From positions 2,514,292-2,578,291 of the forward strand of contig CM001633.1 of assembly GCA_000309945.1 (NCBI GenBank): a DNA stretch of 64,000 nucleotides. Direction: 5' to 3'. How positions within the stretch are numbered: the first letter of the stretch is position 1; the number at the start of each line of letters is the position of its first letter. The notes beneath the pieces were generated by a model. It had not been told where the DNA came from and searched no databases. It saw only the letters and a program-made list of their open reading frames with translations. Positions 1 through 64,000 of the stretch are shown piece after piece. This stretch comes from Leptolyngbyaceae cyanobacterium JSC-12. Its GTDB lineage: Bacteria; Cyanobacteriota; Cyanobacteriia; Leptolyngbyales; Leptolyngbyaceae. Made by a program: the position numbers and the translations under genes.

Positions 1-333
1 ACTTTGAGAATCGAGATGAGCAGATTGCTTGTCAAGCGCAAAATTATCATCTAGCAAAACGTTAGAATCGGTTTGAACAGGAACCATTTCACCTTCTCGA
101 AGTACCACAGCGGTAGAACACTCAGGACAGCTATACACCCGGTGACTTTGACCATAGCCTTCACTGCACTGCTCGACCACATCAGGATGAGATAAGTAGA
201 AAACAATTGCCCTTTTTGCAATGTCAGTCATCGTCTCGGAATCAACTGCTGCCCTTATCTTCAACTGTCGATGCAATTCTTGCGGTAAGTAAAGCGTTAC
301 TTTCTGTTTGTCTTCCTTTGACTTGTCTTGCAT
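1..333 (-). CDS. Ribbon-helix-helix (CopG-like) regulator, C-terminal part cut by window edge
   Basis: ATG at 331-333 on the minus strand opens a frame of 111 codons that runs off the left edge without a stop. The N-terminus (KVTLYLPQELHRQLKIRAA, residues about 11-29) reads like a ribbon-helix-helix strand and first helix, followed by a second helix to about residue 50. Next comes YSCPECSTAVVL, whose single CxxC could be half of a zinc site or a redox pair. RHH proteins usually bind operators as dimers and repress their own promoter. The promoter and repeats just upstream (369-419) fit this. The target is unknown, and since the C-terminus is not visible the protein could carry another domain. 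Confidence 0.6.
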   Translation of the reverse strand, partial: MQDKSKEDKQKVTLYLPQELHRQLKIRAAVDSETMTDIAKRAIVFYLSHPDVVEQCSEGYGQSHRVYSCPECSTAVVLREGEMVPVQTDSNVLLDDNFALDKQSAHLDSQS

Positions 334-368
334 ATAACTCTCAGTCTTGCTACCCGGGTATGAATGTC

Positions 369-397
369 AGCATATCTATCCAGCATAGGGCTGTCAA
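369..397 (-). promoter_or_regulatory. Sigma70-type promoter of the RHH gene
   Basis: On the minus strand TTGACA (397-392) is followed after exactly 17 bases by TATGCT (374-369), about 36 bases ahead of the ATG. The -35 is a perfect consensus and the -10 matches 4 of 6 positions. Transcription would start near 360 and give a short leader. Confidence 0.55.
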
Positions 398-419
398 GAC
401 GGATAGCCGTCTAGCCGTC
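398..419. promoter_or_regulatory. Operator-like repeats abutting the -35 box
   Basis: GACGG (398-402) and its complement inside AGCCGTC (405-411) form an inverted pair. TAGCCGTC then occurs twice head to tail (404-411 and 412-419). The block touches the predicted -35 hexamer of the RHH gene. Short direct and inverted repeats next to a promoter are typical RHH operators, so autoregulation is the simplest reading; it is an inference. Confidence 0.45.
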
Positions 420-442
420 AATATTGTTACTTTTGTTTACAT

Positions 443-985
443 TTATTCGTCGTCCCAGCCACTCAAGGTCTCTTTCTCACTAGATACCTGAGATACCTGG
501 GGTTGGGAGGTTTGTAGTAGATTGAAGAAATCATTGTCTAAGTCATACCCCAGCATTTGGGTCATGGATTTGAGCCGCGAGGTCCCTTCGATTCCCTGTT
601 GCCGTAGCCATTCAGCCAGGATAAAGATTTTGTGCATGACAAAAATTTCTAGAGCTTCCGGGTTGTATTGAATACCCTCTCGAGGATGAAATTGGTGAGG
701 AACTAGCATCGCGGCGTAGCGGGCTAGCTCACCTGCTTTCCAGTCCAGAAGGAAAGGGAACCAGGGATAGAACGCATCCAACCGAACAAACCAGAGACGA
801 ATTTCTGGAATTTCCGATACTTCGCGAGGGTCATCTGGCTCGCGGGGAATATTGATTTGAAACTGGATTTGTTGTTCGCTGGTGGCGATCGCTGCCTGGC
901 GCAGCAATGGCTCTACAACAGTTTGCACTGGAGAGAGATCAAGTGTGTTGATGTGATCAGCGGTGAGAGCGATCGCGATAGTCAT
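443..985 (-). CDS. CRR6-family NDH-1 assembly factor (DUF1817)
   Basis: A 180-residue protein recognised as the cyanobacterial and chloroplast CRR6 family (chlororespiratory reduction 6). Conserved stretches are the N-terminal MTIAIALTADHINTLDLSP, IPEIRLWFVRLDAFYPWFPF (about residues 60-79), LLDWKAGELARYAAML and NPEALEIFVMHKIFILAEW. In plants CRR6 is needed to assemble or mature the NdhI subunit of the NDH-1 arm in the stroma; the cyanobacterial protein is presumed to act the same way in the cytoplasm. No membrane segment is seen. The C-terminal ~20 residues after the conserved core are polar and probably disordered. It stands alone, transcribed toward the RHH gene, with ~110 bp between them. 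Confidence 0.85.
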   Translation of the reverse strand: MTIAIALTADHINTLDLSPVQTVVEPLLRQAAIATSEQQIQFQINIPREPDDPREVSEIPEIRLWFVRLDAFYPWFPFLLDWKAGELARYAAMLVPHQFHPREGIQYNPEALEIFVMHKIFILAEWLRQQGIEGTSRLKSMTQMLGYDLDNDFFNLLQTSQPQVSQVSSEKETLSGWDDE

Positions 986-1341
986 TGCAGGATGTCACTA
1001 GAGACGTCAATGGTTTAGTTTCCCCATCTTCCTCCGATTTGTGCTCTGTTTCCAGCGATTGCAAACTTGAGATTCGGTAATCCTGGTTCAGCTTGGTGGT
1101 ATATGAGGTGATAGATGCGACAACCCCCCTGGCAGGAATCCCAAACAAGCTTGAAAAATAACAAGAATTCGTCTAATCAAAACAAACCCTTTGAAAATAG
1201 AAGGGTGAGGGCTACAAAAGTGGACTGCCCCCTGCATAATTTTCCCATCCACCCCCGATAAACCCCCGTCCCCCGAAAGGGGGTATCGTTCAAATGCAGA
1301 GACTTGGGTTCAGATCACTGAGTGCATCCCAATTATGCAAT

Positions 1342-1416
1342 TTGCCCTCATCCCCCAGCCCCTTCTCCCAAAAGTGGGAGAAGGGGAGCTAGCTCAAAGT
1401 CCCTCTCCCAAAATTG
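1342..1416. repeat. Hairpin repeat 'CCCTCATCCCCCAGCCCC', copy 1
   Basis: Contains a perfect 12-bp stem CCCCTTCTCCCA / TGGGAGAAGGGG (1359-1370 and 1375-1386) with a 4-base loop, followed by the palindrome GAGCTAGCTC (1386-1395) and then TCCCTCTCCCAAA. It is nearly identical over ~70 bp to the copy at 1461. Related shorter hairpins occur at 56623-56647 and 58641-58733. The elements are non-coding and lie only in intergenic DNA. Confidence 0.8.
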
Positions 1417-1460
1417 CTATCCTTTACGCAAAAGTCGGTGAAACCCTTGCTGTGTCTGGC

Positions 1461-1549
1461 TTGCCCTCATCCCCCAGCCCCTTCTCCCAAAATTGGGAGA
1501 AGGGGAGCTAGCTCAAAGTCCCTCTCCCAATCAACTTTGGGAGAGGGAT
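1461..1549. repeat. Hairpin repeat, copy 2, with extra stem-loop
   Basis: Repeats copy 1 from TTGCCCTCATCCCCCAGCCC through GCTCAAAGTCCCTCTCCCAA, then continues into a second hairpin CCCTCTCCCAA / TTGGGAGAGGG followed by ATTTAG. Copy 1 ends before this second arm, so copy 2 is probably the more complete unit. The two copies start ~119 bp apart. Confidence 0.8.
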
Positions 1550-1817
1550 TTAGCCATTCCTTTACCTTTAAAGGACTGTTTGAAAAATTCACTTCAAGAA
1601 ATATTTATCGAAATTTAAGCAGAAGCTTATTAGAATGAAAATGTATCAAATTTATCAGTTTCTCTTCGTTTCTTCTAGCAGTTTTCGCTAAAAGTTTCGT
1701 TCATTTTGGGTGGATCGTTGTAATGAAATCTTTAGGGCTGAAGGTTAGAGGTCAGTATTTTGTCTTCTTCTCAAGAGCAGATTATTTTGTTCTCTAACGA
1801 ATAAGTCCTGTCAACTC

Positions 1818-1958
1818 AGAGGGTGTTTGAAACAGGTGGGGATGGTTAAAACCATCACTACACCCCCCAAAAAAGCCACATTCATCAGTGTTCTTCTGTT
1901 TGTAGTAACGACTAAAGTCGTCCAAATCACTAGAAACCAGGCCTTTAAAGCATCCTCT
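1818..1958. mobile_element. MITE-like repeat, copy 1
   Basis: A 141-bp unit whose ends are imperfect inverted repeats: AGAGGGTGTTTGAAA at the left, and AGAGGATGCTTTAAA read from the right. It contains two internal hairpins, GATGGTTAAAACCATC and ACGACTAAAGTCGT. A second copy with most positions identical lies 11.7 kb away at 13492-13635. It has no coding capacity. The terminal repeats and dispersal suggest a miniature inverted-repeat element mobilised in trans; no target-site duplication is obvious. Confidence 0.65.
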
Positions 1959-2157
1959 TAGATACAGATTGCTGTGGTGTGATCACAGTTTTCCTTGAGC
2001 AGTAATAGCTTTTCACGAGGCTGTTCTGCTCTGTAATTCACTTGATCTTACGGGCATTGCTACTGAACTTGTCCCCGTCTTAATTCAGTTGCTTTTTGCT
2101 CAATTGCTGCTGTAGATGCGTTGAGGACTTATCGTCATTTTAGACTCTGGAGAATTA

Positions 2158-3915
2158 ATGATGGTTGTTCTAAACGATTTAGATAATAATATCTGCCAAC
2201 GGCTTATTATTGGGCAGCTTATTCAGTCTCGAATGCAACGCCATACGGCAACAAAAGAGCGATCTTCGACTGATTTATTAGGGGAGGACTGTTTACCCGA
2301 CTCAAGTCTAACATCCATACCAAATACCCAGCATGACTTCACTTATGGCTTAGCAATGTTGGGGATGTGCAATTTAAATCAGGTATATCGTAATTTATCT
2401 GTTGCCGAGTTGATCGAACATGCCTTAATTCGAGGAGAGGGGAGATTAGCTGCGAATGGCGCATTATGCGTTGAAACAGGAAAATACACTGGGCGATCGC
2501 CCAAAGATCGATTCATTGTGGATGAGCCTGGCAGCTCACATGAAATTGATTGGAACTTAATTAATCGACCAATTTCTCAAGATCATTTCCAACAGCTTTA
2601 TCAAAAAATGTTGGGATATGTTGAAGGGCGAGATCTCTATATTTTTGATGGGTTTGTTGGTGCTGATCCCAATCATCGCTTTGGGGTTCGTGTAATTAAT
2701 GAATTTGCCTGGCAAAACCTATTTGTACATCAACTCTTTCGTCGCCCAATAGGGGATGAATTAGCACATCATCAGCCAGATTTTCTGGTAATTGCGTTAC
2801 CCGGTTTATTAGGGGATTTTGAAAAAGATGGACTGAATAGTGAAGCCTTTATTATTTTGCATTTAACTAAACGCCTTATTTTGATTGGCGGCACTCATTA
2901 TGCTGGAGAAATGAAAAAATCTATTTTCTCCATACTGAATTATGCAATGACTAAGCAAAATGTATTGCCAATGCATGGGGCAGCCAATATGGATATACAT
3001 GGAAATACAGCGTTATTCTTTGGGCTATCCGGTACTGGAAAAACTAGCCTTTCGGCTGACCCGGAACGGTTTTTGATTGGTGATGATGAACATGGTTGGT
3101 CTGAGGATGGGATTTTCAATTTTGAGGGAGGCTGCTATGCCAAAACGATTCGGCTTTCACCAAAAAATGAACCTCAGATTTGGTCAGCAATCCGGTTTGG
3201 CTCGATTGTTGAGAATGTCGAGATTCACCCAGATACACGAGAGTTGGATTACAACAGCGATCGCCTGACTGAAAACACCCGCGCTGCTTATCCACTGGAA
3301 TTCATTTCGAACAGTATCGCCTCTGGCATGGGTGGGCATCCTAAAACAATCCTCTTTTTAACAGCTGATGCCTTTGGGGTGCTACCTCCTATTGCTCGGC
3401 TTACCCGTGAACAGGCAATGTACCACTTTCTCTCTGGCTACACGAGCAAGCTGGCAGGTACCGAGCGCGGTATTACGACGCCGCAAACCACTTTCTCTGC
3501 TTGTTTTGGTCAAGTGTTTTTTCCACTGTCACCTCTGGTATATGCCGAGATGTTGGGCGATCGCTTGCAACAACATCCCGAAACGCAGGTTTATCTTGTG
3601 AACACGGGCTGGATAGGGGGTGCCTATGGTGTAGGGCATCGCATTCCAATTCAATACACACGAGCAATGGTTTCAGCCGCGCTCAATGGAGAACTAGAGA
3701 ATGTCAATTATTGTCCCCATCCGATTTTTAGGATTTTAGTGCCGGAAACAGTGCCAGGGGTGCCGAGCGAAATTCTCGATCCCAAGCGGCTGTGGCAAGA
3801 TCCTGCTGCTTACGATTTGCAAGCGCAGAAGCTGGCACAGCAATTTGTTAAGAACTTTCAGCAGTTCGGTAGCGTTAGTCAAACCCTGGTCGAGGCGGGT
3901 CCCAGTTTGGCGTAA
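2158..3915 (+). CDS. pckA: Phosphoenolpyruvate carboxykinase (ATP)
   Basis: A 585-residue protein of the ATP-dependent PEPCK family, which interconverts oxaloacetate + ATP and PEP + CO2 + ADP in the cytosol. Seen: TGKYTGRSPKDRFIV in the substrate-binding region (about residue 103 on), the kinase P-loop GLSGTGKTSLSADP (about 289-302), and the metal/nucleotide motif GDDEHGWSEDGIFNFEGGCY just after it. Length compared with the ~540-residue bacterial enzymes shows an N-terminal extension of about 60 polar residues before the conserved core. GGAG lies 6 bases upstream of the ATG, which supports this start; a second ATG follows at once. Base composition is more AT-rich than the neighbours in the first two thirds. 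In cyanobacteria it would link C4 acids to PEP alongside PEP carboxylase. Confidence 0.95.
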   Translation: MMVVLNDLDNNICQRLIIGQLIQSRMQRHTATKERSSTDLLGEDCLPDSSLTSIPNTQHDFTYGLAMLGMCNLNQVYRNLSVAELIEHALIRGEGRLAANGALCVETGKYTGRSPKDRFIVDEPGSSHEIDWNLINRPISQDHFQQLYQKMLGYVEGRDLYIFDGFVGADPNHRFGVRVINEFAWQNLFVHQLFRRPIGDELAHHQPDFLVIALPGLLGDFEKDGLNSEAFIILHLTKRLILIGGTHYAGEMKKSIFSILNYAMTKQNVLPMHGAANMDIHGNTALFFGLSGTGKTSLSADPERFLIGDDEHGWSEDGIFNFEGGCYAKTIRLSPKNEPQIWSAIRFGSIVENVEIHPDTRELDYNSDRLTENTRAAYPLEFISNSIASGMGGHPKTILFLTADAFGVLPPIARLTREQAMYHFLSGYTSKLAGTERGITTPQTTFSACFGQVFFPLSPLVYAEMLGDRLQQHPETQVYLVNTGWIGGAYGVGHRIPIQYTRAMVSAALNGELENVNYCPHPIFRILVPETVPGVPSEILDPKRLWQDPAAYDLQAQKLAQQFVKNFQQFGSVSQTLVEAGPSLA

Positions 3916-3938
3916 TGACTAGTGGCTGGGAGAGGTCT

Positions 3939-4733
3939 TCAGGCAATTTGGGTAACCTGTTGATTCACGCGGGGTCTACCAAATCGTTCCCAGGCGTTGC
4001 CACCCCGGAGAAACAATTCCATCCATTGCAGCGATCGCCCATCGGCTGTCTGCCATCCAGAACTGCCAGGTGAAAAGGCTAGGGTGCCTTCAGGAACTTT
4101 GAAACTGCCATCAGAATAAACAGCATCACTCACCACATCCCCAATCCGCACAACGATTTTGCTTTGAGGCTCTAGATTAATCGTGTCAGCCGGAATTGTG
4201 GTTTTAATATTGCCATAGCCATCAATCCAGGCAATGCGGTCTAGTGGGACAGCGGGAATCTGGCTAGGGGCGATCGCCTCTCCCACTAACCCCAAATCTC
4301 CATGAGCGATCGCTCCGGCAGCGGGCGGAAACACATCCCGCGATCGAAACTGCGACCCACCTCTGGAAACGTTAACCGTATACAGTTCAATGGCGTGGTG
4401 TTTAATGAATGACAGTGTGTAGCCCGCGTTCACCCCCACCACTTTGACTCCATTCGGCAACAGCGCATAGGTCAACCCTTCTCCTTCATTGTCCCTACGA
4501 GCCTCCGGATCATCCTTGCGGGGGGCGCAGTTGTGATAAATCAACCGTTCTGCTGGTCCAGGGTTAAGCCCCAACTGAGCAATCCAAAATCCCGTTGCCA
4601 GGGTGCTAAACGGTGGTACCGACAGTTCATGAATCTGAGCGCCGGGAATTGCCAGCAACAAACGCTGCTTTACCTCAGCAAACGCTGGATCACCCGTTCC
4701 ATAGTCTGCAATTAAGAAGATAAACATTGCCAT
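3939..4733 (-). CDS. SAM hydroxide adenosyltransferase family protein (DUF62)
   Basis: A 264-residue protein of the DUF62 family, related to the SAM-dependent fluorinase and chlorinase. Characterised DUF62 members hydrolyse S-adenosylmethionine to adenosine and methionine using activated water. Family features seen are the N-terminal IFLIADYGTGDPAFAEVK, VVGVNAGYTLSF, the RDVFPPAAGAIAHG block, and the C-terminal beta-barrel start AWIDGYGNIKTTI. Start could also be the second Met, 6 bases downstream. It converges on pckA with only a 23-bp gap. A halide-using activity cannot be excluded, but the plain hydrolase is far more common. Confidence 0.85.
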   Translation of the reverse strand: MAMFIFLIADYGTGDPAFAEVKQRLLLAIPGAQIHELSVPPFSTLATGFWIAQLGLNPGPAERLIYHNCAPRKDDPEARRDNEGEGLTYALLPNGVKVVGVNAGYTLSFIKHHAIELYTVNVSRGGSQFRSRDVFPPAAGAIAHGDLGLVGEAIAPSQIPAVPLDRIAWIDGYGNIKTTIPADTINLEPQSKIVVRIGDVVSDAVYSDGSFKVPEGTLAFSPGSSGWQTADGRSLQWMELFLRGGNAWERFGRPRVNQQVTQIA

Positions 4734-4889
4734 AGGTTGAACGCTGGCAATAGCCTAACCTATTGGTTCTGCTGGGGATGAGATACAAAATCACATTAGC
4801 GGTCAGCCTCTTGATGTTCCCCAAGCTGGAAGAACACTTCCGGCGTGGGTTATGATCCGGGTCTGATCCTTGCCAATTCAAACAACCCC

Positions 4890-5690
4890 ATGCAAAACGA
4901 GATTTTACGGAAAGAACAGGAATTTCACAATCGCTGGGCTTCCATTATTGATGTGGATGGCATCTGCGTTGCCGACTACTTTGAAGCCTGCACCGCTCCT
5001 GAAAATCGCTTCATTCTTAAACAATTGGGGGCTGTGCGCGGCAAGCTGCTACTCGATTTGGGCTGTGGGGCAGGCGAAAACAGCGTGTATTTTGCGATGA
5101 AGGGCGCAAACTGTGTTGCCTCTGATTATTCTCCTGGAATGGTGGATGTAGCACTCAAGCTGGCAGAGAAAAACGGTGTTCATGTGGAGGGGAAAGTCAT
5201 CAATGCAATGAACATTGACTATCCCGATAATACGTTTGATATCGTTTACGCTTCCAACCTGCTGCACCATATCCCTGAACCAGAAATTACGATTCAAGAA
5301 ATTCATCGTGTGCTAAAGCCAGGTGGCAAAATGTGTTTTTGGGATCCGCTAAAGCATAATCCGGTGATTAACGTCTATCGGCGCATGGCAAAGGAAGTTC
5401 GCACTGATAACGAAACACCATTGGACATTAATATTGTCCGCTACGTGCGATCGCGCTTTTCTCAAACCTATTACGACACCTTTTGGATTGCTACGCTCTG
5501 GATCTTTCTCAATTTTTATTTGATTGAAAAAGTGAACCCCAACCAAGAACGCTACTGGAAAAAGATCATTCTTGAACACGATCGCCTATGCCCTACTTAT
5601 CGACGCCTGGAAAAGTTGGATGCCATCCTCAAACATATTCCCGGTATGAAACGTATGGCATGGAACTTGGCGATCGTTGCTACCAAGTGA
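4890..5690 (+). CDS. Class I SAM-dependent methyltransferase
   Basis: A Rossmann-fold methyltransferase of 266 residues. Motif I is LLLDLGCGAGENSVYFA (about residues 51-67), followed by the acidic loop VASDYS, the NLLHHIPEPE post-II region and VLKPGGKMCFWDPL. The substrate is unknown. The C-terminal third has a hydrophobic stretch (FWIATLWIFLNFYLI) that could anchor it at a membrane or form a lipid or quinone pocket. I chose the ATG at 4890 (MQNEILRKEQEFHNRWA) because conservation of this type begins there; the frame is open further upstream to 4845. It is divergent from the DUF62 gene and followed by 284 bp without a gene. Confidence 0.8.
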   Translation: MQNEILRKEQEFHNRWASIIDVDGICVADYFEACTAPENRFILKQLGAVRGKLLLDLGCGAGENSVYFAMKGANCVASDYSPGMVDVALKLAEKNGVHVEGKVINAMNIDYPDNTFDIVYASNLLHHIPEPEITIQEIHRVLKPGGKMCFWDPLKHNPVINVYRRMAKEVRTDNETPLDINIVRYVRSRFSQTYYDTFWIATLWIFLNFYLIEKVNPNQERYWKKIILEHDRLCPTYRRLEKLDAILKHIPGMKRMAWNLAIVATK

Positions 5691-5863
5691 TGGTTGACTC
5701 GATTTCTACTAGGGATAACGACGTTCTTGATGCATCCTGCTCTGGTGAGCATCTTGATTGCAGATACATCTTTGGAAGTAACCAGTGGGATGATTCATCA
5801 CAGCAAATCTGTCCTGACAAGGAGGTATTCTCAAGCTCCTTGCAGAACAATTTTTATGTTTAG

Positions 5864-5928
5864 TTTCATTTTCTTTTCATTTTTAGCGTTACGCTAGTAA
5901 TATGATTTCACTTTCTTTTCATTTTTAG
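5864..5928 (+). promoter_or_regulatory. Direct repeats upstream of the metal ABC transporter
   Basis: TTTCATTTTCTTTTCATTTTTAG at 5864-5886 recurs with a single change at 5906-5928. The spacing is 42 bp start to start, close to four helical turns. Between them sits TAGCGTTACGCTA (5884-5896), a 6-bp inverted repeat around one base. The block ends 46 bp ahead of the mntA-like ATG, so it lies where an activator or a metal-responsive regulator would bind. The regulator is not known from the sequence. Confidence 0.5.
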
Positions 5929-5974
5929 TGGATAGAGCATTCCTTTACCGCTCTAAAAGGCTCGGAGACTGATT

Positions 5975-6793
5975 ATGACGGCGATAAATCCCCAAATTCT
6001 TTTTCAATCGATTCATTCAGTGCAGCCGTCTTTGAAATTGTCTGCGCAAACAATGACTGCTGCCCGCATTATGGTGAGAGATTTGACGGTAAATTATCGA
6101 ACGGTGCAGGCCTTACAAAACGTGAGTTTGGTGATTCAGCCAGGACGGTTAACTGGAATTATTGGACCGAATGGCGCAGGAAAGAGCACTTTACTGAAGG
6201 CAATGCTGGGGCTAGTGCCGATCGCTCAAGGAACAATCGCTTATCGTGATCGCCCTTTATCTGATCAACTTGATCTCGTGGCATACGTCCCTCAGCGATC
6301 GCAGATAGATTGGACGTATCCAGCGACAGTGTGGGATGTGGTCATGATGGGGCGAGTTCGCAGATCAGGTTGGTTTCGTCGTTTTTCAACAGTGAGCCGC
6401 AAGGTCGCAATGTTTGCATTAGAGCGGGTGGGGATGGAAATCTATCGCGATCGCCCGATTGGGCAGTTATCTGGCGGGCAGCAACAGCGAGTTTTCCTGG
6501 CTCGTGCCCTTGCCGAAGAAGCAGAGATATTTTGTCTCGATGAACCCCTGACTGGAATTGATCAAAAAACGGAAGCGGTTATATTTGAAATTCTGCATGA
6601 ACTTGCCGAGGCTGGTAAAACAGTTATCGTTGTCAATCATGATCTGGGTGAAGCAATTACTCACTTTGAGGACTTAGTTTTGCTGAATCGGGAACTAATT
6701 GCCTACGGCGATCGCCAAAATGTGCTGCGTCCAGAGAATATGCACAAAGCTTATGGTGGCATGGTGAATTTCTTTTCATCGATTGCTGCATAG
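5975..6793 (+). CDS. mntA: Metal ABC transporter ATP-binding protein (Mn/Zn/Fe family)
   Basis: A 272-residue ATPase. Walker A is GPNGAGKST (residues 64-72), the signature LSGGQQQRVFLARALA lies near 168, Walker B is IFCLDEP, and VVNHD is the switch His. The segment QRSQIDWTYPATVWDVVMMG is typical of the metal-chelate importers (MntA/ZnuC/SitB class), and the overall pattern resembles cyanobacterial MntA. It would power uptake of Mn2+, a metal needed for PSII, or of a related divalent metal. It begins with about 30 residues of extension before the ABC core. The permease follows after 74 bp. No substrate-binding lipoprotein gene is adjacent, so that subunit must be encoded elsewhere. The metal is inferred, not shown. 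Confidence 0.8.
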   Translation: MTAINPQILFQSIHSVQPSLKLSAQTMTAARIMVRDLTVNYRTVQALQNVSLVIQPGRLTGIIGPNGAGKSTLLKAMLGLVPIAQGTIAYRDRPLSDQLDLVAYVPQRSQIDWTYPATVWDVVMMGRVRRSGWFRRFSTVSRKVAMFALERVGMEIYRDRPIGQLSGGQQQRVFLARALAEEAEIFCLDEPLTGIDQKTEAVIFEILHELAEAGKTVIVVNHDLGEAITHFEDLVLLNRELIAYGDRQNVLRPENMHKAYGGMVNFFSSIAA

Positions 6794-6867
6794 CAGGGAG
6801 TGCCGAGTGCTAAGGGCTGAAGCCTAAAAGTGCTTCTGCTGCCTGTTCCCTATTCCTTTTTTCTTCC

Positions 6868-7770
6868 ATGTTTCAGTTATTCCTCGAACCACTTCAGTAC
6901 GACTTTATGCAGCGATCGCTAATTGTTGCCGTACTGGTAGGCGTACTCTGTGCAGTTGTGGGGAGCTATTTAATGGTGCAGCGATTGGCATTGTTAGGAG
7001 ATGCCATTAGCCACTCAGTGATGCCAGGGTTAGCCTTGGCGTTTGCAATAGAAGCCAACATTTTTATTGGAGCATTTATTGCAGGAATTCTTAGCACTTT
7101 GCTGATTGCCCTGATTCATACGCGATCGCCCATTAAGGAAGATACCGCAATGGGCATTGTTTTTTCAGCTTTTTTTGCCCTTGGCATTACACTCATTACC
7201 ATGATTCAAAAAGACAATAAAGTGGATCTGAATCATTTTCTATTTGGCAATATCTTGGGAGTGAGTTGGAATGATGTGATTAACACAATGGTGATTGCCA
7301 CGATTGTTGTATTGGTCATTATCTTGTTGTTTAAAGAACTGCAATTTTATACCTTTGATCCTCTAGGGGCTCAAGCAGCTGGATTACCTGTGAACCTTCT
7401 CAACTTTGGGCTGATGATTTTGATTGCACTGACGATTGTTGCAAGCCTCAAAGTAGTTGGAGTGATTCTGGTTTTAGCATTGCTTGTAACCCCTGGAGCA
7501 ACAGCTTATCTACTGGTTCAACGGCTTCATCAAATGATGTTATTAGGTTCAGCAATTAGCGTCATTTCCAGTGTTAGTGGTATGTATCTCAGTTATTATT
7601 TCAACTTACCTTCTGGACCAGCAGTGGTATTAGTATCAGCCAGCTTTTTTACACTGGCATTTTTGTTCAGTCCTCAGCATGGATTATTGACTAATTCCCA
7701 ACCTAGTAAAACAGGTTCAGCATTAATCCGGGAGATCAAGAGTTTACTAGGAATCAAGCGATCGCCTTAG
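6868..7770 (+). CDS. mntB: Metal ABC transporter permease (ABC-3 family)
   Basis: A 300-residue membrane protein with about eight hydrophobic helices, of the ABC-3 family (MntB/ZnuB/SitC). Family features are an N-terminal FLEPLQYDFMQRSLIVAVLVG, the loop LALLGDAISHSVMPG that contacts the ATPase, and the late PGATAYLLV segment. It pairs with the ATPase encoded just upstream to import a divalent metal across the cytoplasmic membrane. Its stop is 7 bp from the stop of the convergent gene. Confidence 0.85.
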   Translation: MFQLFLEPLQYDFMQRSLIVAVLVGVLCAVVGSYLMVQRLALLGDAISHSVMPGLALAFAIEANIFIGAFIAGILSTLLIALIHTRSPIKEDTAMGIVFSAFFALGITLITMIQKDNKVDLNHFLFGNILGVSWNDVINTMVIATIVVLVIILLFKELQFYTFDPLGAQAAGLPVNLLNFGLMILIALTIVASLKVVGVILVLALLVTPGATAYLLVQRLHQMMLLGSAISVISSVSGMYLSYYFNLPSGPAVVLVSASFFTLAFLFSPQHGLLTNSQPSKTGSALIREIKSLLGIKRSP

Positions 7771-7777
7771 AAACATG

Positions 7778-8878
7778 CTAGACGGCTGATAATAGACGCG
7801 ATCGCCGCTGAATCGGTGAAATAAAATTGAGTGCTTTCCAGCCTCGTAGATATGTATAAAGTGCCAGCATGGAGTCCTGCGGAGCTATCTGCTGTTGTTG
7901 TCTCTTGATCTGTGCTAACATCAGCGGCAATTCAACCCGAACTCGTTGCCAGTAAAGTTCAGGAAATTGCGTGTAGTCAAACTGGCATTCACGGAATACT
8001 TGCTCAATCCGACGATAACGATACATTGACCAATCGCAAAGAACTTTCCAGGAGGGATGCAAATCTTCGATAGTGGACAATTGGCGAACTTTGCGTCGTA
8101 ATCCTGGTAAATAGTCGCCTAACCAAAACTGCATCATAGTGTAATAGTTTGGATTTTGTGGAGCTTTTTTCTGTAAAATCTCTTCCCGTGAAACACCAAA
8201 TTGATCCAGTAATTCTAATGGCAGATAACAAATTCCCTGCTCAGCATCTTCTTGCAAATCTCGCAAATGATTGTAGAATTGATCAATTATACCGAAATGA
8301 CGAGCAATAGGTCGATAGTTTTCTGCTAAAAAAGGCAATATCTGAAAAAAGGAACCTGCTAAATTCATCAGCAATCGTTCATATTGCTCCAACGTTTCCA
8401 CGATCAGATTATCAGCATGATATTCTTCAATCGCTAGGACATATTGATTCCATGCAGCAATTGAAGTGTGATCGATTGGCTGACCTGTTTTGCTAAACCA
8501 GCGATCGCGCATCCCAGTTAATACCGATTGATGAACAGCATTCTTCTCAATCTGTCCAGTGTGTAAAAGCCGTTGCCACTCAACTAAAAATGTTTGAAAC
8601 TCGAGTTTTTTAGATCCAACTAATTCACATTCCGCTAATCGATCAACAAGTCGAATCCATCGGATCCGTTCAATCCACTCTTGACTAATACAAGGCTCCA
8701 ACTCCAAAATCCACCCTGCATTATCTTCATCTTTCAAGGCATCATCCGAAATTGCTTCATACTGTGATGATCCTACAAGAGTTGCAATTCCTGGATTGCC
8801 ATCCATCGTTGAATCGCAACTCATGTGATTAAAATCAGGGTTTAACTCTGCAAAAGACTTAGTAGTTAATAGTTCCAT
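7778..8878 (-). CDS. Squalene/phytoene synthase-like protein
   Basis: A 366-residue protein whose centre, FYNHLRDLQEDAEQGICYLP (about residues 213-232), matches the second aspartate-rich motif and following Tyr-Leu-Pro of the squalene/phytoene synthase fold (D-x-x-D-x-x-x-D type, here NHLRDLQED). The first aspartate-rich motif is not convincing: the candidate WIRLVDRLAE keeps one Asp and has Glu instead of the second. Enzymes of this fold condense two prenyl diphosphates head to head. With a degraded first motif, catalysis is uncertain. About 70 N-terminal residues are polar and unrelated to the fold. It is monocistronic and faces the mntB stop. Confidence is high for the fold and low for activity. 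Confidence 0.65.
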   Translation of the reverse strand: MELLTTKSFAELNPDFNHMSCDSTMDGNPGIATLVGSSQYEAISDDALKDEDNAGWILELEPCISQEWIERIRWIRLVDRLAECELVGSKKLEFQTFLVEWQRLLHTGQIEKNAVHQSVLTGMRDRWFSKTGQPIDHTSIAAWNQYVLAIEEYHADNLIVETLEQYERLLMNLAGSFFQILPFLAENYRPIARHFGIIDQFYNHLRDLQEDAEQGICYLPLELLDQFGVSREEILQKKAPQNPNYYTMMQFWLGDYLPGLRRKVRQLSTIEDLHPSWKVLCDWSMYRYRRIEQVFRECQFDYTQFPELYWQRVRVELPLMLAQIKRQQQQIAPQDSMLALYTYLRGWKALNFISPIQRRSRLLSAV

Positions 8879-9217
8879 AAGTGTTTAACTTCTCGGTACC
8901 CACTAGGGTTCCCGAACCCAATCTGGACTAACTGAGAGTGCACAGCTTCCTAACGAATTCATTAATTTTTCACAAATAACTAAAAGTTTTATTTCTTTGT
9001 TTTTGAAAGAGTAAAGACAGTTAGCAGCGGTTAGACGCCTTTTACTGATAAAGGGCGGAAATCTCCACCCAAGAGGTGTAGGGCTGAATTGGTATAATCA
9101 TTCGGCAACCAATGGTTTGGCTTGAGACTTTTAAGTTTTAAGCCCATTATTCGTCATTTGCTGCCAACCTGGTGTTGCTTCAGAAGTTTAAAGAGTTCGT
9201 GAGGAATTCATCCGTCC
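8879..9217. other. Divergent intergenic region upstream of accD
   Basis: This 339-bp stretch between the prenyl-synthase-like gene and accD has no gene. Its left half is AT-rich. The right half holds the accD promoter at 9093. I see no repeat or RNA gene. Confidence 0.6.
9093..9098 (+). promoter_or_regulatory. Candidate -10 box for accD
   Basis: TATAAT at 9093-9098 is a perfect -10 hexamer about 120 bp ahead of the accD start. No good -35 hexamer stands 16-18 bp upstream, so it may depend on an activator or an extended -10 (TTGGTATAAT). Confidence 0.35.
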
Positions 9218-10144
9218 ATGTCTTTATTCGATTGGTTTGCAAATCGTCAGAAATCAGGTCCGATTAGTAAAGAGCGCCAAGAACGAGAAATTGCTGATGG
9301 GCTGTGGTCAAAGTGTGAGGCGTGTAGTGTTCTTACCTATACAAAAGATTTGCAAGCCAACCAAATGGTCTGCCCGGAGTGTGGGCACCATAATCGGGTT
9401 TACAGTGATGAGCGGATTCGTCAACTGATAGATCCCAACACTTGGATGCCCATTGATATTGGCTTGATGGCAACAGATCCGCTCAAATTTCGCGATCGCA
9501 AAGCATACAGCGATCGCCTGCGAGATATGCAAGAGAAAACAAAACTTCTAGACTCGGTGCAAACAGGGATTGGGCGGCTGGATGGGTTACCTGTTGCGCT
9601 GGGTGTCATGGATTTCCGTTTTATGGGCGGCAGCATGGGATCAGTAGTCGGGGAAAAACTCACTCGGCTGATCGAGCGTGCTACTCGTGAGCGACTCCCC
9701 GTTATTATCGTGTGTGCATCGGGGGGTGCCCGGATGCAGGAAGGGCTGCTGAGTTTGATGCAGATGGCAAAGATTTCTGGCGCGTTACAACGGCTTCAGA
9801 CTGCCAAACTGCTTTATATCCCTGTCCTGACTCATCCTACGACAGGCGGTGTGACAGCAAGTTTTGCTATGCTTGGAGACATTATTTTGGCAGAGCCTAA
9901 AGCGACGATCGGTTTTGCTGGGCGGCGAGTTGTTGAGCAAACTCTGCGTGAGAAGTTGCCAGAAGATTTCCAGACGGCTGAATATTTATTGCAGCATGGC
10001 TTTGTTGACGCGATCGTTCCACGTACCCAACTAAAATCCACCCTGGCTCGGTTAATTCGCTTGCATCAGCCTGTTGCATCAGCTCCACCATTACCGGTTC
10101 ACTTACCTGACGTTCGCCCCCTGAGTGTTACAACCTCCGATTAG
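9218..10144 (+). CDS. accD: Acetyl-CoA carboxylase carboxyltransferase subunit beta
   Basis: A 308-residue beta subunit of the carboxyltransferase, which with AccA moves the carboxyl group from biotin to acetyl-CoA in the first step of fatty acid synthesis. A zinc ribbon at the N-terminus is complete: CEAC (C33, C36) and CPEC (C52, C55). The crotonase-like body has the [13 protein letters not shown] and [10 protein letters not shown] motifs expected of the oxyanion-hole region. Length is normal for the family. The ATG at 9218 follows GTGAGGAATTCATCC, with GAGGA about 10 bases upstream. It is transcribed alone, before the psbV cluster. Confidence 0.95.
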
Positions 10145-10491
10145 AGAATCTGCCAGAAGGCTTGGGAAAGGGTGCACTCAGTGGCATGATAGTGGTAGTC
10201 AGAACGACTCAGTTTAGTCGGATAGTGAACTATACCGTGGGTTTTGCAGTTTTCCATATCACAGAATGGGCGGTGGACAGTCTCCTTATTTCGAGGGGGT
10301 TCTCTCCTCCGCTATCCGTTAGGAATCTTCTATAAAAACTCCCTGGCTTCAGCAAAACTTTTGCTCGCCGTTGGGATACCCCAAAAGGAAAAAGGTTTCT
10401 GCAAAGTTCCACCCCTGGTGTCGAACCTAGCCATATTGAGTCTGCTGATGTTCTTTGAAACCTGTTTACCCAAGCCACACTAAGGAGAACC
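10145..10491. other. Gap between accD and psbV
   Basis: The 347 bp hold no credible gene; overlapping frames on both strands have no recognisable features. The psbV promoter must lie here. GGAGAA sits 6 bases before the psbV ATG. No clear terminator for accD is visible. Confidence 0.6.
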
Positions 10492-10983
10492 ATGCTCAAA
10501 AGATGCATCTGGCTTGCAGTAGCCACTGTATTCTTCGCCTTTCAACTACTTGTTGGAAATGCTACGGCGGCGGAACTTGACGCAGCAACCCGCACTGTGC
10601 CGCTCAACGATGCAGGCGATACAATTACCCTCAGCCTGAAGCAGGTAAAAGAAGGGAAGCGCCTGTTTCAATATGCCTGTGCGCAATGTCATGTAGGCGG
10701 TATTACCAAAACTGATCCCAACATCGGATTGGACCCAGAAGCTCTGTCGTTGGCGACACCTCCTCGTAACAATATTGCTGCGCTGGTGGACTATATGAAG
10801 GATCCTACAAGTTACGACGGAGAACAATCGATCGCAGAAGTTCATCCTAGCCTTAAGAGCAAAGATACCTTCCCTGAAATGCGCAACCTGACTGAAGATG
10901 ATCTGGTGGCGATCGCAGGACATATTTTGCTGCAACCGAAAGTTGTTGGTGATAAGTGGGGCGGCGGCAAAATTTATTACTAA
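10492..10983 (+). CDS. psbV: Photosystem II cytochrome c550
   Basis: A 163-residue extrinsic luminal subunit that stabilises the Mn4CaO5 cluster of PSII. The signal peptide ends near NATA/AELD (residue 26/27). The heme-binding site is CAQCH (C63, C66, H67), and H118 in IAEVHPS is the second axial ligand expected of PsbV, giving bis-His coordination. The C-terminus GGGKIYY is characteristic. The ATG follows AAGGAGAACC. First gene of the psbV-psbV2-petE-petJ cluster; the next gene starts 40 bp later and is probably co-transcribed. Confidence 0.97.
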   Translation: MLKRCIWLAVATVFFAFQLLVGNATAAELDAATRTVPLNDAGDTITLSLKQVKEGKRLFQYACAQCHVGGITKTDPNIGLDPEALSLATPPRNNIAALVDYMKDPTSYDGEQSIAEVHPSLKSKDTFPEMRNLTEDDLVAIAGHILLQPKVVGDKWGGGKIYY

Positions 10984-11023
10984 GTCAAGTCTGTTGTTTG
11001 AGAGTTGTCACTAGGGGTTGCTG

Positions 11024-11530
11024 ATGCTGCAGCGCTTGTTTTGGCTACGTTTGTTAGTGGGGCTGTTGATTTGTTTGCTGACGCTTACTTTTGTCAACAT
11101 GCCAGCCTATGCAGCGACAGGAGACCCCTACGTGACTCGCTATCTTCGTGTAACTGACCCGATTAACTTGCCTTTCGATGATCAGGGCACTGTTCGTTTG
11201 TTTACTGCGACTGATTTATCTAAAGGGAAAAAGCTGTTTGAGAAAAATTGTTTAAGCTGCCATGTTGGCGGCACAACACTGCCAAACCCAAATGTTCCTT
11301 TATCTCTGACAGCCCTGCAAGGAGCCATTCCCCGTCGTGACACAATTAACAGCCTTGTTGCATTCCTCCGTCAACCAATGACCTATGACGGTAGTGAGGA
11401 GGCAATTTTGTGTCAGCGCATTCCTGAATCCTGGATGCCAACAGTTGACGTGGAAGCGATCGCAGCATTTATTTTACGAGCCGCCCAGAAAGCACCAGGT
11501 TGGGGAATTGAAACGTTTGAGAATTCGTGA
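11024..11530 (+). CDS. psbV2: PsbV2, cytochrome c550-like protein
   Basis: A 168-residue paralogue of PsbV with its own signal peptide ending near AYA/ATGD. The heme site is CLSCH (C76, C79, H80). The second-ligand His of PsbV is absent; in the matching region the sequence is SEEAILCQRIPESWM, offering C130. Structural work on Thermosynechococcus PsbV2 reported His/Cys heme ligation, which fits. Its role is unclear; it can partly replace PsbV. I prefer the ATG at 11024, preceded by AGGGG 6 bases upstream, over the TTG two codons earlier. It sits directly behind psbV, as in other cyanobacteria. Confidence 0.92.
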   Translation: MLQRLFWLRLLVGLLICLLTLTFVNMPAYAATGDPYVTRYLRVTDPINLPFDDQGTVRLFTATDLSKGKKLFEKNCLSCHVGGTTLPNPNVPLSLTALQGAIPRRDTINSLVAFLRQPMTYDGSEEAILCQRIPESWMPTVDVEAIAAFILRAAQKAPGWGIETFENS

Positions 11531-11626
11531 CTTTTGGAGTAAGAAAATTCGAGTTTAATCATCCGCCTTCTTCACAATTGCCTTAAAATTTGATTTGTAC
11601 GCAAGCTGTAGATTGCAAGGCAAGTT

Positions 11627-12046
11627 ATGAAATTAATCACTTCTATTGCAAAAGGCCTTTGTCTAGCCTTTGCTGCTGTTTCACTGGTTGTTTGTAGCCT
11701 CTTTATCTCCGTCGCTCCCGCAGCCGCTGAAACCTTTACTGTGAAAATGGGTGCAGACAATGGCATGCTCGCTTTCGAGCCATCAAAGTTAACAGTTAAA
11801 CCTGGTGACACTGTGAAGTGGGTCATCAACAAAGTGCCCCCCCACAACGTTGTTTTTGATGTATCCTCTGTCCCTGGTAGCGATAAAGCCCTGGCAACTT
11901 CTCTGTCTCATAAAAAGTTAGAAATGGCTCCTGGTGCTAGCTTCGAGCTAACCATCCCCGCTGATGCCCCTGTAGGTGAATACACTTACTACTGTGAGCC
12001 TCATCGGGGTGCTGGAATGGTTGGGAAGATTACCGTCGCTGGTTAG
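11627..12046 (+). CDS. petE: Plastocyanin
   Basis: A 139-residue precursor of the blue-copper protein that carries electrons from cytochrome f to PSI in the thylakoid lumen. The signal peptide ends at [10 protein letters not shown] (about residue 34). The copper ligands are all present: H73 in PPHNVVF, and C123, H126 and M131 in [10 protein letters not shown]. It lies between psbV2 and petJ, so the copper carrier and its heme replacement are neighbours. In many cyanobacteria petE is induced and petJ repressed by copper; I could not identify a binding site for the regulator here. Confidence 0.97.
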
Positions 12047-12206
12047 TTTCACCACTCGCTTTTCTAGTTTCATTGAGTTGTTTTTGCCTTTGGTCTGATT
12101 GGGTTTCTTCTCTCTCTTATTGTTCGAGAAGCATCACCAAGGCTTGAAGAGTAGTCCAGTTGATTGCTTTTAGTCCCTTTTGTTCTACTGTTGGAGAGGG
12201 AAACCC

Positions 12207-12542
12207 TTGAAAAAGCTGATACGCTCGTTGTTTTTCGCGATCGCCTGCTGGCTTGCTTTTTTCCATTCACCAGCCTATGCAGTAGACATCAGCAACGGAG
12301 CCAAGATCTTTAATGCAAATTGTTCAGCATGCCATGTTGGCGGAAACAACGTTATTATCTCCGGCAAAACTTTGAAGAAGGATGCGCTGGAGAAGTATGG
12401 GATGAACTCTTTAGAGGCAATTAAAGCCCAGGTGACAAACGGTAAAAATGCCATGCCTGCTTTTAAGAGTCGCCTAGATCAAACGCAAATCGAAGACGTT
12501 GCAGCCTTTGTATTGAGCCAATCTGCAAAAGGTTGGCAGTAA
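12207..12542 (+). CDS. petJ: Cytochrome c6
   Basis: A 111-residue precursor of the soluble luminal cytochrome that replaces plastocyanin as donor to PSI. The signal peptide ends near AYA/VDIS. The heme site is CSACH (C39, C42, H43) and M83 in KNAMPAF is the axial Met. The start is decided by the ribosome binding site: GGAGAGGG at 12192-12199 lies 7 bases before a TTG at 12207, after which KKLIRSL opens a normal signal peptide. No ATG is available; the frame also extends to another TTG at 12180 with no such site. A strong terminator follows at 12567. Confidence 0.93.
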
Positions 12543-12566
12543 GCTCTTGATTTCATATTTTTTCCT

Positions 12567-12600
12567 TTTCCCCTTAGACTCTTCTAAGGGGAAATTTTTT
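12567..12600 (+). terminator. Rho-independent terminator after petJ
   Basis: A perfect 12-bp stem, TTTCCCCTTAGA (12567-12578) with TCTAAGGGGAAA (12583-12594), has a CTCT loop and is followed by TTTTTT. It closes the psbV-petJ cluster. Confidence 0.9.
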
Positions 12601-12692
12601 GCTCTCATGAATCCTTCTTGAGCAAGGCGGATTATTCTCTCAATCCAGATATGGTCTTGATGTAATGAAATGATGAGAAAGGATGAGCAATC

Positions 12693-13409
12693 GTGGTTCC
12701 TATCCGAGATGAAAATCCAACTCGTATCACGCCCTACGTAACCTACGGACTGATTATTACAAACGTCCTGGTTTTTATATACGAACTTAGCCTATCGCAA
12801 CCTGAATTAGATCGATTTCTAAAGGTTTGGGCGGTTGTGCCTCGTGAATTAACTATAAGTTGGTCTGGGGCAGGATCGCTGCATCCGGTCCCAGAATGGG
12901 TGACGTTGTTTACATCCCAATTTCTGCATGGGGGCTTTTTGCATCTTGCAGGGAACATGTTGTTTTTATGGATTTTTGGAAACAACGTAGAAGAATCGCT
13001 GGGGCATATTAAATATCTAGTCTTCTATCTTGTCTGTGGGGCATTAGCAGCCCTGACTCAATGGTTTTTCTCTGCCTATTCCCCTATTCCTTCCCTAGGT
13101 GCGAGTGGAGCGATCGCAGGGGTGATGGGCGCTTATATCCTGAAATATCCTAATGCCAAAGTGGTTACTCTAGTGCCATTGGGCATTATTCTAGCTCCAA
13201 TTCGGATTCCAGCTATCTTTTTCCTGGGCTTTTGGTTTATTCAACAAGCACTCTATGGATTAGTGAGCTTAAACACTCCAATGAACATTGGCATGCAAAG
13301 TGGTGGAATCGCCTATTGGGCCCATGCAGGCGGTTTTGTATTTGGTGCAATTCTTGGTCCGATATTAGGTTTGTTTTCTGATCGCGAAACAAACTACAAC
13401 TCTTTTTAG
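12693..13409 (+). CDS. Rhomboid family intramembrane serine protease
   Basis: A 238-residue polytopic protein with about six or seven hydrophobic segments. The catalytic Ser is in GASGAIAG (S138) and the His in YWAHAGGF (H211); the oxyanion-side HLAGN motif (H84-N88) is present in transmembrane helix 2. Rhomboids cut membrane proteins inside or at the edge of the bilayer. The start is GTG at 12693. The substrate is unknown. It lies downstream of the petJ terminator, so it has its own promoter. Confidence 0.9.
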   Translation: MVPIRDENPTRITPYVTYGLIITNVLVFIYELSLSQPELDRFLKVWAVVPRELTISWSGAGSLHPVPEWVTLFTSQFLHGGFLHLAGNMLFLWIFGNNVEESLGHIKYLVFYLVCGALAALTQWFFSAYSPIPSLGASGAIAGVMGAYILKYPNAKVVTLVPLGIILAPIRIPAIFFLGFWFIQQALYGLVSLNTPMNIGMQSGGIAYWAHAGGFVFGAILGPILGLFSDRETNYNSF

Positions 13410-13491
13410 CACCAATCTGTCCCCTTCCATCTAAAATGTAGCGATGGTCAGTCAGCTTAGGATGAGCGCAGTCATTGCAACCGTTCGTCTA

Positions 13492-13635
13492 AGAGAGTGT
13501 TTGAAAAGGGTAGGGATGGTTAAAACCATCACTACAATCCCTAAAAAACCAACCGCATTCATCCGTGTTCTTATGGTTGTAGTAACGACTTTAGTCGTCC
13601 ACATCACTAGAAACCGGGCCTTTAAAGCCTCCTCT
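13492..13635. mobile_element. MITE-like repeat, copy 2
   Basis: Same element as at 1818-1958: left end AGAGAGTGTTTGAAAAGGG, hairpin GATGGTTAAAACCATC, hairpin ACGACTTTAGTCGT, and right end GGCCTTTAAAGCCTCCTCT. The ends are imperfect inverted repeats. The arms of the second hairpin are kept while its loop changed from AA to TT, a sign that the structure matters. It fills most of the 319 bp between the rhomboid gene and the next gene. Confidence 0.65.
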
Positions 13636-13728
13636 GAGGAAGCTGATTGACAATTGTTGTTCTAATCGAAAATAGCAGCGGCTATCGTGCAACGACGCTG
13701 TCTCAGTCCATAGTTGGAAGGGGTACTG

Positions 13729-14070
13729 GTGGACTATCAAACTGCTTATAATTTGTTAATTACTCAAGGGTTAGACGCGGATCAACAAGATGATGCGCTG
13801 CTCACGCGGTTGCGCCAGGGGTTGCCTCCAGTACCTGGGCAAGTTACTTCAATTTTGCTAGCGCTCAAAGTAGTGTTTGAAGCATTAAAAGATCACACTC
13901 AACTGGATCGTGACTTGGCAGCAGCACTGCACTTGCTCACGATCAATAGTCGGCAGCAGTTTGAGGCAGGACATCAGGCAGGGGTAGAATGGCCGCCTTT
14001 GTTAGATGAAGACTTGACTCGTATCGCGATTTCAGTTAGCAATATCTTTTTGGGTGAGTGGAGCGAATAA
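13729..14070 (+). CDS. Conserved cyanobacterial protein of unknown function
   Basis: A 113-residue, probably all-helical soluble protein. I chose GTG at 13729 (VDYQTAYNLLITQG) because GGAAGGGG lies 5 bases upstream; the frame is open back to a TTG at 13714. Recognisable parts are PPVPGQVTSILLALKVVFEALK and FEAGHQAGVEWPPLLDEDL. I recall similar short proteins in other cyanobacteria under uninformative names, but no domain or catalytic motif is visible. It converges on the transglutaminase-like gene with a 38-bp gap. Confidence 0.65.
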   Translation: MDYQTAYNLLITQGLDADQQDDALLTRLRQGLPPVPGQVTSILLALKVVFEALKDHTQLDRDLAAALHLLTINSRQQFEAGHQAGVEWPPLLDEDLTRIAISVSNIFLGEWSE

Positions 14071-14108
14071 GCCCTTGGTTTATCCCCTGGTTTTGGTTTA
14101 TCCTCTGG

Positions 14109-16376
14109 CTACTGCTGGGATGGACGCTTCTGCAATTCGCGAAATGCCCGTTTAACGGAGTCTAAATTGGGTACCTTGCCCCCATATCGCCACTGCACAT
14201 ACGCCTGAGAAATTTGTTCAATTAGTTCTGCATGGGGTTTTGGTTGAGTTGCCTTTGCCTGAGCAACATACTCAAACGGAGTTTGGGTAGGGCGTTTGCG
14301 AAACCCCTGAGTATTGAGCCAATCCACCATTTGCCGATACAAGCGCTCCATTGGGGGTAAAGAGCCTAGCCAACGTCGGTAGCGCCAATTTCTCCAGAAT
14401 CTCCACAAAAGCCACCCAGCAAAAGCAGTACTAATTCCTAGAAGGAGTAAAATAAATAAACCAACCCACCCCTGCTGCCAAAGTCCTACCAACCAGCTAA
14501 CTACGGATGCCACCCAGGCAAAGACTCTCCCAAATACTTGCCCCAAGAAATTGCTAACGGGGGAAGGCAACCAACCTGCTACCCATTTCCAGAATTGTTG
14601 CAGCACGCTGAAAGTTTGGTCTTCTTCAATCGAAGGGGGAATCAGTTCATGACCGGGGATAGGATCAAAGGCAAACCAACCAAATTTCGGAAAATAAACT
14701 TCGGTCATGGCGTAAGCATCAGTGTTCTTCACTTCGTAGAGTCCGGTGAAGGGGTTGAACTCGCCTGGGGCAAATCCGACAACAAGCCGCGCTGGAATCC
14801 CAATTGATCGCAGCATGATGGTTAATGTTGTTGAGAAATGATCGGGATAGCCACCCTGGTACTTAAACAGAAAGGCTTCAACCAGGTCTTCTTTCGGGTT
14901 GAGATAGGGAAGTTCTGGTTGGATTGTGTAGCGTTGCTTCAATGCTTGTGCCAGAAATAAGGCTTTTTCATAAGGACTGGTGATGGGTTTTTCTGAAGTG
15001 GCTAGCAGTGTCTCCGCCTGGTTGCGAACCTTCTCTCGAATGTTAGCGGGCACCTCCATGTAGACTTGCCGAATTTTGTCGGTGTAGGTAGTAGGGGCTT
15101 GCTGTAACCGGGTGCGATCGCGGTAGGGCACGCTGGAAATGACAGTATAGGTTAACCCTTCTGATAAGCCCAGGGGCGATCGCAACGAGCCTTCAATATC
15201 CAGCGCGACTTGGGGCGTAGGGAAAAACAACTCTCTCGGATAGGTCAACGCTGGAATCACGTTAGGCAACTCGGCAACCATTGTATAGGTCTGAATCACC
15301 TCCTTCTTTTTGGATAGTGTAATCGGGACAGGCAAGAAAAACTGGTATGACCAGGCAGGACGTAGCACGGTTTTTGTTTGATTGTTGCGAGACAGTTCCC
15401 ACCCCTGCCCCAGATATTTATCAAACGCCATGACGCGCCAAAAACCTTCAGCCTGAGATCTGACCCGCATGACGATTCTCGGTTTCATCTGCCCACGCAG
15501 ATTTTGGTTCATTCGCGTGTTAAAGCCGTAGTAGTGGTTTTCATCCATTTCTCCGGGACCAGTTCCCCGTCCCTGCCGAACTTCGCCACTACCCGATACG
15601 TTGCCTTGCCGCACATAACCGGGATTGACAATTTGCTGGTTGTCCTGAAATTCTTGATTAATCGGACCGCTAACCGGAAAAGATCGTAGTTGATAGCCTG
15701 GAATCCGCGGCATCAGCATAAACAGCGTTAGCCCCAAGCCCAGAATCAGAACTAGGAACATCCCTAAACGCTTCCAGGACAGCCCAACTCGCTTGAATGG
15801 TGCTTTGTACGCACGACCTACCAGATCCAGGCGAGAACGGTAGTCCAATACCAGCACAGGTAACGCGATCGCCAGAAATAGCAACAAAAACAGCCCAAAG
15901 ATCGTCCTTTGACTAAGGGTGCTGGCAACGCCAATCAGGATCAAGCCAATCACCATTGAGTAGCCTAGATCCTGACGGCGCGGCATATGAAAACTATGCA
16001 ACACCTGAAGTTGAATCAATAATTCCGCTAGCACCAAGCGGGTATCGTTGAGTTGCTCTCTCAAACTAATGAAAAAAGCACCCATCGCTGCCAGCATTCC
16101 TAAGGCGATTAAGAACTTAGTTGCAACATTGCGTTTATGGCGATGAGTCCAACTCCAATAGCCTGCTAGTACAGTCAGCGGAACTGCCCACACGCTAAAT
16201 TGCGTCTCGGCTGCAACATCTGTGGCAATAATTCCCACAATCACCATTGCCTGAGTTAATACTCGTAGCAATAATGACTCTTCCGTTTTAGGTAGTGGCT
16301 GATCAGCGAACCGTTGCCGTAGCCGACGGAAGATAGATAGCGATCGCCGCTGATCGCCTGGAGAAAGGCTGGACAT
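14109..16376 (-). CDS. Transglutaminase-like membrane protein lacking the catalytic Cys and His
   Basis: A 755-residue protein of the TgpA type (DUF3488 + transglutaminase core + C-terminal helix). About six N-terminal membrane helices (residues 35-220) precede an extracytoplasmic region, the transglutaminase-like core (about 495-580), a further helix at about 632-652, and a cytoplasmic tail. The core keeps TLTIMLRSIGIPARLVVGFAPGEF, but the position of the nucleophilic Cys is Pro511 (GGYPDHFST) and the catalytic His is Tyr555 (NTDAYAMTEVYF); only Asp571 (FDPIP) remains. It cannot be a Cys protease or transamidase. A binding or scaffolding role at the envelope is inferred. It lies 77 bp behind patU. 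Confidence 0.85.
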   Translation of the reverse strand: MSSLSPGDQRRSLSIFRRLRQRFADQPLPKTEESLLLRVLTQAMVIVGIIATDVAAETQFSVWAVPLTVLAGYWSWTHRHKRNVATKFLIALGMLAAMGAFFISLREQLNDTRLVLAELLIQLQVLHSFHMPRRQDLGYSMVIGLILIGVASTLSQRTIFGLFLLLFLAIALPVLVLDYRSRLDLVGRAYKAPFKRVGLSWKRLGMFLVLILGLGLTLFMLMPRIPGYQLRSFPVSGPINQEFQDNQQIVNPGYVRQGNVSGSGEVRQGRGTGPGEMDENHYYGFNTRMNQNLRGQMKPRIVMRVRSQAEGFWRVMAFDKYLGQGWELSRNNQTKTVLRPAWSYQFFLPVPITLSKKKEVIQTYTMVAELPNVIPALTYPRELFFPTPQVALDIEGSLRSPLGLSEGLTYTVISSVPYRDRTRLQQAPTTYTDKIRQVYMEVPANIREKVRNQAETLLATSEKPITSPYEKALFLAQALKQRYTIQPELPYLNPKEDLVEAFLFKYQGGYPDHFSTTLTIMLRSIGIPARLVVGFAPGEFNPFTGLYEVKNTDAYAMTEVYFPKFGWFAFDPIPGHELIPPSIEEDQTFSVLQQFWKWVAGWLPSPVSNFLGQVFGRVFAWVASVVSWLVGLWQQGWVGLFILLLLGISTAFAGWLLWRFWRNWRYRRWLGSLPPMERLYRQMVDWLNTQGFRKRPTQTPFEYVAQAKATQPKPHAELIEQISQAYVQWRYGGKVPNLDSVKRAFRELQKRPSQQ

Positions 16377-16453
16377 AGTATTAGATGCAAATCGAAAGGG
16401 ATAAACAGGATAGCCTTTATCCGTTATCGCTCATCCTTACGATTTAGACCACC

Positions 16454-17458
16454 CTAATCCAACCGAATAGCGAAGGATAGTGGTGCTTCCAAACCCTGCA
16501 GTGCTACTTCCAACCCGTAAGTATGGTTCAGTTCTGAATCAAACAACTCAGCGCTCAGGCAACCAGGAGTAGAGCGTTGGGTCATTGTTTGCTGTCCATT
16601 GCGCAGGAGCAACGTCCCACCACACGGTAAGGATGCTTGCACTCGAATTGAGGCTTGAGGAGTATACGTGACCTGTAACGTCACAACTCCTGCATCAGTT
16701 TCCCAGTGGCGATTAACCGTCGGTTCCTGAGCGGAGACCTTGAGAGTCAAACTGCTTACAATTTCCTTTGCTGCCAACAATGACAACAGCATTTGCTGAG
16801 CCGGAGCAGCCGCTTCGTAGTTGCTAATCACTGGTTCAGCAGTTCCAGCACTCGGCGATCGACTAGGTGACATCATCAAATTCACTGCCAAGTAGTTGAG
16901 CGCTTCGTCCTGCCCAGGAAATAGTTCTTCCACAGCACGAACCAACTTCTTACCATCTTGCAAAGATAATTGCACGACTTCTTGGCAGCGCTGAAGCAGA
17001 ATTGCTAACACAGATTCAGGAATATGGGCTGGTACAGGTAGCTTCATTGCTCTCACCTGACGTAGCCAGCCCCAAATACCAGGCTCAATAGCAGGTTCAG
17101 CCTCAGTTCCATAATCAAGAATCTCCGTCTCCCAGGGAAAGAGCGGAGGATTTTTTTCAATTTCGCCTCGTAAGTGTGTTTTTAACAAGGCTTGAAAACG
17201 TTCTTGCACAACAGGTACATCTCCAAGTTCAAGGAAAGACTCTTGCGAAAAAGAGTGGTTAGACTCAGAGAAATCGGATGTTGATGAATTCATAGGTCGC
17301 GGTGTGAGCAAATTTGGCTGTTCCAGGGCAAATTGTCCGGTCGCCTCGCACCCAAGCACTCGACTCGCCGCCTCAACATCTGGTGAAGATGCTGCGGGAA
17401 GCAAATCCTGTAACAGCATCAGTATACGCCTCTGAATATCCTCTGAGTCACGATTCAT
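16454..17458 (-). CDS. patU3: PatU-like heterocyst pattern protein
   Basis: A 334-residue protein encoded 11 bp behind hetZ in the same direction, the arrangement of patU3-hetZ in Anabaena. The N-terminal MNRDSEDIQRRILMLLQDLL is followed by a low-complexity Ser-rich linker, then a conserved helical block GIWGWLRQVRAMKLPVPAHI (about residues 127-146) and GKKLVRAVEELFPGQDEALN, and a C-terminal beta-rich region. In Anabaena the patU genes modulate heterocyst pattern. The molecular function is not known. Assignment rests on family memory and on the neighbour; which patU paralogue it matches best is less sure. Confidence 0.8.
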   Translation of the reverse strand: MNRDSEDIQRRILMLLQDLLPAASSPDVEAASRVLGCEATGQFALEQPNLLTPRPMNSSTSDFSESNHSFSQESFLELGDVPVVQERFQALLKTHLRGEIEKNPPLFPWETEILDYGTEAEPAIEPGIWGWLRQVRAMKLPVPAHIPESVLAILLQRCQEVVQLSLQDGKKLVRAVEELFPGQDEALNYLAVNLMMSPSRSPSAGTAEPVISNYEAAAPAQQMLLSLLAAKEIVSSLTLKVSAQEPTVNRHWETDAGVVTLQVTYTPQASIRVQASLPCGGTLLLRNGQQTMTQRSTPGCLSAELFDSELNHTYGLEVALQGLEAPLSFAIRLD

Positions 17459-17469
17459 GGTACAGATTC

Positions 17470-18642
17470 CTATTCATAGGTAGACTTGCCTTCTCCGGAA
17501 TCTATATCGTTACGAATTTCCCAGGCACACTCCAGTAGTTTGAACCAATGCTTCTGTACCTGCGTTACGGTGTAACCCAAGGCTTGAGCAATTTCAGCGT
17601 CGGATACTTTTTTCTGCTTCAACCGCAGCAATTTCTGTTGCTGCGGGTCGAGTCGAGAGTTAAATAATTGCCATTGATGCAGAGTCAAACCTAAGTTTTT
17701 CTCCAGATCTGCTTCTAGCCATTGATGTACGAGTTCCCATCGGTGAGACAAAGCAAATCGGATAAGGTGGTACTTAAATCGTTGTTGCAAATAATCTCGC
17801 TGGCGTGGAGTAAGTCCCAGGATGGCTTCGATTTCACTGGTAGGTAGGTCTTGTAAGCGCAGCGTAAAATAGTCGGCACAGTCGCTCTGATTGCGTTCAT
17901 CCAGGTAAGCAATTAATTCAGAAATCACTGTTTGCCGGAGGGTATCTTCAGCGGGTTCTGGTTCTTGGGCTACCATCTGTTCGCGCACTTGTTGCATAGA
18001 TGCGGCATTCCAAGCATTTTCGCCCTCACCAGAGATCCCTTCGGCTGCTTGTTCGATATCGACTGGTGTTTCAACGGGCTGCTGCTGAGAAAAAGTTTGA
18101 GCCCGTAAGATGATTAACTGTTGCGTACGGTGCCCTGGTAGGGGAATACGTCGCTTTGCATAACGTTCTGTAAATGCCATGTACTCTGCTAGTTGCAGTA
18201 GTGTTTTTGGAGTGTATTCGGGGGGGAGTTGATTTTCTCTCCGAAAAGCGTTGATAGCTTCTCCCAAAAAACCTTGCAAAAAATCTTCAATCAGGGGTAA
18301 CCGTGCCTGGTAGGTGGATTGGGATTGCGGTGGTGTGATGTAGCGATATACGACCGCACTGAGCGTACTAGCAAGCTCGACCCGTCCTCGTTCGGAGCCA
18401 AGTTTATAATAGTGCAAACATTGTTGTAGACGATGTTTGGATAAGGTTAAAGCCCACGATTCAGCATCGCCCGAAGCCTGAATGCGTTTGCTTTCAACGC
18501 AAATGCGATGCACTTCTTTGGAAATGCGGTCTGCTACGTCTCGGCAGTTCTGCTCAGAAGCGCTCGTAGACAGCTTGAATTCACTCAACAGTAGTTGAAA
18601 GATGGATTCCACGCTCTGGCAGATTTCCCCTACACTATTCAA
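17470..18642 (-). CDS. hetZ: HetZ-family transcriptional regulator
   Basis: A 390-residue protein recognised as HetZ, which in Anabaena acts early in heterocyst differentiation together with HetR. Conserved stretches are SKHRLQQCLHYYKLGSERGR, YQARLPLIEDFLQGF, EYMAFTERYAKRRIPLPG, DCADYFTLRLQDL, LTPRQRDYLQQRFKYHLI and FALSHRWELVHQWLE. A C-terminal helix-turn-helix (VSDAEIAQALGYTVTQVQKHWFKLL, about residues 345-369) would bind DNA. The predicted start is TTG at 18642; no strong ribosome binding site supports it. hetZ homologues also occur in filamentous species that do not make heterocysts, so the gene by itself does not prove differentiation. I see no HetR-type palindrome upstream. Confidence 0.9.
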   Translation of the reverse strand: MNSVGEICQSVESIFQLLLSEFKLSTSASEQNCRDVADRISKEVHRICVESKRIQASGDAESWALTLSKHRLQQCLHYYKLGSERGRVELASTLSAVVYRYITPPQSQSTYQARLPLIEDFLQGFLGEAINAFRRENQLPPEYTPKTLLQLAEYMAFTERYAKRRIPLPGHRTQQLIILRAQTFSQQQPVETPVDIEQAAEGISGEGENAWNAASMQQVREQMVAQEPEPAEDTLRQTVISELIAYLDERNQSDCADYFTLRLQDLPTSEIEAILGLTPRQRDYLQQRFKYHLIRFALSHRWELVHQWLEADLEKNLGLTLHQWQLFNSRLDPQQQKLLRLKQKKVSDAEIAQALGYTVTQVQKHWFKLLECAWEIRNDIDSGEGKSTYE

Positions 18643-18769
18643 CGTTCGACGATACCTCTGATGATAAGTTTCCTCAATTTTGGCAACGATCGCTCACCAT
18701 CGTCCAGATCAAAATTAGGTTTAGATAGATGAAGATTTAGTTCTTCTATACAAAAAATTGGGAGTCTGC

Positions 18770-19246
18770 ATGAACTTAGATGAACAAGTCCGTGATTTGA
18801 TTGACAATGCCCCCCAGGATGGAACCACTCCGGCGCTGGTTGAGGCGATCGCACCCGTTCTCAAACACTTGGCGACTCAACTTCGGCATCCGCAGTACTA
18901 CGTGGTGCAGTCCCTGGACAAAAGTTGGGTTGTTAACATCATAAGCCACAATACTGAATCAAATCTGGAACGCAAGGTAATCTATGCCTTTTCAACCTTA
19001 AAGGACGTGTCATTGGGACCTGTATCTGTTAAAGATCCGCAAATGATTGCCTTACCAGTGCCAGTTGTTCACATTTTGTTTCAAATGGCGGCGATGGAGG
19101 GGGTAGATAGCGTGATTTTCTTTGAAACGCCTGGTAATGCCATGATAGGGACTGAAATTCAGCGATCGCAGTTGCAGGAACTGATTCAGATCCAACTATA
19201 TGGACAAGTAAACCCTGCGGTGGAGATTCGACCAGATATTGCGTAA
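18770..19246 (+). CDS. Conserved cyanobacterial protein divergent from hetZ
   Basis: A 158-residue soluble protein. The ATG at 18770 has GGGAG 6 bases upstream and opens MNLDEQVRDLIDNAPQDG. The middle alternates strands and helices (QYYVVQSLDKSWVVNII, RKVIYAFSTLKD), ending with SVIFFETPGNAMIGTEIQRSQLQELIQ. I recognise it as a widespread cyanobacterial hypothetical but know no function. It is transcribed away from hetZ across 127 bp, which leaves room for a shared control region. Confidence 0.65.
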   Translation: MNLDEQVRDLIDNAPQDGTTPALVEAIAPVLKHLATQLRHPQYYVVQSLDKSWVVNIISHNTESNLERKVIYAFSTLKDVSLGPVSVKDPQMIALPVPVVHILFQMAAMEGVDSVIFFETPGNAMIGTEIQRSQLQELIQIQLYGQVNPAVEIRPDIA

Positions 19247-19268
19247 GGCAGGAACTCAGGGACGGAGG

Positions 19269-19856
19269 TTAGGCTGAGGAGCGTTGCAAGAGCCAATCAA
19301 CGGCATCCGCGAGGTCAATGGCGATGTAATCAGGTGTGGTGTGGTGTTGATAGCTGCCGCTCAGGACTTGTTCGCCGTAGCCCGTCGTCACCAAAATTCC
19401 GATGCAACCTACATTATGTGCCATATCTATGTCTGTTGCTTTGTCACCAATCATAAAACTGCGAGCAATGTCCAGGTCATGATCCCAGGCAGCAGCGACC
19501 AGCATTCCGGTGTTGGGCTTGCGCCAGGTACTCCAGCGGGTGTAGTTGGGATCGGTGCCACCTTCGGGTGCGCTTAGATAGGGGCAGTAGTAGAGCGCAT
19601 CCAGGTGTGCTCCGGCTTCTTCTTTTAACAGGTGGCAGAGGCGATCGTGGAGGGCATCTACATGGCTGGACGGATAGTAGCCACGGGCGGGACCGGATTG
19701 GTTGGAGACGAGGCAGCAGAACATACCGCAATCGTTGAGTTTACGGACGGCTTGCGCCACACCAGGAATCAGATTGAGATTTTCGACATTGTGGATATAG
19801 CCTGCTTCGATGTTGAGGACACCGTCACGATCCATGAATACGGCGGGTTGAGGCAT
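19269..19856 (-). CDS. HAD-IIIA phosphatase, GmhB-like without the zinc loop
   Basis: A 195-residue HAD phosphatase. Motif I is FMDRDGVLN (D8, D10), motif II is VSNQSG, the Lys is in WRKPNTGM, and motif III is FMIGDKATDIDMA. It resembles D-glycero-D-manno-heptose-1,7-bisphosphate 7-phosphatase (GmhB), which acts in LPS heptose synthesis. GmhB enzymes carry a loop with three Cys and one His that bind zinc; here the loop CPYLSAPEGGTDPNYTRWST has only the first Cys. The fold call is firm, the heptose substrate is only a guess. It is convergent with the gene to its left. Confidence 0.8.
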   Translation of the reverse strand: MPQPAVFMDRDGVLNIEAGYIHNVENLNLIPGVAQAVRKLNDCGMFCCLVSNQSGPARGYYPSSHVDALHDRLCHLLKEEAGAHLDALYYCPYLSAPEGGTDPNYTRWSTWRKPNTGMLVAAAWDHDLDIARSFMIGDKATDIDMAHNVGCIGILVTTGYGEQVLSGSYQHHTTPDYIAIDLADAVDWLLQRSSA

Positions 19857-20025
19857 GGGAGATTAAGGGTATAGAGGTTCGGATGTGGGTGGGGTGTAGG
19901 GATTAGGAAACCATAGGGATAGAGCAGAATGAGCGGGAACAGCGAGAATATCACTACTTTGCGGTGAACTTGCTGAGCAAGTTTGGGAAATTGACTGCCC
20001 AGGTAGGCAAGCTGCCTACGCCCCT

Positions 20026-21294
20026 TTATTCTTGGTCTGGTTGTCTTAGTATGGGTTTTGGTTGAGAGCCAGCAAGATTTTGAATGGTTTCTGACAGATC
20101 AATTCCAGTTGTTTGGCGCAGTTGTTCCATGAAGGCGGCAAGTTTGGTCGCGGTGGTGCCACCGTTTCCGTCCACCACAGTCACAGTTTGGACGCTGATC
20201 TCGGGAACAGCATCAGTGAGGGTTTTGAGCAGAGTTTCCAGACGTTGCAGCAGGTAAATATCGCGAGCGTTGGGACCGGCAGCGCGCCAGGATTCGGCAA
20301 GGCGGAGGGTGCCATCGGCTCTGGCTCGCCCATCTTCAATGATTTTGGCGGCGTTCCCCTGTGCCTGAGCGATCGCTTGCTTCCATTGGGCTTCTGCTGG
20401 AGCAATCACATCTGCCTGGAGTTGCTGCTTCACTTGTTTGATGCGTTCTTGCTGTACAGGTACCTCAGCTTGAATGCGCGCTAGCTCAGAGGCAATTTCA
20501 GCGATCGCTTCAGCAACCACGGCATCTCGTTTAGTGAGAGTGTCTTTAACACGGCGGTCGGCATCGGCAGTGGCAATTTTGATGTCGCGATCGAGGCGAC
20601 TGAGGGCAGTGATTTTCTCATTTTCAGCAGTTTGGATAGCGGATTCGGAGCGTGCTCTTGCCTCAGCGATGCGAGCATCTCGCAGCATATCAGCCTGCTG
20701 CTTGCGTCCAATTGAGTCTAAATAGCGGACATCATCAGAAATATTCTGGATTTGCAGCGTATCCAGCACCAGACCCAGTTTTTCCAGGTCTTCCTCAGCT
20801 TCATCCAGCAAACTTCTGGCAAAAGCAATTTTGTCTTCGTTCACCTGCTCTGGAGTGAGACTAGCAAGTACACCACGCAGATTACCTTCCAGCGTTTCCT
20901 TTGCCATTTGCTCAATTTCGTCGCGGGTTTTGCCCAGCAAGCGCTCGATCGCGTTGTGGATGGCGGGTTCTTCTCCAGCAATTTTTATATTGGCAACGCC
21001 CTCGACCGTCAGAGGAATGCCGCCTTTTGAGTAGGCATTGGAGACGCGCAGATCAATGATTATGTTGCTCAAATCCATTCGCAGGGCGCGTTCCAGCAGA
21101 GGCACCCGAATGCTGCTGCCCCCTTTCACCAGGCGATAACCAACTTTGCGACCATCTGCCAGTTTACGAGAACTGCCTGCAAAAATCAGCACTTCGTTGG
21201 GCTGACAAATGTAATACAGGTTGCGGATCACGAAAAATCCGGCTCCGGTGCCCAAGCCCAAAATTCCAGCTAGCGCAATAATGGTTTCAAACAT
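20026..21294 (-). CDS. Flotillin-like SPFH protein (second of pair)
   Basis: A 422-residue flotillin-like protein. An N-terminal hydrophobic helix (about residues 3-27) is followed by the SPFH domain (CQPNEVLIFAGSS to about residue 160), which includes VSNAYSKGGIPLTVEGVANI, and then a long Ala/Glu-rich coiled coil to about 330. Such proteins assemble into cage-like or raft-like microdomains and organise other membrane proteins. It lies 20 bp behind a related flotillin gene, with which it shares the order of motifs (CNPNE/CQPNE, NAYSKGGIPL, ETLEGNLRGV), so the pair arose by duplication. Confidence 0.85.
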   Translation of the reverse strand: MFETIIALAGILGLGTGAGFFVIRNLYYICQPNEVLIFAGSSRKLADGRKVGYRLVKGGSSIRVPLLERALRMDLSNIIIDLRVSNAYSKGGIPLTVEGVANIKIAGEEPAIHNAIERLLGKTRDEIEQMAKETLEGNLRGVLASLTPEQVNEDKIAFARSLLDEAEEDLEKLGLVLDTLQIQNISDDVRYLDSIGRKQQADMLRDARIAEARARSESAIQTAENEKITALSRLDRDIKIATADADRRVKDTLTKRDAVVAEAIAEIASELARIQAEVPVQQERIKQVKQQLQADVIAPAEAQWKQAIAQAQGNAAKIIEDGRARADGTLRLAESWRAAGPNARDIYLLQRLETLLKTLTDAVPEISVQTVTVVDGNGGTTATKLAAFMEQLRQTTGIDLSETIQNLAGSQPKPILRQPDQE

Positions 21295-21314
21295 TCTCGA
21301 TTTCCAATTTTTTC

Positions 21315-22700
21315 TTACTTACTGCGGTTTAAGGTTGCGGCAACATCGATGCCAAGGGTTTGATCAACGCGATCGAGAAACTGGCGCACCACTTCGGGAT
21401 AAACATTGATCAGGCTTGCCAGGGCTTTCCCATCGCCATTGTCGATTACGTGGATCTGCTCCAGATGCATCCGGTTCGGGATCTTGGCAGCTTCTTGCAA
21501 AATCATTTCAATTTGCTGAATTAAAAAGACCTCGGCAGCATCCACGCCTGTCTCGCGCCAGACTTTGGTGAGCATATCGTTGACGAGAGCAGCGGCTTTG
21601 GTGTTTTCTGCCAGTTCGGCAGCGGCACCCTTTGCCAGAAAGGTTTGGGCTTCTTTATCGGCTTCTGCAGGCAAGACCTGATCCGCTTCTAGCCGCAACC
21701 GTTCCAACTCTGCCCGCACGGTTTGCAACTCCTGTTCGGCTCTGGCTCTGGCTTCTTTTTCAGCCGCTTTAGTGCGTTCTTCTTCCGATCTCGCCTGTTG
21801 TTCCAGTTCCGCTTTAATCTTGCGGAGTTCGTTTTGCTTTTGCTGAATGACTGCCAGTGCCTGAGATTTTGCCACTTCTGCCTGTTGTTGACAGTCTGCC
21901 TCCACTCGCTCCGCCTGACTCAATGCCTCCGCTTCGGCAATTTCGGCATCGCGAATAATTTGGGAAATCCGCTTTCGCCCAATTGATCGCAGGTAGTCCA
22001 CATCATCGGCAACGCTTTGGATTTTCAATGTGTCTAGATGCAGTCCCAGTTTGGACAAATCACGAGAAACATCCTGGGCGATGCGTTCCGCGAACTCTAA
22101 CCGATCTTCATTGATTTGTTCCGGCGTGAGCATAGCAACAACCCCGCGCAAGTTCCCTTCCAGGGTTTCTCTAGCAACGCGGGAAATTTCTGAGCGATCG
22201 CGTCCCAAAAAGCGCTCAATCGCATTGCCCACAATTTTCGCGTCGCTGGAAATTTTGACATTGGCGATCGCTTGAATATGCAGCGGGATACCACCCTTTG
22301 AATAAGCATTTTTTACTTCCACGGGCACAGGCATGGTCGTCAAATCCATCCGCTTCACCGTTTCTAAAATCGGGATGACAATGGTACGTCCACCAAAAAT
22401 TACCCGGTAGCCGACTTCCTGCCCTTCCTGTGTGCGGTGTTTGCGTCCCGACAACACCAAAATCTCATTGGGGTTGCAAATCTGCATGAAGCTTTTGACA
22501 AACCAGATAAATAAAATGGCTCCGAAAACAGACCAGCCAATGACGGGTGCTGCTGTTGATAAGGGGTTAGAACTCTCGCTTGGAGGATTAGATGCAGCGT
22601 CGGCTTGAGCAATGTAAACGATCTCACTATCCGATGTTTGACGAGTTGGGAATTGAATCTCTGAATAAATCAATTGGTTGTTCATCATATTATTTCTCAT
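21315..22700 (-). CDS. Flotillin-like SPFH protein (first of pair)
   Basis: A flotillin-like protein of 461 residues if the ATG at 22700 is used. An N-terminal region with a membrane helix (PVIGWSVFGAILFIWFVKSF) is followed by the SPFH domain (CNPNEILVLSGRK) and a coiled coil dense in Glu and Ala (residues 230-370), then a conserved C-terminal block DAAEVFLIQQIEMILQEAAK. The start overlaps the end of the NfeD-like gene by 11 bp, so translation is probably coupled; the ATG at 22688 would avoid the overlap. The three genes form one operon: NfeD-like, flotillin, flotillin. Confidence 0.85.
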   Translation of the reverse strand: MRNNMMNNQLIYSEIQFPTRQTSDSEIVYIAQADAASNPPSESSNPLSTAAPVIGWSVFGAILFIWFVKSFMQICNPNEILVLSGRKHRTQEGQEVGYRVIFGGRTIVIPILETVKRMDLTTMPVPVEVKNAYSKGGIPLHIQAIANVKISSDAKIVGNAIERFLGRDRSEISRVARETLEGNLRGVVAMLTPEQINEDRLEFAERIAQDVSRDLSKLGLHLDTLKIQSVADDVDYLRSIGRKRISQIIRDAEIAEAEALSQAERVEADCQQQAEVAKSQALAVIQQKQNELRKIKAELEQQARSEEERTKAAEKEARARAEQELQTVRAELERLRLEADQVLPAEADKEAQTFLAKGAAAELAENTKAAALVNDMLTKVWRETGVDAAEVFLIQQIEMILQEAAKIPNRMHLEQIHVIDNGDGKALASLINVYPEVVRQFLDRVDQTLGIDVAATLNRSK

Positions 22701-23358
22701 TTCCAATGCTCTCCTCGTCAGCAGAAACGACCCAGAGGCGGTTTTGCTCCATGCCTACCACCAGCACGCGATCGCCAGGTTGAAAGGCTCTGACATCATC
22801 GGTGTAAGCAATCAGATCAATAACACTGCCCTTTGTCAATAGCCGCACCTTGCCACGACTGGCTTGATCAAATGGTACTTCCACAGTTCCAGTTAACCCT
22901 ACTAAATCGTTAGAGCGTACCAGGCTATCCACTTGCCGTCGCTGTAACAGGCGCAAGCTACCAGCCACCAAACTGCCGCAAACAATGCCCATCAATACTG
23001 CTATGACTGCTACCAGAGCAGGTGCTAATCCGATCGCTAGGTGGGACAATACCAGCCCAGTCAACCCAAAAAAGCAGATGCCAAAGGTCCAGAACCTAAG
23101 ACTTTTGACAATACTAAAGACCGAGTACCAGGGCACACGCTGCCGTAAACGAGGCAACTCCGATGACAACTCTGCTGGAGCATCTACTAGTTCAAGATCC
23201 TCATCCAACTGCGGGTCGAAATCAAAATCGTCCAAGTTCGCAAAGTCTGCACCATCAATGCCGCTAAACATTGCCAGTAGCACAAACACGCCACCCACAG
23301 CAAAACACAGCCAATAAACAGTCACCATTACAATAGAGGACAAGAAAATCATTCCCAT
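22690..23358 (-). CDS. NfeD-like membrane protein with OB-fold domain
   Basis: A 222-residue protein with two hydrophobic regions at the N-terminus and middle (MGMIFLSSIVMVTVYWLCFA and FWTFGICFFGLTGLVLSHLA, then a third helix) and a C-terminal OB-like domain: LVGLTGTVEVPFDQASRGKVR ... FQPGDRVLVVGMEQNRLWVV. NfeD/YuaF proteins partner with flotillins, and the operon context here fits. The acidic segment between the first and second helices (DFANLDDFDFDPQLDEDLEL) is unusual. ATG at 23358 is preferred; the frame continues 10 codons upstream to a TTG. Confidence 0.75.
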   Translation of the reverse strand: MGMIFLSSIVMVTVYWLCFAVGGVFVLLAMFSGIDGADFANLDDFDFDPQLDEDLELVDAPAELSSELPRLRQRVPWYSVFSIVKSLRFWTFGICFFGLTGLVLSHLAIGLAPALVAVIAVLMGIVCGSLVAGSLRLLQRRQVDSLVRSNDLVGLTGTVEVPFDQASRGKVRLLTKGSVIDLIAYTDDVRAFQPGDRVLVVGMEQNRLWVVSADEESIGNEK

Positions 23359-23469
23359 CTTGGCACCCAGTTCAATCCGTCGCCTCAAATTGGAATGATT
23401 GTTAACTTCAAAGGCTGGTCGGTAATCCCGTTACGATTCACCCATACGATATTTAACCTCTCCTTAAGC

Positions 23470-26049
23470 CTATTTAACCCTTGCCTCCAGAGCTTCTAAG
23501 CGACTTTTGAGTTCTTGATTTTCCTGTTTAATTTGATCCAGTTCTTCCCTTAGTTGTTTCATGGCTTGATCAGATCCGACGTTTTTTTGCACTTTTTGCA
23601 TGGCTTCTTCAGCAATGCGGCGGACACGACCATCGGAAGTATGGTGTGCCAGAGAGTCCAAGATGGGGATTGCTTTGGGGGTTTCCATCTGTCCTAATGC
23701 ATTGACCACTGAAACCTGGGTTAAAAAGAAACTTTCGCGGGAAAGTTCCTGGAGGCGATTGAGAATTCGTTCCAGGTTGACGTTAGTTTGTCCGGTAGAG
23801 ATGGTGCCCAATGCGCGAATTGCAGCAAGGCGCAGCGGTTGGCAAACGCCAAGTTCCGTATATTCCAGAATCAGGTCGAGAGCGGCTTCTGAGGTTTTCA
23901 TCTGGCTCAGGGCCGCGATCGCTCCTGCCCGCACCACTTCATTCCACCCCTGCCGCTCTTTGAGTACGGATTTGAGTAATTTCAACGTTTTCTCTTCTTT
24001 CTCATTCAGCAAGTTGGAACCTGCCAAACTGCCCAATGCCCGCAGTGCTGCAGCTTCAGTGTAGTAGCTGGCATCGCCTTTTTCTGCCAATGGTTTAATT
24101 GCTTTGTAACTTTCAGTCGTTTTGATCCCCGCTAATGATTCAACAGTAGCTCTTCGAACTCGTGCATCGATATCTTTCAATCCAATCAGGAGTCCACTAA
24201 ATGTTTGATCTAGTTTGATGCTAGCTAGATTGCGAGCAATCTCTGCCCGTACTCCCCAAAATGAGTCTTGCGCGAGTGCTTCGGACAGGATTTTGACACT
24301 TTCTAATCCACCTTTTTTCGCCAATGCTTCTGCTGCATAAATCCGCGCCAGTGGGTCGGGATCGTTTTGCAGTTGGGCTTTGAGTTCAGGGATAGGGTAA
24401 TCTAGAATGACGGTTTTCAGGGTATGATTCCCTACATCAAATCGTACATAATCAGGCTTTTTCTCAAGTGGAAAGTAGAAAGACTGTTCGCGTTCTCGCA
24501 CTCGTACATTCAAGGGTTTTGATTCTGGCTCCCCAATGTATCCAAACCCGATGGGAATTTTTAGATCAAACAGGTTAGCGCGATCGCTGTTGTCTTTTGC
24601 CTGGGTTTGGGTGACGGTGAGTTTTGCCAGGTTGCTGTCGCCATCCCAGGAGTAAGCAACGCTGTAGTCGGGATGTCCGCCGCGAAACACAAATTGGTCA
24701 AACAAGAAGAGGAGATTGCGCCCAGAGGCTTTCTCGATCGCCCGCAACAAATCCACGGTTTCCACAGTTCTATGGGCGTTGTCATTGACGAAGGTGGCGA
24801 TCGCTTGCCAGAACAGATCATCCCCCAACTCTGCCCGAATCATGTGATAAACGCAGGCTCCCTTCTCGTACAAGTGGCGATCGTAGAGTTCGATCACTTC
24901 CCGATACACGTGAGTCACAATCGGGCGACGGTAGCGAGAGGCATCCTCATCCAGATAGCTGCGAGCTTCTCCCAAACGGTAATAAGCGGCTTCTTCTGCG
25001 CCGTATTCATGCTCCATCCACATCACTTCCGAGTAGGAAGCCATGCCTTCTTTAATCCAAGCGTGGGACCAGTGTTTAATCACTACCAAATCGCCAAACC
25101 ACTGATGGGCGAGTTCGTGGGCAACCAAACTTTCGGTGCTGCGGTTGTCTATTGCTGCCCGTTCGTCAATCAAGCAGCGATCAGTGAGCAGGGTGGTGGA
25201 GGTGTTTTCCATCCCGCCAAAGATGAAATCATCCACGCACACTTGAGCGTATTTGGGAAAGGCGTAGGGGTAGCCGTATTTCTGACTAAAGAACTCGATC
25301 ATCTGCGGCGTTTTGCCCATGCTGAGGCGGGCTGCTGCTTCCTTGCCCTTCTCCACGTAATAGATAACGGGTTTGCCGTTCCACTCATCTCGAAGCTCGG
25401 CAAAATCCCCCACGGCTAAGGTCATGAGATAGGTAGGATGCACTTCTTTTTGCGACCAGTGAAAGATTTTGCTGTTGCCATCTTCTTCTGTGCTGATCAA
25501 TTCCCCATTGGAAATTGCAATCAGGTTTTTGGGCACTCGGACTCGAATTTCGGATGTTGCCAACTGTCCAGGGTAATCAAAACAGGGGAACCAGAAGCGG
25601 GAATCTTCATCTTCGCCTTGGGTCCACACCTGCACAGGTTTGTGGGGGTAGTGCTGATTGGGTGCAATAAAGTAAAGTCCCCGTTGGGGTTGAGCAACAT
25701 GGTAAGCGATCGCTAGTGTGACGGTCTTTCCGGCTGTGGTGGGCGGCTGAAGTTGAATCTGCAATTGTTCGCCATCATATTCAAAGTGTTGGGGTATCTC
25801 ATCCACTGCAACCGATTCAATGGTCAAATTCACAGCATCCAGAGTGAGGCGATCAATGCCCGTACGAACGGGGTTGAGGTGAATGTGGCAGGTGCCACTA
25901 TAGCGCTGCTTGGGAATATCGAGATCCAAATCGAGAAAAATATGCTCAACCTGTCCGGGGCGATCGGGGCTGTAGTGAGGACGTGCACCGGGCAGTTCAA
26001 AGGAGCGATGACCATTTTTATTATCGAAACCAAACAAATGCTGGGGCAT
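23470..26049 (-). CDS. M1 family zinc aminopeptidase with C-terminal HEAT-like repeats
   Basis: An 859-residue metallopeptidase. The exopeptidase motif GGMENTSTT and the zinc motif HELAHQWFGD, with the third ligand Glu in KEGMASY about 20 residues on, identify family M1, which removes N-terminal residues from peptides. After the catalytic part, residues ~560-820 hold repeated helical pairs such as PLARIYAAEALAKKGG and DARVRRATVESLAGIK, which look like HEAT repeats, and the last 30 residues form a coiled coil (QLREELDQIKQENQELKSRL). The ATG at 26049 is chosen over an upstream TTG. No signal peptide, so it should be cytoplasmic. It is divergent from prfC. Confidence 0.9.
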   Translation of the reverse strand: MPQHLFGFDNKNGHRSFELPGARPHYSPDRPGQVEHIFLDLDLDIPKQRYSGTCHIHLNPVRTGIDRLTLDAVNLTIESVAVDEIPQHFEYDGEQLQIQLQPPTTAGKTVTLAIAYHVAQPQRGLYFIAPNQHYPHKPVQVWTQGEDEDSRFWFPCFDYPGQLATSEIRVRVPKNLIAISNGELISTEEDGNSKIFHWSQKEVHPTYLMTLAVGDFAELRDEWNGKPVIYYVEKGKEAAARLSMGKTPQMIEFFSQKYGYPYAFPKYAQVCVDDFIFGGMENTSTTLLTDRCLIDERAAIDNRSTESLVAHELAHQWFGDLVVIKHWSHAWIKEGMASYSEVMWMEHEYGAEEAAYYRLGEARSYLDEDASRYRRPIVTHVYREVIELYDRHLYEKGACVYHMIRAELGDDLFWQAIATFVNDNAHRTVETVDLLRAIEKASGRNLLFLFDQFVFRGGHPDYSVAYSWDGDSNLAKLTVTQTQAKDNSDRANLFDLKIPIGFGYIGEPESKPLNVRVREREQSFYFPLEKKPDYVRFDVGNHTLKTVILDYPIPELKAQLQNDPDPLARIYAAEALAKKGGLESVKILSEALAQDSFWGVRAEIARNLASIKLDQTFSGLLIGLKDIDARVRRATVESLAGIKTTESYKAIKPLAEKGDASYYTEAAALRALGSLAGSNLLNEKEEKTLKLLKSVLKERQGWNEVVRAGAIAALSQMKTSEAALDLILEYTELGVCQPLRLAAIRALGTISTGQTNVNLERILNRLQELSRESFFLTQVSVVNALGQMETPKAIPILDSLAHHTSDGRVRRIAEEAMQKVQKNVGSDQAMKQLREELDQIKQENQELKSRLEALEARVK

Positions 26050-26205
26050 AGTTGAGCAACGAGAATGAACGATAGGCAAACCATCATCTTAGCCGTTTAA
26101 TCTTGTGCAAATCTATAGCCTACACTTCAGAAATCGCCGCCGCTTCCCACTTCTACAATTGTTGCTATCGTTAGAATATTGTCCGAGCTTTCCACAGGTG
26201 AATGC

Positions 26206-27834
26206 ATGTCCACTGAACTCCAGGCTGAATTACAAGCAGCGGTTGAGCGTCGTCGCAACTTTGCGATTATTTCCCACCCAGACGCAGGGAAAACAACCTT
26301 GACCGAAAAACTGCTGCTGTATGGAGGGGCGATTCACCAGGCAGGAGCCGTGAAAGCTCGGCGGGCACAACGTCATGCTACTTCGGACTGGATGGAAATG
26401 GAACAGCAGCGGGGAATTTCCATTACATCTACCGTGTTGCAGTTTGATTACAAAGGCTGCCAGATCAACCTGTTGGATACCCCTGGACACCAGGATTTTA
26501 GTGAAGATACTTATCGCACCCTAGCCGCTGCAGATAATGCTGTGATGTTGATCGACGCAGCCAAAGGGCTGGAGCCGCAAACCCGCAAGCTATTTGAAGT
26601 TTGCCGGATGCGGGGACTGCCAATTTTTACCTTTGTCAACAAGCTTGATCGCCCCGGACGGGAACCCCTGGAACTACTGGATGAAATTGAACAGGAACTC
26701 GGTTTGCAAACCTACGCAGCAAATTGGCCTATCGGTATGGGCGATCGCTTCAAAGGCGTGTTTGAACGGCGCAGTCGTCAGATTCACCTGTTTGAGCGCA
26801 GTGCCCACGGTCAACGAGAAGCTCGCGATACGGTTGTTGATCTGGGTGATCCACATATTGAGCAATTGCTGGAGCAGGATTTGTACTATCAGTTCAAAGA
26901 CGATCTGGAACTGCTGGAAGAATTGGGAGCCGAGCTAGATTTGGAAGCGGTTCATGCAGGCAAAATGACACCAGTTTTCTTTGGGAGTGCGATGACCAAC
27001 TTTGGTGTTGAACCCTTCTTAAATGCCTTTCTGGATTATGCGCTCAAGCCTGCCCCCCATGCCAGTACCAAAGGCGAAATTCTCCCCACCTATCCAGAGT
27101 TTTCTGGCTTTGTGTTCAAGCTTCAGGCAAACATGGACCCGAAACACCGCGATCGCGTCGCTTTTGTGCGAGTGTGTTCTGGCAAGTTTGAGAAAGACAT
27201 GACCGTAAACCATGCCCGGACTGGCAAAATTGTGCGTCTTTCCCGTCCCCAAAAGTTGTTTGCTCAGGATCGGGAAGTGATTGAAGAAGCCTACCCAGGT
27301 GATGTGATTGGCTTGAATAATCCAGGGGTGTTTGCGATCGGCGACACGATCTATGTCGGGCAAAAACTAGAATACGAAGGCATTCCCTCTTTCTCACCAG
27401 AATTGTTTGCCTACCTGAAAAACCCCAACCCTTCCAAGTTCAAGCAATTTCAGAAAGGAGTCTTGGAACTGCGGGAAGAGGGCGCGGTGCAGATTATGTA
27501 CTCCGTCGATGCCTCGCGCCGAGATCCAATTCTGGCGGCAGTGGGGCAACTGCAATTTGAAGTGGTGCAGTTCCGAATGCAAAGCGAGTATGGCGTAGAA
27601 ACGTTGCTGGAACCCTTACCTTACAGTGTGGCTCGCTGGGTGGTGGGTGGCTGGGATGCCCTGCAAAAAGTGGGACGTTTGTTTAATACCATCACTGTTA
27701 AAGACAGCTACGATCGCCCAGTGCTGCTATTCAAGAACGAGTGGAACCTGAACCAAATTCAGTCTGACCACCCGGAGTTAGAATTGAACGCGATCGCCCC
27801 CGTAGTTTCTGGGAGAGAGCCTGCCTCTTTGTAA
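26206..27834 (+). CDS. prfC: Peptide chain release factor 3
   Basis: A 542-residue translational GTPase that removes RF1/RF2 from the ribosome after termination. G1 is [11 protein letters not shown]3 is DTPGHQDF and G4 is NKLDR, followed by EF-Tu-like domain II and the RF3-specific C-terminal domain ([19 protein letters not shown]). The ATG at 26206 ([19 protein letters not shown]) matches the family N-terminus; the frame is open to 26179. Length is normal. The M48 gene starts 36 bp downstream and may be co-transcribed. Confidence 0.95.
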
Positions 27835-27870
27835 AGTATCCTGGAAGGGTTCTGCGTAGGACCATATCCT

Positions 27871-30306
27871 ATGACGACCACTCCTGAGTCATCGTCTTCT
27901 GAAAACCAATCTTGCATCTCCCAATCTGAACACCTCTCTGATCTGGAAGCTGGCTTAACCGCTTTCAAACAGGGGGATTACGCCACTGCTTTGATCTTGC
28001 TAGAACCTGCCCTGTCTGCCAGTGGTGAGCAGCCGCAGGTTGTTCGCGCCCAGATGGCAATGGCGATCGCCTACGAAAAACTGGGAGAAACTGCACGATC
28101 TGCCCAGTTGTGTCAGGCATTGCAGCAGAACCCGAACCCACAAGTGCGAGACTGGGCAACCAAGACCCTTACTTCTCTAGTTAAGCGACATCCAGAGCTT
28201 GGGGCTGATTTAGAAACGAGTTCCACCGAATCAGTTCCCGCACCCTCTGAGCCAATCTCCACTAGCGAGAGCAGCGATCTAACCAGATTTCCCCCTCTGA
28301 ATACAAATGCACCGCTACCACCCACAGCCGACCAAGATCTCATACAATTTACTCCGCTGCACCAGGTTGATGTCGAGCATTTTACGTCTCCTCAATCAGC
28401 TAGTGAGCTAGTCCCGCCAACCACGCGATCGCCCCAACCAGAACCTCTAGTCATTAAACACGCAGCCGTTGTCAGCAAAGCAGCAGTAACGACGGAACCC
28501 CCCTCACTGTATCAGCCCAGTTGGCGGCAGGCAGGACGAGCATCCCAATGGAAACCCCTTGGCAAAGTCAACCTGGTGAAGTTGGTGCTGGCACAAGTCG
28601 GGACGGCGATCGCACTATACTTCGCCGTTCAGCAGTTGCTCTACTGGATGTTTGCTGGCTACGGTAATGCTGTCCTCAAAGTGTTGCCTCGCCTTGGCTT
28701 CCGCATTACCTACCCTTCACCCCCCAACTGGACTTTCCCCTTGGTAGGGATTGCATTGCTGTTGTTGTTTGTGGGTTCTCGCTGGATTTTGGATTGGTTG
28801 CTGATTGTGACGCATGGGTTGCAACCCCTGTCAATCACCACGCTCTCTGGCTACAGTCCAGAAACCGCGCGATCGCTGAATCGATTTTGCCAGAAGTATC
28901 ACATCTCGACTCCGGCATTGGGGATTGTTCCCACCAAGGCTCCCCTGGTGTTTAGTTACGGTATCCTCCCTAATCTCAGCCGCATTGTTGTCAGTCAGGG
29001 ATTGTTAGACCAATTGGCAGATGATGAAATCGCCACCGTTTACGCTCATGAAGTTGGTCATCTGGCACAGTGGACGGTGCCATTAATGTCCCTTGCTGCT
29101 GTAGTTTTGCAACTGCCGTATACGATCTACTGGCTGGTGTCGGAGTGGGGCAACCGCAAAGATGCTGCGATTACAAAAGTTTCTGCCACGATTCTTTCGG
29201 TCATCAGCTATGGTGTGTTTTGGCTATGGCGCTGGGTGCCATTGTGGTTATCTCGCCAGCGGACGTATTACAGCGATCGCATTGCCGTAGACCTAACGGG
29301 AAACCCCAATAGCTATGCCCGTGCCCTACTGAAAATAGCGATCGGTACAGCAAATGACATACAGCAGCAACAGCAAACCAGCTACCTGTTGGAAAGCTTG
29401 GAAATTCTCACGCCGCTGGGACACCGAATCGCCACACCAATTGGCAGTCTTTATCCCCATGCGCCATTAGAGAAGGTTCTAGAGTGGGAGCGCACCAACC
29501 CCTATCGACATTGGCTGTCTATCAACAATTCCCACCCACCGACTGGGGAACGCCTAAATTTGCTCATGCTGTATGCGCGGCACTGGGCACTGGATACGGA
29601 ACTTGATTGGCAGGAATCCCTATCTCGGCGTTCTAAACGTAATGGATTGACTGGACAGCAGTGGCGCACTCTCCTCTTGCAAGGTGCACCCTACTTTGGA
29701 CTAGTCTTTGGGCTGATGATCGCCGTCCTACTGTCATGGCTCGGCTGGATTGGGCTGCGTGCTCAGTGGGATGCGGTTTCCTGGATGGCACGCGATCGCA
29801 CCATTTTGCACGGTTTGCCGCTAATTGGCTTTTGTATAGGAACGTTGATTCGGCTTAATCCCTTCTTTCCCGATATCAAGCCGCAACCAATTGGCAGTCT
29901 TAGCCAAGATCTAACGCTCCCAGAGTTGCTGACTGACTCTACTAAAATTCCCGTCCATGGACAGGTTATCCGCCTGGAAGGAACCCTGTTGGGGCGACCC
30001 GGAATTAGCAACGCCCTGAGTCAAGACTTGTGGCTGCAAACCCCTAAAGGCATGATTCAATTGCACTACACTGCCCGCTTGGGACCATTGTCGAGCCTCT
30101 TTCCCCGCCCCAATCAACCTGCTGATTTTGTCAAAAATCCTGTGGCAACTTCCGGTTGGTTCCGGCGCGGCACTACTCCCTGGCTAGACCTTGATACTTT
30201 GAGAACATCGGGCGGACGAACCAGCCGCAGCTATCATCCAATCTGGTCATTTATTGCCGCTGCGATCGCTGCTTGTTTAGGCATCCTCACCATTTTGAAC
30301 TTTTGA
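27871..30306 (+). CDS. M48 family membrane metalloprotease with N-terminal TPR-like region
   Basis: An 811-residue protein. Residues ~25-100 form a TPR-like unit (FKQGDYATALILLEPAL, VVRAQMAMAIAYEKLGE). A Pro/Ser-rich linker (~110-210) leads to two membrane helices at ~240 and ~290, then the peptidase core with zinc motif HEVGH (in YAHEVGHLAQW) and the third ligand region RQRTYYSDRIAVDL, a further helix pair around 610-650, and a C-terminal beta-rich domain (GQVIRLEGTLLGRPG) ending in a final helix. The core is HtpX/Ste24-like, implying turnover of membrane proteins. The flanking domains are larger than in HtpX (~290 residues). Confidence 0.85.
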   Translation: MTTTPESSSSENQSCISQSEHLSDLEAGLTAFKQGDYATALILLEPALSASGEQPQVVRAQMAMAIAYEKLGETARSAQLCQALQQNPNPQVRDWATKTLTSLVKRHPELGADLETSSTESVPAPSEPISTSESSDLTRFPPLNTNAPLPPTADQDLIQFTPLHQVDVEHFTSPQSASELVPPTTRSPQPEPLVIKHAAVVSKAAVTTEPPSLYQPSWRQAGRASQWKPLGKVNLVKLVLAQVGTAIALYFAVQQLLYWMFAGYGNAVLKVLPRLGFRITYPSPPNWTFPLVGIALLLLFVGSRWILDWLLIVTHGLQPLSITTLSGYSPETARSLNRFCQKYHISTPALGIVPTKAPLVFSYGILPNLSRIVVSQGLLDQLADDEIATVYAHEVGHLAQWTVPLMSLAAVVLQLPYTIYWLVSEWGNRKDAAITKVSATILSVISYGVFWLWRWVPLWLSRQRTYYSDRIAVDLTGNPNSYARALLKIAIGTANDIQQQQQTSYLLESLEILTPLGHRIATPIGSLYPHAPLEKVLEWERTNPYRHWLSINNSHPPTGERLNLLMLYARHWALDTELDWQESLSRRSKRNGLTGQQWRTLLLQGAPYFGLVFGLMIAVLLSWLGWIGLRAQWDAVSWMARDRTILHGLPLIGFCIGTLIRLNPFFPDIKPQPIGSLSQDLTLPELLTDSTKIPVHGQVIRLEGTLLGRPGISNALSQDLWLQTPKGMIQLHYTARLGPLSSLFPRPNQPADFVKNPVATSGWFRRGTTPWLDLDTLRTSGGRTSRSYHPIWSFIAAAIAACLGILTILNF

Positions 30307-30373
30307 TTGTTTTCCCAAGGAGGGATGACCCCTTGAATTAACGCAACCCAGCATAAGCTACGCCTATACCATT

Positions 30374-30401
30374 GAGCTACGTTATTAGAGCTACGTTATT
30401 A
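30374..30401. repeat. 14-bp tandem duplication
   Basis: GAGCTACGTTATTA occurs twice head to tail in the 255-bp gap between the M48 gene and the Crp/Fnr gene. The rest of the gap has no gene. AAG(GA)GGG-ATGA-CCCCTT at ~30317-30334 is a weak stem-loop. Confidence 0.5.
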
Positions 30402-30561
30402 ACTTTAGACATGAGCTTAATGTTTAGCAGCAAGCGTTCCCTTAATCCTCGCAATGGAAACCGATTCTCAATTTTTTCGCGAACTGCTTTGGCTTGTTGC
30501 TCCTGATCTTGTAAATAACGTTTGACCTCATCTTGATGAGAGAGGTAGGCAATCGCTCCTG

Positions 30562-31260
30562 CTATCCCACTCGGTTGAGTGCCGAATCAGTGGGAATGCA
30601 GATCAGATTATCGCCTTGAGTCTTAATCATGCCGCGCTGACGCAGTTTACCCATGAGACGGGTCACTGTTACGCGGGTAGAGCCAATCGCGCTACCAATC
30701 TGGGCATGAGTCAACGGGAAGGGTAAGCAATAGCCCTGTTCAGACGGCTCACCAAACTCTTCAATCAGTAATGTGAGAAATCCCAGCAGGCGATCAATCG
30801 TGCGTCGTTGCCCCAGAGTGCTCAACCACAGTAGTTTGCGCTGGTGCTGGTAGCGAAACGCATCTAATACTTCTCGACGAAAATGGGGCCAATTATCCAG
30901 ATCATGCCAGTACATCCACAGTACAGAAGTTTGGTCTACATGGGCATAACTTTGGAGCGTAAAAGGCGACTGCGCGACAATTTCAAACGGTTGACCCGCT
31001 CCCACAAATCCTAAAAACGCTTCTTCAGGAGTAATTTGGGCAATGCGGGATGTATTGCTACTGGTAGCGTTGACTTGAGCACTTCCCACTAAGCGAACAG
31101 CACCCCGCTGCACCAGATACAAAAGCCCTGGACGCGCTGGAATTTTTTCATCCTTGGCGAAAGTACGGACGCGATAGTGTTCTTGAGACCAATCAATAAT
31201 GCGCTGCCAGGTCAGGAATGGACGAGACGACTCTGAAGTACTGGAAGATACTGAGTACAT
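30562..31260 (-). CDS. Crp/Fnr family transcriptional regulator
   Basis: A 232-residue regulator: a cyclic-nucleotide-type beta-roll (about residues 15-110), a long dimer helix, and a winged helix-turn-helix LTHAQIGSAIGSTRVTVTRLMGKLRQRGMI (about 180-209). The N-terminal ~12 residues are Ser-rich. No Cys cluster for an iron-sulfur centre is present and the cAMP-binding Arg/Glu motif is not evident, so the signal is unknown. It belongs near the NtcA and other cyanobacterial Crp-like proteins, but I do not think it is NtcA. It is divergent from the DALR gene, with an inverted repeat between them. Confidence 0.85.
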   Translation of the reverse strand: MYSVSSSTSESSRPFLTWQRIIDWSQEHYRVRTFAKDEKIPARPGLLYLVQRGAVRLVGSAQVNATSSNTSRIAQITPEEAFLGFVGAGQPFEIVAQSPFTLQSYAHVDQTSVLWMYWHDLDNWPHFRREVLDAFRYQHQRKLLWLSTLGQRRTIDRLLGFLTLLIEEFGEPSEQGYCLPFPLTHAQIGSAIGSTRVTVTRLMGKLRQRGMIKTQGDNLICIPTDSALNRVG

Positions 31261-31383
31261 AGGGCAGGAGGCTTAAGGGTCGAGGAAATGCTCTAAGCAA
31301 TTAAGTTAGAAGCAGGTAATTAAGAACAATTGGCTAGGGAGGTAGACTTAATACCAATTCAACGTTTTCAGGTTATTACCAGT

Positions 31384-31452
31384 GTAACTTTACATCTTTT
31401 TCATAAACTTGGGTGTTCATATTCTGACGCTTTGTGTTTCGTGTAAAGTTAC
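31384..31452. promoter_or_regulatory. Perfect 11-bp inverted repeat in the Crp/Fnr-DALR divergent region
   Basis: GTAACTTTACA at 31384-31394 and its exact complement TGTAAAGTTAC at 31442-31452, 58 bp centre to centre. The two arms are embedded in slightly longer similar contexts (AGTGTAACTTTACAT and GTGTAAAGTTACCAC). They sit between two diverging genes, one for a DNA-binding regulator. Two operator half-arrays bound by one factor, with looping, would explain it. The GTA...TAC ends recall Crp/NtcA-type sites but the spacing does not match the NtcA consensus. Confidence 0.5.
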
Positions 31453-31544
31453 CACTTTCCTTTTGGTAAAGGGGATAAGTGTAGCAGTTTCATTTTTTAC
31501 CAGAACAGTCCTCGCACCTTGTATCCCTTGTCTGTCTCAACTGA

Positions 31545-32486
31545 TTGAACATCGCTAAAACCGTGATTATCGAAACACCCGTACAGTTGTTGCGAATTAT
31601 ACTATACAAAATTGTACGCCTGGAAGAAAACTATTCCGAGTTTATATCATTGTTGAAATTTGGCGACACTCCAACGGGTGATAATTTAGAGCTTTTATCA
31701 GCGAAACTACGGCTTAAGCGTCTCTATGCTGCTTCCGAGATACTTTACAGTTCATCTCTGCCCCATTGGTTAGCTGCTCAAAACAAGCGTAATACTACGG
31801 AAATCGCAGTTGAAATTGTAAATTTACTGTGTGCTTACATTACTGGTTTTAGCAATGATCGCATGTATCCAGAGTTACCAACACAACTCCTTCACCATTT
31901 AAAGGTTGAGGCTTCATCATCCGGTATGATCCTGTTTAGGTTTGAGGATGGGGCAGTCGCATACTGGCTCAATTATCTACTTCATTCCTCCCTATTATTG
32001 AGGTTTGGAGGTAACTCACACCCTTTCCTGACCCCACCCGTTCAATTGTTTGCAATTCAGCATTCCCATGCCCGGTGTTGCTCACTGCTGCGGCTTGCAC
32101 ATCAAGAGCAATTAATTCAGCTCAACCAGCCCCACGCCCAACCAACCCAGTGGGCTTTTATAGAACCAGATACGATTGGCTGGCTGAATGCAAAATCACA
32201 ATTGCAAACCCGATACGCAGCCGAATGGAATGTGATCAACTGGCTCCTGCTTGCTTTGGATGAAATCGTTGAGCAACCAGCCTTATCACTCAAACGAGTC
32301 ATCTTTTTAGCGGAAGAAGGCAGCAAGGCATTCCAGACCCTGCACCGGGCATTGCCATTATTTGGGGATTTCCGTACTCAACCACGCGATCGCATCCATG
32401 CCCATCTCGCACTTATTTTAATGACCCAACGAATGCTCCAATTTCTTTTGCAGCAACTGAATGCACCAGCACCAGATTATTTATAA
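31545..32486 (+). CDS. Freestanding DALR anticodon-binding domain protein
   Basis: A 313-residue protein resembling the C-terminal tRNA-binding part of arginyl-tRNA synthetase. HSHARCCSLLRLAHQEQLI (about residue 172) and the helical end with RVIFLAEEGSKAFQTLHRAL and RDRIHAHLALILMTQRMLQFL match the DALR domain. No synthetase catalytic motifs (HIGH, KMSK) are present. It may bind tRNA or regulate a synthetase; nothing is proven. The listed start is TTG at 31545; a GTG at 31563 is also possible, and neither has a strong ribosome binding site. Divergent from the Crp/Fnr gene. Confidence 0.65.
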   Translation: MNIAKTVIIETPVQLLRIILYKIVRLEENYSEFISLLKFGDTPTGDNLELLSAKLRLKRLYAASEILYSSSLPHWLAAQNKRNTTEIAVEIVNLLCAYITGFSNDRMYPELPTQLLHHLKVEASSSGMILFRFEDGAVAYWLNYLLHSSLLLRFGGNSHPFLTPPVQLFAIQHSHARCCSLLRLAHQEQLIQLNQPHAQPTQWAFIEPDTIGWLNAKSQLQTRYAAEWNVINWLLLALDEIVEQPALSLKRVIFLAEEGSKAFQTLHRALPLFGDFRTQPRDRIHAHLALILMTQRMLQFLLQQLNAPAPDYL

Positions 32487-32523
32487 GTAATATTTATAAA
32501 ATAATGTTAAACTATATCCAATT

Positions 32524-32564
32524 CCAAAACTGGAAGCGGTTCTGAGAAAAACTTCCAGCTTTGG
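32524..32564 (+). terminator. Hairpin downstream of the DALR gene
   Basis: CCAAAACTGGAAG (32524-32536) pairs with CTTCCAGCTTTGG (32552-32564) with one mismatch and a 15-base loop. It lies 38 bp after the stop codon. There is no T tract, so termination is only possible, not certain. Confidence 0.45.
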
Positions 32565-32730
32565 ACATAGACAAGGGTTAATTTCCTGCTATTAAAGGTT
32601 TGCATTAAGTCATCAAAAATCATTCCTGAAACTGCTCTGACCTCTACCCTTCGCTAGACCCAAACTCCAAAACTCTATTAGAGAATCTTATTAACTGAGT
32701 TCGGAAATCCCTACATGACAAAAGTGGGGA

Positions 32731-32778
32731 TTATCTTTGAAGATTTTGATAAATTTATCTTTGAAGATTTTGATAAAT
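32731..32778. repeat. 24-bp perfect tandem duplication before the GT4 gene
   Basis: TTATCTTTGAAGATTTTGAT + AAAT is present twice without a break. It lies 93-140 bp ahead of the GT4 start codon, in the leader or promoter region. The upstream reading frame through it (from 32715) is not believed to be translated. Confidence 0.7.
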
Positions 32779-32870
32779 TTTTACGCTTTGATATGAAATC
32801 TCGCCCTGGATTTGGTCTGAAGGATTTGCACCCCGTCGATCGCGCCCAGGGCTATACCAGGAGGAATACC

Positions 32871-33938
32871 ATGCGAATTGCTCAGATTGCCCCTCTTTGG
32901 GAGAGAGTCCCTCCCACAACCTATGGAGGTACTGAACTGGTTGTTAGTTTGTTAACTGAGGAACTAGTTCGAAGAGGACATGAAGTCACTCTGTTTGCGT
33001 CGGGCGATTCGATTACCAACGCAACTTTAGAGGCTGTCCACTCTCAGGCACTGCGGTTAGACCCTACGGTTAAAGAAGCCAGCATCTACGAAATGTTGCA
33101 ACTAAGCCAAGTCTACCAGCGAGCAAATGAGTTTGACATTATTCACTCCCACATGGGATGCGCTGCGTTACCCTATGCCAGCCTGGTAAAAACACCAACC
33201 GTTCATACCCTGCATGGCATTTTTACAAGAGACAATGAAAAAATGTTCATGCATGCTCGTCGTCAACCGTTTATTAGCATCTCCAATTCACAACGGGAAC
33301 CCAGGCTAGGATTGAATTATGCTGCAACGGTTTACAACGGAGTGAACACTGCTGCTTACAAGTTTTATCCAAAGCCCAGTGACCCACCCTATTTAGCATT
33401 CTTAGGTCGGCTTTCGCCCGAAAAAGGTCCCCATTTGGCGATTGAGGTAGCAAAACGCACAGGCTGGACACTTAAAATGGCAGGCAAGATTGACGTAGTT
33501 GATGTGGAGTATTACGAGAAGGAGATCAAACCCCACATTGATGGTGAACAAATCCAATTTTTGGGCGAAGCTAACCACGTTCAAAAGAATTGTTTGATGG
33601 GGAATGCGGTTGCCACCCTGTTCCCCATTACCTGGCGTGAACCGTTTGGACTGGTGATGATTGAGTCAATGGCGTCTGGTACACCTGTCATTGCGATGGA
33701 ATTAGGCTCTACGGGCGAAGTGATTGCACACGGAAAAACTGGTTTCCTGTGCCACAGTGTTGAAGAGTTTATTGATTCTCTCGCTAAAGTCTATACGATT
33801 GATCGCCGCGCTTGCCGCCAGCATGTAGAAGCCAACTTCAGTGCGGAACGCATGACCGATGGCTACGAGGCTATTTATCAAAAAGTGTTGGCAGAACGCT
33901 TTGCTCAAAATGGACATGCCTTGACCAAGGTAATTTAG
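32871..33938 (+). CDS. Glycosyltransferase family 4 (GT-B fold)
   Basis: A 355-residue retaining glycosyltransferase. The start is clear: CAGGAGGAATACC directly precedes ATGCGAATTGC (MRIAQIAPLWERVPPTTYGGTE), although the frame is open to 32715. The C-terminal Rossmann half has the nucleotide-sugar signature EPFGLVMIESMASGTPVIA (E-x7-E type, about residues 260-278), and LGRLSPEKGPHLAIEVA begins the second domain. The NDP-sugar and acceptor are unknown. It stands alone between a possible terminator and the rpmA terminator. Confidence 0.85.
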   Translation: MRIAQIAPLWERVPPTTYGGTELVVSLLTEELVRRGHEVTLFASGDSITNATLEAVHSQALRLDPTVKEASIYEMLQLSQVYQRANEFDIIHSHMGCAALPYASLVKTPTVHTLHGIFTRDNEKMFMHARRQPFISISNSQREPRLGLNYAATVYNGVNTAAYKFYPKPSDPPYLAFLGRLSPEKGPHLAIEVAKRTGWTLKMAGKIDVVDVEYYEKEIKPHIDGEQIQFLGEANHVQKNCLMGNAVATLFPITWREPFGLVMIESMASGTPVIAMELGSTGEVIAHGKTGFLCHSVEEFIDSLAKVYTIDRRACRQHVEANFSAERMTDGYEAIYQKVLAERFAQNGHALTKVI

Positions 33939-34029
33939 TAAGCAGCGATTCACTGAGGCTTGCGCAAGATCGATTTTGTGCTGCTCTGACCTCGGTATAC
34001 CCGGAAACTGCAGTTAGAAAAATTGATAC

Positions 34030-34066
34030 AAAAAGCGGTGAACAATGATTCTGCCCACCGCTTTTT
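34030..34066. terminator. Bidirectional terminator between GT4 and rpmA
   Basis: A perfect 11-bp stem AAAAAGCGGTG (34030-34040) / CACCGCTTTTT (34056-34066) with a 15-base loop. A-rich on one side and T-rich on the other, it can stop both the GT4 transcript and the convergent rplU-rpmA transcript. Additional short repeats of ATTGATCAAATCAATG follow at 34096-34112. Confidence 0.85.
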
Positions 34067-34126
34067 CATATCTTGAAATTCATTGATTTGAAACTCATTG
34101 ATCAAATCAATGATCAAAACCAGGGT

Positions 34127-34399
34127 TTAAGCTTCCGCCTGTTCTGAAACAGGGTACACACTGACCTTCTTACGGCTTTTACCCAGACGTTCAAAAGTGA
34201 CAACTCCCGAAATCAGAGCAAACAAGGTGTCATCATTCCCCCGTCCAACGTTATTGCCAGGATGAAATTTGGTGCCGCGTTGACGTACCAAAATATTGCC
34301 AGCCTTGACAATTTGACCACCATAGCGCTTGACGCCCAGACGTTGGGCATTCGAATCGCGTCCGTTTCGTGTACTACCCGTACCTTTCTTATGAGCCAT
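34127..34399 (-). CDS. rpmA: Ribosomal protein bL27
   Basis: A 90-residue 50S protein near the peptidyl-transferase centre. Full-length match to the family: [43 protein letters not shown] and [18 protein letters not shown]. The short N-terminal tail begins with MAHKKG, so no cleavable extension of the Firmicutes kind is present. It follows rplU by 86 bp as usual. Confidence 0.97.
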
Positions 34400-34485
34400 T
34401 GGAGTTCTAACCTATTTCTACATCTAGAGGACTGTTGAAGAACTGCACAATTGACAGTGCAAAGACTTTCGGCTGGAAAATGCTA

Positions 34486-34887
34486 CTACTCAGTATCGGT
34501 TTCAGATGTTTCAGGTTCAACGTCTGCCGGAGATGCTGTTGCGGTCTGAGCGGTTGCATGCTTTTTATTGGAACCACCTATACTGATGGCATCGATCATG
34601 ATACGAGATAACTCTTGGCGGTGTCCTTGCTTTTTACGAGTTTTCTTCTTGGGGCGCATCTTATAAACAATGATTTTGCGACCCCGTAAATGGCTCATGA
34701 CGGTTGCTTCTACGATCGCACCCGGTACAAGGGGCTGCCCAATATGAATGCCGTCGTCATCCTGGACAAACAAGACCTTATCAATATTGATCTTCGTGTC
34801 TTCTTCAACTGCAAGACGTTCTACATCGTAGAACCGACCGGGTTCTACCCGTAGCTGTTTACCACCTGTTTCAATAATTGCGTACAT
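34486..34887 (-). CDS. rplU: Ribosomal protein bL21
   Basis: A 133-residue 50S protein that binds 23S rRNA near L20. The core ([20 protein letters not shown] to [20 protein letters not shown]) is about 105 residues; a C-terminal extension of about 28 residues rich in Ala, Thr and Glu ([16 protein letters not shown]) is not part of the standard fold and is probably disordered. Upstream gene of the rplU-rpmA operon, divergent from the permease gene. Confidence 0.96.
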
Positions 34888-35130
34888 CTTTTTCCTCGTT
34901 TGTGCCGTACAGGTAGCTAGAAGCGTTGATCTTGACTAGCTTTGTTTAACGTGACCTGATCCGAGCTAAATAAGCAACAGTCTACTATTATGGCTCAATG
35001 AGGCAGATATGGTCAAACCTTCTATCACAAACTCATTCATCTCAGCGGCATCGATGTTCAAGTATCAAATGCTTGACGCGATCGCGGTGGATTTTTCATG
35101 ATGAACTCCTGAAATAACACGAAAGCCCTT

Positions 35131-36456
35131 ATGACAACTGATACAGAAACAGAATCGCTGAAGCGAGTATTCGGTTTGACAACCCTGGTGATTTACGGAG
35201 TTGGAGATATTTTGGGGGCAGGCATTTATGCCGTCGTTGGCAAAATTTCTGGGCTTTCTGGCTCAATGGTATGGGCATCGTTTTTGGTTGCCATGCTGGT
35301 TGCCGCCTTGACCGCCTTGAGCTACGCCGAGTTGGGCAGTCGTTTTCCGAAAAGTGGCGGTGTCGCCTATTTCATTCATGAAGCTTTTCGCACAAATTGG
35401 TTGTCTATGTTAGTTGGCTGGTTGATGTTTTGCACCTGTCTGGTGTCAATGGCGACGCTATCAATCGCTTTTTCTGGCTACCTCAATGCGTTTATTCCGG
35501 CGCTGCCAACCTGGGCTATCGTCCTGGCATTGTTTGCTGGACTCACATTTGTTAACTTTCGAGGTATGGAAGAGTCATCAGCCCTCAATATCTTTTGCAC
35601 CACGCTGGAAGTATCTGGTCTGATGATTGTCATTCTAGTTTCTGCATTGTATTTGATGGGGGGGAATAGCGCACCCGCTGCAGATACTCTAGTCGCTAAC
35701 AAGAATCTGGTTGGGTGGACAGCGATTTTGCAAGGTGCAGCACTGGCTTTTTATGCCTTTATTGGGTTTGAGGATGTCGTCAACGTTGCTGAGGAAGTCA
35801 AAAATCCAGAAAGAAATGTTCCCAGAGCAATTCTCATAGCGTTGGGCATTGCTGGGGTGATTTACATTCTGGTTTCCTGGCTAGCTACTCAGGTGCTTAG
35901 CCCAGCGGAACTTGGCGCTTCGGGTGCACCCTTGTTAGATGTGGTGCGTCGGGCGCAACCCAATTTCCCAGAGATTATCTTTACAGCGATCGCGTTGTTT
36001 GCTGTGCTGAATACGGCATTGCTCAATTTTGTGACGGCATCTCGCCTGCTGTATGGTATGTCTCGCGAAGGCTTGCTGCCCCCCTGGTTAAGCAAACTCC
36101 ATGCAAAACGCCGTACACCTTACCGCACGTTTATGGTGATTGTGCCTATTGTAATTGTGCTGGCACTCTCCGGCACGCTGCAATTTCTGGCAGGGACAAC
36201 AGCGACGCTGATTATGGCAATGTTCTGTTTAGTGAATGTGTCACTATTGATTATTAAACGCCGCGAACCCCGCAATGAAGGGTTTGAAATTCCCTGGCTG
36301 GTGCCTGTGCTGGCATTAATGTCGAATTTAATTTTGATCGCCTTCGCCTCGCAAGCTAGTCATATCCTGGCGTTGGTGTTTGTGGTGATTGGGCTGATTT
36401 TAATTGGAATTCATCGAGCCATTGAAGGTCGGATGCGATCGCCGTCGCAGGGGTAA
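35131..36456 (+). CDS. APC family amino-acid permease
   Basis: A 441-residue integral membrane protein with about 12 helices. The helix-1 motif VIYGVGDILGAGIYAVVGK (about residues 17-35) contains the G-x-G-I/A loop that binds the substrate in APC transporters; LVAALTALSYAELGSRFPKSGG is the conserved loop 2-3 region, and AFYAFIGFEDVVNVAEEVKNPERNVPRAI is helix 6 and its exit. The substrate, probably an amino acid or amine, is not set by the sequence. Its stop is 9 bp before the next gene, suggesting an operon with the FAD oxidoreductase and GT2 genes. Confidence 0.88.
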   Translation: MTTDTETESLKRVFGLTTLVIYGVGDILGAGIYAVVGKISGLSGSMVWASFLVAMLVAALTALSYAELGSRFPKSGGVAYFIHEAFRTNWLSMLVGWLMFCTCLVSMATLSIAFSGYLNAFIPALPTWAIVLALFAGLTFVNFRGMEESSALNIFCTTLEVSGLMIVILVSALYLMGGNSAPAADTLVANKNLVGWTAILQGAALAFYAFIGFEDVVNVAEEVKNPERNVPRAILIALGIAGVIYILVSWLATQVLSPAELGASGAPLLDVVRRAQPNFPEIIFTAIALFAVLNTALLNFVTASRLLYGMSREGLLPPWLSKLHAKRRTPYRTFMVIVPIVIVLALSGTLQFLAGTTATLIMAMFCLVNVSLLIIKRREPRNEGFEIPWLVPVLALMSNLILIAFASQASHILALVFVVIGLILIGIHRAIEGRMRSPSQG

Positions 36457-36465
36457 CGTTGTCTC

Positions 36466-37572
36466 ATGCCAAGGACTTACACGATCGCGGTTATCGGGGG
36501 CGGGTTTTATGGTTGTAGCGTTGCCATTCACTTAGCCCAACAGGGAGCTGATGTTGTTTTGTTTGAGCGATTGCCAGATTTGCTTACCCGTGCGTCTTAT
36601 CATAATCAGGCACGACTGCACAATGGTTACCATTATCCTCGCAGTTTTACAACGGCCTATCGCAGTCGGTTAAATTTCCAGCGCTTTTTGCAGGAGTTTC
36701 GTCCAGCAATTGCAACGGAATTTATCAAGCTTTATGCGATCGCACGGGTGGGGTCTAAAGTGAGTCCCCGTCAGTTTGAGACATTTTGTCAGACTATCGA
36801 AGCCCCCCTGCGTCCGGCGCGATCTGGCTTTGTGGAGTTGTTCTCTCCTCGCCTCATCAGCAGTGTGTATGAAACTCAGGAATATGCCTTTGATGCAGCA
36901 GTGTTGCGGCGACTCTTGCGAGAACGATTAGCCCAGGCTGGAGTCAGCTTGAAATTAGCAACCCCGGTTATTGCAGTCGAACCAAACCATTTGAACCAGG
37001 TAATTGTTATCGAGGCTACGGGGAAGGGGCTTGAGGTTGATTATGTATTTAACTGCACCTACTCTGGACTCAATGCGATTGCAGGGATTACCCCCAGTCG
37101 GTTACGACTCAAGCATGAAATTGCCGAAATAGCCCTGGTACAGTTACCTGACGAGCTACGAGATGTATCGGTTACTGTGATGGATGGACCCTTTTTCTCC
37201 TTCATGCCCTTTCCTGATCGGGGCTTATCCACCTTCTCCCACGTCCGTTACACACCCCAATCTACCTGGACTGAAGCCGTAGATGATTATCTCAACCCTT
37301 ACCAGGCATTCGATAGTTTCGAAAGACGTTCTCATTTTGCCTTTATGGTGCGCGATGCCCAGCGGTATATGCCTTGTCTGGCGCATATGGTTTATCAAGA
37401 TTCGTTATTTGAGGTAAAAACCGTCTTGATGAAAAATGAAGGCGATGATGGACGCCCCATTTTGTTTGAAGTTGATCCCGTTCAACCTCGCATCATCTCT
37501 ATGCTAGGGTCTAAAATTGACAACATTTATGACGCTCTGGAAGCGGTTGATCAATACCTGCGTGCTGTGTGA
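36466..37572 (+). CDS. FAD-dependent oxidoreductase (DAO family)
   Basis: A 368-residue flavoprotein with the dinucleotide-binding motif IAVIGGGFYGCSVAIHLAQQG (G11-G16) at the N-terminus. A characteristic stretch ASYHNQARLHNGYHYPRSFTTAYRS follows. The fold is that of D-amino-acid oxidase and glycerol-3-phosphate dehydrogenase. Similar proteins often sit in polysaccharide gene clusters; here it lies between a permease and a GT2 gene with 9- and 12-bp gaps. The substrate is unknown. Confidence 0.8.
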   Translation: MPRTYTIAVIGGGFYGCSVAIHLAQQGADVVLFERLPDLLTRASYHNQARLHNGYHYPRSFTTAYRSRLNFQRFLQEFRPAIATEFIKLYAIARVGSKVSPRQFETFCQTIEAPLRPARSGFVELFSPRLISSVYETQEYAFDAAVLRRLLRERLAQAGVSLKLATPVIAVEPNHLNQVIVIEATGKGLEVDYVFNCTYSGLNAIAGITPSRLRLKHEIAEIALVQLPDELRDVSVTVMDGPFFSFMPFPDRGLSTFSHVRYTPQSTWTEAVDDYLNPYQAFDSFERRSHFAFMVRDAQRYMPCLAHMVYQDSLFEVKTVLMKNEGDDGRPILFEVDPVQPRIISMLGSKIDNIYDALEAVDQYLRAV

Positions 37573-37584
37573 GGAAATGGCTTA

Positions 37585-38583
37585 ATGAGTTTTGTGAACC
37601 AACGAGCAGATGTGTTGGTTTCGGTTGTTTCGCCCATTAGAAATGCCGAAAGCTGGATTGCCACGTACTTGCAAGAGGTATCAGCGTTGCTGGCAAACGA
37701 CTACAAAGATTATGAGATTGTCTTGGTGGACAATGCTTCGACGGATGGCACCGTGGAAGTGGTGGAGCGTTTGCAGCAAGAACTGCGCAATATTCAGCTC
37801 TATTCTCTGGCACGCCCTATTCCCCATGAAAGCGCGTTTGTCGTGGGTCTGGAGCAGGCGATCGGGGATGTGGTAGTTACGCTGGATGCAGCCTACGACC
37901 CAGTTGACCCAATTCCAGAAATGGTTCTCCTCAGCTATAGTAGTGTGGATATTGTGTACGGGTTGCGTAGCGATCGCTTGCAACAATCTTTTAGCCTTTA
38001 CAATGGGCTGAGCCGCATTTTCTTTCAGCTCTACCGCCTGGTGACAAAAGAAAACTTGCCGATCGCTGTTTCCACGCTGCGGCTCTACACTCGACGAGCA
38101 ATTAATTCATTTTTAGACAATAGCGATCGCTACAGTTTGTTCCCTGTAATTGGTGCTTTTTCTGGTCTACGTTATCGCACCTTTAGTTATGCACGATTGA
38201 ACCGCACCGGGCAACCAATTAATCAAAGCTATTCTGCTGCCATTTCCCGCGCACTTCGGCTGTTTTTTCTATCGTCCCACTATCCATTGCGCTTGTTGAC
38301 ATTCACGGCGTTAGCCGGAGCATCTCTGAACGTGCTTTACAGTATTTATGTGGTGCTGGTAAATGTTTTTAAGTCAAAGGTTGCAGAGGGATGGACCACA
38401 CTCTCTTTGCAAAATTCAGTTATGTTTTTCATCCTGTTCATGATTCTGGCAGTGTTATCTGAATATATCGCCCGGTTGGTAATTACAAACCAGAATCGCC
38501 CCTTTTATTTAGTCACGCGAGAAAGCCGTAGCCTGGTATTACTACGCAAGCACGATATTAATGTGACACGACCAAAAGATTAG
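37585..38583 (+). CDS. Family 2 glycosyltransferase with C-terminal membrane helices
   Basis: A 332-residue GT-A glycosyltransferase. VLVSVVSPIRNAESWIATYL opens the nucleotide-binding domain, VDNASTDG (about 48-55) is a typical GT2 motif, and the DXD-like site is in TLDAAYDP (D101 region). Two C-terminal helices (about 233-255 and 273-300) anchor it in the membrane, as in DPM1/GtrB-type enzymes that load sugars on polyprenyl phosphate. The stop TAG abuts the stop of the convergent DUF2142 gene: TAGCTA, zero gap. Confidence 0.85.
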   Translation: MSFVNQRADVLVSVVSPIRNAESWIATYLQEVSALLANDYKDYEIVLVDNASTDGTVEVVERLQQELRNIQLYSLARPIPHESAFVVGLEQAIGDVVVTLDAAYDPVDPIPEMVLLSYSSVDIVYGLRSDRLQQSFSLYNGLSRIFFQLYRLVTKENLPIAVSTLRLYTRRAINSFLDNSDRYSLFPVIGAFSGLRYRTFSYARLNRTGQPINQSYSAAISRALRLFFLSSHYPLRLLTFTALAGASLNVLYSIYVVLVNVFKSKVAEGWTTLSLQNSVMFFILFMILAVLSEYIARLVITNQNRPFYLVTRESRSLVLLRKHDINVTRPKD

Positions 38584-39999
38584 CTAATAATACCGATCTA
38601 AGATGGCGATGAGGCTGGCAGTTAGAGCAAAAATCGAGTAGTAAATCAGCAGCGATCGCAAACCTTTTTCAGATACTCGACACGACCAGCGTTGATTGTA
38701 AAACAGGAAGAAAAATAAGGGGGAAATTGGGATTAAATATCGCCCCTGTACGGCATCAATCACAGAAGCTCCTACCGGCATCCAGATCAGATATTGAGAA
38801 AGGTAGATAAGAAACACGGTGATCATAAAGATCCCAAAGATTTTCCATTTATTACCTGGAGAAATCACAAAGTTTGGCTGTTGGCTAATTAGCGCAACCA
38901 GCACTAAAACGTGAGGATAGGTAACAAGAACCAGAGTCGGTAGCTTTGTATCTAGCCAGCCAAGTAATCCAATAAAAGACTCTAGAATTGGTCCCGAAAC
39001 CTGAATGCTATTCCAAGCAGTACTAAACAGGGTAAAAGGATTTTGCAGGATATATTGCATTTGCCGTTCCACAGATGCATCCACCATTGGATTCAGTGGA
39101 ATTCCAACATTGTTTTTGATGATATTGCTCCAAACTGCCCACGCAATAGTTGTAAACAATGCAATCAGGGTGCAAGAGAGCCAATACCGTTTGCGACTTT
39201 CAAACTTTTCCTGCGGAATCAAAAAACAGAGAAACGGAATGAGAAAGTAAACCTGCTTAGAAAGCGAAAGCACCACACCCAATGCTGCCATAATCGCCAC
39301 GTCGCGGTTGGAAACTTTCTCGACTTTAGGATTGCATACATCATTCATAATGATGGCAATCAATAGGAAGGCAACACTATTCAACAATGCATCGGCAGAG
39401 AGAGAGGCTCGTTGATTTAATGCCATTGGAGTCAATGCTAACAGAAAAAAGATCCATTTAAATCCAGGAATAATTTTGATAGAAAAATAGACGATTAGAG
39501 TTGTAATAATTAGATTCGTGAATCGTCCTAAATACATCAGAAATACTGGTGGAAGATTCAAGAGTTTCCCAATAGTAATACCAATACTTTGAGGAATGTA
39601 TGGAATAGGACTGTAAGCAGATGACATGAACCAGGCATAGGTTGTTTTCTCTCGATTTAGAGGCAGATTTAGGGTATCTGTAAACTGTTTAATTTCAACC
39701 TTTGCTTTGGGATTAAACGGTACCCGCGCAGACCAAATGTTTACTGTATCAACCAGGCTTTGAGGAACCTGTCCTCCTGAAACATTATTTTCTCGTTCTG
39801 CAATGATTCTGCCTTCAGTGACTTGATATCCTCGGTAGAGATGAGCGGGTTCATCCGGTACCTGAAACGGAGGAAGAGCGATTAGAAATAGCAAGCCAAA
39901 CAACAAGCCAAGGGTCAAGAATGCTTTTGCTGGGTTACTAAAAAGCTGCCTCACCGAGAAGGCAGATTGATGTTTTGTAATGGATTCTAGAAAAGCCAT
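38584..39999 (-). CDS. DUF2142 multi-pass membrane protein
   Basis: A 471-residue protein with about a dozen membrane helices. The loop after helix 1, FQVPDEPAHLYRGYQ (about residues 45-59), is the DUF2142 signature and resembles the acidic first loop of GT-C glycosyltransferases. DUF2142 proteins are common in polysaccharide and O-antigen clusters. No experiment fixes their reaction. It is convergent with the GT2 gene. Confidence 0.82.
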   Translation of the reverse strand: MAFLESITKHQSAFSVRQLFSNPAKAFLTLGLLFGLLFLIALPPFQVPDEPAHLYRGYQVTEGRIIAERENNVSGGQVPQSLVDTVNIWSARVPFNPKAKVEIKQFTDTLNLPLNREKTTYAWFMSSAYSPIPYIPQSIGITIGKLLNLPPVFLMYLGRFTNLIITTLIVYFSIKIIPGFKWIFFLLALTPMALNQRASLSADALLNSVAFLLIAIIMNDVCNPKVEKVSNRDVAIMAALGVVLSLSKQVYFLIPFLCFLIPQEKFESRKRYWLSCTLIALFTTIAWAVWSNIIKNNVGIPLNPMVDASVERQMQYILQNPFTLFSTAWNSIQVSGPILESFIGLLGWLDTKLPTLVLVTYPHVLVLVALISQQPNFVISPGNKWKIFGIFMITVFLIYLSQYLIWMPVGASVIDAVQGRYLIPISPLFFFLFYNQRWSCRVSEKGLRSLLIYYSIFALTASLIAILDRYY

Positions 40000-40254
40000 A
40001 TCTTGACGGTTGTTTCGTATTTTTTACTCAACAGACTGTAAGCTTTATAAGGCAACTTAGCACTTGCAAGATGCATACAGGTGAGTCGTAAGCTCTGCCC
40101 AGATGCTCAAAGGTAATCCAGCGATCGCCTCAGTTGAGTGTCATATTACCTTAATGTCTTCTCTTTTTTTGACCCTGAGAAGAACTAAGACCGCACTGTA
40201 GCGCAACCTGCCTGGATTGGACTACGGAAGTGCCTTTGGAGGTGAGGAAAGACA

Positions 40255-43200
40255 ATGAGAGCACAAAAACTGCTGGAAACATTATCATCCCGTCCATTCC
40301 TGGTTTGGGAATATTTGCTGAGTTCTCTGTTACTTGCCTGCGTTGTGGCGAGAGGAGTGGCGATCGCAAGTGATGCATTCTTTCCGCAAAAATATACGCA
40401 GCTCGTTGTAGGCAACCTCGCCTGGGAAGTTGGTTCCAAACACCCAGATTACCTGTTGTTACTCAGCTTTATTCTAAGTTTGTTTTTAATTTACATTGGG
40501 CTGCAATGGTTTGCTGCTTCTATTCAAGGAGTCAATGGAGAAGCAGCGGAAGCTGCCTTTCGGGAGATTTTAATCTATGCCTTATTGCCAGCAGGTGTAT
40601 GGATTGGCAATATTTTTGTAAACAGTAAGCCAACCTTGGAGTTCGTAATTGTTTCTGCGGTTTTAGTATTGCTGGCGATCGCATTTACAGCCGGACTTTT
40701 GCACAAACGTTTTGTGTTTCTTTCCAGCACAGATCACCTTGCTTGCACAGGTAGTAGCCTGCTGACGATTCTGTTAGCGCTACTGGGCGGTAATGCATTG
40801 TTCTTAGCCCTAGCTCGTTTAAACTTGAACTGGCAATTCACAGAAACACAGGTCATTTTGGCATCAGTTAGCACAGTTTTGGTCGTTGGATGTTTACTCA
40901 TTGTTGTCTGGATTTGGCGAAAATCTGGCTTAGAACCTTTACAAAAACAGTTACGATCGCTGCTAGGAATTTCCCAACTATTTTTACCACTTAGTTTTTT
41001 TATTTTGCTGCCAACTCCGTGGGTTAATCATCAACAGAAATTTTATGGCTACTCTATTTCTCCTATTCTATACATTGTTTTAATCAGCTTAGTTTTGCTT
41101 AATTATTTGGATATCATTTGGAGACTCCGAAAACCAACCAGTTATGATATTACTTCTATTTTTTCTATTATTTCCCCACTTTCTCTAATTGCACTCCTCA
41201 TTTATATGAAATCTCCGATTACAGGAGTCAGCTTTATTCCACCGGATGATTATCATTGGGGAGAATTTTTATTGCCCTGGTGGCTGCTCAAACAATTTCA
41301 CTACATTCCATTTCAAGATTATGAACCTGCTCGAGGGTTGATTAATTACGTTCCAGGGTTTTTAGCAGACCTTTTCTTTGATCAAACTGCTGCTTCTTAC
41401 TTGGCTGTTACTGCCAGAGCACCCCAATTTTTACCTTACTTGACGATTGGATTTTTAGTGATTTCTCGTTCAATAGGTGTACTCCCAGCCTTTCTGGCAC
41501 TGGCACTAATTCCAAATCCTAACAACATCTATGAAATTGATTTGATGTTGACAGCAGGGTTATGTATCTTGGTGGGATTTTTCCTGAAACAGAAACCTGT
41601 AAGCTGGCTTGGGATCTGGCTGATATTGTGCATGTCCTTAATTTTATTCGCACCAGGACAGGGTGGGTTGTTTACGATTGCAACATTTCCCCTGGCGGCT
41701 TTTATGCTGTATCAAGCTATTCGTCAGCAACGGCAAAATCTAATCAAAACTGCGATCGCGATCGCAGTTATAGCCATTTTCTTAAGCCTGGTAACTCCTC
41801 TTGATCAAATGATGTTGGGAGCGGTGCGCTATGGAGTAGAACAATCTGCTCTTAATTCTGTTGCTTATGGTGCTGAATGGTTCAAAAGTGTTGGTAGTAA
41901 CACGTTCCTTACCTATCCTCTATGGGAGTTTCTCCGGACTTCTTGGATTGTTATCAGTGCATTGATTGGCTTTTTAGTTTATCAAACAATAATTTATCGC
42001 AAAGTTGCTGAACGTCAGCGTTTTCTCATCTTTGCCATTCCATTGTTCCTGATCACAATTTTGATCATTCCACGTGCTGCTGGACGCATTGACTCGGGCA
42101 CCTTCTCTCGATTAGGCTTAACCAGTGTTTGGACAATGTGTTTGGTTTTACCGATCATTCTACTGTCATGTTTTGGGCAACGAGCAAAAGCATTAATTTT
42201 AATTGTCTTCGCCATTCTTGGCAGCTTATTAACTTCTGGCATGGAAGAAACATTACCCAGTTTAGAACGGTTAGTTCAGCATCCAGTTCAGGCAATCAAT
42301 GTTACAGGGATGAATTTTATTGATGGTAAGCAGGTCGGGCTGCCAACTCTAGATAACGCCATTCTAGATCCTGAACATTTGCAGCGCTTACAACGAATGA
42401 AAGCGATTCTTAGTACGTTGCTTAAGCCAGAAGAAACCTATCTTGACCTTACTAATAAAAATGCGCGATATTTTCATTTGAACTATGCCCCTCCTATGCC
42501 AGCCGCCGCTTACAATTTAGTTCATATAAATCAGCAACGACGAACTATTCAAAGGGTAGAAAGTCATTCAGTACCTATCGCAGTTGCATTAGCCGATCTG
42601 ATTTATCTGGACTATTATTCACTGGCATTACGGACTCATTTGCTATATCGGTATGTAGCTGAAAATTACATCCCGTTCAAAGTTGATGAATTTATTTTCA
42701 TGATTCGACCTGAATACCGCGATCGCCTGAATCAACTGACTGCTTCTCAACGTTCTGAGAGTGGATTTTCATCTGGTGTATTGATTGGTGATACTGAAGC
42801 TCTGCGTCTGAATCTTCTGGATCGTGCATTCCGGGTTGCAAATTTTGAAGGGATTCCCAGTTCTTGGGGGCGATCACTTAACTCGTTGCCTGTGCGAAAA
42901 ATTAGTGATATTCCATTCAACCCCACCTTACAAAGTATCGAGCATTTGGGCGGCGATCGCTATAAAGTGACAGGCACCAACCCAACAATCACCCTTGATC
43001 TTTCTTCACTCAAAGTGAACGGTCGTGATTCTGGATTGTTAGCATTTGATTTTGCCTGTAAGAAACGCTCAAAAGGTAAATTAGCAATTCGTTGGGAGAG
43101 TGTTTCTACTCCACCTGACCCAGATGCTATCGTGCGGCTTACTCCTCGAAACGGTAAACAAATCGTGCCGCTGGATGCTGCCCCTCGATGGCTGTTGGCA

Positions 43201-43305
43201 AAAGATATTCAAACTCTAAAACTTGAGCCATTTGATCAAGCCTGTACCGAATTTTCCCTGTCCAATTTCAGTTTGTATCAGCGGGCAGATGTTGCAAACA
43301 ATTGA
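40255..43305 (+). CDS. Large multi-pass membrane protein of unknown function, GT-C-like
   Basis: A 1016-residue protein. About 14 hydrophobic segments occupy residues ~15-660, followed by a ~360-residue soluble C-terminal region. A loop around residues 325-360, FIPPDDYHWGEFLLPWWLLK, with paired Asp and a nearby QDYEPARG, looks like the substrate loop of GT-C transferases. The C-terminal part contains ARYFHLNYAPPMPAAAYNLVHI and EFIFMIRPEYRDRL. GGAGGTGAGG lies ~7 bases before the ATG. It is a neighbour of DUF2142, GT2 and amidase genes, so a role in envelope glycans is likely, but I do not recognise the family. Confidence 0.7.
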   Translation: MRAQKLLETLSSRPFLVWEYLLSSLLLACVVARGVAIASDAFFPQKYTQLVVGNLAWEVGSKHPDYLLLLSFILSLFLIYIGLQWFAASIQGVNGEAAEAAFREILIYALLPAGVWIGNIFVNSKPTLEFVIVSAVLVLLAIAFTAGLLHKRFVFLSSTDHLACTGSSLLTILLALLGGNALFLALARLNLNWQFTETQVILASVSTVLVVGCLLIVVWIWRKSGLEPLQKQLRSLLGISQLFLPLSFFILLPTPWVNHQQKFYGYSISPILYIVLISLVLLNYLDIIWRLRKPTSYDITSIFSIISPLSLIALLIYMKSPITGVSFIPPDDYHWGEFLLPWWLLKQFHYIPFQDYEPARGLINYVPGFLADLFFDQTAASYLAVTARAPQFLPYLTIGFLVISRSIGVLPAFLALALIPNPNNIYEIDLMLTAGLCILVGFFLKQKPVSWLGIWLILCMSLILFAPGQGGLFTIATFPLAAFMLYQAIRQQRQNLIKTAIAIAVIAIFLSLVTPLDQMMLGAVRYGVEQSALNSVAYGAEWFKSVGSNTFLTYPLWEFLRTSWIVISALIGFLVYQTIIYRKVAERQRFLIFAIPLFLITILIIPRAAGRIDSGTFSRLGLTSVWTMCLVLPIILLSCFGQRAKALILIVFAILGSLLTSGMEETLPSLERLVQHPVQAINVTGMNFIDGKQVGLPTLDNAILDPEHLQRLQRMKAILSTLLKPEETYLDLTNKNARYFHLNYAPPMPAAAYNLVHINQQRRTIQRVESHSVPIAVALADLIYLDYYSLALRTHLLYRYVAENYIPFKVDEFIFMIRPEYRDRLNQLTASQRSESGFSSGVLIGDTEALRLNLLDRAFRVANFEGIPSSWGRSLNSLPVRKISDIPFNPTLQSIEHLGGDRYKVTGTNPTITLDLSSLKVNGRDSGLLAFDFACKKRSKGKLAIRWESVSTPPDPDAIVRLTPRNGKQIVPLDAAPRWLLAKDIQTLKLEPFDQACTEFSLSNFSLYQRADVANN

Positions 43306-43375
43306 AACAAAATTACGCTGCCCATCAGAGGAAACCCTGTAAACTTGAGACTTGCTATTGACTGTGCTTGTCTTA

Positions 43376-45220
43376 ATGAAACGGCTCCTCCATCACAACC
43401 TGAAAGCCCTAACAAAGGGGATTTCCCTTTTCTCTTTTGCGCGCTCTGTTACCCTTTTAGGTGTAATCTTGTGTGCAATTATTCTGGTGTCGTCTGTTCC
43501 ACCAATTGCGGCAAAACAATCGCTGTTTGTTGCCTATCCACCCACTGCTCACGAAACCACTGCCAGCAAAATCTTCTTGATTGGAACCGCACCTAAAGGT
43601 GGGGAAGTTACGGTGAACGGACAGGCGATCGCACGCAATGCCGCAGGGCATTTTGCTCCTAGTTTTCCGCTTAAGGTTGGGCTGAACTTATTTACACTGC
43701 GATATGGCAATCAGGAAGTCCGGTTGAATGTTACCCGCACCAATCCCAGCCTTCAACTCTCCTCTAGTACAGATTTTGTACCTGGTTCGCTTACACCCGC
43801 TGTAAACATTGGGCGTCAACCGAATGAGTGGCTGTGTTTTGGTGCAACCGCACCCCAAGGGGCAACCGTTACGGTTCGGCTGGCAAACAGTCAGGCAATT
43901 CCTCTCTCTCCCCAAAAGCAGTTTGTTGAATTGCCCCCTAACTCTGCCGTCTTGACTCAACAAAATCAACCAGCAACCCTGCCTGCACCTGGTTTCTATC
44001 AAGGCTGTACCCGGACTGTGCTAGTCGGCAACCTGGGGCAACCCATTTTTGAACTAAACATTGGTGACCAACGCAGGCAACAAACCGGGACTGGTAGCGT
44101 CCAAATTCTCGCACCGGCCCAATTAGAAGTTGCAGAAGTCACCGCAGAAGCGGGTACAGCACGAACGGGACCTGGTACAGATTACTCTCGCCTGACACCG
44201 CTTCCAAAAGGTACCCAGGCAAGCATTACCGGGTATGAGGGAGAGTGGGTACGGCTAGATTATGGCGGCTGGATTCGGCGCAGTGAAGTGCAAGTCCGTA
44301 AAGCCAGCACTCCGCCGTCTTCCTTGATTCGTAGTATCAAAGCTCGACAAACTAGTGGCTGGACGGAGATTGTGTTTCCGTTGCAAGTTCCGGTTCCAGT
44401 AAGTGTGCAACAGGGCGATCGCACATTTACGCTGACCCTGCACAACACCACTGCCCAAACTGACACTATTAAGCTTAACGATGATCCGATAATTGCTCGT
44501 CTCGACTGGACTCAAGCCCAGCCCGGACAGGTGCAATATGTTTTTAATCTCAAAACCAGTCAGCAATGGGGCTATCAGCTGCGCTACGAGGGCACTAGCC
44601 TGATCCTGGCACTCAGGCATCCACCCAAACTCAGGCAGGGAGCCTCGGCAACGCGATCGCTGGCTGGGTTAAAAATTTTGCTCGATCCAGGGCACGGCGG
44701 TCCTGAAGACCTGGGTGCCCGTGGTCCCACAGGTACACCAGAGAAAAACGTAGCACTGACGATTTCCAAACTAGTCCGCAATGAACTGATGCAACGAGGC
44801 GCAACCGTGACAATGACTCGCGAGAACGATGTGGATGTAGGATTGCAAGAGCGGGTTAACCAAATTCATCAAGACCAGCCCCATCTCGCCCTGAGCCTGC
44901 ACTACAATGCCCTCCCCGACGATGGAGATGCGCTTCACACGAAAGGTGTTGGTATATTTTGGTATCATGCCCAAGCGCATAGTCTGGCTGTATCTTTGCA
45001 CAATTACCTGGTTACAACGCTCAAACGCCCTTCGTATGGCGTGTTCTGGAATAATTTAGCACTGACCCGCCCGGCGATTGCTCCTGCGATATTGCTGGAA
45101 CTGGGATTCATGATCAATCCCGACGAGTACGAATGGATTGTCAACCCCAAAGAGCAACGGCGTTTAGCGCAAGCGATCGCAGACGGCATTGTTCAATGGA
45201 CTCGACAATCACTCAACTAA
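43376..45220 (+). CDS. N-acetylmuramoyl-L-alanine amidase with SH3-like domain
   Basis: A 614-residue exported cell-wall hydrolase. An N-terminal signal anchor (about residues 24-46) is followed by a beta-rich region of ~190 residues, a bacterial SH3 domain (TAEAGTARTGPGTDYSRL ... GEWVRLDYGGWI), an AMIN-like beta segment, and a C-terminal Amidase_3 domain. The zinc and catalytic residues are all present: LDPGHGG, the Glu of GTPEKNVAL, the His of LSLHYNAL and the Glu of LLELGFM. It cleaves the amide between MurNAc and the peptide. ATG at 43376 is preferred to a TTG 8 codons upstream. It follows the 1016-residue gene by 70 bp. Confidence 0.9.
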   Translation: MKRLLHHNLKALTKGISLFSFARSVTLLGVILCAIILVSSVPPIAAKQSLFVAYPPTAHETTASKIFLIGTAPKGGEVTVNGQAIARNAAGHFAPSFPLKVGLNLFTLRYGNQEVRLNVTRTNPSLQLSSSTDFVPGSLTPAVNIGRQPNEWLCFGATAPQGATVTVRLANSQAIPLSPQKQFVELPPNSAVLTQQNQPATLPAPGFYQGCTRTVLVGNLGQPIFELNIGDQRRQQTGTGSVQILAPAQLEVAEVTAEAGTARTGPGTDYSRLTPLPKGTQASITGYEGEWVRLDYGGWIRRSEVQVRKASTPPSSLIRSIKARQTSGWTEIVFPLQVPVPVSVQQGDRTFTLTLHNTTAQTDTIKLNDDPIIARLDWTQAQPGQVQYVFNLKTSQQWGYQLRYEGTSLILALRHPPKLRQGASATRSLAGLKILLDPGHGGPEDLGARGPTGTPEKNVALTISKLVRNELMQRGATVTMTRENDVDVGLQERVNQIHQDQPHLALSLHYNALPDDGDALHTKGVGIFWYHAQAHSLAVSLHNYLVTTLKRPSYGVFWNNLALTRPAIAPAILLELGFMINPDEYEWIVNPKEQRRLAQAIADGIVQWTRQSLN

Positions 45221-45383
45221 AACGATCTGATTCAGTTTCCCCCTCTCGATTACGATGCCCTGTGTTGAGAATAGCTAAGGATGACTGTTAAGAGTTGATT
45301 GATGCTCTGGGCTTCAAACCAGGCAGAGCTACTACAATTGATGCAAAGATTGTGATGAAAACCTCGATTGGAGCGCGATCGCA

Positions 45384-45755
45384 ATGACTGAAGCCAGAAA
45401 TGTGTTGGGCGGAACGCTACAAGCCTGTTGCACCTCCCCCATGACTGGGTTTTACCGGGATGGTTTCTGCAACACGGGTGCTGGAGATGTTGGTGCTCAT
45501 ATAGTGTGTGCCCAGGTCACTCAAGAATTTTTGGACTACACCAAAGCCCAGGGTAATGATTTAAGCACTCCAGTTCCGGCTTTTAACTTTCCAGGGCTGA
45601 AACCAGGCGATCGCTGGTGTTTATGCGCATCGCGCTGGAAAGAAGCCCTCGATGATGGCATCGCCCCACCTGTAGTTCTCGAAGCCACCCACGCCTCCGC
45701 TCTGGAATATGTCTCCCTTGCCGACCTGCAACAACACGCGCTTAAGGTGGTATAG
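45384..45755 (+). CDS. DUF2237 family protein
   Basis: A 123-residue protein. ARNVLGGTLQACCTSPMTGFYRDGFC and GDVGAHIVCAQVTQEFLDYTKAQGNDL are hallmark DUF2237 segments, and the C-terminal PGDRWCLCASRWKEAL completes the pattern. Five Cys residues (CC, C in DGFC, C in IVC, CLC) are conserved in kind and could bind metal or take part in redox. Function is unknown. It is a single gene between the amidase and ttcA. Confidence 0.9.
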   Translation: MTEARNVLGGTLQACCTSPMTGFYRDGFCNTGAGDVGAHIVCAQVTQEFLDYTKAQGNDLSTPVPAFNFPGLKPGDRWCLCASRWKEALDDGIAPPVVLEATHASALEYVSLADLQQHALKVV

Positions 45756-45878
45756 ATAAAGACCAGAAGTGAGGGAGATAGGGGGATGGAGCGATTGGGA
45801 TTAAGGAGTTGGTGAGTTTTGGATGTTGAAGGTCTTCCCTATCTCCCTTGCCTTGCTTGGCTCAAATCCTTCTGACTT

Positions 45879-46697
45879 CTAACTCCTGACTCCTCCCCTA
45901 TTCCCAATGCCTAAATTCCTAAAATCAAACAACGATCGATCTGCCAAATGCGAGGAAACAACGGTTTGTAGACTGGTGAAAATACTTTCCAGCCGTCCCG
46001 GCTGCTCCTGCTCCCAGGTTTGCAACATTCGTTTAATTTGGACTCGCTGCAAGTTTTCTTGTGAACCGCAGAGGTTGCAGGGAATGATTGGGAATTGGCG
46101 GAGTTGGGCGTACTGCTTAATAAGCGATTCGGGACAGTAGGCAAGAGGCCGAATGACAAGGTGTTGACCATCATCGCTCAATAGTTTGGGAGGCATGGCT
46201 TTTAACTGCCCAGTATGAAACAGGTTGAGAAATAAGGTTTCGAGGATGTCATCCCGATGGTGACCCAGGGCAATTTTGGTAGCACCTTCTTCGCTGGCAA
46301 CCTGGTACAAAATGCCACGTCGCAAGCGAGAGCAGAGGCTGCACAGGGTTTTGCCTTCGGGAATCAGACGGGTTACCGTGCGGTAGGTATCTGCTTCTAC
46401 AATGCGGTAAGGGACACCAACAGATTCCAGGTAGGTTGGTAAAACGTGGGTAGGAAAGCCCGGTTGCTTTTGATCCAGGTTTACAGCAAGCAGTTCAAAC
46501 CGGATGGGGGCGCGGCTTTGTAGTTGCAGGAGCAGATCCAGCAGGGTATAAGAATCTTTGCCGCCGGAGAGGCACACCATCACGCGATCGCCCGCCTCGA
46601 TTAGGTTGTAATCATGAATCGCTTTACCTACTAGGCTCCGTAGTTGCGTTTGCAACTTTGTCACAGACTTTGACTGAGGAGTTTGCGTGGCTGCCAT
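45879..46697 (-). CDS. ttcA: tRNA 2-thiocytidine biosynthesis protein TtcA
   Basis: A 272-residue tRNA-thiolating enzyme. The PP-loop is SGGKDS (44-49); C119 and C122 in [11 protein letters not shown] and C207 (with C210) in IPCNLCG are the cluster-binding cysteines of the TtcA family, which binds a [4Fe-4S] cluster. [16 protein letters not shown] is the typical PP-loop ATPase helix. It adds sulfur to cytidine 32 of certain tRNAs. The gene is divergent from the phosphoesterase gene with a 42-bp gap. Confidence 0.93.
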
Positions 46698-46739
46698 GCG
46701 ATCGCTCTCTAGAAAATTCGCCCTCTATTTTATCCAGCT

Positions 46740-47390
46740 ATGCATACGATTACGGTTCTGGGAAATCGCCTTCATTTACTACCTCAGAAAGCAATTTATA
46801 TTGAACAACTCAATGCACTATTGGTATCAGACGTACATTTGGGTAAAGCTGAAACATTCCAGTCTCATGGAGTCCCGATTCCAAATACCCTCAATCAAGA
46901 CAGCCTCAACCGCTTGCAGGATTTATGCGTTCAGTTTGACGTGGATTATCTGTTCGTCCTGGGTGATTTGTTTCACTCAAAGTTTGCCCTTGTGGATGAA
47001 GTCCTCAACCACTGGTTGGAGTTTGTGCAACAGTTGAATGTGAGTGTGCAATTGATCGTGGGTAACCATGATCGCTCCCTCGTGCCAGTGCTAAAATGCC
47101 TCTCGATTCAGTGCATTCTCGATTCCATTCAAATCGATAATCTCGTCCTTAGTCACGAACCCACTCCCCAACCAAACTGCCTGAATATCTGTGGGCATGT
47201 GCACCCCTGTGTGCGAATTAAAACCAAACTCGATAATTTGCGATTGCCCTGTTTCTATCTGGAAACTTCACAAAATTTGTTGATTTTGCCATCCTTTGGA
47301 GCTTTTACAGGCAGTTACGAAGTGGCGATTGCAAAAGATGCAACCGCTTACGTCATTGCCGAAAATTCAGTGATTGTGCTAGATGCTTAA
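46740..47390 (+). CDS. PdeM-like metallophosphoesterase
   Basis: A 216-residue calcineurin-like phosphoesterase. Metal motifs are in order: SDVHLGKA, GDLFHS, VGNHD and GHVHP. The form matches the ligase-associated DNA damage response endonuclease PdeM family, but no ligase or helicase partner is nearby, so a DNA-repair role is an inference only. The ATG at 46740 is the first Met; it is divergent from ttcA. Confidence 0.82.
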   Translation: MHTITVLGNRLHLLPQKAIYIEQLNALLVSDVHLGKAETFQSHGVPIPNTLNQDSLNRLQDLCVQFDVDYLFVLGDLFHSKFALVDEVLNHWLEFVQQLNVSVQLIVGNHDRSLVPVLKCLSIQCILDSIQIDNLVLSHEPTPQPNCLNICGHVHPCVRIKTKLDNLRLPCFYLETSQNLLILPSFGAFTGSYEVAIAKDATAYVIAENSVIVLDA

Positions 47391-47432
47391 TAGCAACAGA
47401 CTTTAAAGATTGCCTGTAATCGAGCGATCGCC

Positions 47433-47450
47433 TAGTGTAGTCTTACACTA
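47433..47450. other. Short stem-loop between the phosphoesterase and vipp1 genes
   Basis: TAGTGTA / TACACTA, 7 bp with a GTCT loop, lies 43 bp after the phosphoesterase stop. No T tract follows (AAGGAG). It may mark a processing point or be chance. Confidence 0.3.
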
Positions 47451-47617
47451 AGGAGAAATCAGCCACACCTCTCACCGGATATCTACCGTTGAATATCCTG
47501 AAAATAACGCTATGGTAGAGGCGGAAACATCAAACCAATGAAATTCATTGAGTCTCCGCAGGCAGGGTTTGCCAGCCTGGATTTCCCTTACACACAGTCT
47601 AGAGAAGGATAGCAGTC

Positions 47618-48391
47618 ATGGGATTGTTTGACCGTGTTAGCCGGGTCGTGCGTGCAAACTTGAACGATTTAGTCAGTAAAGCTGAAGACCCGGAAAAGAT
47701 TCTGGAACAGACCATTCTGGATATGCAGGAAGACCTGGTGCAGATGCGGCAGGCTGTTGCCAGCGCGATCGCCAGTCAAAAACGGACCCAACAGCAATAC
47801 AATCAGGCTCAGACCGAAGCCAACAACTGGCAACAACGAGCCCAACTTGCTCTGCAAAAAGGGGATGAAACCCTGGCACGGGAAGCACTGGTGCGGAAAA
47901 AGACCCATAGCGAAACAGCAGCATCCCTCAAAACCCAACTCGACCAGCAAACCGCCATGGTCGATACTTTGAAACGGAATTTGATCGCGCTGGAAGGCAA
48001 AATTTCTGAGGCGAAAACCAAGAAAGATATGCTCAAAGCCCGCGCTAGTGCTGCCAAAGCCAATGAGCAACTGCAAAACGTGGTAGGCAGGATGAGCACC
48101 AGCAGTGCCATGGCAGCCTTTGAGCGGATGGAAGAAAAAGTGATGATTATGGAAGCTCGTTCTCAGGCAGCAGCAGAACTGGCAGGAGCCGATTTGGAAA
48201 GTCAATTTGCCATGTTGGAATCAGGCAACGATGTAGATGATGAACTGGCGGCGATGAAAGCCCAACTACTAGGTGGGACTGCGGCACAGGATCAAGCCCA
48301 GTTGCCAGGAACTACCCAAGCCGCTGACAAACCTAAAGGTGATGTCGATGATGAGTTGGAAGCATTGAAGACAAAGTTAGATCAACTTTAG
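47618..48391 (+). CDS. vipp1: PspA/IM30 (Vipp1) membrane-remodelling protein
   Basis: A 257-residue member of the ESCRT-III-like PspA/Vipp1 family, which builds rings and rods on the cytoplasmic face of thylakoid and plasma membranes. The N-terminal amphipathic helix MGLFDRVSRVVRANLNDLV and the DPEKILEQTILDMQEDLV segment are characteristic, followed by a long coiled coil. After the PspA core the sequence has two related blocks, NDVDDELAAMKAQLLGG and GDVDDELEALKTKLDQL; the second is the C-terminal helix found in Vipp1 but not in PspA. On that basis I favour Vipp1. Confidence 0.88.
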   Translation: MGLFDRVSRVVRANLNDLVSKAEDPEKILEQTILDMQEDLVQMRQAVASAIASQKRTQQQYNQAQTEANNWQQRAQLALQKGDETLAREALVRKKTHSETAASLKTQLDQQTAMVDTLKRNLIALEGKISEAKTKKDMLKARASAAKANEQLQNVVGRMSTSSAMAAFERMEEKVMIMEARSQAAAELAGADLESQFAMLESGNDVDDELAAMKAQLLGGTAAQDQAQLPGTTQAADKPKGDVDDELEALKTKLDQL

Positions 48392-48448
48392 GGGAATCCA
48401 CTTTAGGGATAGGGAACTATCACTCAACGAGTTTTTAATTTCCTAGAT

Positions 48449-48507
48449 GCCTCAGATATTGACTGTATTTGCTATTGCACAGCAAAACGAGTCACAATAT
48501 CTGAGGC
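48449..48507 (+). other. Long imperfect hairpin between vipp1 and the thioredoxin gene
   Basis: A 12-bp perfect stem GCCTCAGATATT (48449-48460) / AATATCTGAGGC (48496-48507) encloses GACT/AGTC and then TTTGCT/AGCAAA, with a loop of ATTGCAC and a 3x3 internal loop. It lies 58 bp after the vipp1 stop and 34 bp before the thioredoxin ATG. Only CTTTGG follows, so it is not a standard terminator. It could be a processing or stability element for a joint transcript. Confidence 0.65.
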
Positions 48508-48540
48508 TTTGGTTATTAGAGGCACAGTTTGGGAAAGACT

Positions 48541-48864
48541 ATGAGCAGCGTCATCACAATTACCGATGCTGAGTTTAAAGATCAGGTTCTAGAAGCAACT
48601 CAGCCGGTGTTGGTTTATTTCTGGGCATCTTGGTGTGGACCTTGCCGCTTAATGACTCCGATTATGGATGGTGTGGCAGCAGACTACGGCGATCGCCTAA
48701 AGGTAGTGAAGATGGAAGTAGATCCCAATCCGGAGTCGGTGAAGGCTTACAAGGTAGAAGGAGTACCAGCATTTCGCCTGTTTCAACAGGGAGAAGTAGT
48801 GGAGTCACTGGAAGGCGCAATTCCAAAACAAAAAGTGGAAGAGATGCTCAGTTCACATCTTTAG
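48541..48864 (+). CDS. Thioredoxin
   Basis: A 107-residue thioredoxin fold protein with the active site WCGPC (residues 31-35) and cis-Pro in VEGVPAFRLF. ATG at 48541 (MSSVITITDAEF) is chosen because a GGGA block lies 8-10 bases upstream; the frame extends four codons further. It would reduce disulfides in cytosolic enzymes. Which cyanobacterial thioredoxin class (m, x, y) cannot be decided here. Confidence 0.9.
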   Translation: MSSVITITDAEFKDQVLEATQPVLVYFWASWCGPCRLMTPIMDGVAADYGDRLKVVKMEVDPNPESVKAYKVEGVPAFRLFQQGEVVESLEGAIPKQKVEEMLSSHL

Positions 48865-48977
48865 TTCACATAGAGAGGCAGAGGTGGAGTCTAGGGTGTG
48901 GAGAAGGCATCTATGACTTCGGCTGCTACACTGGAATCTCTAAACTGGCGGAATGCTGAGAGCTAAGGGGGTTCACG

Positions 48978-50201
48978 ATGGAATTTGCAAACCGATTAAA
49001 GCCGCTCCAAGCAAATGTTTTTGCAGATATGGATCAGGCAAAAGCAAAGGCGAAGTTAGCTGGACGAGCGATCATCGATTTGTCGCTAGGATCGTCTGAT
49101 TTGCCAACCCAAGCGCATGTGCTCGATGCGATCGCCCAATCTCTCCCCGACCCCAGCACTCACGGTTATTTACTGTTTCATGGTACTCAGGCATTTCGGC
49201 AGGCGGCAGCAAACTGGTACACTCAAAAATTTGGCATTGCGGTTGACCCAGAAACCGAAGTCCTTCCTCTGATTGGTTCGCAAGAAGGTACAGCTCATTT
49301 ACCACTAGCAATTCTGAATCCGGGCGACTTTGCATTGTTACAAGATCCGGGCTACCCCTCCCATGCAGGTGGTGTTCATCTGGCAAGCGGGCAAGTTTAC
49401 CCCATGCCATTGCTGGCAGAAAACAACTTTTTGCCCGTTTTTGCTGATATTCCTGCCCCGGTGCTGCCTCAGGCAAAGATGATGGTACTGAGTTATCCTC
49501 ACAATCCCACGACAGCAACTGCTTCATTGGACTTTTTCCGGAAAGCTGTTGCTTTTTGCCAGCAGCATCGCATGGTTCTGGTACATGATTTTCCCTACGT
49601 GGATTTGGTATTTCCCAACGATCTCTCCCCCTCCCCTCTTTCCACCCCCTTATCCTCTCATAGCCTTGCCCCCTCTATTCTCCAGGCAGATCCAGAGAAG
49701 ACCGTTTCTATCGAGTTTTTCACCATGTCCAAGTCTTACAACATGGGTGGGTTTCGGGTCGGCTACGCGATCGGTAATCGGGAGTTAATTCGAGCCTTAC
49801 GGCAGGTCAAAGCTGTTGTTGACTTTAATCAGTATCGAGGGATTTTGAATGGAGCGATCGCGGCCCTCAGTGGACCGCAAGATGGTGTGCAATCTGCGGT
49901 GAATACTTTCCGCCAGCGTCGCGATGTCTTTGTCAGCGCTTTACACAAGATTGGCTGGCAGGTGCCCGTTCCAACCGCCACGATGTACATCTGGGCAAAA
50001 CTGCCGGAACCCTGGACACAGGACTCCATCGGCTTTTGTACCCGGTTGGTAGAAGCCACAGGTGTTGCCGTATCTCCAGGGGCAGGTTTTGGTAAGTCTG
50101 GTGAAGGCTACGTTCGCTTTGCCCTGGTTCACCCACCCCAAATCCTGGAAACCGCCGTTGATCACATTCACCGATTTCTGTCTGCACATGGCAGTGTATA
50201 A
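48978..50201 (+). CDS. Class I/II aminotransferase (DapL/AspC-like)
   Basis: A 407-residue PLP-dependent enzyme. The PLP Lys is in SKSYNMGGFRVG and the cofactor-binding Tyr/Asp region is in LSYPHNPTTA and VLVHDFPYVD. It resembles aminotransferases related to LL-diaminopimelate aminotransferase, but the substrate cannot be read from the sequence. An extra loop of ~25 Ser/Pro-rich residues (NDLSPSPLSTPLSSHSLAPS) interrupts the large domain and looks like an insertion. Confidence 0.88.
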   Translation: MEFANRLKPLQANVFADMDQAKAKAKLAGRAIIDLSLGSSDLPTQAHVLDAIAQSLPDPSTHGYLLFHGTQAFRQAAANWYTQKFGIAVDPETEVLPLIGSQEGTAHLPLAILNPGDFALLQDPGYPSHAGGVHLASGQVYPMPLLAENNFLPVFADIPAPVLPQAKMMVLSYPHNPTTATASLDFFRKAVAFCQQHRMVLVHDFPYVDLVFPNDLSPSPLSTPLSSHSLAPSILQADPEKTVSIEFFTMSKSYNMGGFRVGYAIGNRELIRALRQVKAVVDFNQYRGILNGAIAALSGPQDGVQSAVNTFRQRRDVFVSALHKIGWQVPVPTATMYIWAKLPEPWTQDSIGFCTRLVEATGVAVSPGAGFGKSGEGYVRFALVHPPQILETAVDHIHRFLSAHGSV

Positions 50202-50260
50202 GCGAGTGAGGTGTACTAATGGCACCAACCCTTGACTGTAGTAGTGAAACGAGTGAAAAA

Positions 50261-51718
50261 CTACCGCAGATAGGGTAAAACTTGAACCGTTGGAGAACTA
50301 TCACTTGTACGCGATGCAGCGGTTAAACTAGCGCGACTAAACAAATACACATCGTCCCGTTCGTAGCGTAGACGAAAGCTGGGGTCTTGATGCGCACTTT
50401 CAATCAACTGCGTCACAATTTCTGGCGTGGTCATGCGACCAGGATGACGACGATTGAACAAAAGATAGTCATAGTCATCCAGCCGAACTACTTGCCCAGC
50501 AACTACCTTGATCACCTGCCGATGAGTGAGATGGGGAACGAGGGCTGCGGGAGCCAGGACTGCACCTCTGGTGGTAATTTGGGCGATCGCATCTCGGCTC
50601 GCCTGCCAGGTATCCAGCGTGCTGAGAAAGCGAGTACCAAACAATGACCATTGCGCCAACGCAACAAACGTCACCAGTGACCATAGCACCATGCGACGAG
50701 GGCGTTGAATCCAGCTATCACCTGCTGCCACTGTAGCGATGACTGCCAGGAAAAGAAATGGCACAATTGGCAGCGAATACTGATGCACCATATCTTTTAA
50801 GGCAGGGGAGGTGGATAACAAATTAATCGCTAATTGGGGAATTGCTGCCACAAGTGGAGCCAGATGCCGCACAGACAGTCCCCAGGCTAACGGCGATAGC
50901 AACAGCAGCAGATAGCCCAAATTTGGTAAGGTGATGAGCTTGCGCAGCAGTAAATCTGGACGCAGCAGAATGTTTAGCAAAATTTCTGGAATGGTTTTGC
51001 CGAACTCCGCAAAATGGGAAGTGCCCAACACTCCCGCAGGCTGAAAGTGGGGCAAAATCACCTGAGTCGCCAGAATAAACCAGACAATGCCTGTGCTGAA
51101 GGCGATCGCACCGTATACCCGCCGCTGTTCAAACACCCACAGCCACACACCCATTGCTGAGACCGTTAGCGATAGAGCATCCCGACAACCCAAAATGATA
51201 ACTACACAAACCACAAACCAGAGGATATGCTGTGATCGCGCCGCTAGCACCGCCGCAAACAATAAGGGTAATGCAATGACTTCTGGGTGAAAATCAAACA
51301 GGTTGAGGTTAAATACCAGTGGGTAGAGCAGATACACTGCTGCGATCGCCGTTGCTTGATGCTCCTTCAATCCAGCTTGCTGAGCCAGATGTAAGAGGGG
51401 AATTGCCGCTGTCGCTAGCGCGATCGCCTGCACCAAAAATAGCCAGTGCACATCAGGATAAATCCGATACAGCAACGACAGGGGATAAAAGATCCAGGCA
51501 GCGTGATCTCCCAAAATATGGATATTCACAATTGTGGAAATAGGCGGCAACCCCTGACTAAGCAAGTACAGGGGCTGATCAAAAATGCCTAAGTCCCAGG
51601 CATGGGAATGCAACAACCCATGCCGCACAGTACTGGCAATCAGCAGAATCACTGCGCTACTAATCACCATCCCTATCCGTGAGCGCGACGGCACCACATC
51701 CTTTATCGACTGCAACAC
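50261..51718 (-). CDS. DUF2079 multi-pass membrane protein
   Basis: A 485-residue protein with about 10 membrane helices. HSHAWDLGIFDQPLYLLSQGLPP (about residues 37-59) is the DUF2079 signature loop, followed by GDHAAWIFYPLSLLY. The family has GT-C-like topology and is suspected to be glycosyltransferases. The soluble C-terminal ~90 residues contain TLDTWQASRDAIAQI and FRLRYERDDVYLF. It is convergent with the aminotransferase gene. Confidence 0.8.
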   Translation of the reverse strand: MLQSIKDVVPSRSRIGMVISSAVILLIASTVRHGLLHSHAWDLGIFDQPLYLLSQGLPPISTIVNIHILGDHAAWIFYPLSLLYRIYPDVHWLFLVQAIALATAAIPLLHLAQQAGLKEHQATAIAAVYLLYPLVFNLNLFDFHPEVIALPLLFAAVLAARSQHILWFVVCVVIILGCRDALSLTVSAMGVWLWVFEQRRVYGAIAFSTGIVWFILATQVILPHFQPAGVLGTSHFAEFGKTIPEILLNILLRPDLLLRKLITLPNLGYLLLLLSPLAWGLSVRHLAPLVAAIPQLAINLLSTSPALKDMVHQYSLPIVPFLFLAVIATVAAGDSWIQRPRRMVLWSLVTFVALAQWSLFGTRFLSTLDTWQASRDAIAQITTRGAVLAPAALVPHLTHRQVIKVVAGQVVRLDDYDYLLFNRRHPGRMTTPEIVTQLIESAHQDPSFRLRYERDDVYLFSRASLTAASRTSDSSPTVQVLPYLR

Positions 51719-51781
51719 CCCTTCCCCACTATTTCCTTTTTTCTGAAGCTATCACAGCCGCTAAAACAGCGAGAAGTTTGC

Positions 51782-52642
51782 TTAACGCCGTCTACCGCCG
51801 CTGAAACTGCGCGAACGAGAACTGCCAAACCCACGAGAGCGATTGGTGTTGTACGAACGGTTGGAGTTAGAACGACGCAAGGTATTGGAGCCATAACCCG
51901 TTCCAGTAGAGCGATCGCTGCTGCGATTGGTTCCCACTCTAGTTTGTCCTGTAGGTGTTCTTAAGCGACCCGTAGTCCGGAAGTTTTGACGGTTGCGAAC
52001 CTCCGCAGGTGCAGTATTGTAGCGAGTTCGATAATTGCTGACCGCATCATTGTAAGTTCTGCCATAGCCGCCATAGCCTGTCAGCACTACACCGGGCTGA
52101 TACACAGGTGGAAAGTAGTATTGAGGTCTAAACAGCAAACTGCCAAGTGCCTGCCCAGCCAACGCTCCAGCAAAAGGTGTCCAGAAGCTAGATTCTTGCC
52201 GCACAATCACTGTTTCAGTCTGTCCAGTTTGCGGATTCGTCACATTTTCCGTCACGTTATGAACATATTCAATTTTGAAGTCTTCGGTGAGATGCAAAGA
52301 AGCCTGTCCATTTTCTGTCTTCAGGTAACTCTTTTGCCCTTGAGAGATTTCTTCATCCGTCAAGCGTGCCATTGGGAGGTTAGCTGTGCGATATACAGAT
52401 GAATCCCCCGGTTTGGTATTCAACAGCATCACAGTATACTCGCCCGTTGCATCGTCGTAGGTTGCTTGCTGAACAGGATATTGACCATCCGCCAATTTGT
52501 TTTGGGATGCCTGCATACTGGTTTGTTGAACATTGGGAATTCTGGAAGAGTCTCCTCCGGCTGGAGCACCTCCACAAGAGACAGAGGTTACTGCCAGAGT
52601 CAGCACCATTAGAGAAATGAGAAGTCGGCGAAGCATGTTCAT
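51782..52642 (-). CDS. Lipoprotein with Ser/Arg/Gly-rich tail, function unknown
   Basis: A 286-residue exported protein. The N-terminus MNMLRRLLISLMVLTLAVTS ends in a lipobox VSVSCGGAP-like site (C23). A mixed alpha/beta domain to about residue 130 (YPVQQATYDDATGEYTVMLL, MARLTDEEISQGQKSYLKTE) is followed by FRPQYYFPPVYQPGVVLTG and a C-terminal ~100 residues dominated by Ser, Arg, Gly, Asn and Thr (SRGFGSSRSRSFSGGRRR). The tail is basic and likely disordered. I recall related cyanobacterial proteins but no function. It is 26 bp from the DUF1517 gene and in the same direction. Confidence 0.7.
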   Translation of the reverse strand: MNMLRRLLISLMVLTLAVTSVSCGGAPAGGDSSRIPNVQQTSMQASQNKLADGQYPVQQATYDDATGEYTVMLLNTKPGDSSVYRTANLPMARLTDEEISQGQKSYLKTENGQASLHLTEDFKIEYVHNVTENVTNPQTGQTETVIVRQESSFWTPFAGALAGQALGSLLFRPQYYFPPVYQPGVVLTGYGGYGRTYNDAVSNYRTRYNTAPAEVRNRQNFRTTGRLRTPTGQTRVGTNRSSDRSTGTGYGSNTLRRSNSNRSYNTNRSRGFGSSRSRSFSGGRRR

Positions 52643-52668
52643 GGTTGATGTGATGTGACGATATTAAT

Positions 52669-53277
52669 TTACAGCGGAACGAGTTCTGGAAAGTTGAGCA
52701 TTAGTTGATCAGAAGACAATTCTTCACCCAATTGTGCTGGAGAAAAATGCACTTGAATGGCACGCAATTTTTCCTGGTAATGCAAGTTGATCAGGGCTTT
52801 AAGACCGGCTTTGAGGGCAGTCAGGCTAGCGAGGTCAGTTTCGAGTTGGGGAACTTCCCCTTCATAGGCAACAGTGATCATCACAATTAGATTTTGGGTA
52901 ATCGGGATTGTGTCAAACTCTTCATCGTCGTCGCCGGACAAGATGGTTCCACTCCGATAACGCTGCGCAGAGTCGGTAAACAATTCTTCGACAAAATCGC
53001 CTGCTTCCCCCTCATCCCAAAATACCTCCCCTTCATTCGCAGCCGATTGCCAGTAGATGTCATATTGCAATAGAGCCTGGCAAATTTCAGCTAGCCCTTC
53101 GCCCAGAGTCTGGATGTCGCCATCGCTGTCAACCGCATCCCGAGCTGCCTGGTTTAATACGCCCAGGAGAGGGGCTACTTCCTTTCCTGTCAGATGGATA
53201 AATAATCGAGCTACCACAAATCGGGTTTTGCCACTCAATCGGTTGAAGCGATCGCCTAAAGAACCCATGTCTTCCAA
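52669..53277 (-). CDS. DUF1517 family protein
   Basis: A 202-residue protein recognised as DUF1517. Strong segments are SLGDRFNRLSGKTRFVVARLFIHLTGKEVAPLLGVLNQAAR (N-terminus) and ITVAYEGEVPQLETDLASLTALKAGL. Full-length family members often have an N-terminal transmembrane region; this one lacks it and starts at the soluble core, with an ATG at 53277 or three codons later. An acidic patch (SGDDDEEFDTIP) lies mid-protein. It is the promoter-proximal gene of the pair with the SR-rich lipoprotein. Confidence 0.82.
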   Translation of the reverse strand: MEDMGSLGDRFNRLSGKTRFVVARLFIHLTGKEVAPLLGVLNQAARDAVDSDGDIQTLGEGLAEICQALLQYDIYWQSAANEGEVFWDEGEAGDFVEELFTDSAQRYRSGTILSGDDDEEFDTIPITQNLIVMITVAYEGEVPQLETDLASLTALKAGLKALINLHYQEKLRAIQVHFSPAQLGEELSSDQLMLNFPELVPL

Positions 53278-53403
53278 TCTCCAACGTGTTGACGCCTGAT
53301 CAGGGACTTCTTATGCTAATCAAGCCTTATTCCCACTGTAGAAGATTGCTGGAATGGATCTAGGGGGGGATGCCAAGTAATTTTTAGAGAAATTACCGAA
53401 TCG

Positions 53404-53706
53404 TCATGGTTGAGCTTTGACAAATCCTCCTCTGAGTCCTTGTTTGGCATCTCGAAGGTAAATATCCGGCAATGTTAGATAAGGCGTGCAAGGGATCTCG
53501 GCTGCCCAACACTGGCTCCTCTCACTCTCAGCCGGAACGTAAAATTTGACATCGTTGACTTGTTTCAGGCTTTTGCGTCCACCTTCTAAAGTTTGCATTG
53601 TAGGTGGCAACAGGAGATCCGGCGCTTGGATTAAAGGCAAGATTTTGCGTTCATTTAACCCCTGCCAGGTGGCTAACACTGCAATGCTAAAACAGGCTGC
53701 GCCCAA
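53404..53706 (-). pseudogene. C-terminal remnant of a large membrane protein
   Basis: A 100-codon frame with no credible start. It begins in a hydrophobic helix (CFSIAVLATWQGLN) and continues with LIQAPDLLLPPTMQTLEGGR and SQCWAAEIPCTPYLTLPDIYLRDAKQGLRGGF, which reads like the last helix and the exposed C-terminal domain of a multi-pass membrane protein (I recall a similar end in LIC_10190-type proteins). The 5' part is missing. It overlaps the truncated methyltransferase gene at 53673-53706 in another frame, so a deletion probably joined the two. Confidence 0.55.
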
Positions 53707-54071
53707 ACAGAAGGAACAGTTAAAACTAACTTGCCATCCTGACGTAAAACGCGACGAATTTCACTCAAAATCGATTTTTCGTGCTCGATGTGTTCTAGGA
53801 CTGCCAGCATCGTGACTACATCAAAGCTACTGTCGGCGAATGGCAATTGCTGATCCAGATGCGTTTGGATTGTTTCTAACTTGGCGGTGCGTAGCGGTAC
53901 CACCTTAAAGTCAATTCCAACGCCGTAGCTAATTTGAGATTCAACAGTTTTCAAAAACCTGGCAGAACGACCACACCCCACATCTAGTAAGCGGGCACCA
54001 TGAGGAATTTGGGAGGTCACTTTGCGGAGGCGAAACCACCGCAATATCGGTTCTAAAAACGGCTCTGACAT
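53673..54071 (-). pseudogene. Truncated class I methyltransferase
   Basis: A 132-residue frame with motif I LLDVGCGRSARFL (about residues 27-39), the acidic GIDFKVVPLRTAKLE, and MLAVLEHIEHEKSILSEIRRVLRQDGKLVLTVPSVWAQPVL. Related proteins go on for some 70 residues (the usual end after WAKPVLEFL). Here the reading frame leaves the family pattern after PVL and stops at LQC. The catalytic fold lacks its last strands, so it is likely non-functional. The break coincides with the start of the membrane-protein remnant. Confidence 0.6.
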
Positions 54072-54326
54072 TGATTTTGCTTAACTCCTCACAGCCTTTT
54101 GAGCGTGCCCACCCATTGGGTAGAATCTTTCAAGTTGCTAATTATTACAGAGACTATACGATTTTATGTTCTTTTTGGAAAGACTTGGTATTTCCCCGAC
54201 AGTTCCTGGTGAATAACCTTGCATGAGCTGTTTGCTTATCCAATTTTGCTGAGGGATAAATTTACACAAGGGCTATTTTTTATTTTGTTGAAGCATTAAA
54301 AGTCTGGGAACCTTCCCAAAGATTCC
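54072..54326. other. 255-bp gap between the methyltransferase fragment and HAD gene
   Basis: AT-rich spacer with no gene. It could hold the former methyltransferase promoter. I see no strong terminator. Confidence 0.45.
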
Positions 54327-55112
54327 TCATGTCAGCCAATGTAGAAAATCTTGGGAAAAGTTTTCCAGAGAAATCAAATGAATAAGTGGATCCTGGGCAG
54401 CCTGGGCGCGATCGCCTTCAGTATTGTAGCCCCAGTCTGCTAGAAACAATTCCACATCAGCCAACTCCAGCCGTTTTTGAATTCCCTGCAATGTTTTTAA
54501 GCGATCTTCCACAAACCAGAACACCGCATCTTGCCCAAACACTTGTTTCAGTTCCAGCAAGATATCTCCTTTAGAGCGTTTTACTTCTTTGCCCAAAAGT
54601 TGTAACTCAGTTAAATCAATGCCTTGTTGTTCCAATAGTTGTTGAATAAATCGTCCTTCTTTCGTGCTGATAATTGCAACATGAATTTCAGTTTCGAGAA
54701 TAGCTTTGAGGCGATCGCACACTCCTGGATAAAACCGATGCTCTGCCAACCAACTTTCCAAATCCGTAGCAATCCACTGATCGCGGGTGCTATCCACCTG
54801 GGCAACTAATTCCGTCGAGGTCAGGTTTTCATCAGTCACAAGTTGGTGCGCGATCGCACTCCAGTCTTGCAAAATCGCCGCTTCAGATACGCCTTGCAGT
54901 ACTGCTCGCAAAACCACTGGCATCTCCCATCCAGTTTCCACTACTGGACGCAATCGGTAAAACGATTCTGCCAATCCTGCTGGCGGGGTGTGACTGGTGG
55001 GTTGCCAGATGTTGCAGTAAGCCTGCCACGCTGTAATAAAGTATTCCTTCAACCCGTCACACAACACTCCATCAAAGTCAAGTGCCAGCACAGTGGGACT
55101 ATTACTCAGCAT
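54327..55112 (-). CDS. HAD family hydrolase
   Basis: A 261-residue HAD hydrolase. Motif I LALDFDGVLCDG (about residues 7-18 from the ATG at 55112) and motif II VAIISTKEGRF, with FVEDRLKTLQGI as the acidic motif, are clear, and a large helical cap separates motif I and II. Most such proteins are phosphatases. The substrate is unknown. The frame continues upstream to 55154, but MLSNSPTVLALDFDG is the natural N-terminus. Confidence 0.85.
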   Translation of the reverse strand: MLSNSPTVLALDFDGVLCDGLKEYFITAWQAYCNIWQPTSHTPPAGLAESFYRLRPVVETGWEMPVVLRAVLQGVSEAAILQDWSAIAHQLVTDENLTSTELVAQVDSTRDQWIATDLESWLAEHRFYPGVCDRLKAILETEIHVAIISTKEGRFIQQLLEQQGIDLTELQLLGKEVKRSKGDILLELKQVFGQDAVFWFVEDRLKTLQGIQKRLELADVELFLADWGYNTEGDRAQAAQDPLIHLISLENFSQDFLHWLT

Positions 55113-55231
55113 AGATTCATCCCTGTCAGGAACTTCGCTTCTAAGGTACCGCAAGAACCTGAAAGAGATGACATGAATGCGCGATCGCCACGATAAAAAT
55201 GAGTCGTCTTGAGTTTGGCAGCTTTACCAAC

Positions 55232-56068
55232 TCAGGCGGTCGGGTCGATAAATCGCTGAATTAAGGAGACAACTAGTAACTTCGCCGCAAACGGAGGGCC
55301 ATCCAGTAAATAGCGTTTTGCTAGCCGCCGGGGTTCTTGCAGCAGACGATATACTGTTTCAAAGCCCAAATTCTGCGCCCATCGAGGTGGACGCTTAATG
55401 TCTTGTGTGACATAGCTAAAACTAATGCCAACCCCTATCCACCAGGCATCTGGGCAAGCATGGCGGATTTGTGCAATCAATCGTTCTGACTTGGGAAAAC
55501 CCACAGCTACATAGATGATGTCAGGCTTGCTACAACGCAATATCTCCATAATTTCTTGTATTTGCTTCGGATCTCGCTCAAACCCATATGGAGGGCATAG
55601 AGTACCAGTTATTTTTAACCCTGGATTGCGTTGACTCAGAATCGCTGCTGCTCGCTCAGCCGTGCCTTCATTCCCACCAAGCAGAAAAATTGACTGACTG
55701 CGTTTAGCCGCTTCCGCCGTCAGGCTGTAAATCAGGTTAGAACCGCATACTCGTTCAGGTAGGGGATTGCCACGTAACCAACTTGCCCAAACGAGGGTAA
55801 TTCCATCTGCGACCCGCAAGGTACTACTGGCAACTAACCGCTGCAGATCCGAACTGGCAGCAGTTTTCCGCAGATTTTCAAGATTCACTGTAATACACCA
55901 CCCCCCGTGTCCTGCCGCGATCGCATCCGCAATGAGTTGAACACACTCAACTTCATTAATTGGGGCTAGAGAAACCTGACACAATTTGATTGTATGAAGG
56001 TTTTTTTCATCTTGAAGAGTAACACGTTGAAATGGTGACGATTGATCAATCAGTTTGAAATCAGGCAT
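55232..56068 (-). CDS. WecG/TagA/CpsF glycosyltransferase
   Basis: A 278-residue GT26-type glycosyltransferase. VTVNLENLRKTAAS..., ADGITLVWASWLRGNPLPERVCG (about residues 87-109) and GFPKSERLIAQIRHACPDAWWIGVGISFSY are the hallmark segments; the Asp in ADG is thought to be catalytic. It transfers a sugar to a lipid-linked precursor for exopolysaccharide or O-antigen. ~30 residues at the N-terminus precede the core. A 680-bp gap lies upstream. Confidence 0.88.
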   Translation of the reverse strand: MPDFKLIDQSSPFQRVTLQDEKNLHTIKLCQVSLAPINEVECVQLIADAIAAGHGGWCITVNLENLRKTAASSDLQRLVASSTLRVADGITLVWASWLRGNPLPERVCGSNLIYSLTAEAAKRSQSIFLLGGNEGTAERAAAILSQRNPGLKITGTLCPPYGFERDPKQIQEIMEILRCSKPDIIYVAVGFPKSERLIAQIRHACPDAWWIGVGISFSYVTQDIKRPPRWAQNLGFETVYRLLQEPRRLAKRYLLDGPPFAAKLLVVSLIQRFIDPTA

Positions 56069-56750
56069 TTCTTATCACAGGCAATAAACGGTAGTGGTCA
56101 AACTCCAGAATTTTGGAATCCCAAAAATCAAAAGTTCAGCAACCCTAAACGATTCACATCAGGCAGTAACAGCATGAGCGAAGCCTACAGATGCTGGTCG
56201 GCAATAGGTTGTAAAGGAGAGTCAGTAAAATTTAGTTACTGAGTGTGAACCATAAATGTATGAATCATATAAACCTTTAGGAGAACTTTTCAAAAGAAAT
56301 TAGTTGAATCGCGAATTGCACGGTTATTTTGTCAGGATAGTTTATGAAAGATTTACAGTTTTACAATGGAATAATTAAGTAAGGATCAACGATGCTTCTT
56401 GAAAAAATTAAACATCAACCTTTTTATGAAGTTTTTAAGCTGGCTTTGTGAACTTTGTAAGGTCTGTTTATAACAATTTACAAACAAATATTGCGATATT
56501 AAAAACTAGCTGATTGGTGCAACCCAGGAGAGTGTGACATTCGCACAAGCGATGTTTGCCCGGATTTTGCTATCCGTGACTGCGTTAGAGGCAGCGATCG
56601 CGGCTGGCTTTACCTTTGCAGTCCCTTCTCCCCTGGTGGGAGAAGGGATTTAGGAATGAGGGGAAAAGATTTGTCAGTCAACTAGGTCGCATTAGAAATA
56701 GCGGGACTGGAAATTGCAGATTTGCAATCGCTTCCATGCCCAGCCCAGAA
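56069..56750. other. 682-bp gene-free region
   Basis: No credible gene. The left two thirds are AT-rich (notably 56240-56520) and would hold the glycosyltransferase promoter. At 56623-56647 is a short hairpin repeat related to the element at 1342. The rest shows nothing recognisable. Confidence 0.6.
56623..56647. repeat. Short copy of the hairpin repeat
   Basis: A perfect 10-bp stem CCCTTCTCCC / GGGAGAAGGG with a CTGGT loop, followed by ATTTAGGAATGAGGGG. It shares the stem with the repeats at 1342 and 1461 but not their flanks. Confidence 0.7.
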
Positions 56751-58391
56751 CTAATGAACTGTAAACGGGCTTGGATCAGCTTCCACGATGACAACTGGAA
56801 ACGGGCTAGTTTCTAGTACGGCTTGAGAAACAGAGCCTACCAACACTTCTTCGAGGGGACGATGTCCGCGTTTACCCATCACAATTTCAGCTACTCCATA
56901 GGTTTGAGCCGTCTGCACAATTTCTTCTGGTACGGAACCCGATGTTGTAATAAATCGATGACGAATATCCGCCAGGAGTTGATTTACCTGATCTCGCAGC
57001 CACTCTACTGCGCCTGGTTCATCGACTCGAATCACCGATAGCACAACCACTTCTGCATCACTACGACGGGCAAGTTCTGCGGCTTTGGTTAACACCTGCA
57101 CGGCTAAGGGCGAAGTATCCACTGCTGCTAGTAAAACAATGCGGCGAGAAACGGCGACTTTGGTGGGGTCAACTTCGCCCCGCTGTAACAGTTTGGGTGC
57201 AAAGGTAGGAATTGCCCAGGCTCCTAACGGTGCCGTCACTAAAATGGAAAGGGCGGATAGGGCTAGAATCGTTTTGCCGCCAGTAATTCCCTGTGCTAGC
57301 GGAATGGCGCCAATTGCAGCTTGCACGGTTGCTTTAGCCGAGTTTCCTGGTAGCAAAAATAGACGCTCTTTCCAGTTCCAGTTACTCCCGATGGTAGACA
57401 GATACCAGCCCAGCGATCGCCCCAGGAGCGTCCCAATTGCTAGTATCAGCAATCCCACCAGCAAGATGCCTCCCAACTCTTGTAGTTCAATACTGGCTCC
57501 AAGCAACACAAACAAAAAAATCTCTGCGATCGCCCACAAACTGTCGAACCCACCCCGCAATCGACGTGCCAGTGGTGCATCCAACTCAATCAAGAAAAAC
57601 CCAGTTGCCATTACTGCCAGATACCCCGAGAAAATTGGGAAATCTTCTGCTAAAACTACCAGCAAGAGAGCACAACCCGCTGTTACTAGCGCATCCTGAA
57701 CAGCGCTTTGGGTCCAGTTTTGCCGAGCCAGTAAGGAAACCAGCAGGTAGGCTGTGAGCCAGCCTATAGCTACCCCCAGACTAATTTGAAGAATGATTTG
57801 GAAGGGTAAGAGTTGCACCGGGCTGAGGGTTAACCCTCCTGGCAGAGTCACACCAGTTGCAGCACCTTGAGTCAGGAAGGCTAGTAGTAGACTAAACACC
57901 AGTAATAGCAATACATCTGATAATGCACTTCCGGTCAAAATCGCATCGGGAATGCCTTTCTCAACTCCCCATCCCAGGCTTTTTAACCGCAGCATTCCTG
58001 GTACGATAACGGCTGGCGATTCTGCTCCGATCACACAACCCAATAGCAGCCCGGTTGCAAAATCAAACTGGAATAGCCACATGGCTGCTAAGGCGATTGC
58101 GATTGCTTCGCACGCCGCAGGTAAAAACCCCAACCGCAAAGCAACAGACCCTTGTTGAGAGAGTTTTTCTCGGTCTAGTCCCAACCCTGCTTTCATCAAA
58201 ATCACCATCACAGCGATCGTGCGAAGCGCATTTGCTGCCTCCAAAACCTCCCGACTGATTAGATCGCCTACCTGAGGACCCAGCACAATCCCAACCAGAA
58301 CCATCCCCACCAATGCAGGCGCTTTTAGTCGTCGAGCAATCTGCCCGACAAAGAATCCCATTAATAAAATCCAAATAATACTTTCTAGCAT
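56751..58391 (-). CDS. Cation:proton antiporter with C-terminal universal stress domain
   Basis: A 546-residue protein. About 12 helices form the CPA2-type exchanger: LKAPALVGMVLVGIVLGPQV is the first conserved segment, and GCVIGAESPAVIVPGML contains the acidic exchange-site region. After ~400 residues there is a UspA-type domain (SRRIVLLAAVDTSPLAVQVLTKAAELA to the end) with the nucleotide motif MGKRGHRPLEEVLVGSVSQ. It probably exchanges Na+ or K+ for H+ with nucleotide control through the Usp part. The substrate is not fixed by the sequence. Confidence 0.86.
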   Translation of the reverse strand: MLESIIWILLMGFFVGQIARRLKAPALVGMVLVGIVLGPQVGDLISREVLEAANALRTIAVMVILMKAGLGLDREKLSQQGSVALRLGFLPAACEAIAIALAAMWLFQFDFATGLLLGCVIGAESPAVIVPGMLRLKSLGWGVEKGIPDAILTGSALSDVLLLLVFSLLLAFLTQGAATGVTLPGGLTLSPVQLLPFQIILQISLGVAIGWLTAYLLVSLLARQNWTQSAVQDALVTAGCALLLVVLAEDFPIFSGYLAVMATGFFLIELDAPLARRLRGGFDSLWAIAEIFLFVLLGASIELQELGGILLVGLLILAIGTLLGRSLGWYLSTIGSNWNWKERLFLLPGNSAKATVQAAIGAIPLAQGITGGKTILALSALSILVTAPLGAWAIPTFAPKLLQRGEVDPTKVAVSRRIVLLAAVDTSPLAVQVLTKAAELARRSDAEVVVLSVIRVDEPGAVEWLRDQVNQLLADIRHRFITTSGSVPEEIVQTAQTYGVAEIVMGKRGHRPLEEVLVGSVSQAVLETSPFPVVIVEADPSPFTVH

Positions 58392-58640
58392 TGCAGCCCG
58401 TTACAGTTGAATCAGTGAACAACGCGGCTTGCAGTAGAAGGAGCTAGCTAAAATTGCCATGACTCTACTCTTCCGCTGCAAACCGGAATCGTAGGAGCCA
58501 TCAGCCTTATGTTTTCAGCTTTTAGGTTTCAAATCACCAGATTTTAGACTTTAGGCAAAACAAAAGGCGGTTTTGGCGATCTCCATCGCCATCCCCCTAT
58601 TTATACCACTCTTACCTGACTGACTAACACAACGCAAACC

Positions 58641-58733
58641 GCCCTCCCCCCTAAATCCCTTCTCCCAAGCTGGGCTACTGTGTACACACAAGCCTATTTT
58701 GGGAGAGGGAACACAAGGGGTGAGGGTTTTTTG
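58641..58733. repeat. Diverged copy of the hairpin repeat, interrupted
   Basis: CCCTCCCCCCTAAATCCCTTCTCCCAAGCTGGG at the left and TTTTGGGAGAGGGAACACAAGG at the right are separated by about 25 bp that include TGTGTACACA, a perfect 10-bp palindrome (58679-58688). This looks like a copy of the family with altered or inserted central sequence. Confidence 0.5.
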
Positions 58734-58740
58734 GGCGAGA

Positions 58741-58960
58741 TCTGTTTTGTTCTGGATACGTGTGTGAATAACCTGCGTTATGCGCGGCTGGATGTCCCTG
58801 AAGCAGAGTGTATTGAAGTTACAAAACGTGCCAATGCTCAAGAGTTTATCCTGCGTCTGCCGGATGGCTGAACACCGTGCTGACCGAACGAGGCAGTAAT
58901 CTCAGTCAAGGACAACGGCAACTTCTGACGATCGCTTTAAGGGCAAACTTGAAGGGATTG
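58741..58960 (+). pseudogene. ABC-exporter ATPase fragment with frameshift
   Basis: The frame NNLRYARLDVPEAECIEVTKRANAQEFILRLPDG matches the nucleotide-binding domain of ABC exporters (usual form NLRYGR...AHEFIMRLPEG). It hits a stop right after LPDG. One frame over, NTVLTERGSNLSQGQRQLLTIA supplies the next part, including the ABC signature LSQGQRQ. A one-base deletion between GGC and AACACC explains the break. Neither Walker motif is present in the fragment, and no further exporter DNA surrounds it. Confidence 0.7.
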
Positions 58961-59011
58961 TGCATCCTGCATAATTGCTACTAGAAGACCTGCCTGAATC
59001 TGCAAGCAATT

Positions 59012-60103
59012 TTAGGCAACTGGCAACGAAAATCGAAACGTACTGCCTTTGCCTAACGCACTGTCAACTTCAATCACGCCCCCTTGCAACTCTACCAGGC
59101 GGCGGGAAATTGCCAGCCCAATTCCTGTACCGCCGGATTTGCGATCGCGTGATCGGTCTGCCCGCCAAAATCGCTCAAATACATGAGGCAAATCCTCAGC
59201 CGCAATCCCCTGTCCCGTGTCGGTTACAGCCACCCAAACTTTACGTCCTTCGTTCCAGGCGCGCACTGTGATTGTTCCTTCCTGGGTGTACCGCAAGGCG
59301 TTTCCCAGCAAGTTCATCAACACCTGCTCCACTCGTTCGGGATCGGCTAGAACGGGGGGTAAGTCCATTGGGCACTCTAGCCGCAATGCCGGACTTTCCT
59401 CAATCAATTGATGGGAAAATTTGTCTGTGATCGCTGTTAAAAGCGGCAATAGCTCTACCTGTTCCACTCGAATTGGCAAATAGCCTGCTTCTGCCTGAGA
59501 CAGTTCTTGTAAATCGTTCACCAGTCGCCGCAAACGTCCCGTTTCTCCCACTAACCGCTGGTAAATATCTACCGTTGGCTCAATTGTTCCATCTGCTAGC
59601 CCTTCCAGATAGCCTTCCACAATCGTCAACGGTGTTCGCAGTTCGTGCGTCAAGTCGCTAACAAGTTCTCTACGGCGCTGCTCTACCCCTTCCAGATTAG
59701 CAGCCATCTGGTTAAAACTGGTTGCCAGTCGATCTAGCTCCGGAATTTCGTTGTGGGGAAGGCGTTCTTCTAAATGACCTGCTGTGATCTTCTGCGTCAC
59801 TTTCTCCATTTGAATTAATGGCTGGGTAATGCGTTTCGACACCAGGTAACTTAAGCCTCCAGCCGCAGATGCCCCAACCACCACAGACCACAGTGCTCCT
59901 CGGCTCCAGGCAGATTCAAACCCATCCATCAGTTTTTGACGAACCCGCACCAGGTTAAATCCACCAATTTGCATATTGTCCAGGTGCAGCACAAATAAAC
60001 GGGGTGAATAAAGCTTGCCAACAGCTACAAGCGTGCTCAAGCCTACCACCATTACAATCAGGTGTGAGAGGAATAGGCGTGCCCGGAGTCCCAGTTTTGC
60101 CAT
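59012..60103 (-). CDS. Sensor histidine kinase (HAMP-HisKA-HATPase)
   Basis: A 363-residue membrane kinase. Two helices at about residues 11-30 and 70-90 flank a short periplasmic loop; HAMP follows (90-140). The phospho-acceptor is H153 in SDLTHELRTPL. The ATPase domain has N-box LMNLLGNALRYT and G motifs DTGQGIA and GGTGIGLA. It is 3 bp behind the response regulator gene, so the two form a pair. The signal is unknown. Confidence 0.92.
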   Translation of the reverse strand: MAKLGLRARLFLSHLIVMVVGLSTLVAVGKLYSPRLFVLHLDNMQIGGFNLVRVRQKLMDGFESAWSRGALWSVVVGASAAGGLSYLVSKRITQPLIQMEKVTQKITAGHLEERLPHNEIPELDRLATSFNQMAANLEGVEQRRRELVSDLTHELRTPLTIVEGYLEGLADGTIEPTVDIYQRLVGETGRLRRLVNDLQELSQAEAGYLPIRVEQVELLPLLTAITDKFSHQLIEESPALRLECPMDLPPVLADPERVEQVLMNLLGNALRYTQEGTITVRAWNEGRKVWVAVTDTGQGIAAEDLPHVFERFWRADRSRDRKSGGTGIGLAISRRLVELQGGVIEVDSALGKGSTFRFSLPVA

Positions 60104-60106
60104 GGG

Positions 60107-60811
60107 CTATGCTGTCGTGTCTTCAAATTTGTAACCCACGCCAATCACTGTTTTGACAAAACTGGGATTGGCTGGATCGGGTTCAATTTTTTTTCGCAGG
60201 CGAGCAATATGAGTATCTACCACCCGTTCATCGCCAAAGAAGTTGCTGCCCCAGAGTTTATCGATCAGTTGAGTGCGGTTCCATACGCGACCAGGATAGC
60301 TCATAAAAGTGGATAATAAGTCAAATTCCAGGGTGGTCAAGTCTAACGGTTCTAACTGATTCTCGATAAGGCGGTGGGCGGATCGTTGATCTAGATCCAC
60401 CTGAAAATGCTGTGTGCGGTAGATCTGGCTCTGCCCACCCTGGCGTAAACTACGCCGTAACAGGGCCCGGACTCGTGCAACTAATTCCTTGGGGCTGAAG
60501 GGTTTGACCATGTAATCGTCCGCCCCGGTGGATAACCCAATGATGCGATCAAGTTCTTCGCCCCGTGCCGTCAGCATCAAGATGTAGGGATCTTTGGGTC
60601 CGGGCTTTTGGCGAATGCGGGCGCATACTTCCAGTCCATCTAACCCTGGAATCATCAGATCCAGGATGATCAAGTCTGGCTTCTGTTCCTGAAATACCTG
60701 TAGCGTCGTCATTCCATCCCGGCAGATGCGACAGGAAAACCCTTCTTTTTCCAGGTAAAGCTGGATAAGTTGGGCAATTTCGGCTTCGTCTTCAACGATC
60801 AAAATTTCCAT
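60107..60811 (-). CDS. OmpR-family response regulator
   Basis: A 234-residue regulator with a receiver domain (D51 in LIILDLMIPGLDG is the phospho-site; acidic pocket EDE 7-9; K in MVKPFSPKEL) and an OmpR/PhoB winged helix DNA-binding domain (TTLEFDLLSTFMSYPGRVWNRTQLID ... VDTHIARLRKKI). It is the promoter-proximal gene of the pair with the kinase. Its targets are unknown. Confidence 0.93.
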   Translation of the reverse strand: MEILIVEDEAEIAQLIQLYLEKEGFSCRICRDGMTTLQVFQEQKPDLIILDLMIPGLDGLEVCARIRQKPGPKDPYILMLTARGEELDRIIGLSTGADDYMVKPFSPKELVARVRALLRRSLRQGGQSQIYRTQHFQVDLDQRSAHRLIENQLEPLDLTTLEFDLLSTFMSYPGRVWNRTQLIDKLWGSNFFGDERVVDTHIARLRKKIEPDPANPSFVKTVIGVGYKFEDTTA

Positions 60812-60872
60812 GATTCACTCTGTCTACAACCCGCAGTTCGCATTTGGAGTCTATTTTTAGGGATGAGGGATG

Positions 60873-61160
60873 TTATGTTGCTTTTCCCTTTTGAATTTCA
60901 AATCCCCTGAGTCCTTCTGGCGGCTCGTATACCACCATGACATCACGAACCAATGCATGAGGTGGTCCCTGGTGGCACCAGCGAATCATTTCCTCGACTG
61001 AGGTGCGATCGCCCTCAAAAACTGCTTCCACCCGTTCATCGGGCAAATTGCGTACCCATCCTGCCAAACCATAAAGCGTTGCCATATCTTGAGTGGAAAA
61101 TCGGAAGCCAACTCGTTGAACGCGCCCAGAAATCAGTACGTGTGCTCGAATGAGTTCCAT
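60873..61160 (-). CDS. acyP: Acylphosphatase
   Basis: A 95-residue acylphosphatase, which hydrolyses carboxyl phosphates such as acetyl phosphate. The catalytic Arg is R20 in GRVQRVGFRFSTQ and the Asn is N38 in GWVRNLP. One position in the loop differs from the usual VQGVGFR (Arg for Gly). I chose the ATG at 61160 (MELIRAHVLISGRVQ); the longer frame to 61313 has no extra features. Its upstream neighbour DUF1823 is divergent and overlapping in span only if the longer start is used. Confidence 0.9.
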   Translation of the reverse strand: MELIRAHVLISGRVQRVGFRFSTQDMATLYGLAGWVRNLPDERVEAVFEGDRTSVEEMIRWCHQGPPHALVRDVMVVYEPPEGLRGFEIQKGKAT

Positions 61161-61270
61161 AACATCACAGTGTTTTGGCAATAGAGTATAGGGTGCAGAT
61201 GTCCTGACTCCGTTCCAGGATAGCGTACTGATAAAACCTGTATGCTGGATGGTTGTGTGTAGAGATGGCA

Positions 61271-61645
61271 ATGTCTGAGCTTCCTCCCCTTTCCACTCAA
61301 ACCATCTGGGCAATCATCAATGACGAAATTGATGACGCTACAGTGAATCGGTTGGTCTGGCAATGTCTCGGTTATCGGTATGATGCTGGAACTGAACAGT
61401 GGGATACCTCAGCAGTGGCAAGTGAGTGGCGAGATGTCTACCCTATTCCCCCCGATTTCATTGCAGATCGTCCACCTAATGTCAAGTTAGTCCGTAGCAT
61501 TCCATCTGAAAATAAGCAGCTATTGAAAGAAAAATTAGGATTTGCAGGGTATAAAATCAATGAACTTGTTCCGCGCAAAACTCGCCGTGCTCAGATTTCT
61601 AACTGGTTACTGAGTTATATGCAAATGCAGGGAATTGCAGAATAA
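61271..61645 (+). CDS. DUF1823 family protein
   Basis: A 124-residue cyanobacterial and plastid-lineage protein. Recognised by LSTQTIWAIINDEIDDATVNRLVWQCLGYRYD and the middle EWRDVYPIPPDFIADRPP, and the C-terminal LLKEKLGFAGYKINELVPRKTRRAQISNWLL. Function is unknown. ATG at 61271 chosen; two upstream in-frame starts lie within 18 bases. Confidence 0.9.
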   Translation: MSELPPLSTQTIWAIINDEIDDATVNRLVWQCLGYRYDAGTEQWDTSAVASEWRDVYPIPPDFIADRPPNVKLVRSIPSENKQLLKEKLGFAGYKINELVPRKTRRAQISNWLLSYMQMQGIAE

Positions 61646-61680
61646 AAATCAATGGACAAACGGGTTGAAATTTACGGAAG

Positions 61681-62004
61681 TTATTTAATTGGAATAAACG
61701 GCAGAAAGGTTTTAACAAACTTGCGGAATTTCAAAAGTCTAACTACACTTCTGACTTCATTTGAGAGTTCAGAAGGAGGTTGATAGGGAGTTTGCAGTTC
61801 GGTTTGCAGAACAGCATAGGCAGCGGGTGTCATGGGCTTGCCATCGATGGGCGATCGCGCGTCCAAAATAATCTGCGTCCGCAACACTTCTTCGGGTACA
61901 TCTTCCGCTGGCGGCAGTGCTGGTGAACTTGCTGCTGCTTGCAATAACATAACGGGGGAAATAGTGCTAGCGATCGCTGCTCGCCGAATGTGCAATCGTC
62001 TCAT
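61681..62004 (-). CDS. Small exported protein of unknown function
   Basis: A 107-residue protein with a basic, hydrophobic N-terminus (MRRLHIRRAAIASTISPVMLLQAAASSPAL) that looks like a signal peptide. The mature part has the motifs PEEVLRTQIILDARSPIDGKPMTPAAYAVLQTELQ and a C-terminal hydrophobic FVKTFLPFIPIK. Some of this (an exported protein with an ILDARSPIDG motif) I recall from other cyanobacteria, with no known function. It is co-directional with the small lipoprotein gene, 39 bp downstream of it. Confidence 0.6.
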   Translation of the reverse strand: MRRLHIRRAAIASTISPVMLLQAAASSPALPPAEDVPEEVLRTQIILDARSPIDGKPMTPAAYAVLQTELQTPYQPPSELSNEVRSVVRLLKFRKFVKTFLPFIPIK

Positions 62005-62043
62005 GCCTGCCTGTTGCCTCTATCGTATTGGTGAGATTCTAGC

Positions 62044-62160
62044 CTATGACGATGTGGGGGTAGGGTCTGGCTGCGGTGGGTTTGCGCTGGGCGCACAAGC
62101 ATTGATAAAGAGGGTAAGACTCAGGGCAATTGCCCATACAATTCGAATGTAGTTGCTCAT
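62044..62160 (-). CDS. 38-residue lipoprotein
   Basis: ATG at 62160 opens MSNYIRIVWAIALSLTLFIN, then ACAPSANPPQPDPTPTSS. The lipobox is FINAC with Cys22 as the lipidated residue, leaving a mature peptide of 17 residues, half of them Pro, Ser or Thr. It is too short for domain prediction. The hydrophobic core, basic start and Cys argue for a real lipoprotein; no strong ribosome binding site is visible. Confidence 0.5.
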   Translation of the reverse strand: MSNYIRIVWAIALSLTLFINACAPSANPPQPDPTPTSS

Positions 62161-62270
62161 TGTTCTATCAAAGTGCGAGCAGAGTGCGAGATTAAATGTG
62201 TCCAGCGCGATCAAGTGGCAAATGATGACAATATCACTGTCATCAGGAGTCGTTTTTCGCATGTCTTATT

Positions 62271-62305
62271 AAAAACAGGCCAACCGAATTGGATAGCCTG
62301 TTTTT
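62271..62305. terminator. Bidirectional terminator downstream of rpe
   Basis: AAAAACAGGC (62271-62280) pairs perfectly with GCCTGTTTTT (62296-62305) around a 15-base loop. On the minus strand it ends the rpe transcript before the lipoprotein gene. Confidence 0.85.
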
Positions 62306-62318
62306 ATTGTTGGATTTT

Positions 62319-62360
62319 CTAGAAAACTAAATCTAGAAAACTAAATCTAGAAAACTAAAA
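62319..62360. repeat. 14-bp unit repeated three times
   Basis: CTAGAAAACTAAAT occurs at 62319 and 62333, and as CTAGAAAACTAAAA at 62347. The array sits between the rpe stop and the terminator. Confidence 0.8.
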
Positions 62361-63062
62361 CTATACGGCTGCCAGTTCAGGACGCTTGCTGTTGCGCACC
62401 CCTTCGATCGCAGCTTTGTAGTCGGGTGCGTTAAACACAGCAGAACCTGCCACAATTGCGTTGGCTCCAGCCTCTAGCACCTGCCAGGTATTGTTGCCTT
62501 TCAATCCACCATCCACTTCAATCCAGGGATCTAGCCCCCGCTCATCACACATTTCCCGCAACTTGCGGATTTTGGGCAGAACTCCAGGAATGAAGCTTTG
62601 TCCTCCAAACCCTGGGTTAACGCTCATAATCAACACAATGTCACAAAGTTCGAGCACGTAGTCGATCAAATCCAATGAACTTCCTGGATTCAGCACAACG
62701 CCTGCTTTTTTGCCCAATTCCTTAATTTGTCCCAACACGCGATGAATGTGAGAGGTTGAACTTGACTCAGCATGAACCAGAATGTGATCGGCTCCGGCTT
62801 TGGCAAAATCAGCCACATATTTTTCGGGTTCTACAATCATTAAGTGAACATCCAAGGGCTTTTGGGTTACAGGGCGCAGCGCTTCCACCACCAATGGACC
62901 AATCGTGATATTGGGGACAAACCGTCCGTCCATGACATCGACGTGAATCCAATCTGCCCCAGCCAAATCCACGGCTCTTACTTCGTCTCCCAAACGGCTG
63001 AAATCGGCTGATAGGATGGAAGGGGCGACAACAATCGGTTTCTTGGATGGGGTCTGGATCAT
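62361..63062 (-). CDS. rpe: Ribulose-phosphate 3-epimerase
   Basis: A 233-residue TIM-barrel enzyme of the Calvin-Benson and pentose-phosphate cycles, interconverting ribulose-5-phosphate and xylulose-5-phosphate. Seen: [35 protein letters not shown] (metal ligands His40 and Asp42), [25 protein letters not shown] and [11 protein letters not shown] with the second catalytic Asp. Length is normal. The upstream gap contains its promoter. Confidence 0.96.
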
Positions 63063-63380
63063 GGGGTGCGTGTCTCCTAACGGCTGAGTGTAGTTGTTTT
63101 AACAATTTAACAAACTGTGACAGGTTTCTCAGATAGCAGATAGTGGTGCCTTAGATGTTGTAAGCCAGAAAAATGTGAGCACTACTATTCCAGTCTAGGA
63201 ATAATTGCCTATCTATGCAATTGATTGGATAAATTGCCGCAATGTTGAAAAGTCTCCTGGAAAGACAGAAATCTTTTGCAAATTACCCTTATGTAGTTAG
63301 GGTGGTGGCTATGCGATCGCCCTTTCTCTCTTTTAGCAAGCAGGTTTTAGCTTTTAGCAAGCAGGTTTTAGGCGGGTAGC
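63063..63380. other. Divergent region between rpe and the S8 protease gene
   Basis: 318 bp with no gene. It contains a perfect 21-bp tandem duplication at 63330-63371 immediately before the protease start, described separately. I see no clear operator. Confidence 0.6.
63330..63371. repeat. 21-bp tandem duplication next to the S8 start
   Basis: CTTTTAGCAAGCAGGTTTTA + G is present at 63330-63350 and again at 63351-63371, ending 9 bp before the protease ATG, so it lies at the ribosome entry region. Confidence 0.8.
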
Positions 63381-64000
63381 ATGATGCAGCATTTACTGTT
63401 AATCCAAAGACTGGTTTGGTGGTGGGAATTCATTCTCAATCGAGTTGTGATTTCTGCTGGAATAGGGTTACTGGGAATTGGGTATCCTAATGTAGCGATC
63501 GCGCAATCATCCAGCCCATTCCAGGCATCAGACACCCAAAAAACATCGCTCAAACCGTTACCGCCTAGTTCCATCGGCTCAACCGGAATCGATGCCTTGC
63601 GACTGCACCATCCTCCTTACAACTTGACAGGACGAAAAATCGCGATCGGGCAGGTGGAAATCGGTCGTCCAGGTCAGTTTGGAATTGATAAAGCCGTTGC
63701 TAAAAATCGCTCCATGACTTTGACCCGTGTCTTCTACCGCGATTCACGCGCTCGCATCAACACGAATGTAGACAGCCATGCCCAAAACGTTGCCAGCATT
63801 ATGATTAGTTCCTCTAAAAGTGTGAAGGGGGTGGCACCGGGAGCACGATTATTTTCCTCTGCTGCTGGGACTCCTCGTCGCTATGGACAGCCAGAGGAAT
63901 GTCTATCGGCACAGCACATTGCTATGCAAAATGGGGGAGATGTGCGAGCCATTAATCTGAGTTTTGGAGAATCGTTGCGCCATGACCCGCGTCCCAATGC
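63381..64000 (+). CDS. Subtilisin-like (S8) peptidase, N-terminal part cut by window edge
   Basis: ATG at 63381 (or 63384) opens a frame with no stop for 206 codons to the window end. A signal-like N-terminus (VVISAGIGLLGIGYPNVAIAQ) ends near residue 42. TGRKIAIGQVEIGRPGQFGI resembles the start of the S8 catalytic fold, and NVDSHAQNVASIMISS contains a His in the place of the catalytic His; GVAPGARLFSSAAG and IAMQNGGDVRAINLSFGES follow in the order of the family. The Asp and Ser residues are not yet seen with certainty, the latter lying beyond the edge. An exported protease is the likely product. Confidence 0.72.
   Translation, partial: MMQHLLLIQRLVWWWEFILNRVVISAGIGLLGIGYPNVAIAQSSSPFQASDTQKTSLKPLPPSSIGSTGIDALRLHHPPYNLTGRKIAIGQVEIGRPGQFGIDKAVAKNRSMTLTRVFYRDSRARINTNVDSHAQNVASIMISSSKSVKGVAPGARLFSSAAGTPRRYGQPEECLSAQHIAMQNGGDVRAINLSFGESLRHDPRPN

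Follow-up and report, generated by a model that had tools for sequence, protein, structure and literature searches.

The window, that is, the whole stretch of 64,000 nucleotides of the Leptolyngbyaceae cyanobacterium JSC-12 genome that was analyzed, carries on its reverse strand a tgpA-like gene (14109..16376, ATG start), which encodes a membrane protein of 755 amino acids with a catalytically dead transglutaminase core. Three Pfam domains were assigned to it, in the order characteristic of TgpA-type proteins: TgpA_N (PF11992; residues 44–420, reverse strand 15117..16247) with an E-value of 1e-22, above the cut-off; Transglut_core (PF01841; residues 464–572, reverse strand 14661..14987) with an E-value of 4e-21, also above the cut-off and accompanied by a fold match to PDB entry 6g49; and DUF4129 (PF13559; residues 679–748, reverse strand 14133..14342) as the C-terminal tail, with an E-value of 1e-16 and 61.2 bits against a cut-off of 24.8. 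The TgpA_N region is predicted to comprise N-terminal hydrophobic helices, as placed by a low-confidence model, and a periplasmic region.

Directly upstream of tgpA, on the same strand and separated from it by a gap of 77 bases, lies a patU-like gene (reverse strand, 16454..17458; 334 aa), which was recognized by its position downstream of hetZ, where it is conserved, the Pfam and NCBIfam models having given zero matches to this ORF. It is preceded by hetZ (reverse strand, 17470..18642; 390 aa), which matched the NF037963 equivalog model with 662 bits against a cut-off of 550. The far end of this hetZ–patU–tgpA unit is marked by a divergent gene that we call orf162 (forward strand, 18758..19246; 162 aa), identified as a conserved ORF. 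A promoter/terminator scan gave fewer hits than shuffled sequences (2 versus 5.2 and 4 versus 5.7), none of them between patU and tgpA. Elsewhere in the window, a cluster of small ORFs at 10492–12542 presumably encodes, judging by motif, c-type cytochrome-like proteins and one plastocyanin-like protein, and two adjacent ORFs at 20026–22706, which we take to be flotillin/band-7-like, were also observed; the first of the two had a strong match, again paired, in three other genomes (G121, G368, and G143).

A phmmer search of the PDB (E up to 1) matched one distinct sequence, TgpA of Pseudomonas aeruginosa (6g49/6g4h), with an E-value of 1e-13, which argues for common descent with TgpA together with the grouping in the tree described below with TgpA sequences of other classes that carry the Cys-His-Asp triad (C/H/D). 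In the alignment to 6g49, the position of the catalytic Cys is occupied by P511 (GGYPDHF; codon at 14844..14846, reverse strand) and that of the catalytic His by Y555 (DAYAMTE versus DAHAWVE in TgpA; 14712..14714, reverse strand), the catalytic Asp is retained as D571 (14664..14666, reverse strand), and the Trp two residues after the catalytic His is replaced by M557. The triad of active transglutaminases is thus P/Y/D in the JSC-12 protein, just as the earlier note on this DNA had claimed, and there is no cysteine anywhere in its 755 residues. A sequencing or frame artefact as the source of the dead triad was rejected, as relatives agree. A second active TgpA in the same genome was also rejected, since the genome, a single contig of 5.53 Mb, contains one TgpA_N gene; its remaining four proteins with PF01841 have the Cys, His, and Asp motifs and no TgpA_N match.

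The model of the core (residues 420–610) had a pLDDT of 70 and a pTM of 0.71, with a pLDDT below 50 for residues 534–554 just before the His site, and the whole-chain model was poor (pLDDT of 49). By Foldseek, the best match of the core model was TgpA 6g49, with an E-value of 9e-8, and the note's further statement that the fold is otherwise intact is supported. VIA-align gave a putative cysteine protease (3isr) as the top match, with a Z of 14.6, and protein 4.2 and animal transglutaminases as a second group, with a Z of about 9 to 10.6; TgpA had a Z of 9.0–9.2, below several other transglutaminases.

Homologues were searched for in 386 genomes, which are a sample of the phylum, with matches found in 157 of them, all listed and counted by hand; the strong matches and 12 weak ones were fetched with their flanks and aligned. 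Before tree building, we removed the copies L046, L167, and L168 as well as all rows that were shorter than 450 aa or had a gap in one of the triad columns, namely, pieces of L108 and L160–L166. Where these removed pieces cover the position of the catalytic Cys, it is present in L160, which belongs to another class, and absent from L162, L164, and L108. The resulting tree of 153 rows, in which the triad columns and three columns on each side of them were masked, was rooted on 12 chosen weak-match rows, and is a quick one, made without a mixture model and with long outgroup branches; 13 rows are named records beside the genome sample, and L008 and L035 are identical in sequence. A single clade with an SH-aLRT of 100 held 125 cyanobacterial rows, which comprise those of class Cyanobacteriia by kinship label and the 13 named records, and its sister was a group of 16 rows from other classes of the phylum, which are presumably non-photosynthetic.

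The 16 sister rows all have C, H, D, and W at the corresponding sites. Within the clade of 125 rows, the Cys column holds P in 106, A in 12, E in three, and R, V, G, and I in one each; the His column holds Y in 85, F in 20, H in 15, and Q in five, so that His was lost in 110; the Asp column holds D in 109 and N in 16; and site 557, that of the Trp, always holds M, L, I, or V. Hence, the Pro and Tyr, whose fixation across cyanobacteria the note had proposed to check, are not fixed, and what is constant is the absence of Cys; its concern that close relatives might have both Cys and His did not materialize, since Cys occurs in 0 of the 125 rows. The deepest-branching orthologues (L129–L131, family f26) have the triad E/Q/D within a different loop (GGGEESHF). 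The simplest reading of the sequences is that Cys was lost once before the deepest sampled split, that of family f26, and that the catalytic sites then drifted. Families f10, f17, f19, and f25 have neither the dead TgpA nor a close orthologue of the DUF58 protein described below, and all eight rows fetched from them (L148–L152, L155, L157, and L158) are C/H/D TgpA-like.

The dead core is the best-kept part of the chain. The mean column entropy over the 125 rows was 0.89 bits for the core, compared with 1.43 for the N-terminal helices, 1.34 for the beta region, 1.73 for the post-core region, and 1.79 for DUF4129, and the order of the domains was the same in the 16 active-type rows, in which the core had 1.12 bits. 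The dN/dS against the nearest relative (L031, 87% identical) was 0.017 for the core and 0.056 for the whole protein, both of which are rough values because the silent sites are well diverged, with a dS of about 1.4. The whole-protein value was computable only for this relative, the silent sites being saturated overall against L032, L043, and L033; single values left for L033 were 0.040 for the core and 0.175 for the beta region. Such conservation implies a binding or structural role, and a new binding surface is suggested by L522, N551, F589, W596, and W598, which vary in the active-type rows but are invariant in the dead clade. That the protein is conserved as a dead one, as previously proposed, thus agrees with the Cys-free clade, its low core entropy, and the low dN/dS.

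HetZ was found over the NF037963 cut-off in 78 genomes. In 59 of them, tgpA follows hetZ downstream at no more than 3 kb and in the same orientation (gaps of 4–1974 bases, median 1355), a count that includes G022 and G385, in which tgpA is truncated or broken, and in four more it does so at 3.5–4.6 kb, giving 63 of the 78 within 5 kb. The neighbourhood, which the earlier note feared might be unique to this genome, is therefore kept. As for the remaining genomes, tgpA is adjacent but inverted in one (the arrangement observed at L084 in genome G149), some 7 to 11 kb away in opposite orientation in one, far away in two, on another contig in eight, and absent in three; among the eight is G153, in which patU and tgpA each lie near a contig end and the unit may be intact. 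Because tgpA is far, on another contig, or gone in some HetZ genomes, the link to hetZ–patU is not obligatory, and orf162, hetZ, and patU occur together without tgpA in G011, G286, G170, G033, and G135.

The same TgpA protein is also present in families f6, f12, f13, f18, f20, and f26 and others, in which HetZ was not over the cut-off and many members of which we presume to be unicellular. Its function there is independent of HetZ, and it is, therefore, not a heterocyst protein as such; of the envelope role in filaments that had been proposed, the envelope part is retained in our reading below, whereas it is unlikely that the role is confined to filaments. In those f12 and f3 genomes whose HetZ search stayed below the cut-off, orf162 and tgpA face each other directly (L079, L088, L091, L096, L163, L165, and L166), which is likely a scar of the loss of hetZ–patU from between them and could mark HetZ-bearing ancestry. 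A separate observation concerns G022 (L127, 4897–7725), in which hetZ and tgpA share one frame of 943 aa: positions 1–342 of the HetZ profile run into TgpA from about residue 201, there is no patU match, most of the TgpA N-terminal helices are gone, and the DUF58 orthologue is still present. This fusion has the appearance of one deletion event. A previous report mentions a gene for a transglutaminase within the patU cluster, which it describes as interrupted by a stop at codon 13 in two strains of Fischerella/Mastigocladus and as coding for a functional transglutaminase in Anabaena PCC 7120; the accessible part of that report has no mention of a dead triad for this gene (PMC9284123).

The JSC-12 genome encodes a DUF58 protein of 401 aa at 4.13 Mb, compared with 2.53 Mb for tgpA. 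Its gene precedes one for DUF309 and another that is LptA-like, and MoxR is encoded elsewhere in the genome; the adjacency of DUF58 to tgpA known from MoxR–DUF58–TgpA systems is thus lacking, but the partner is present and co-inherited. A search of the same 386 genomes gave DUF58 matches in 141, all listed and counted by hand, with close orthologues defined by an E-value below 1e-80 and the match being in pieces in G019 and G091. The close DUF58 orthologue and the dead TgpA occurred in exactly the same 114 genomes, and neither occurred alone in any of the 386; the 114 include G022 with its truncated tgpA fused to hetZ, G005 and G374 with tgpA split over two contigs, and G170 and, again, G005 with one stop in the matched stretch. 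Common descent inflates this figure of 114 genomes with both genes, so that information comes from the losses alone.

Both genes are broken in the same two genomes, G385 (three stops in tgpA and eight in the DUF58 gene) and G121, and both are missing in seven Cyanobacteriia outside f10, f17, f19, and f25 (G051, G233, G087, G147, G183, G070, and G159; G087 gave a weak match in the TgpA search, with an E-value of 1e-9). In G051, G233, and G087, hetZ, patU, and orf162 remain, as does another DUF58 protein, and the congeners G368 (of G121) and G143 (of G147 and G183) keep both genes. From the genus codes and a HetZ tree, for which 26 of 59 HetZ rows were used, the joint losses and breaks represent about five to seven separate events. 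They are not explicable by one deletion, because a distance of at least 96 kb separates tgpA from the DUF58 gene in all 48 same-contig cases measured. Several of the loss genomes are small, and general genome reduction can explain part of the joint loss: a rhomboid control gave any match in six of the nine loss genomes and a strong one in four (one with a stop), being lost or weak in five, whereas the DUF309 neighbour of the DUF58 gene was kept in all nine. The flotillin-like neighbour was uninformative as a control because it is also missing in an intact genome (G072). In the sister classes, DUF58 lies directly before C/H/D TgpA in nine of the 16 loci (L139–L147); it was not found beside TgpA in the other seven (L132–L138), which include the best-scoring ones and of which L133 and L138 offer little upstream sequence. 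In G135 (L178, 3241–7778), the order is orf162, hetZ, patU, DUF58, and DUF309, so that DUF58 takes the slot that tgpA takes elsewhere, which ties the pair to this slot a second time, in one case.

Several other explanations need to be considered. The core could still be an enzyme that uses another nucleophile or obtains the missing group from a partner, and the strong constraint on it and the polar residues that are invariant or nearly so in the clade (R523, R530, N541, T544, N551, D553, and E559) are in keeping with this. However, all of these residues except N551 are also common in the active-type rows and are, therefore, probably structural. Moreover, the protein is free of Cys, the periplasmic part of the clade alignment has no conserved Cys column that could hide an alternative one, and the Cys site varies from P to A, E, R, V, G, and I while the His and Asp sites drift, unlike an active site, so that we regard retained catalysis as very unlikely. 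It is scarcely credible that the protein is a decaying relic heading for loss: tgpA is indeed broken or lost in G385, G121, G051, G233, and G087, and the reported stop in codon 13 points the same way, but the gene is present in 114 sampled genomes and is under strong purifying selection, which is strongest in the dead core.

With respect to the locus, the protein might belong to heterocysts or filaments and act specifically together with HetZ and PatU. The position of tgpA behind hetZ in the 63 genomes, which belong to many families, would fit this, as would the DUF58 partner taking the same slot in G135 and the finding, in the accessible part of the report concerned, that PatU3 binds HetZ and the divisome protein ZipS and limits septal peptidoglycan synthesis (PMC12288457). 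We nevertheless consider such specificity improbable in view of the families that have the same protein without HetZ over the cut-off, the five genomes in which orf162–hetZ–patU stands without tgpA, and the three HetZ genomes without tgpA. Alternatively, tgpA may have come to lie behind hetZ–patU by early chance and been retained in this place although the genes are functionally unconnected. The same pattern would result if the genes were joined once, early on, and then inherited in that order, and tgpA lies elsewhere in G011 (f5), in f9, and in G286 (f29). Gene order is, however, generally poorly kept in cyanobacteria, and the order in question has persisted across many families; chance would, in addition, have to account for a second coincidence, the DUF58 gene in that slot in G135. 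Mere placement is thus a possible but somewhat doubtful account of the locus, and it is compatible with our main explanation, which needs no link to hetZ.

Taken together, the protein is probably the cyanobacterial TgpA pseudoenzyme and the scaffold of a DUF58–TgpA envelope complex, a function that we infer. On the simplest view, TgpA would have turned into a pseudoenzyme a single time, in the ancestor shared by its cyanobacterial carriers. The N-terminal helices would hold the protein in the inner membrane, with the dead core facing the periplasm, where it may bind a putative ligand, either a protein or a peptidoglycan peptide, without turnover, and with the DUF4129 tail facing the cytoplasm. 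Together with the DUF58 protein, the dead TgpA may then take part in the assembly or adjustment of the cell envelope, serving there as a scaffold or sensor. As tgpA is joined to hetZ–patU in many HetZ lineages, its dose may follow the regulators of division and differentiation. More tentatively, and with less than an even chance in our estimation, the transglutaminase subunit of a TgpA–DUF58 envelope complex died before cyanobacteria diversified and became a binding subunit, and the complex was placed beside hetZ–patU in HetZ-bearing, mostly filamentous lineages, by a move of tgpA in most and of DUF58 in G135, which would tie septal or envelope assembly to division and differentiation.

Neither a dead TgpA in cyanobacteria nor its link to DUF58 came up in a search of the open-access literature. 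The presence of the pseudoenzyme in most sampled cyanobacterial families, with the core as its most constrained part, points to a non-catalytic job of the TgpA core, which bears on why other bacteria need TgpA. Furthermore, the joint loss points to a candidate DUF58–TgpA partnership between two families that are both poorly understood, and the location downstream of hetZ–patU represents a possible route from the differentiation regulators to the cell envelope.

Among known proteins with the transglutaminase fold, human erythrocyte protein 4.2 (EPB42; chains 7uzs, 8cs9_X, and 8csw, with a Z of 10.2–10.6) is a catalytically dead transglutaminase that acts as a scaffold in a membrane complex. It differs from the cyanobacterial protein in its cytoplasmic side, animal origin, and other domains, and we cite it as an analogy for the principle of a dead scaffold, with no membership implied and no evidence of function provided for the cyanobacterial protein. 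The transglutaminase-homology domain of Rad4/XPC, which was among the Foldseek matches, is likewise a dead transglutaminase fold used for binding, although it is remote, belonging to nuclear DNA repair.

Among the closest known counterparts is TgpA of P. aeruginosa (PA2873; 6g49 and 6g4h), the sole sequence match in the PDB, which shares TgpA_N and the transglutaminase core. Its triad is C/H/D, whereas that of the cyanobacterial protein reads P/Y/D, with Cys absent from the whole chain. A further difference is that the cyanobacterial tgpA is far from the DUF58 gene and usually lies behind hetZ–patU where HetZ is present. PA2874 is, we assume, a DUF58 protein. The accessible part of the report on PaTgpA describes transglutaminase activity in vitro, a predicted periplasmic core, apparent essentiality, a role in the cell wall suggested by the authors, and co-transcription of PA2875, PA2874, and PA2873 (PMC3507681). 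The pairing of DUF58 with a transglutaminase in MoxR–DUF58–TgpA operons recurs in the nine sister-class loci, whereas the parts are scattered in cyanobacteria, as the distances in the 48 measured cases indicate. In the accessible part of another report, the bifidobacterial PFNA cluster holds an AAA-ATPase, DUF58, and a transglutaminase, and mycobacterial moxR1–DUF58 stands beside ripAB, which encodes cell-wall NlpC/P60 peptidases (PMC12067865). By analogy with PaTgpA, moxR1–DUF58 beside ripAB, and PatU3, a role of the cyanobacterial protein in the envelope or septum is plausible.
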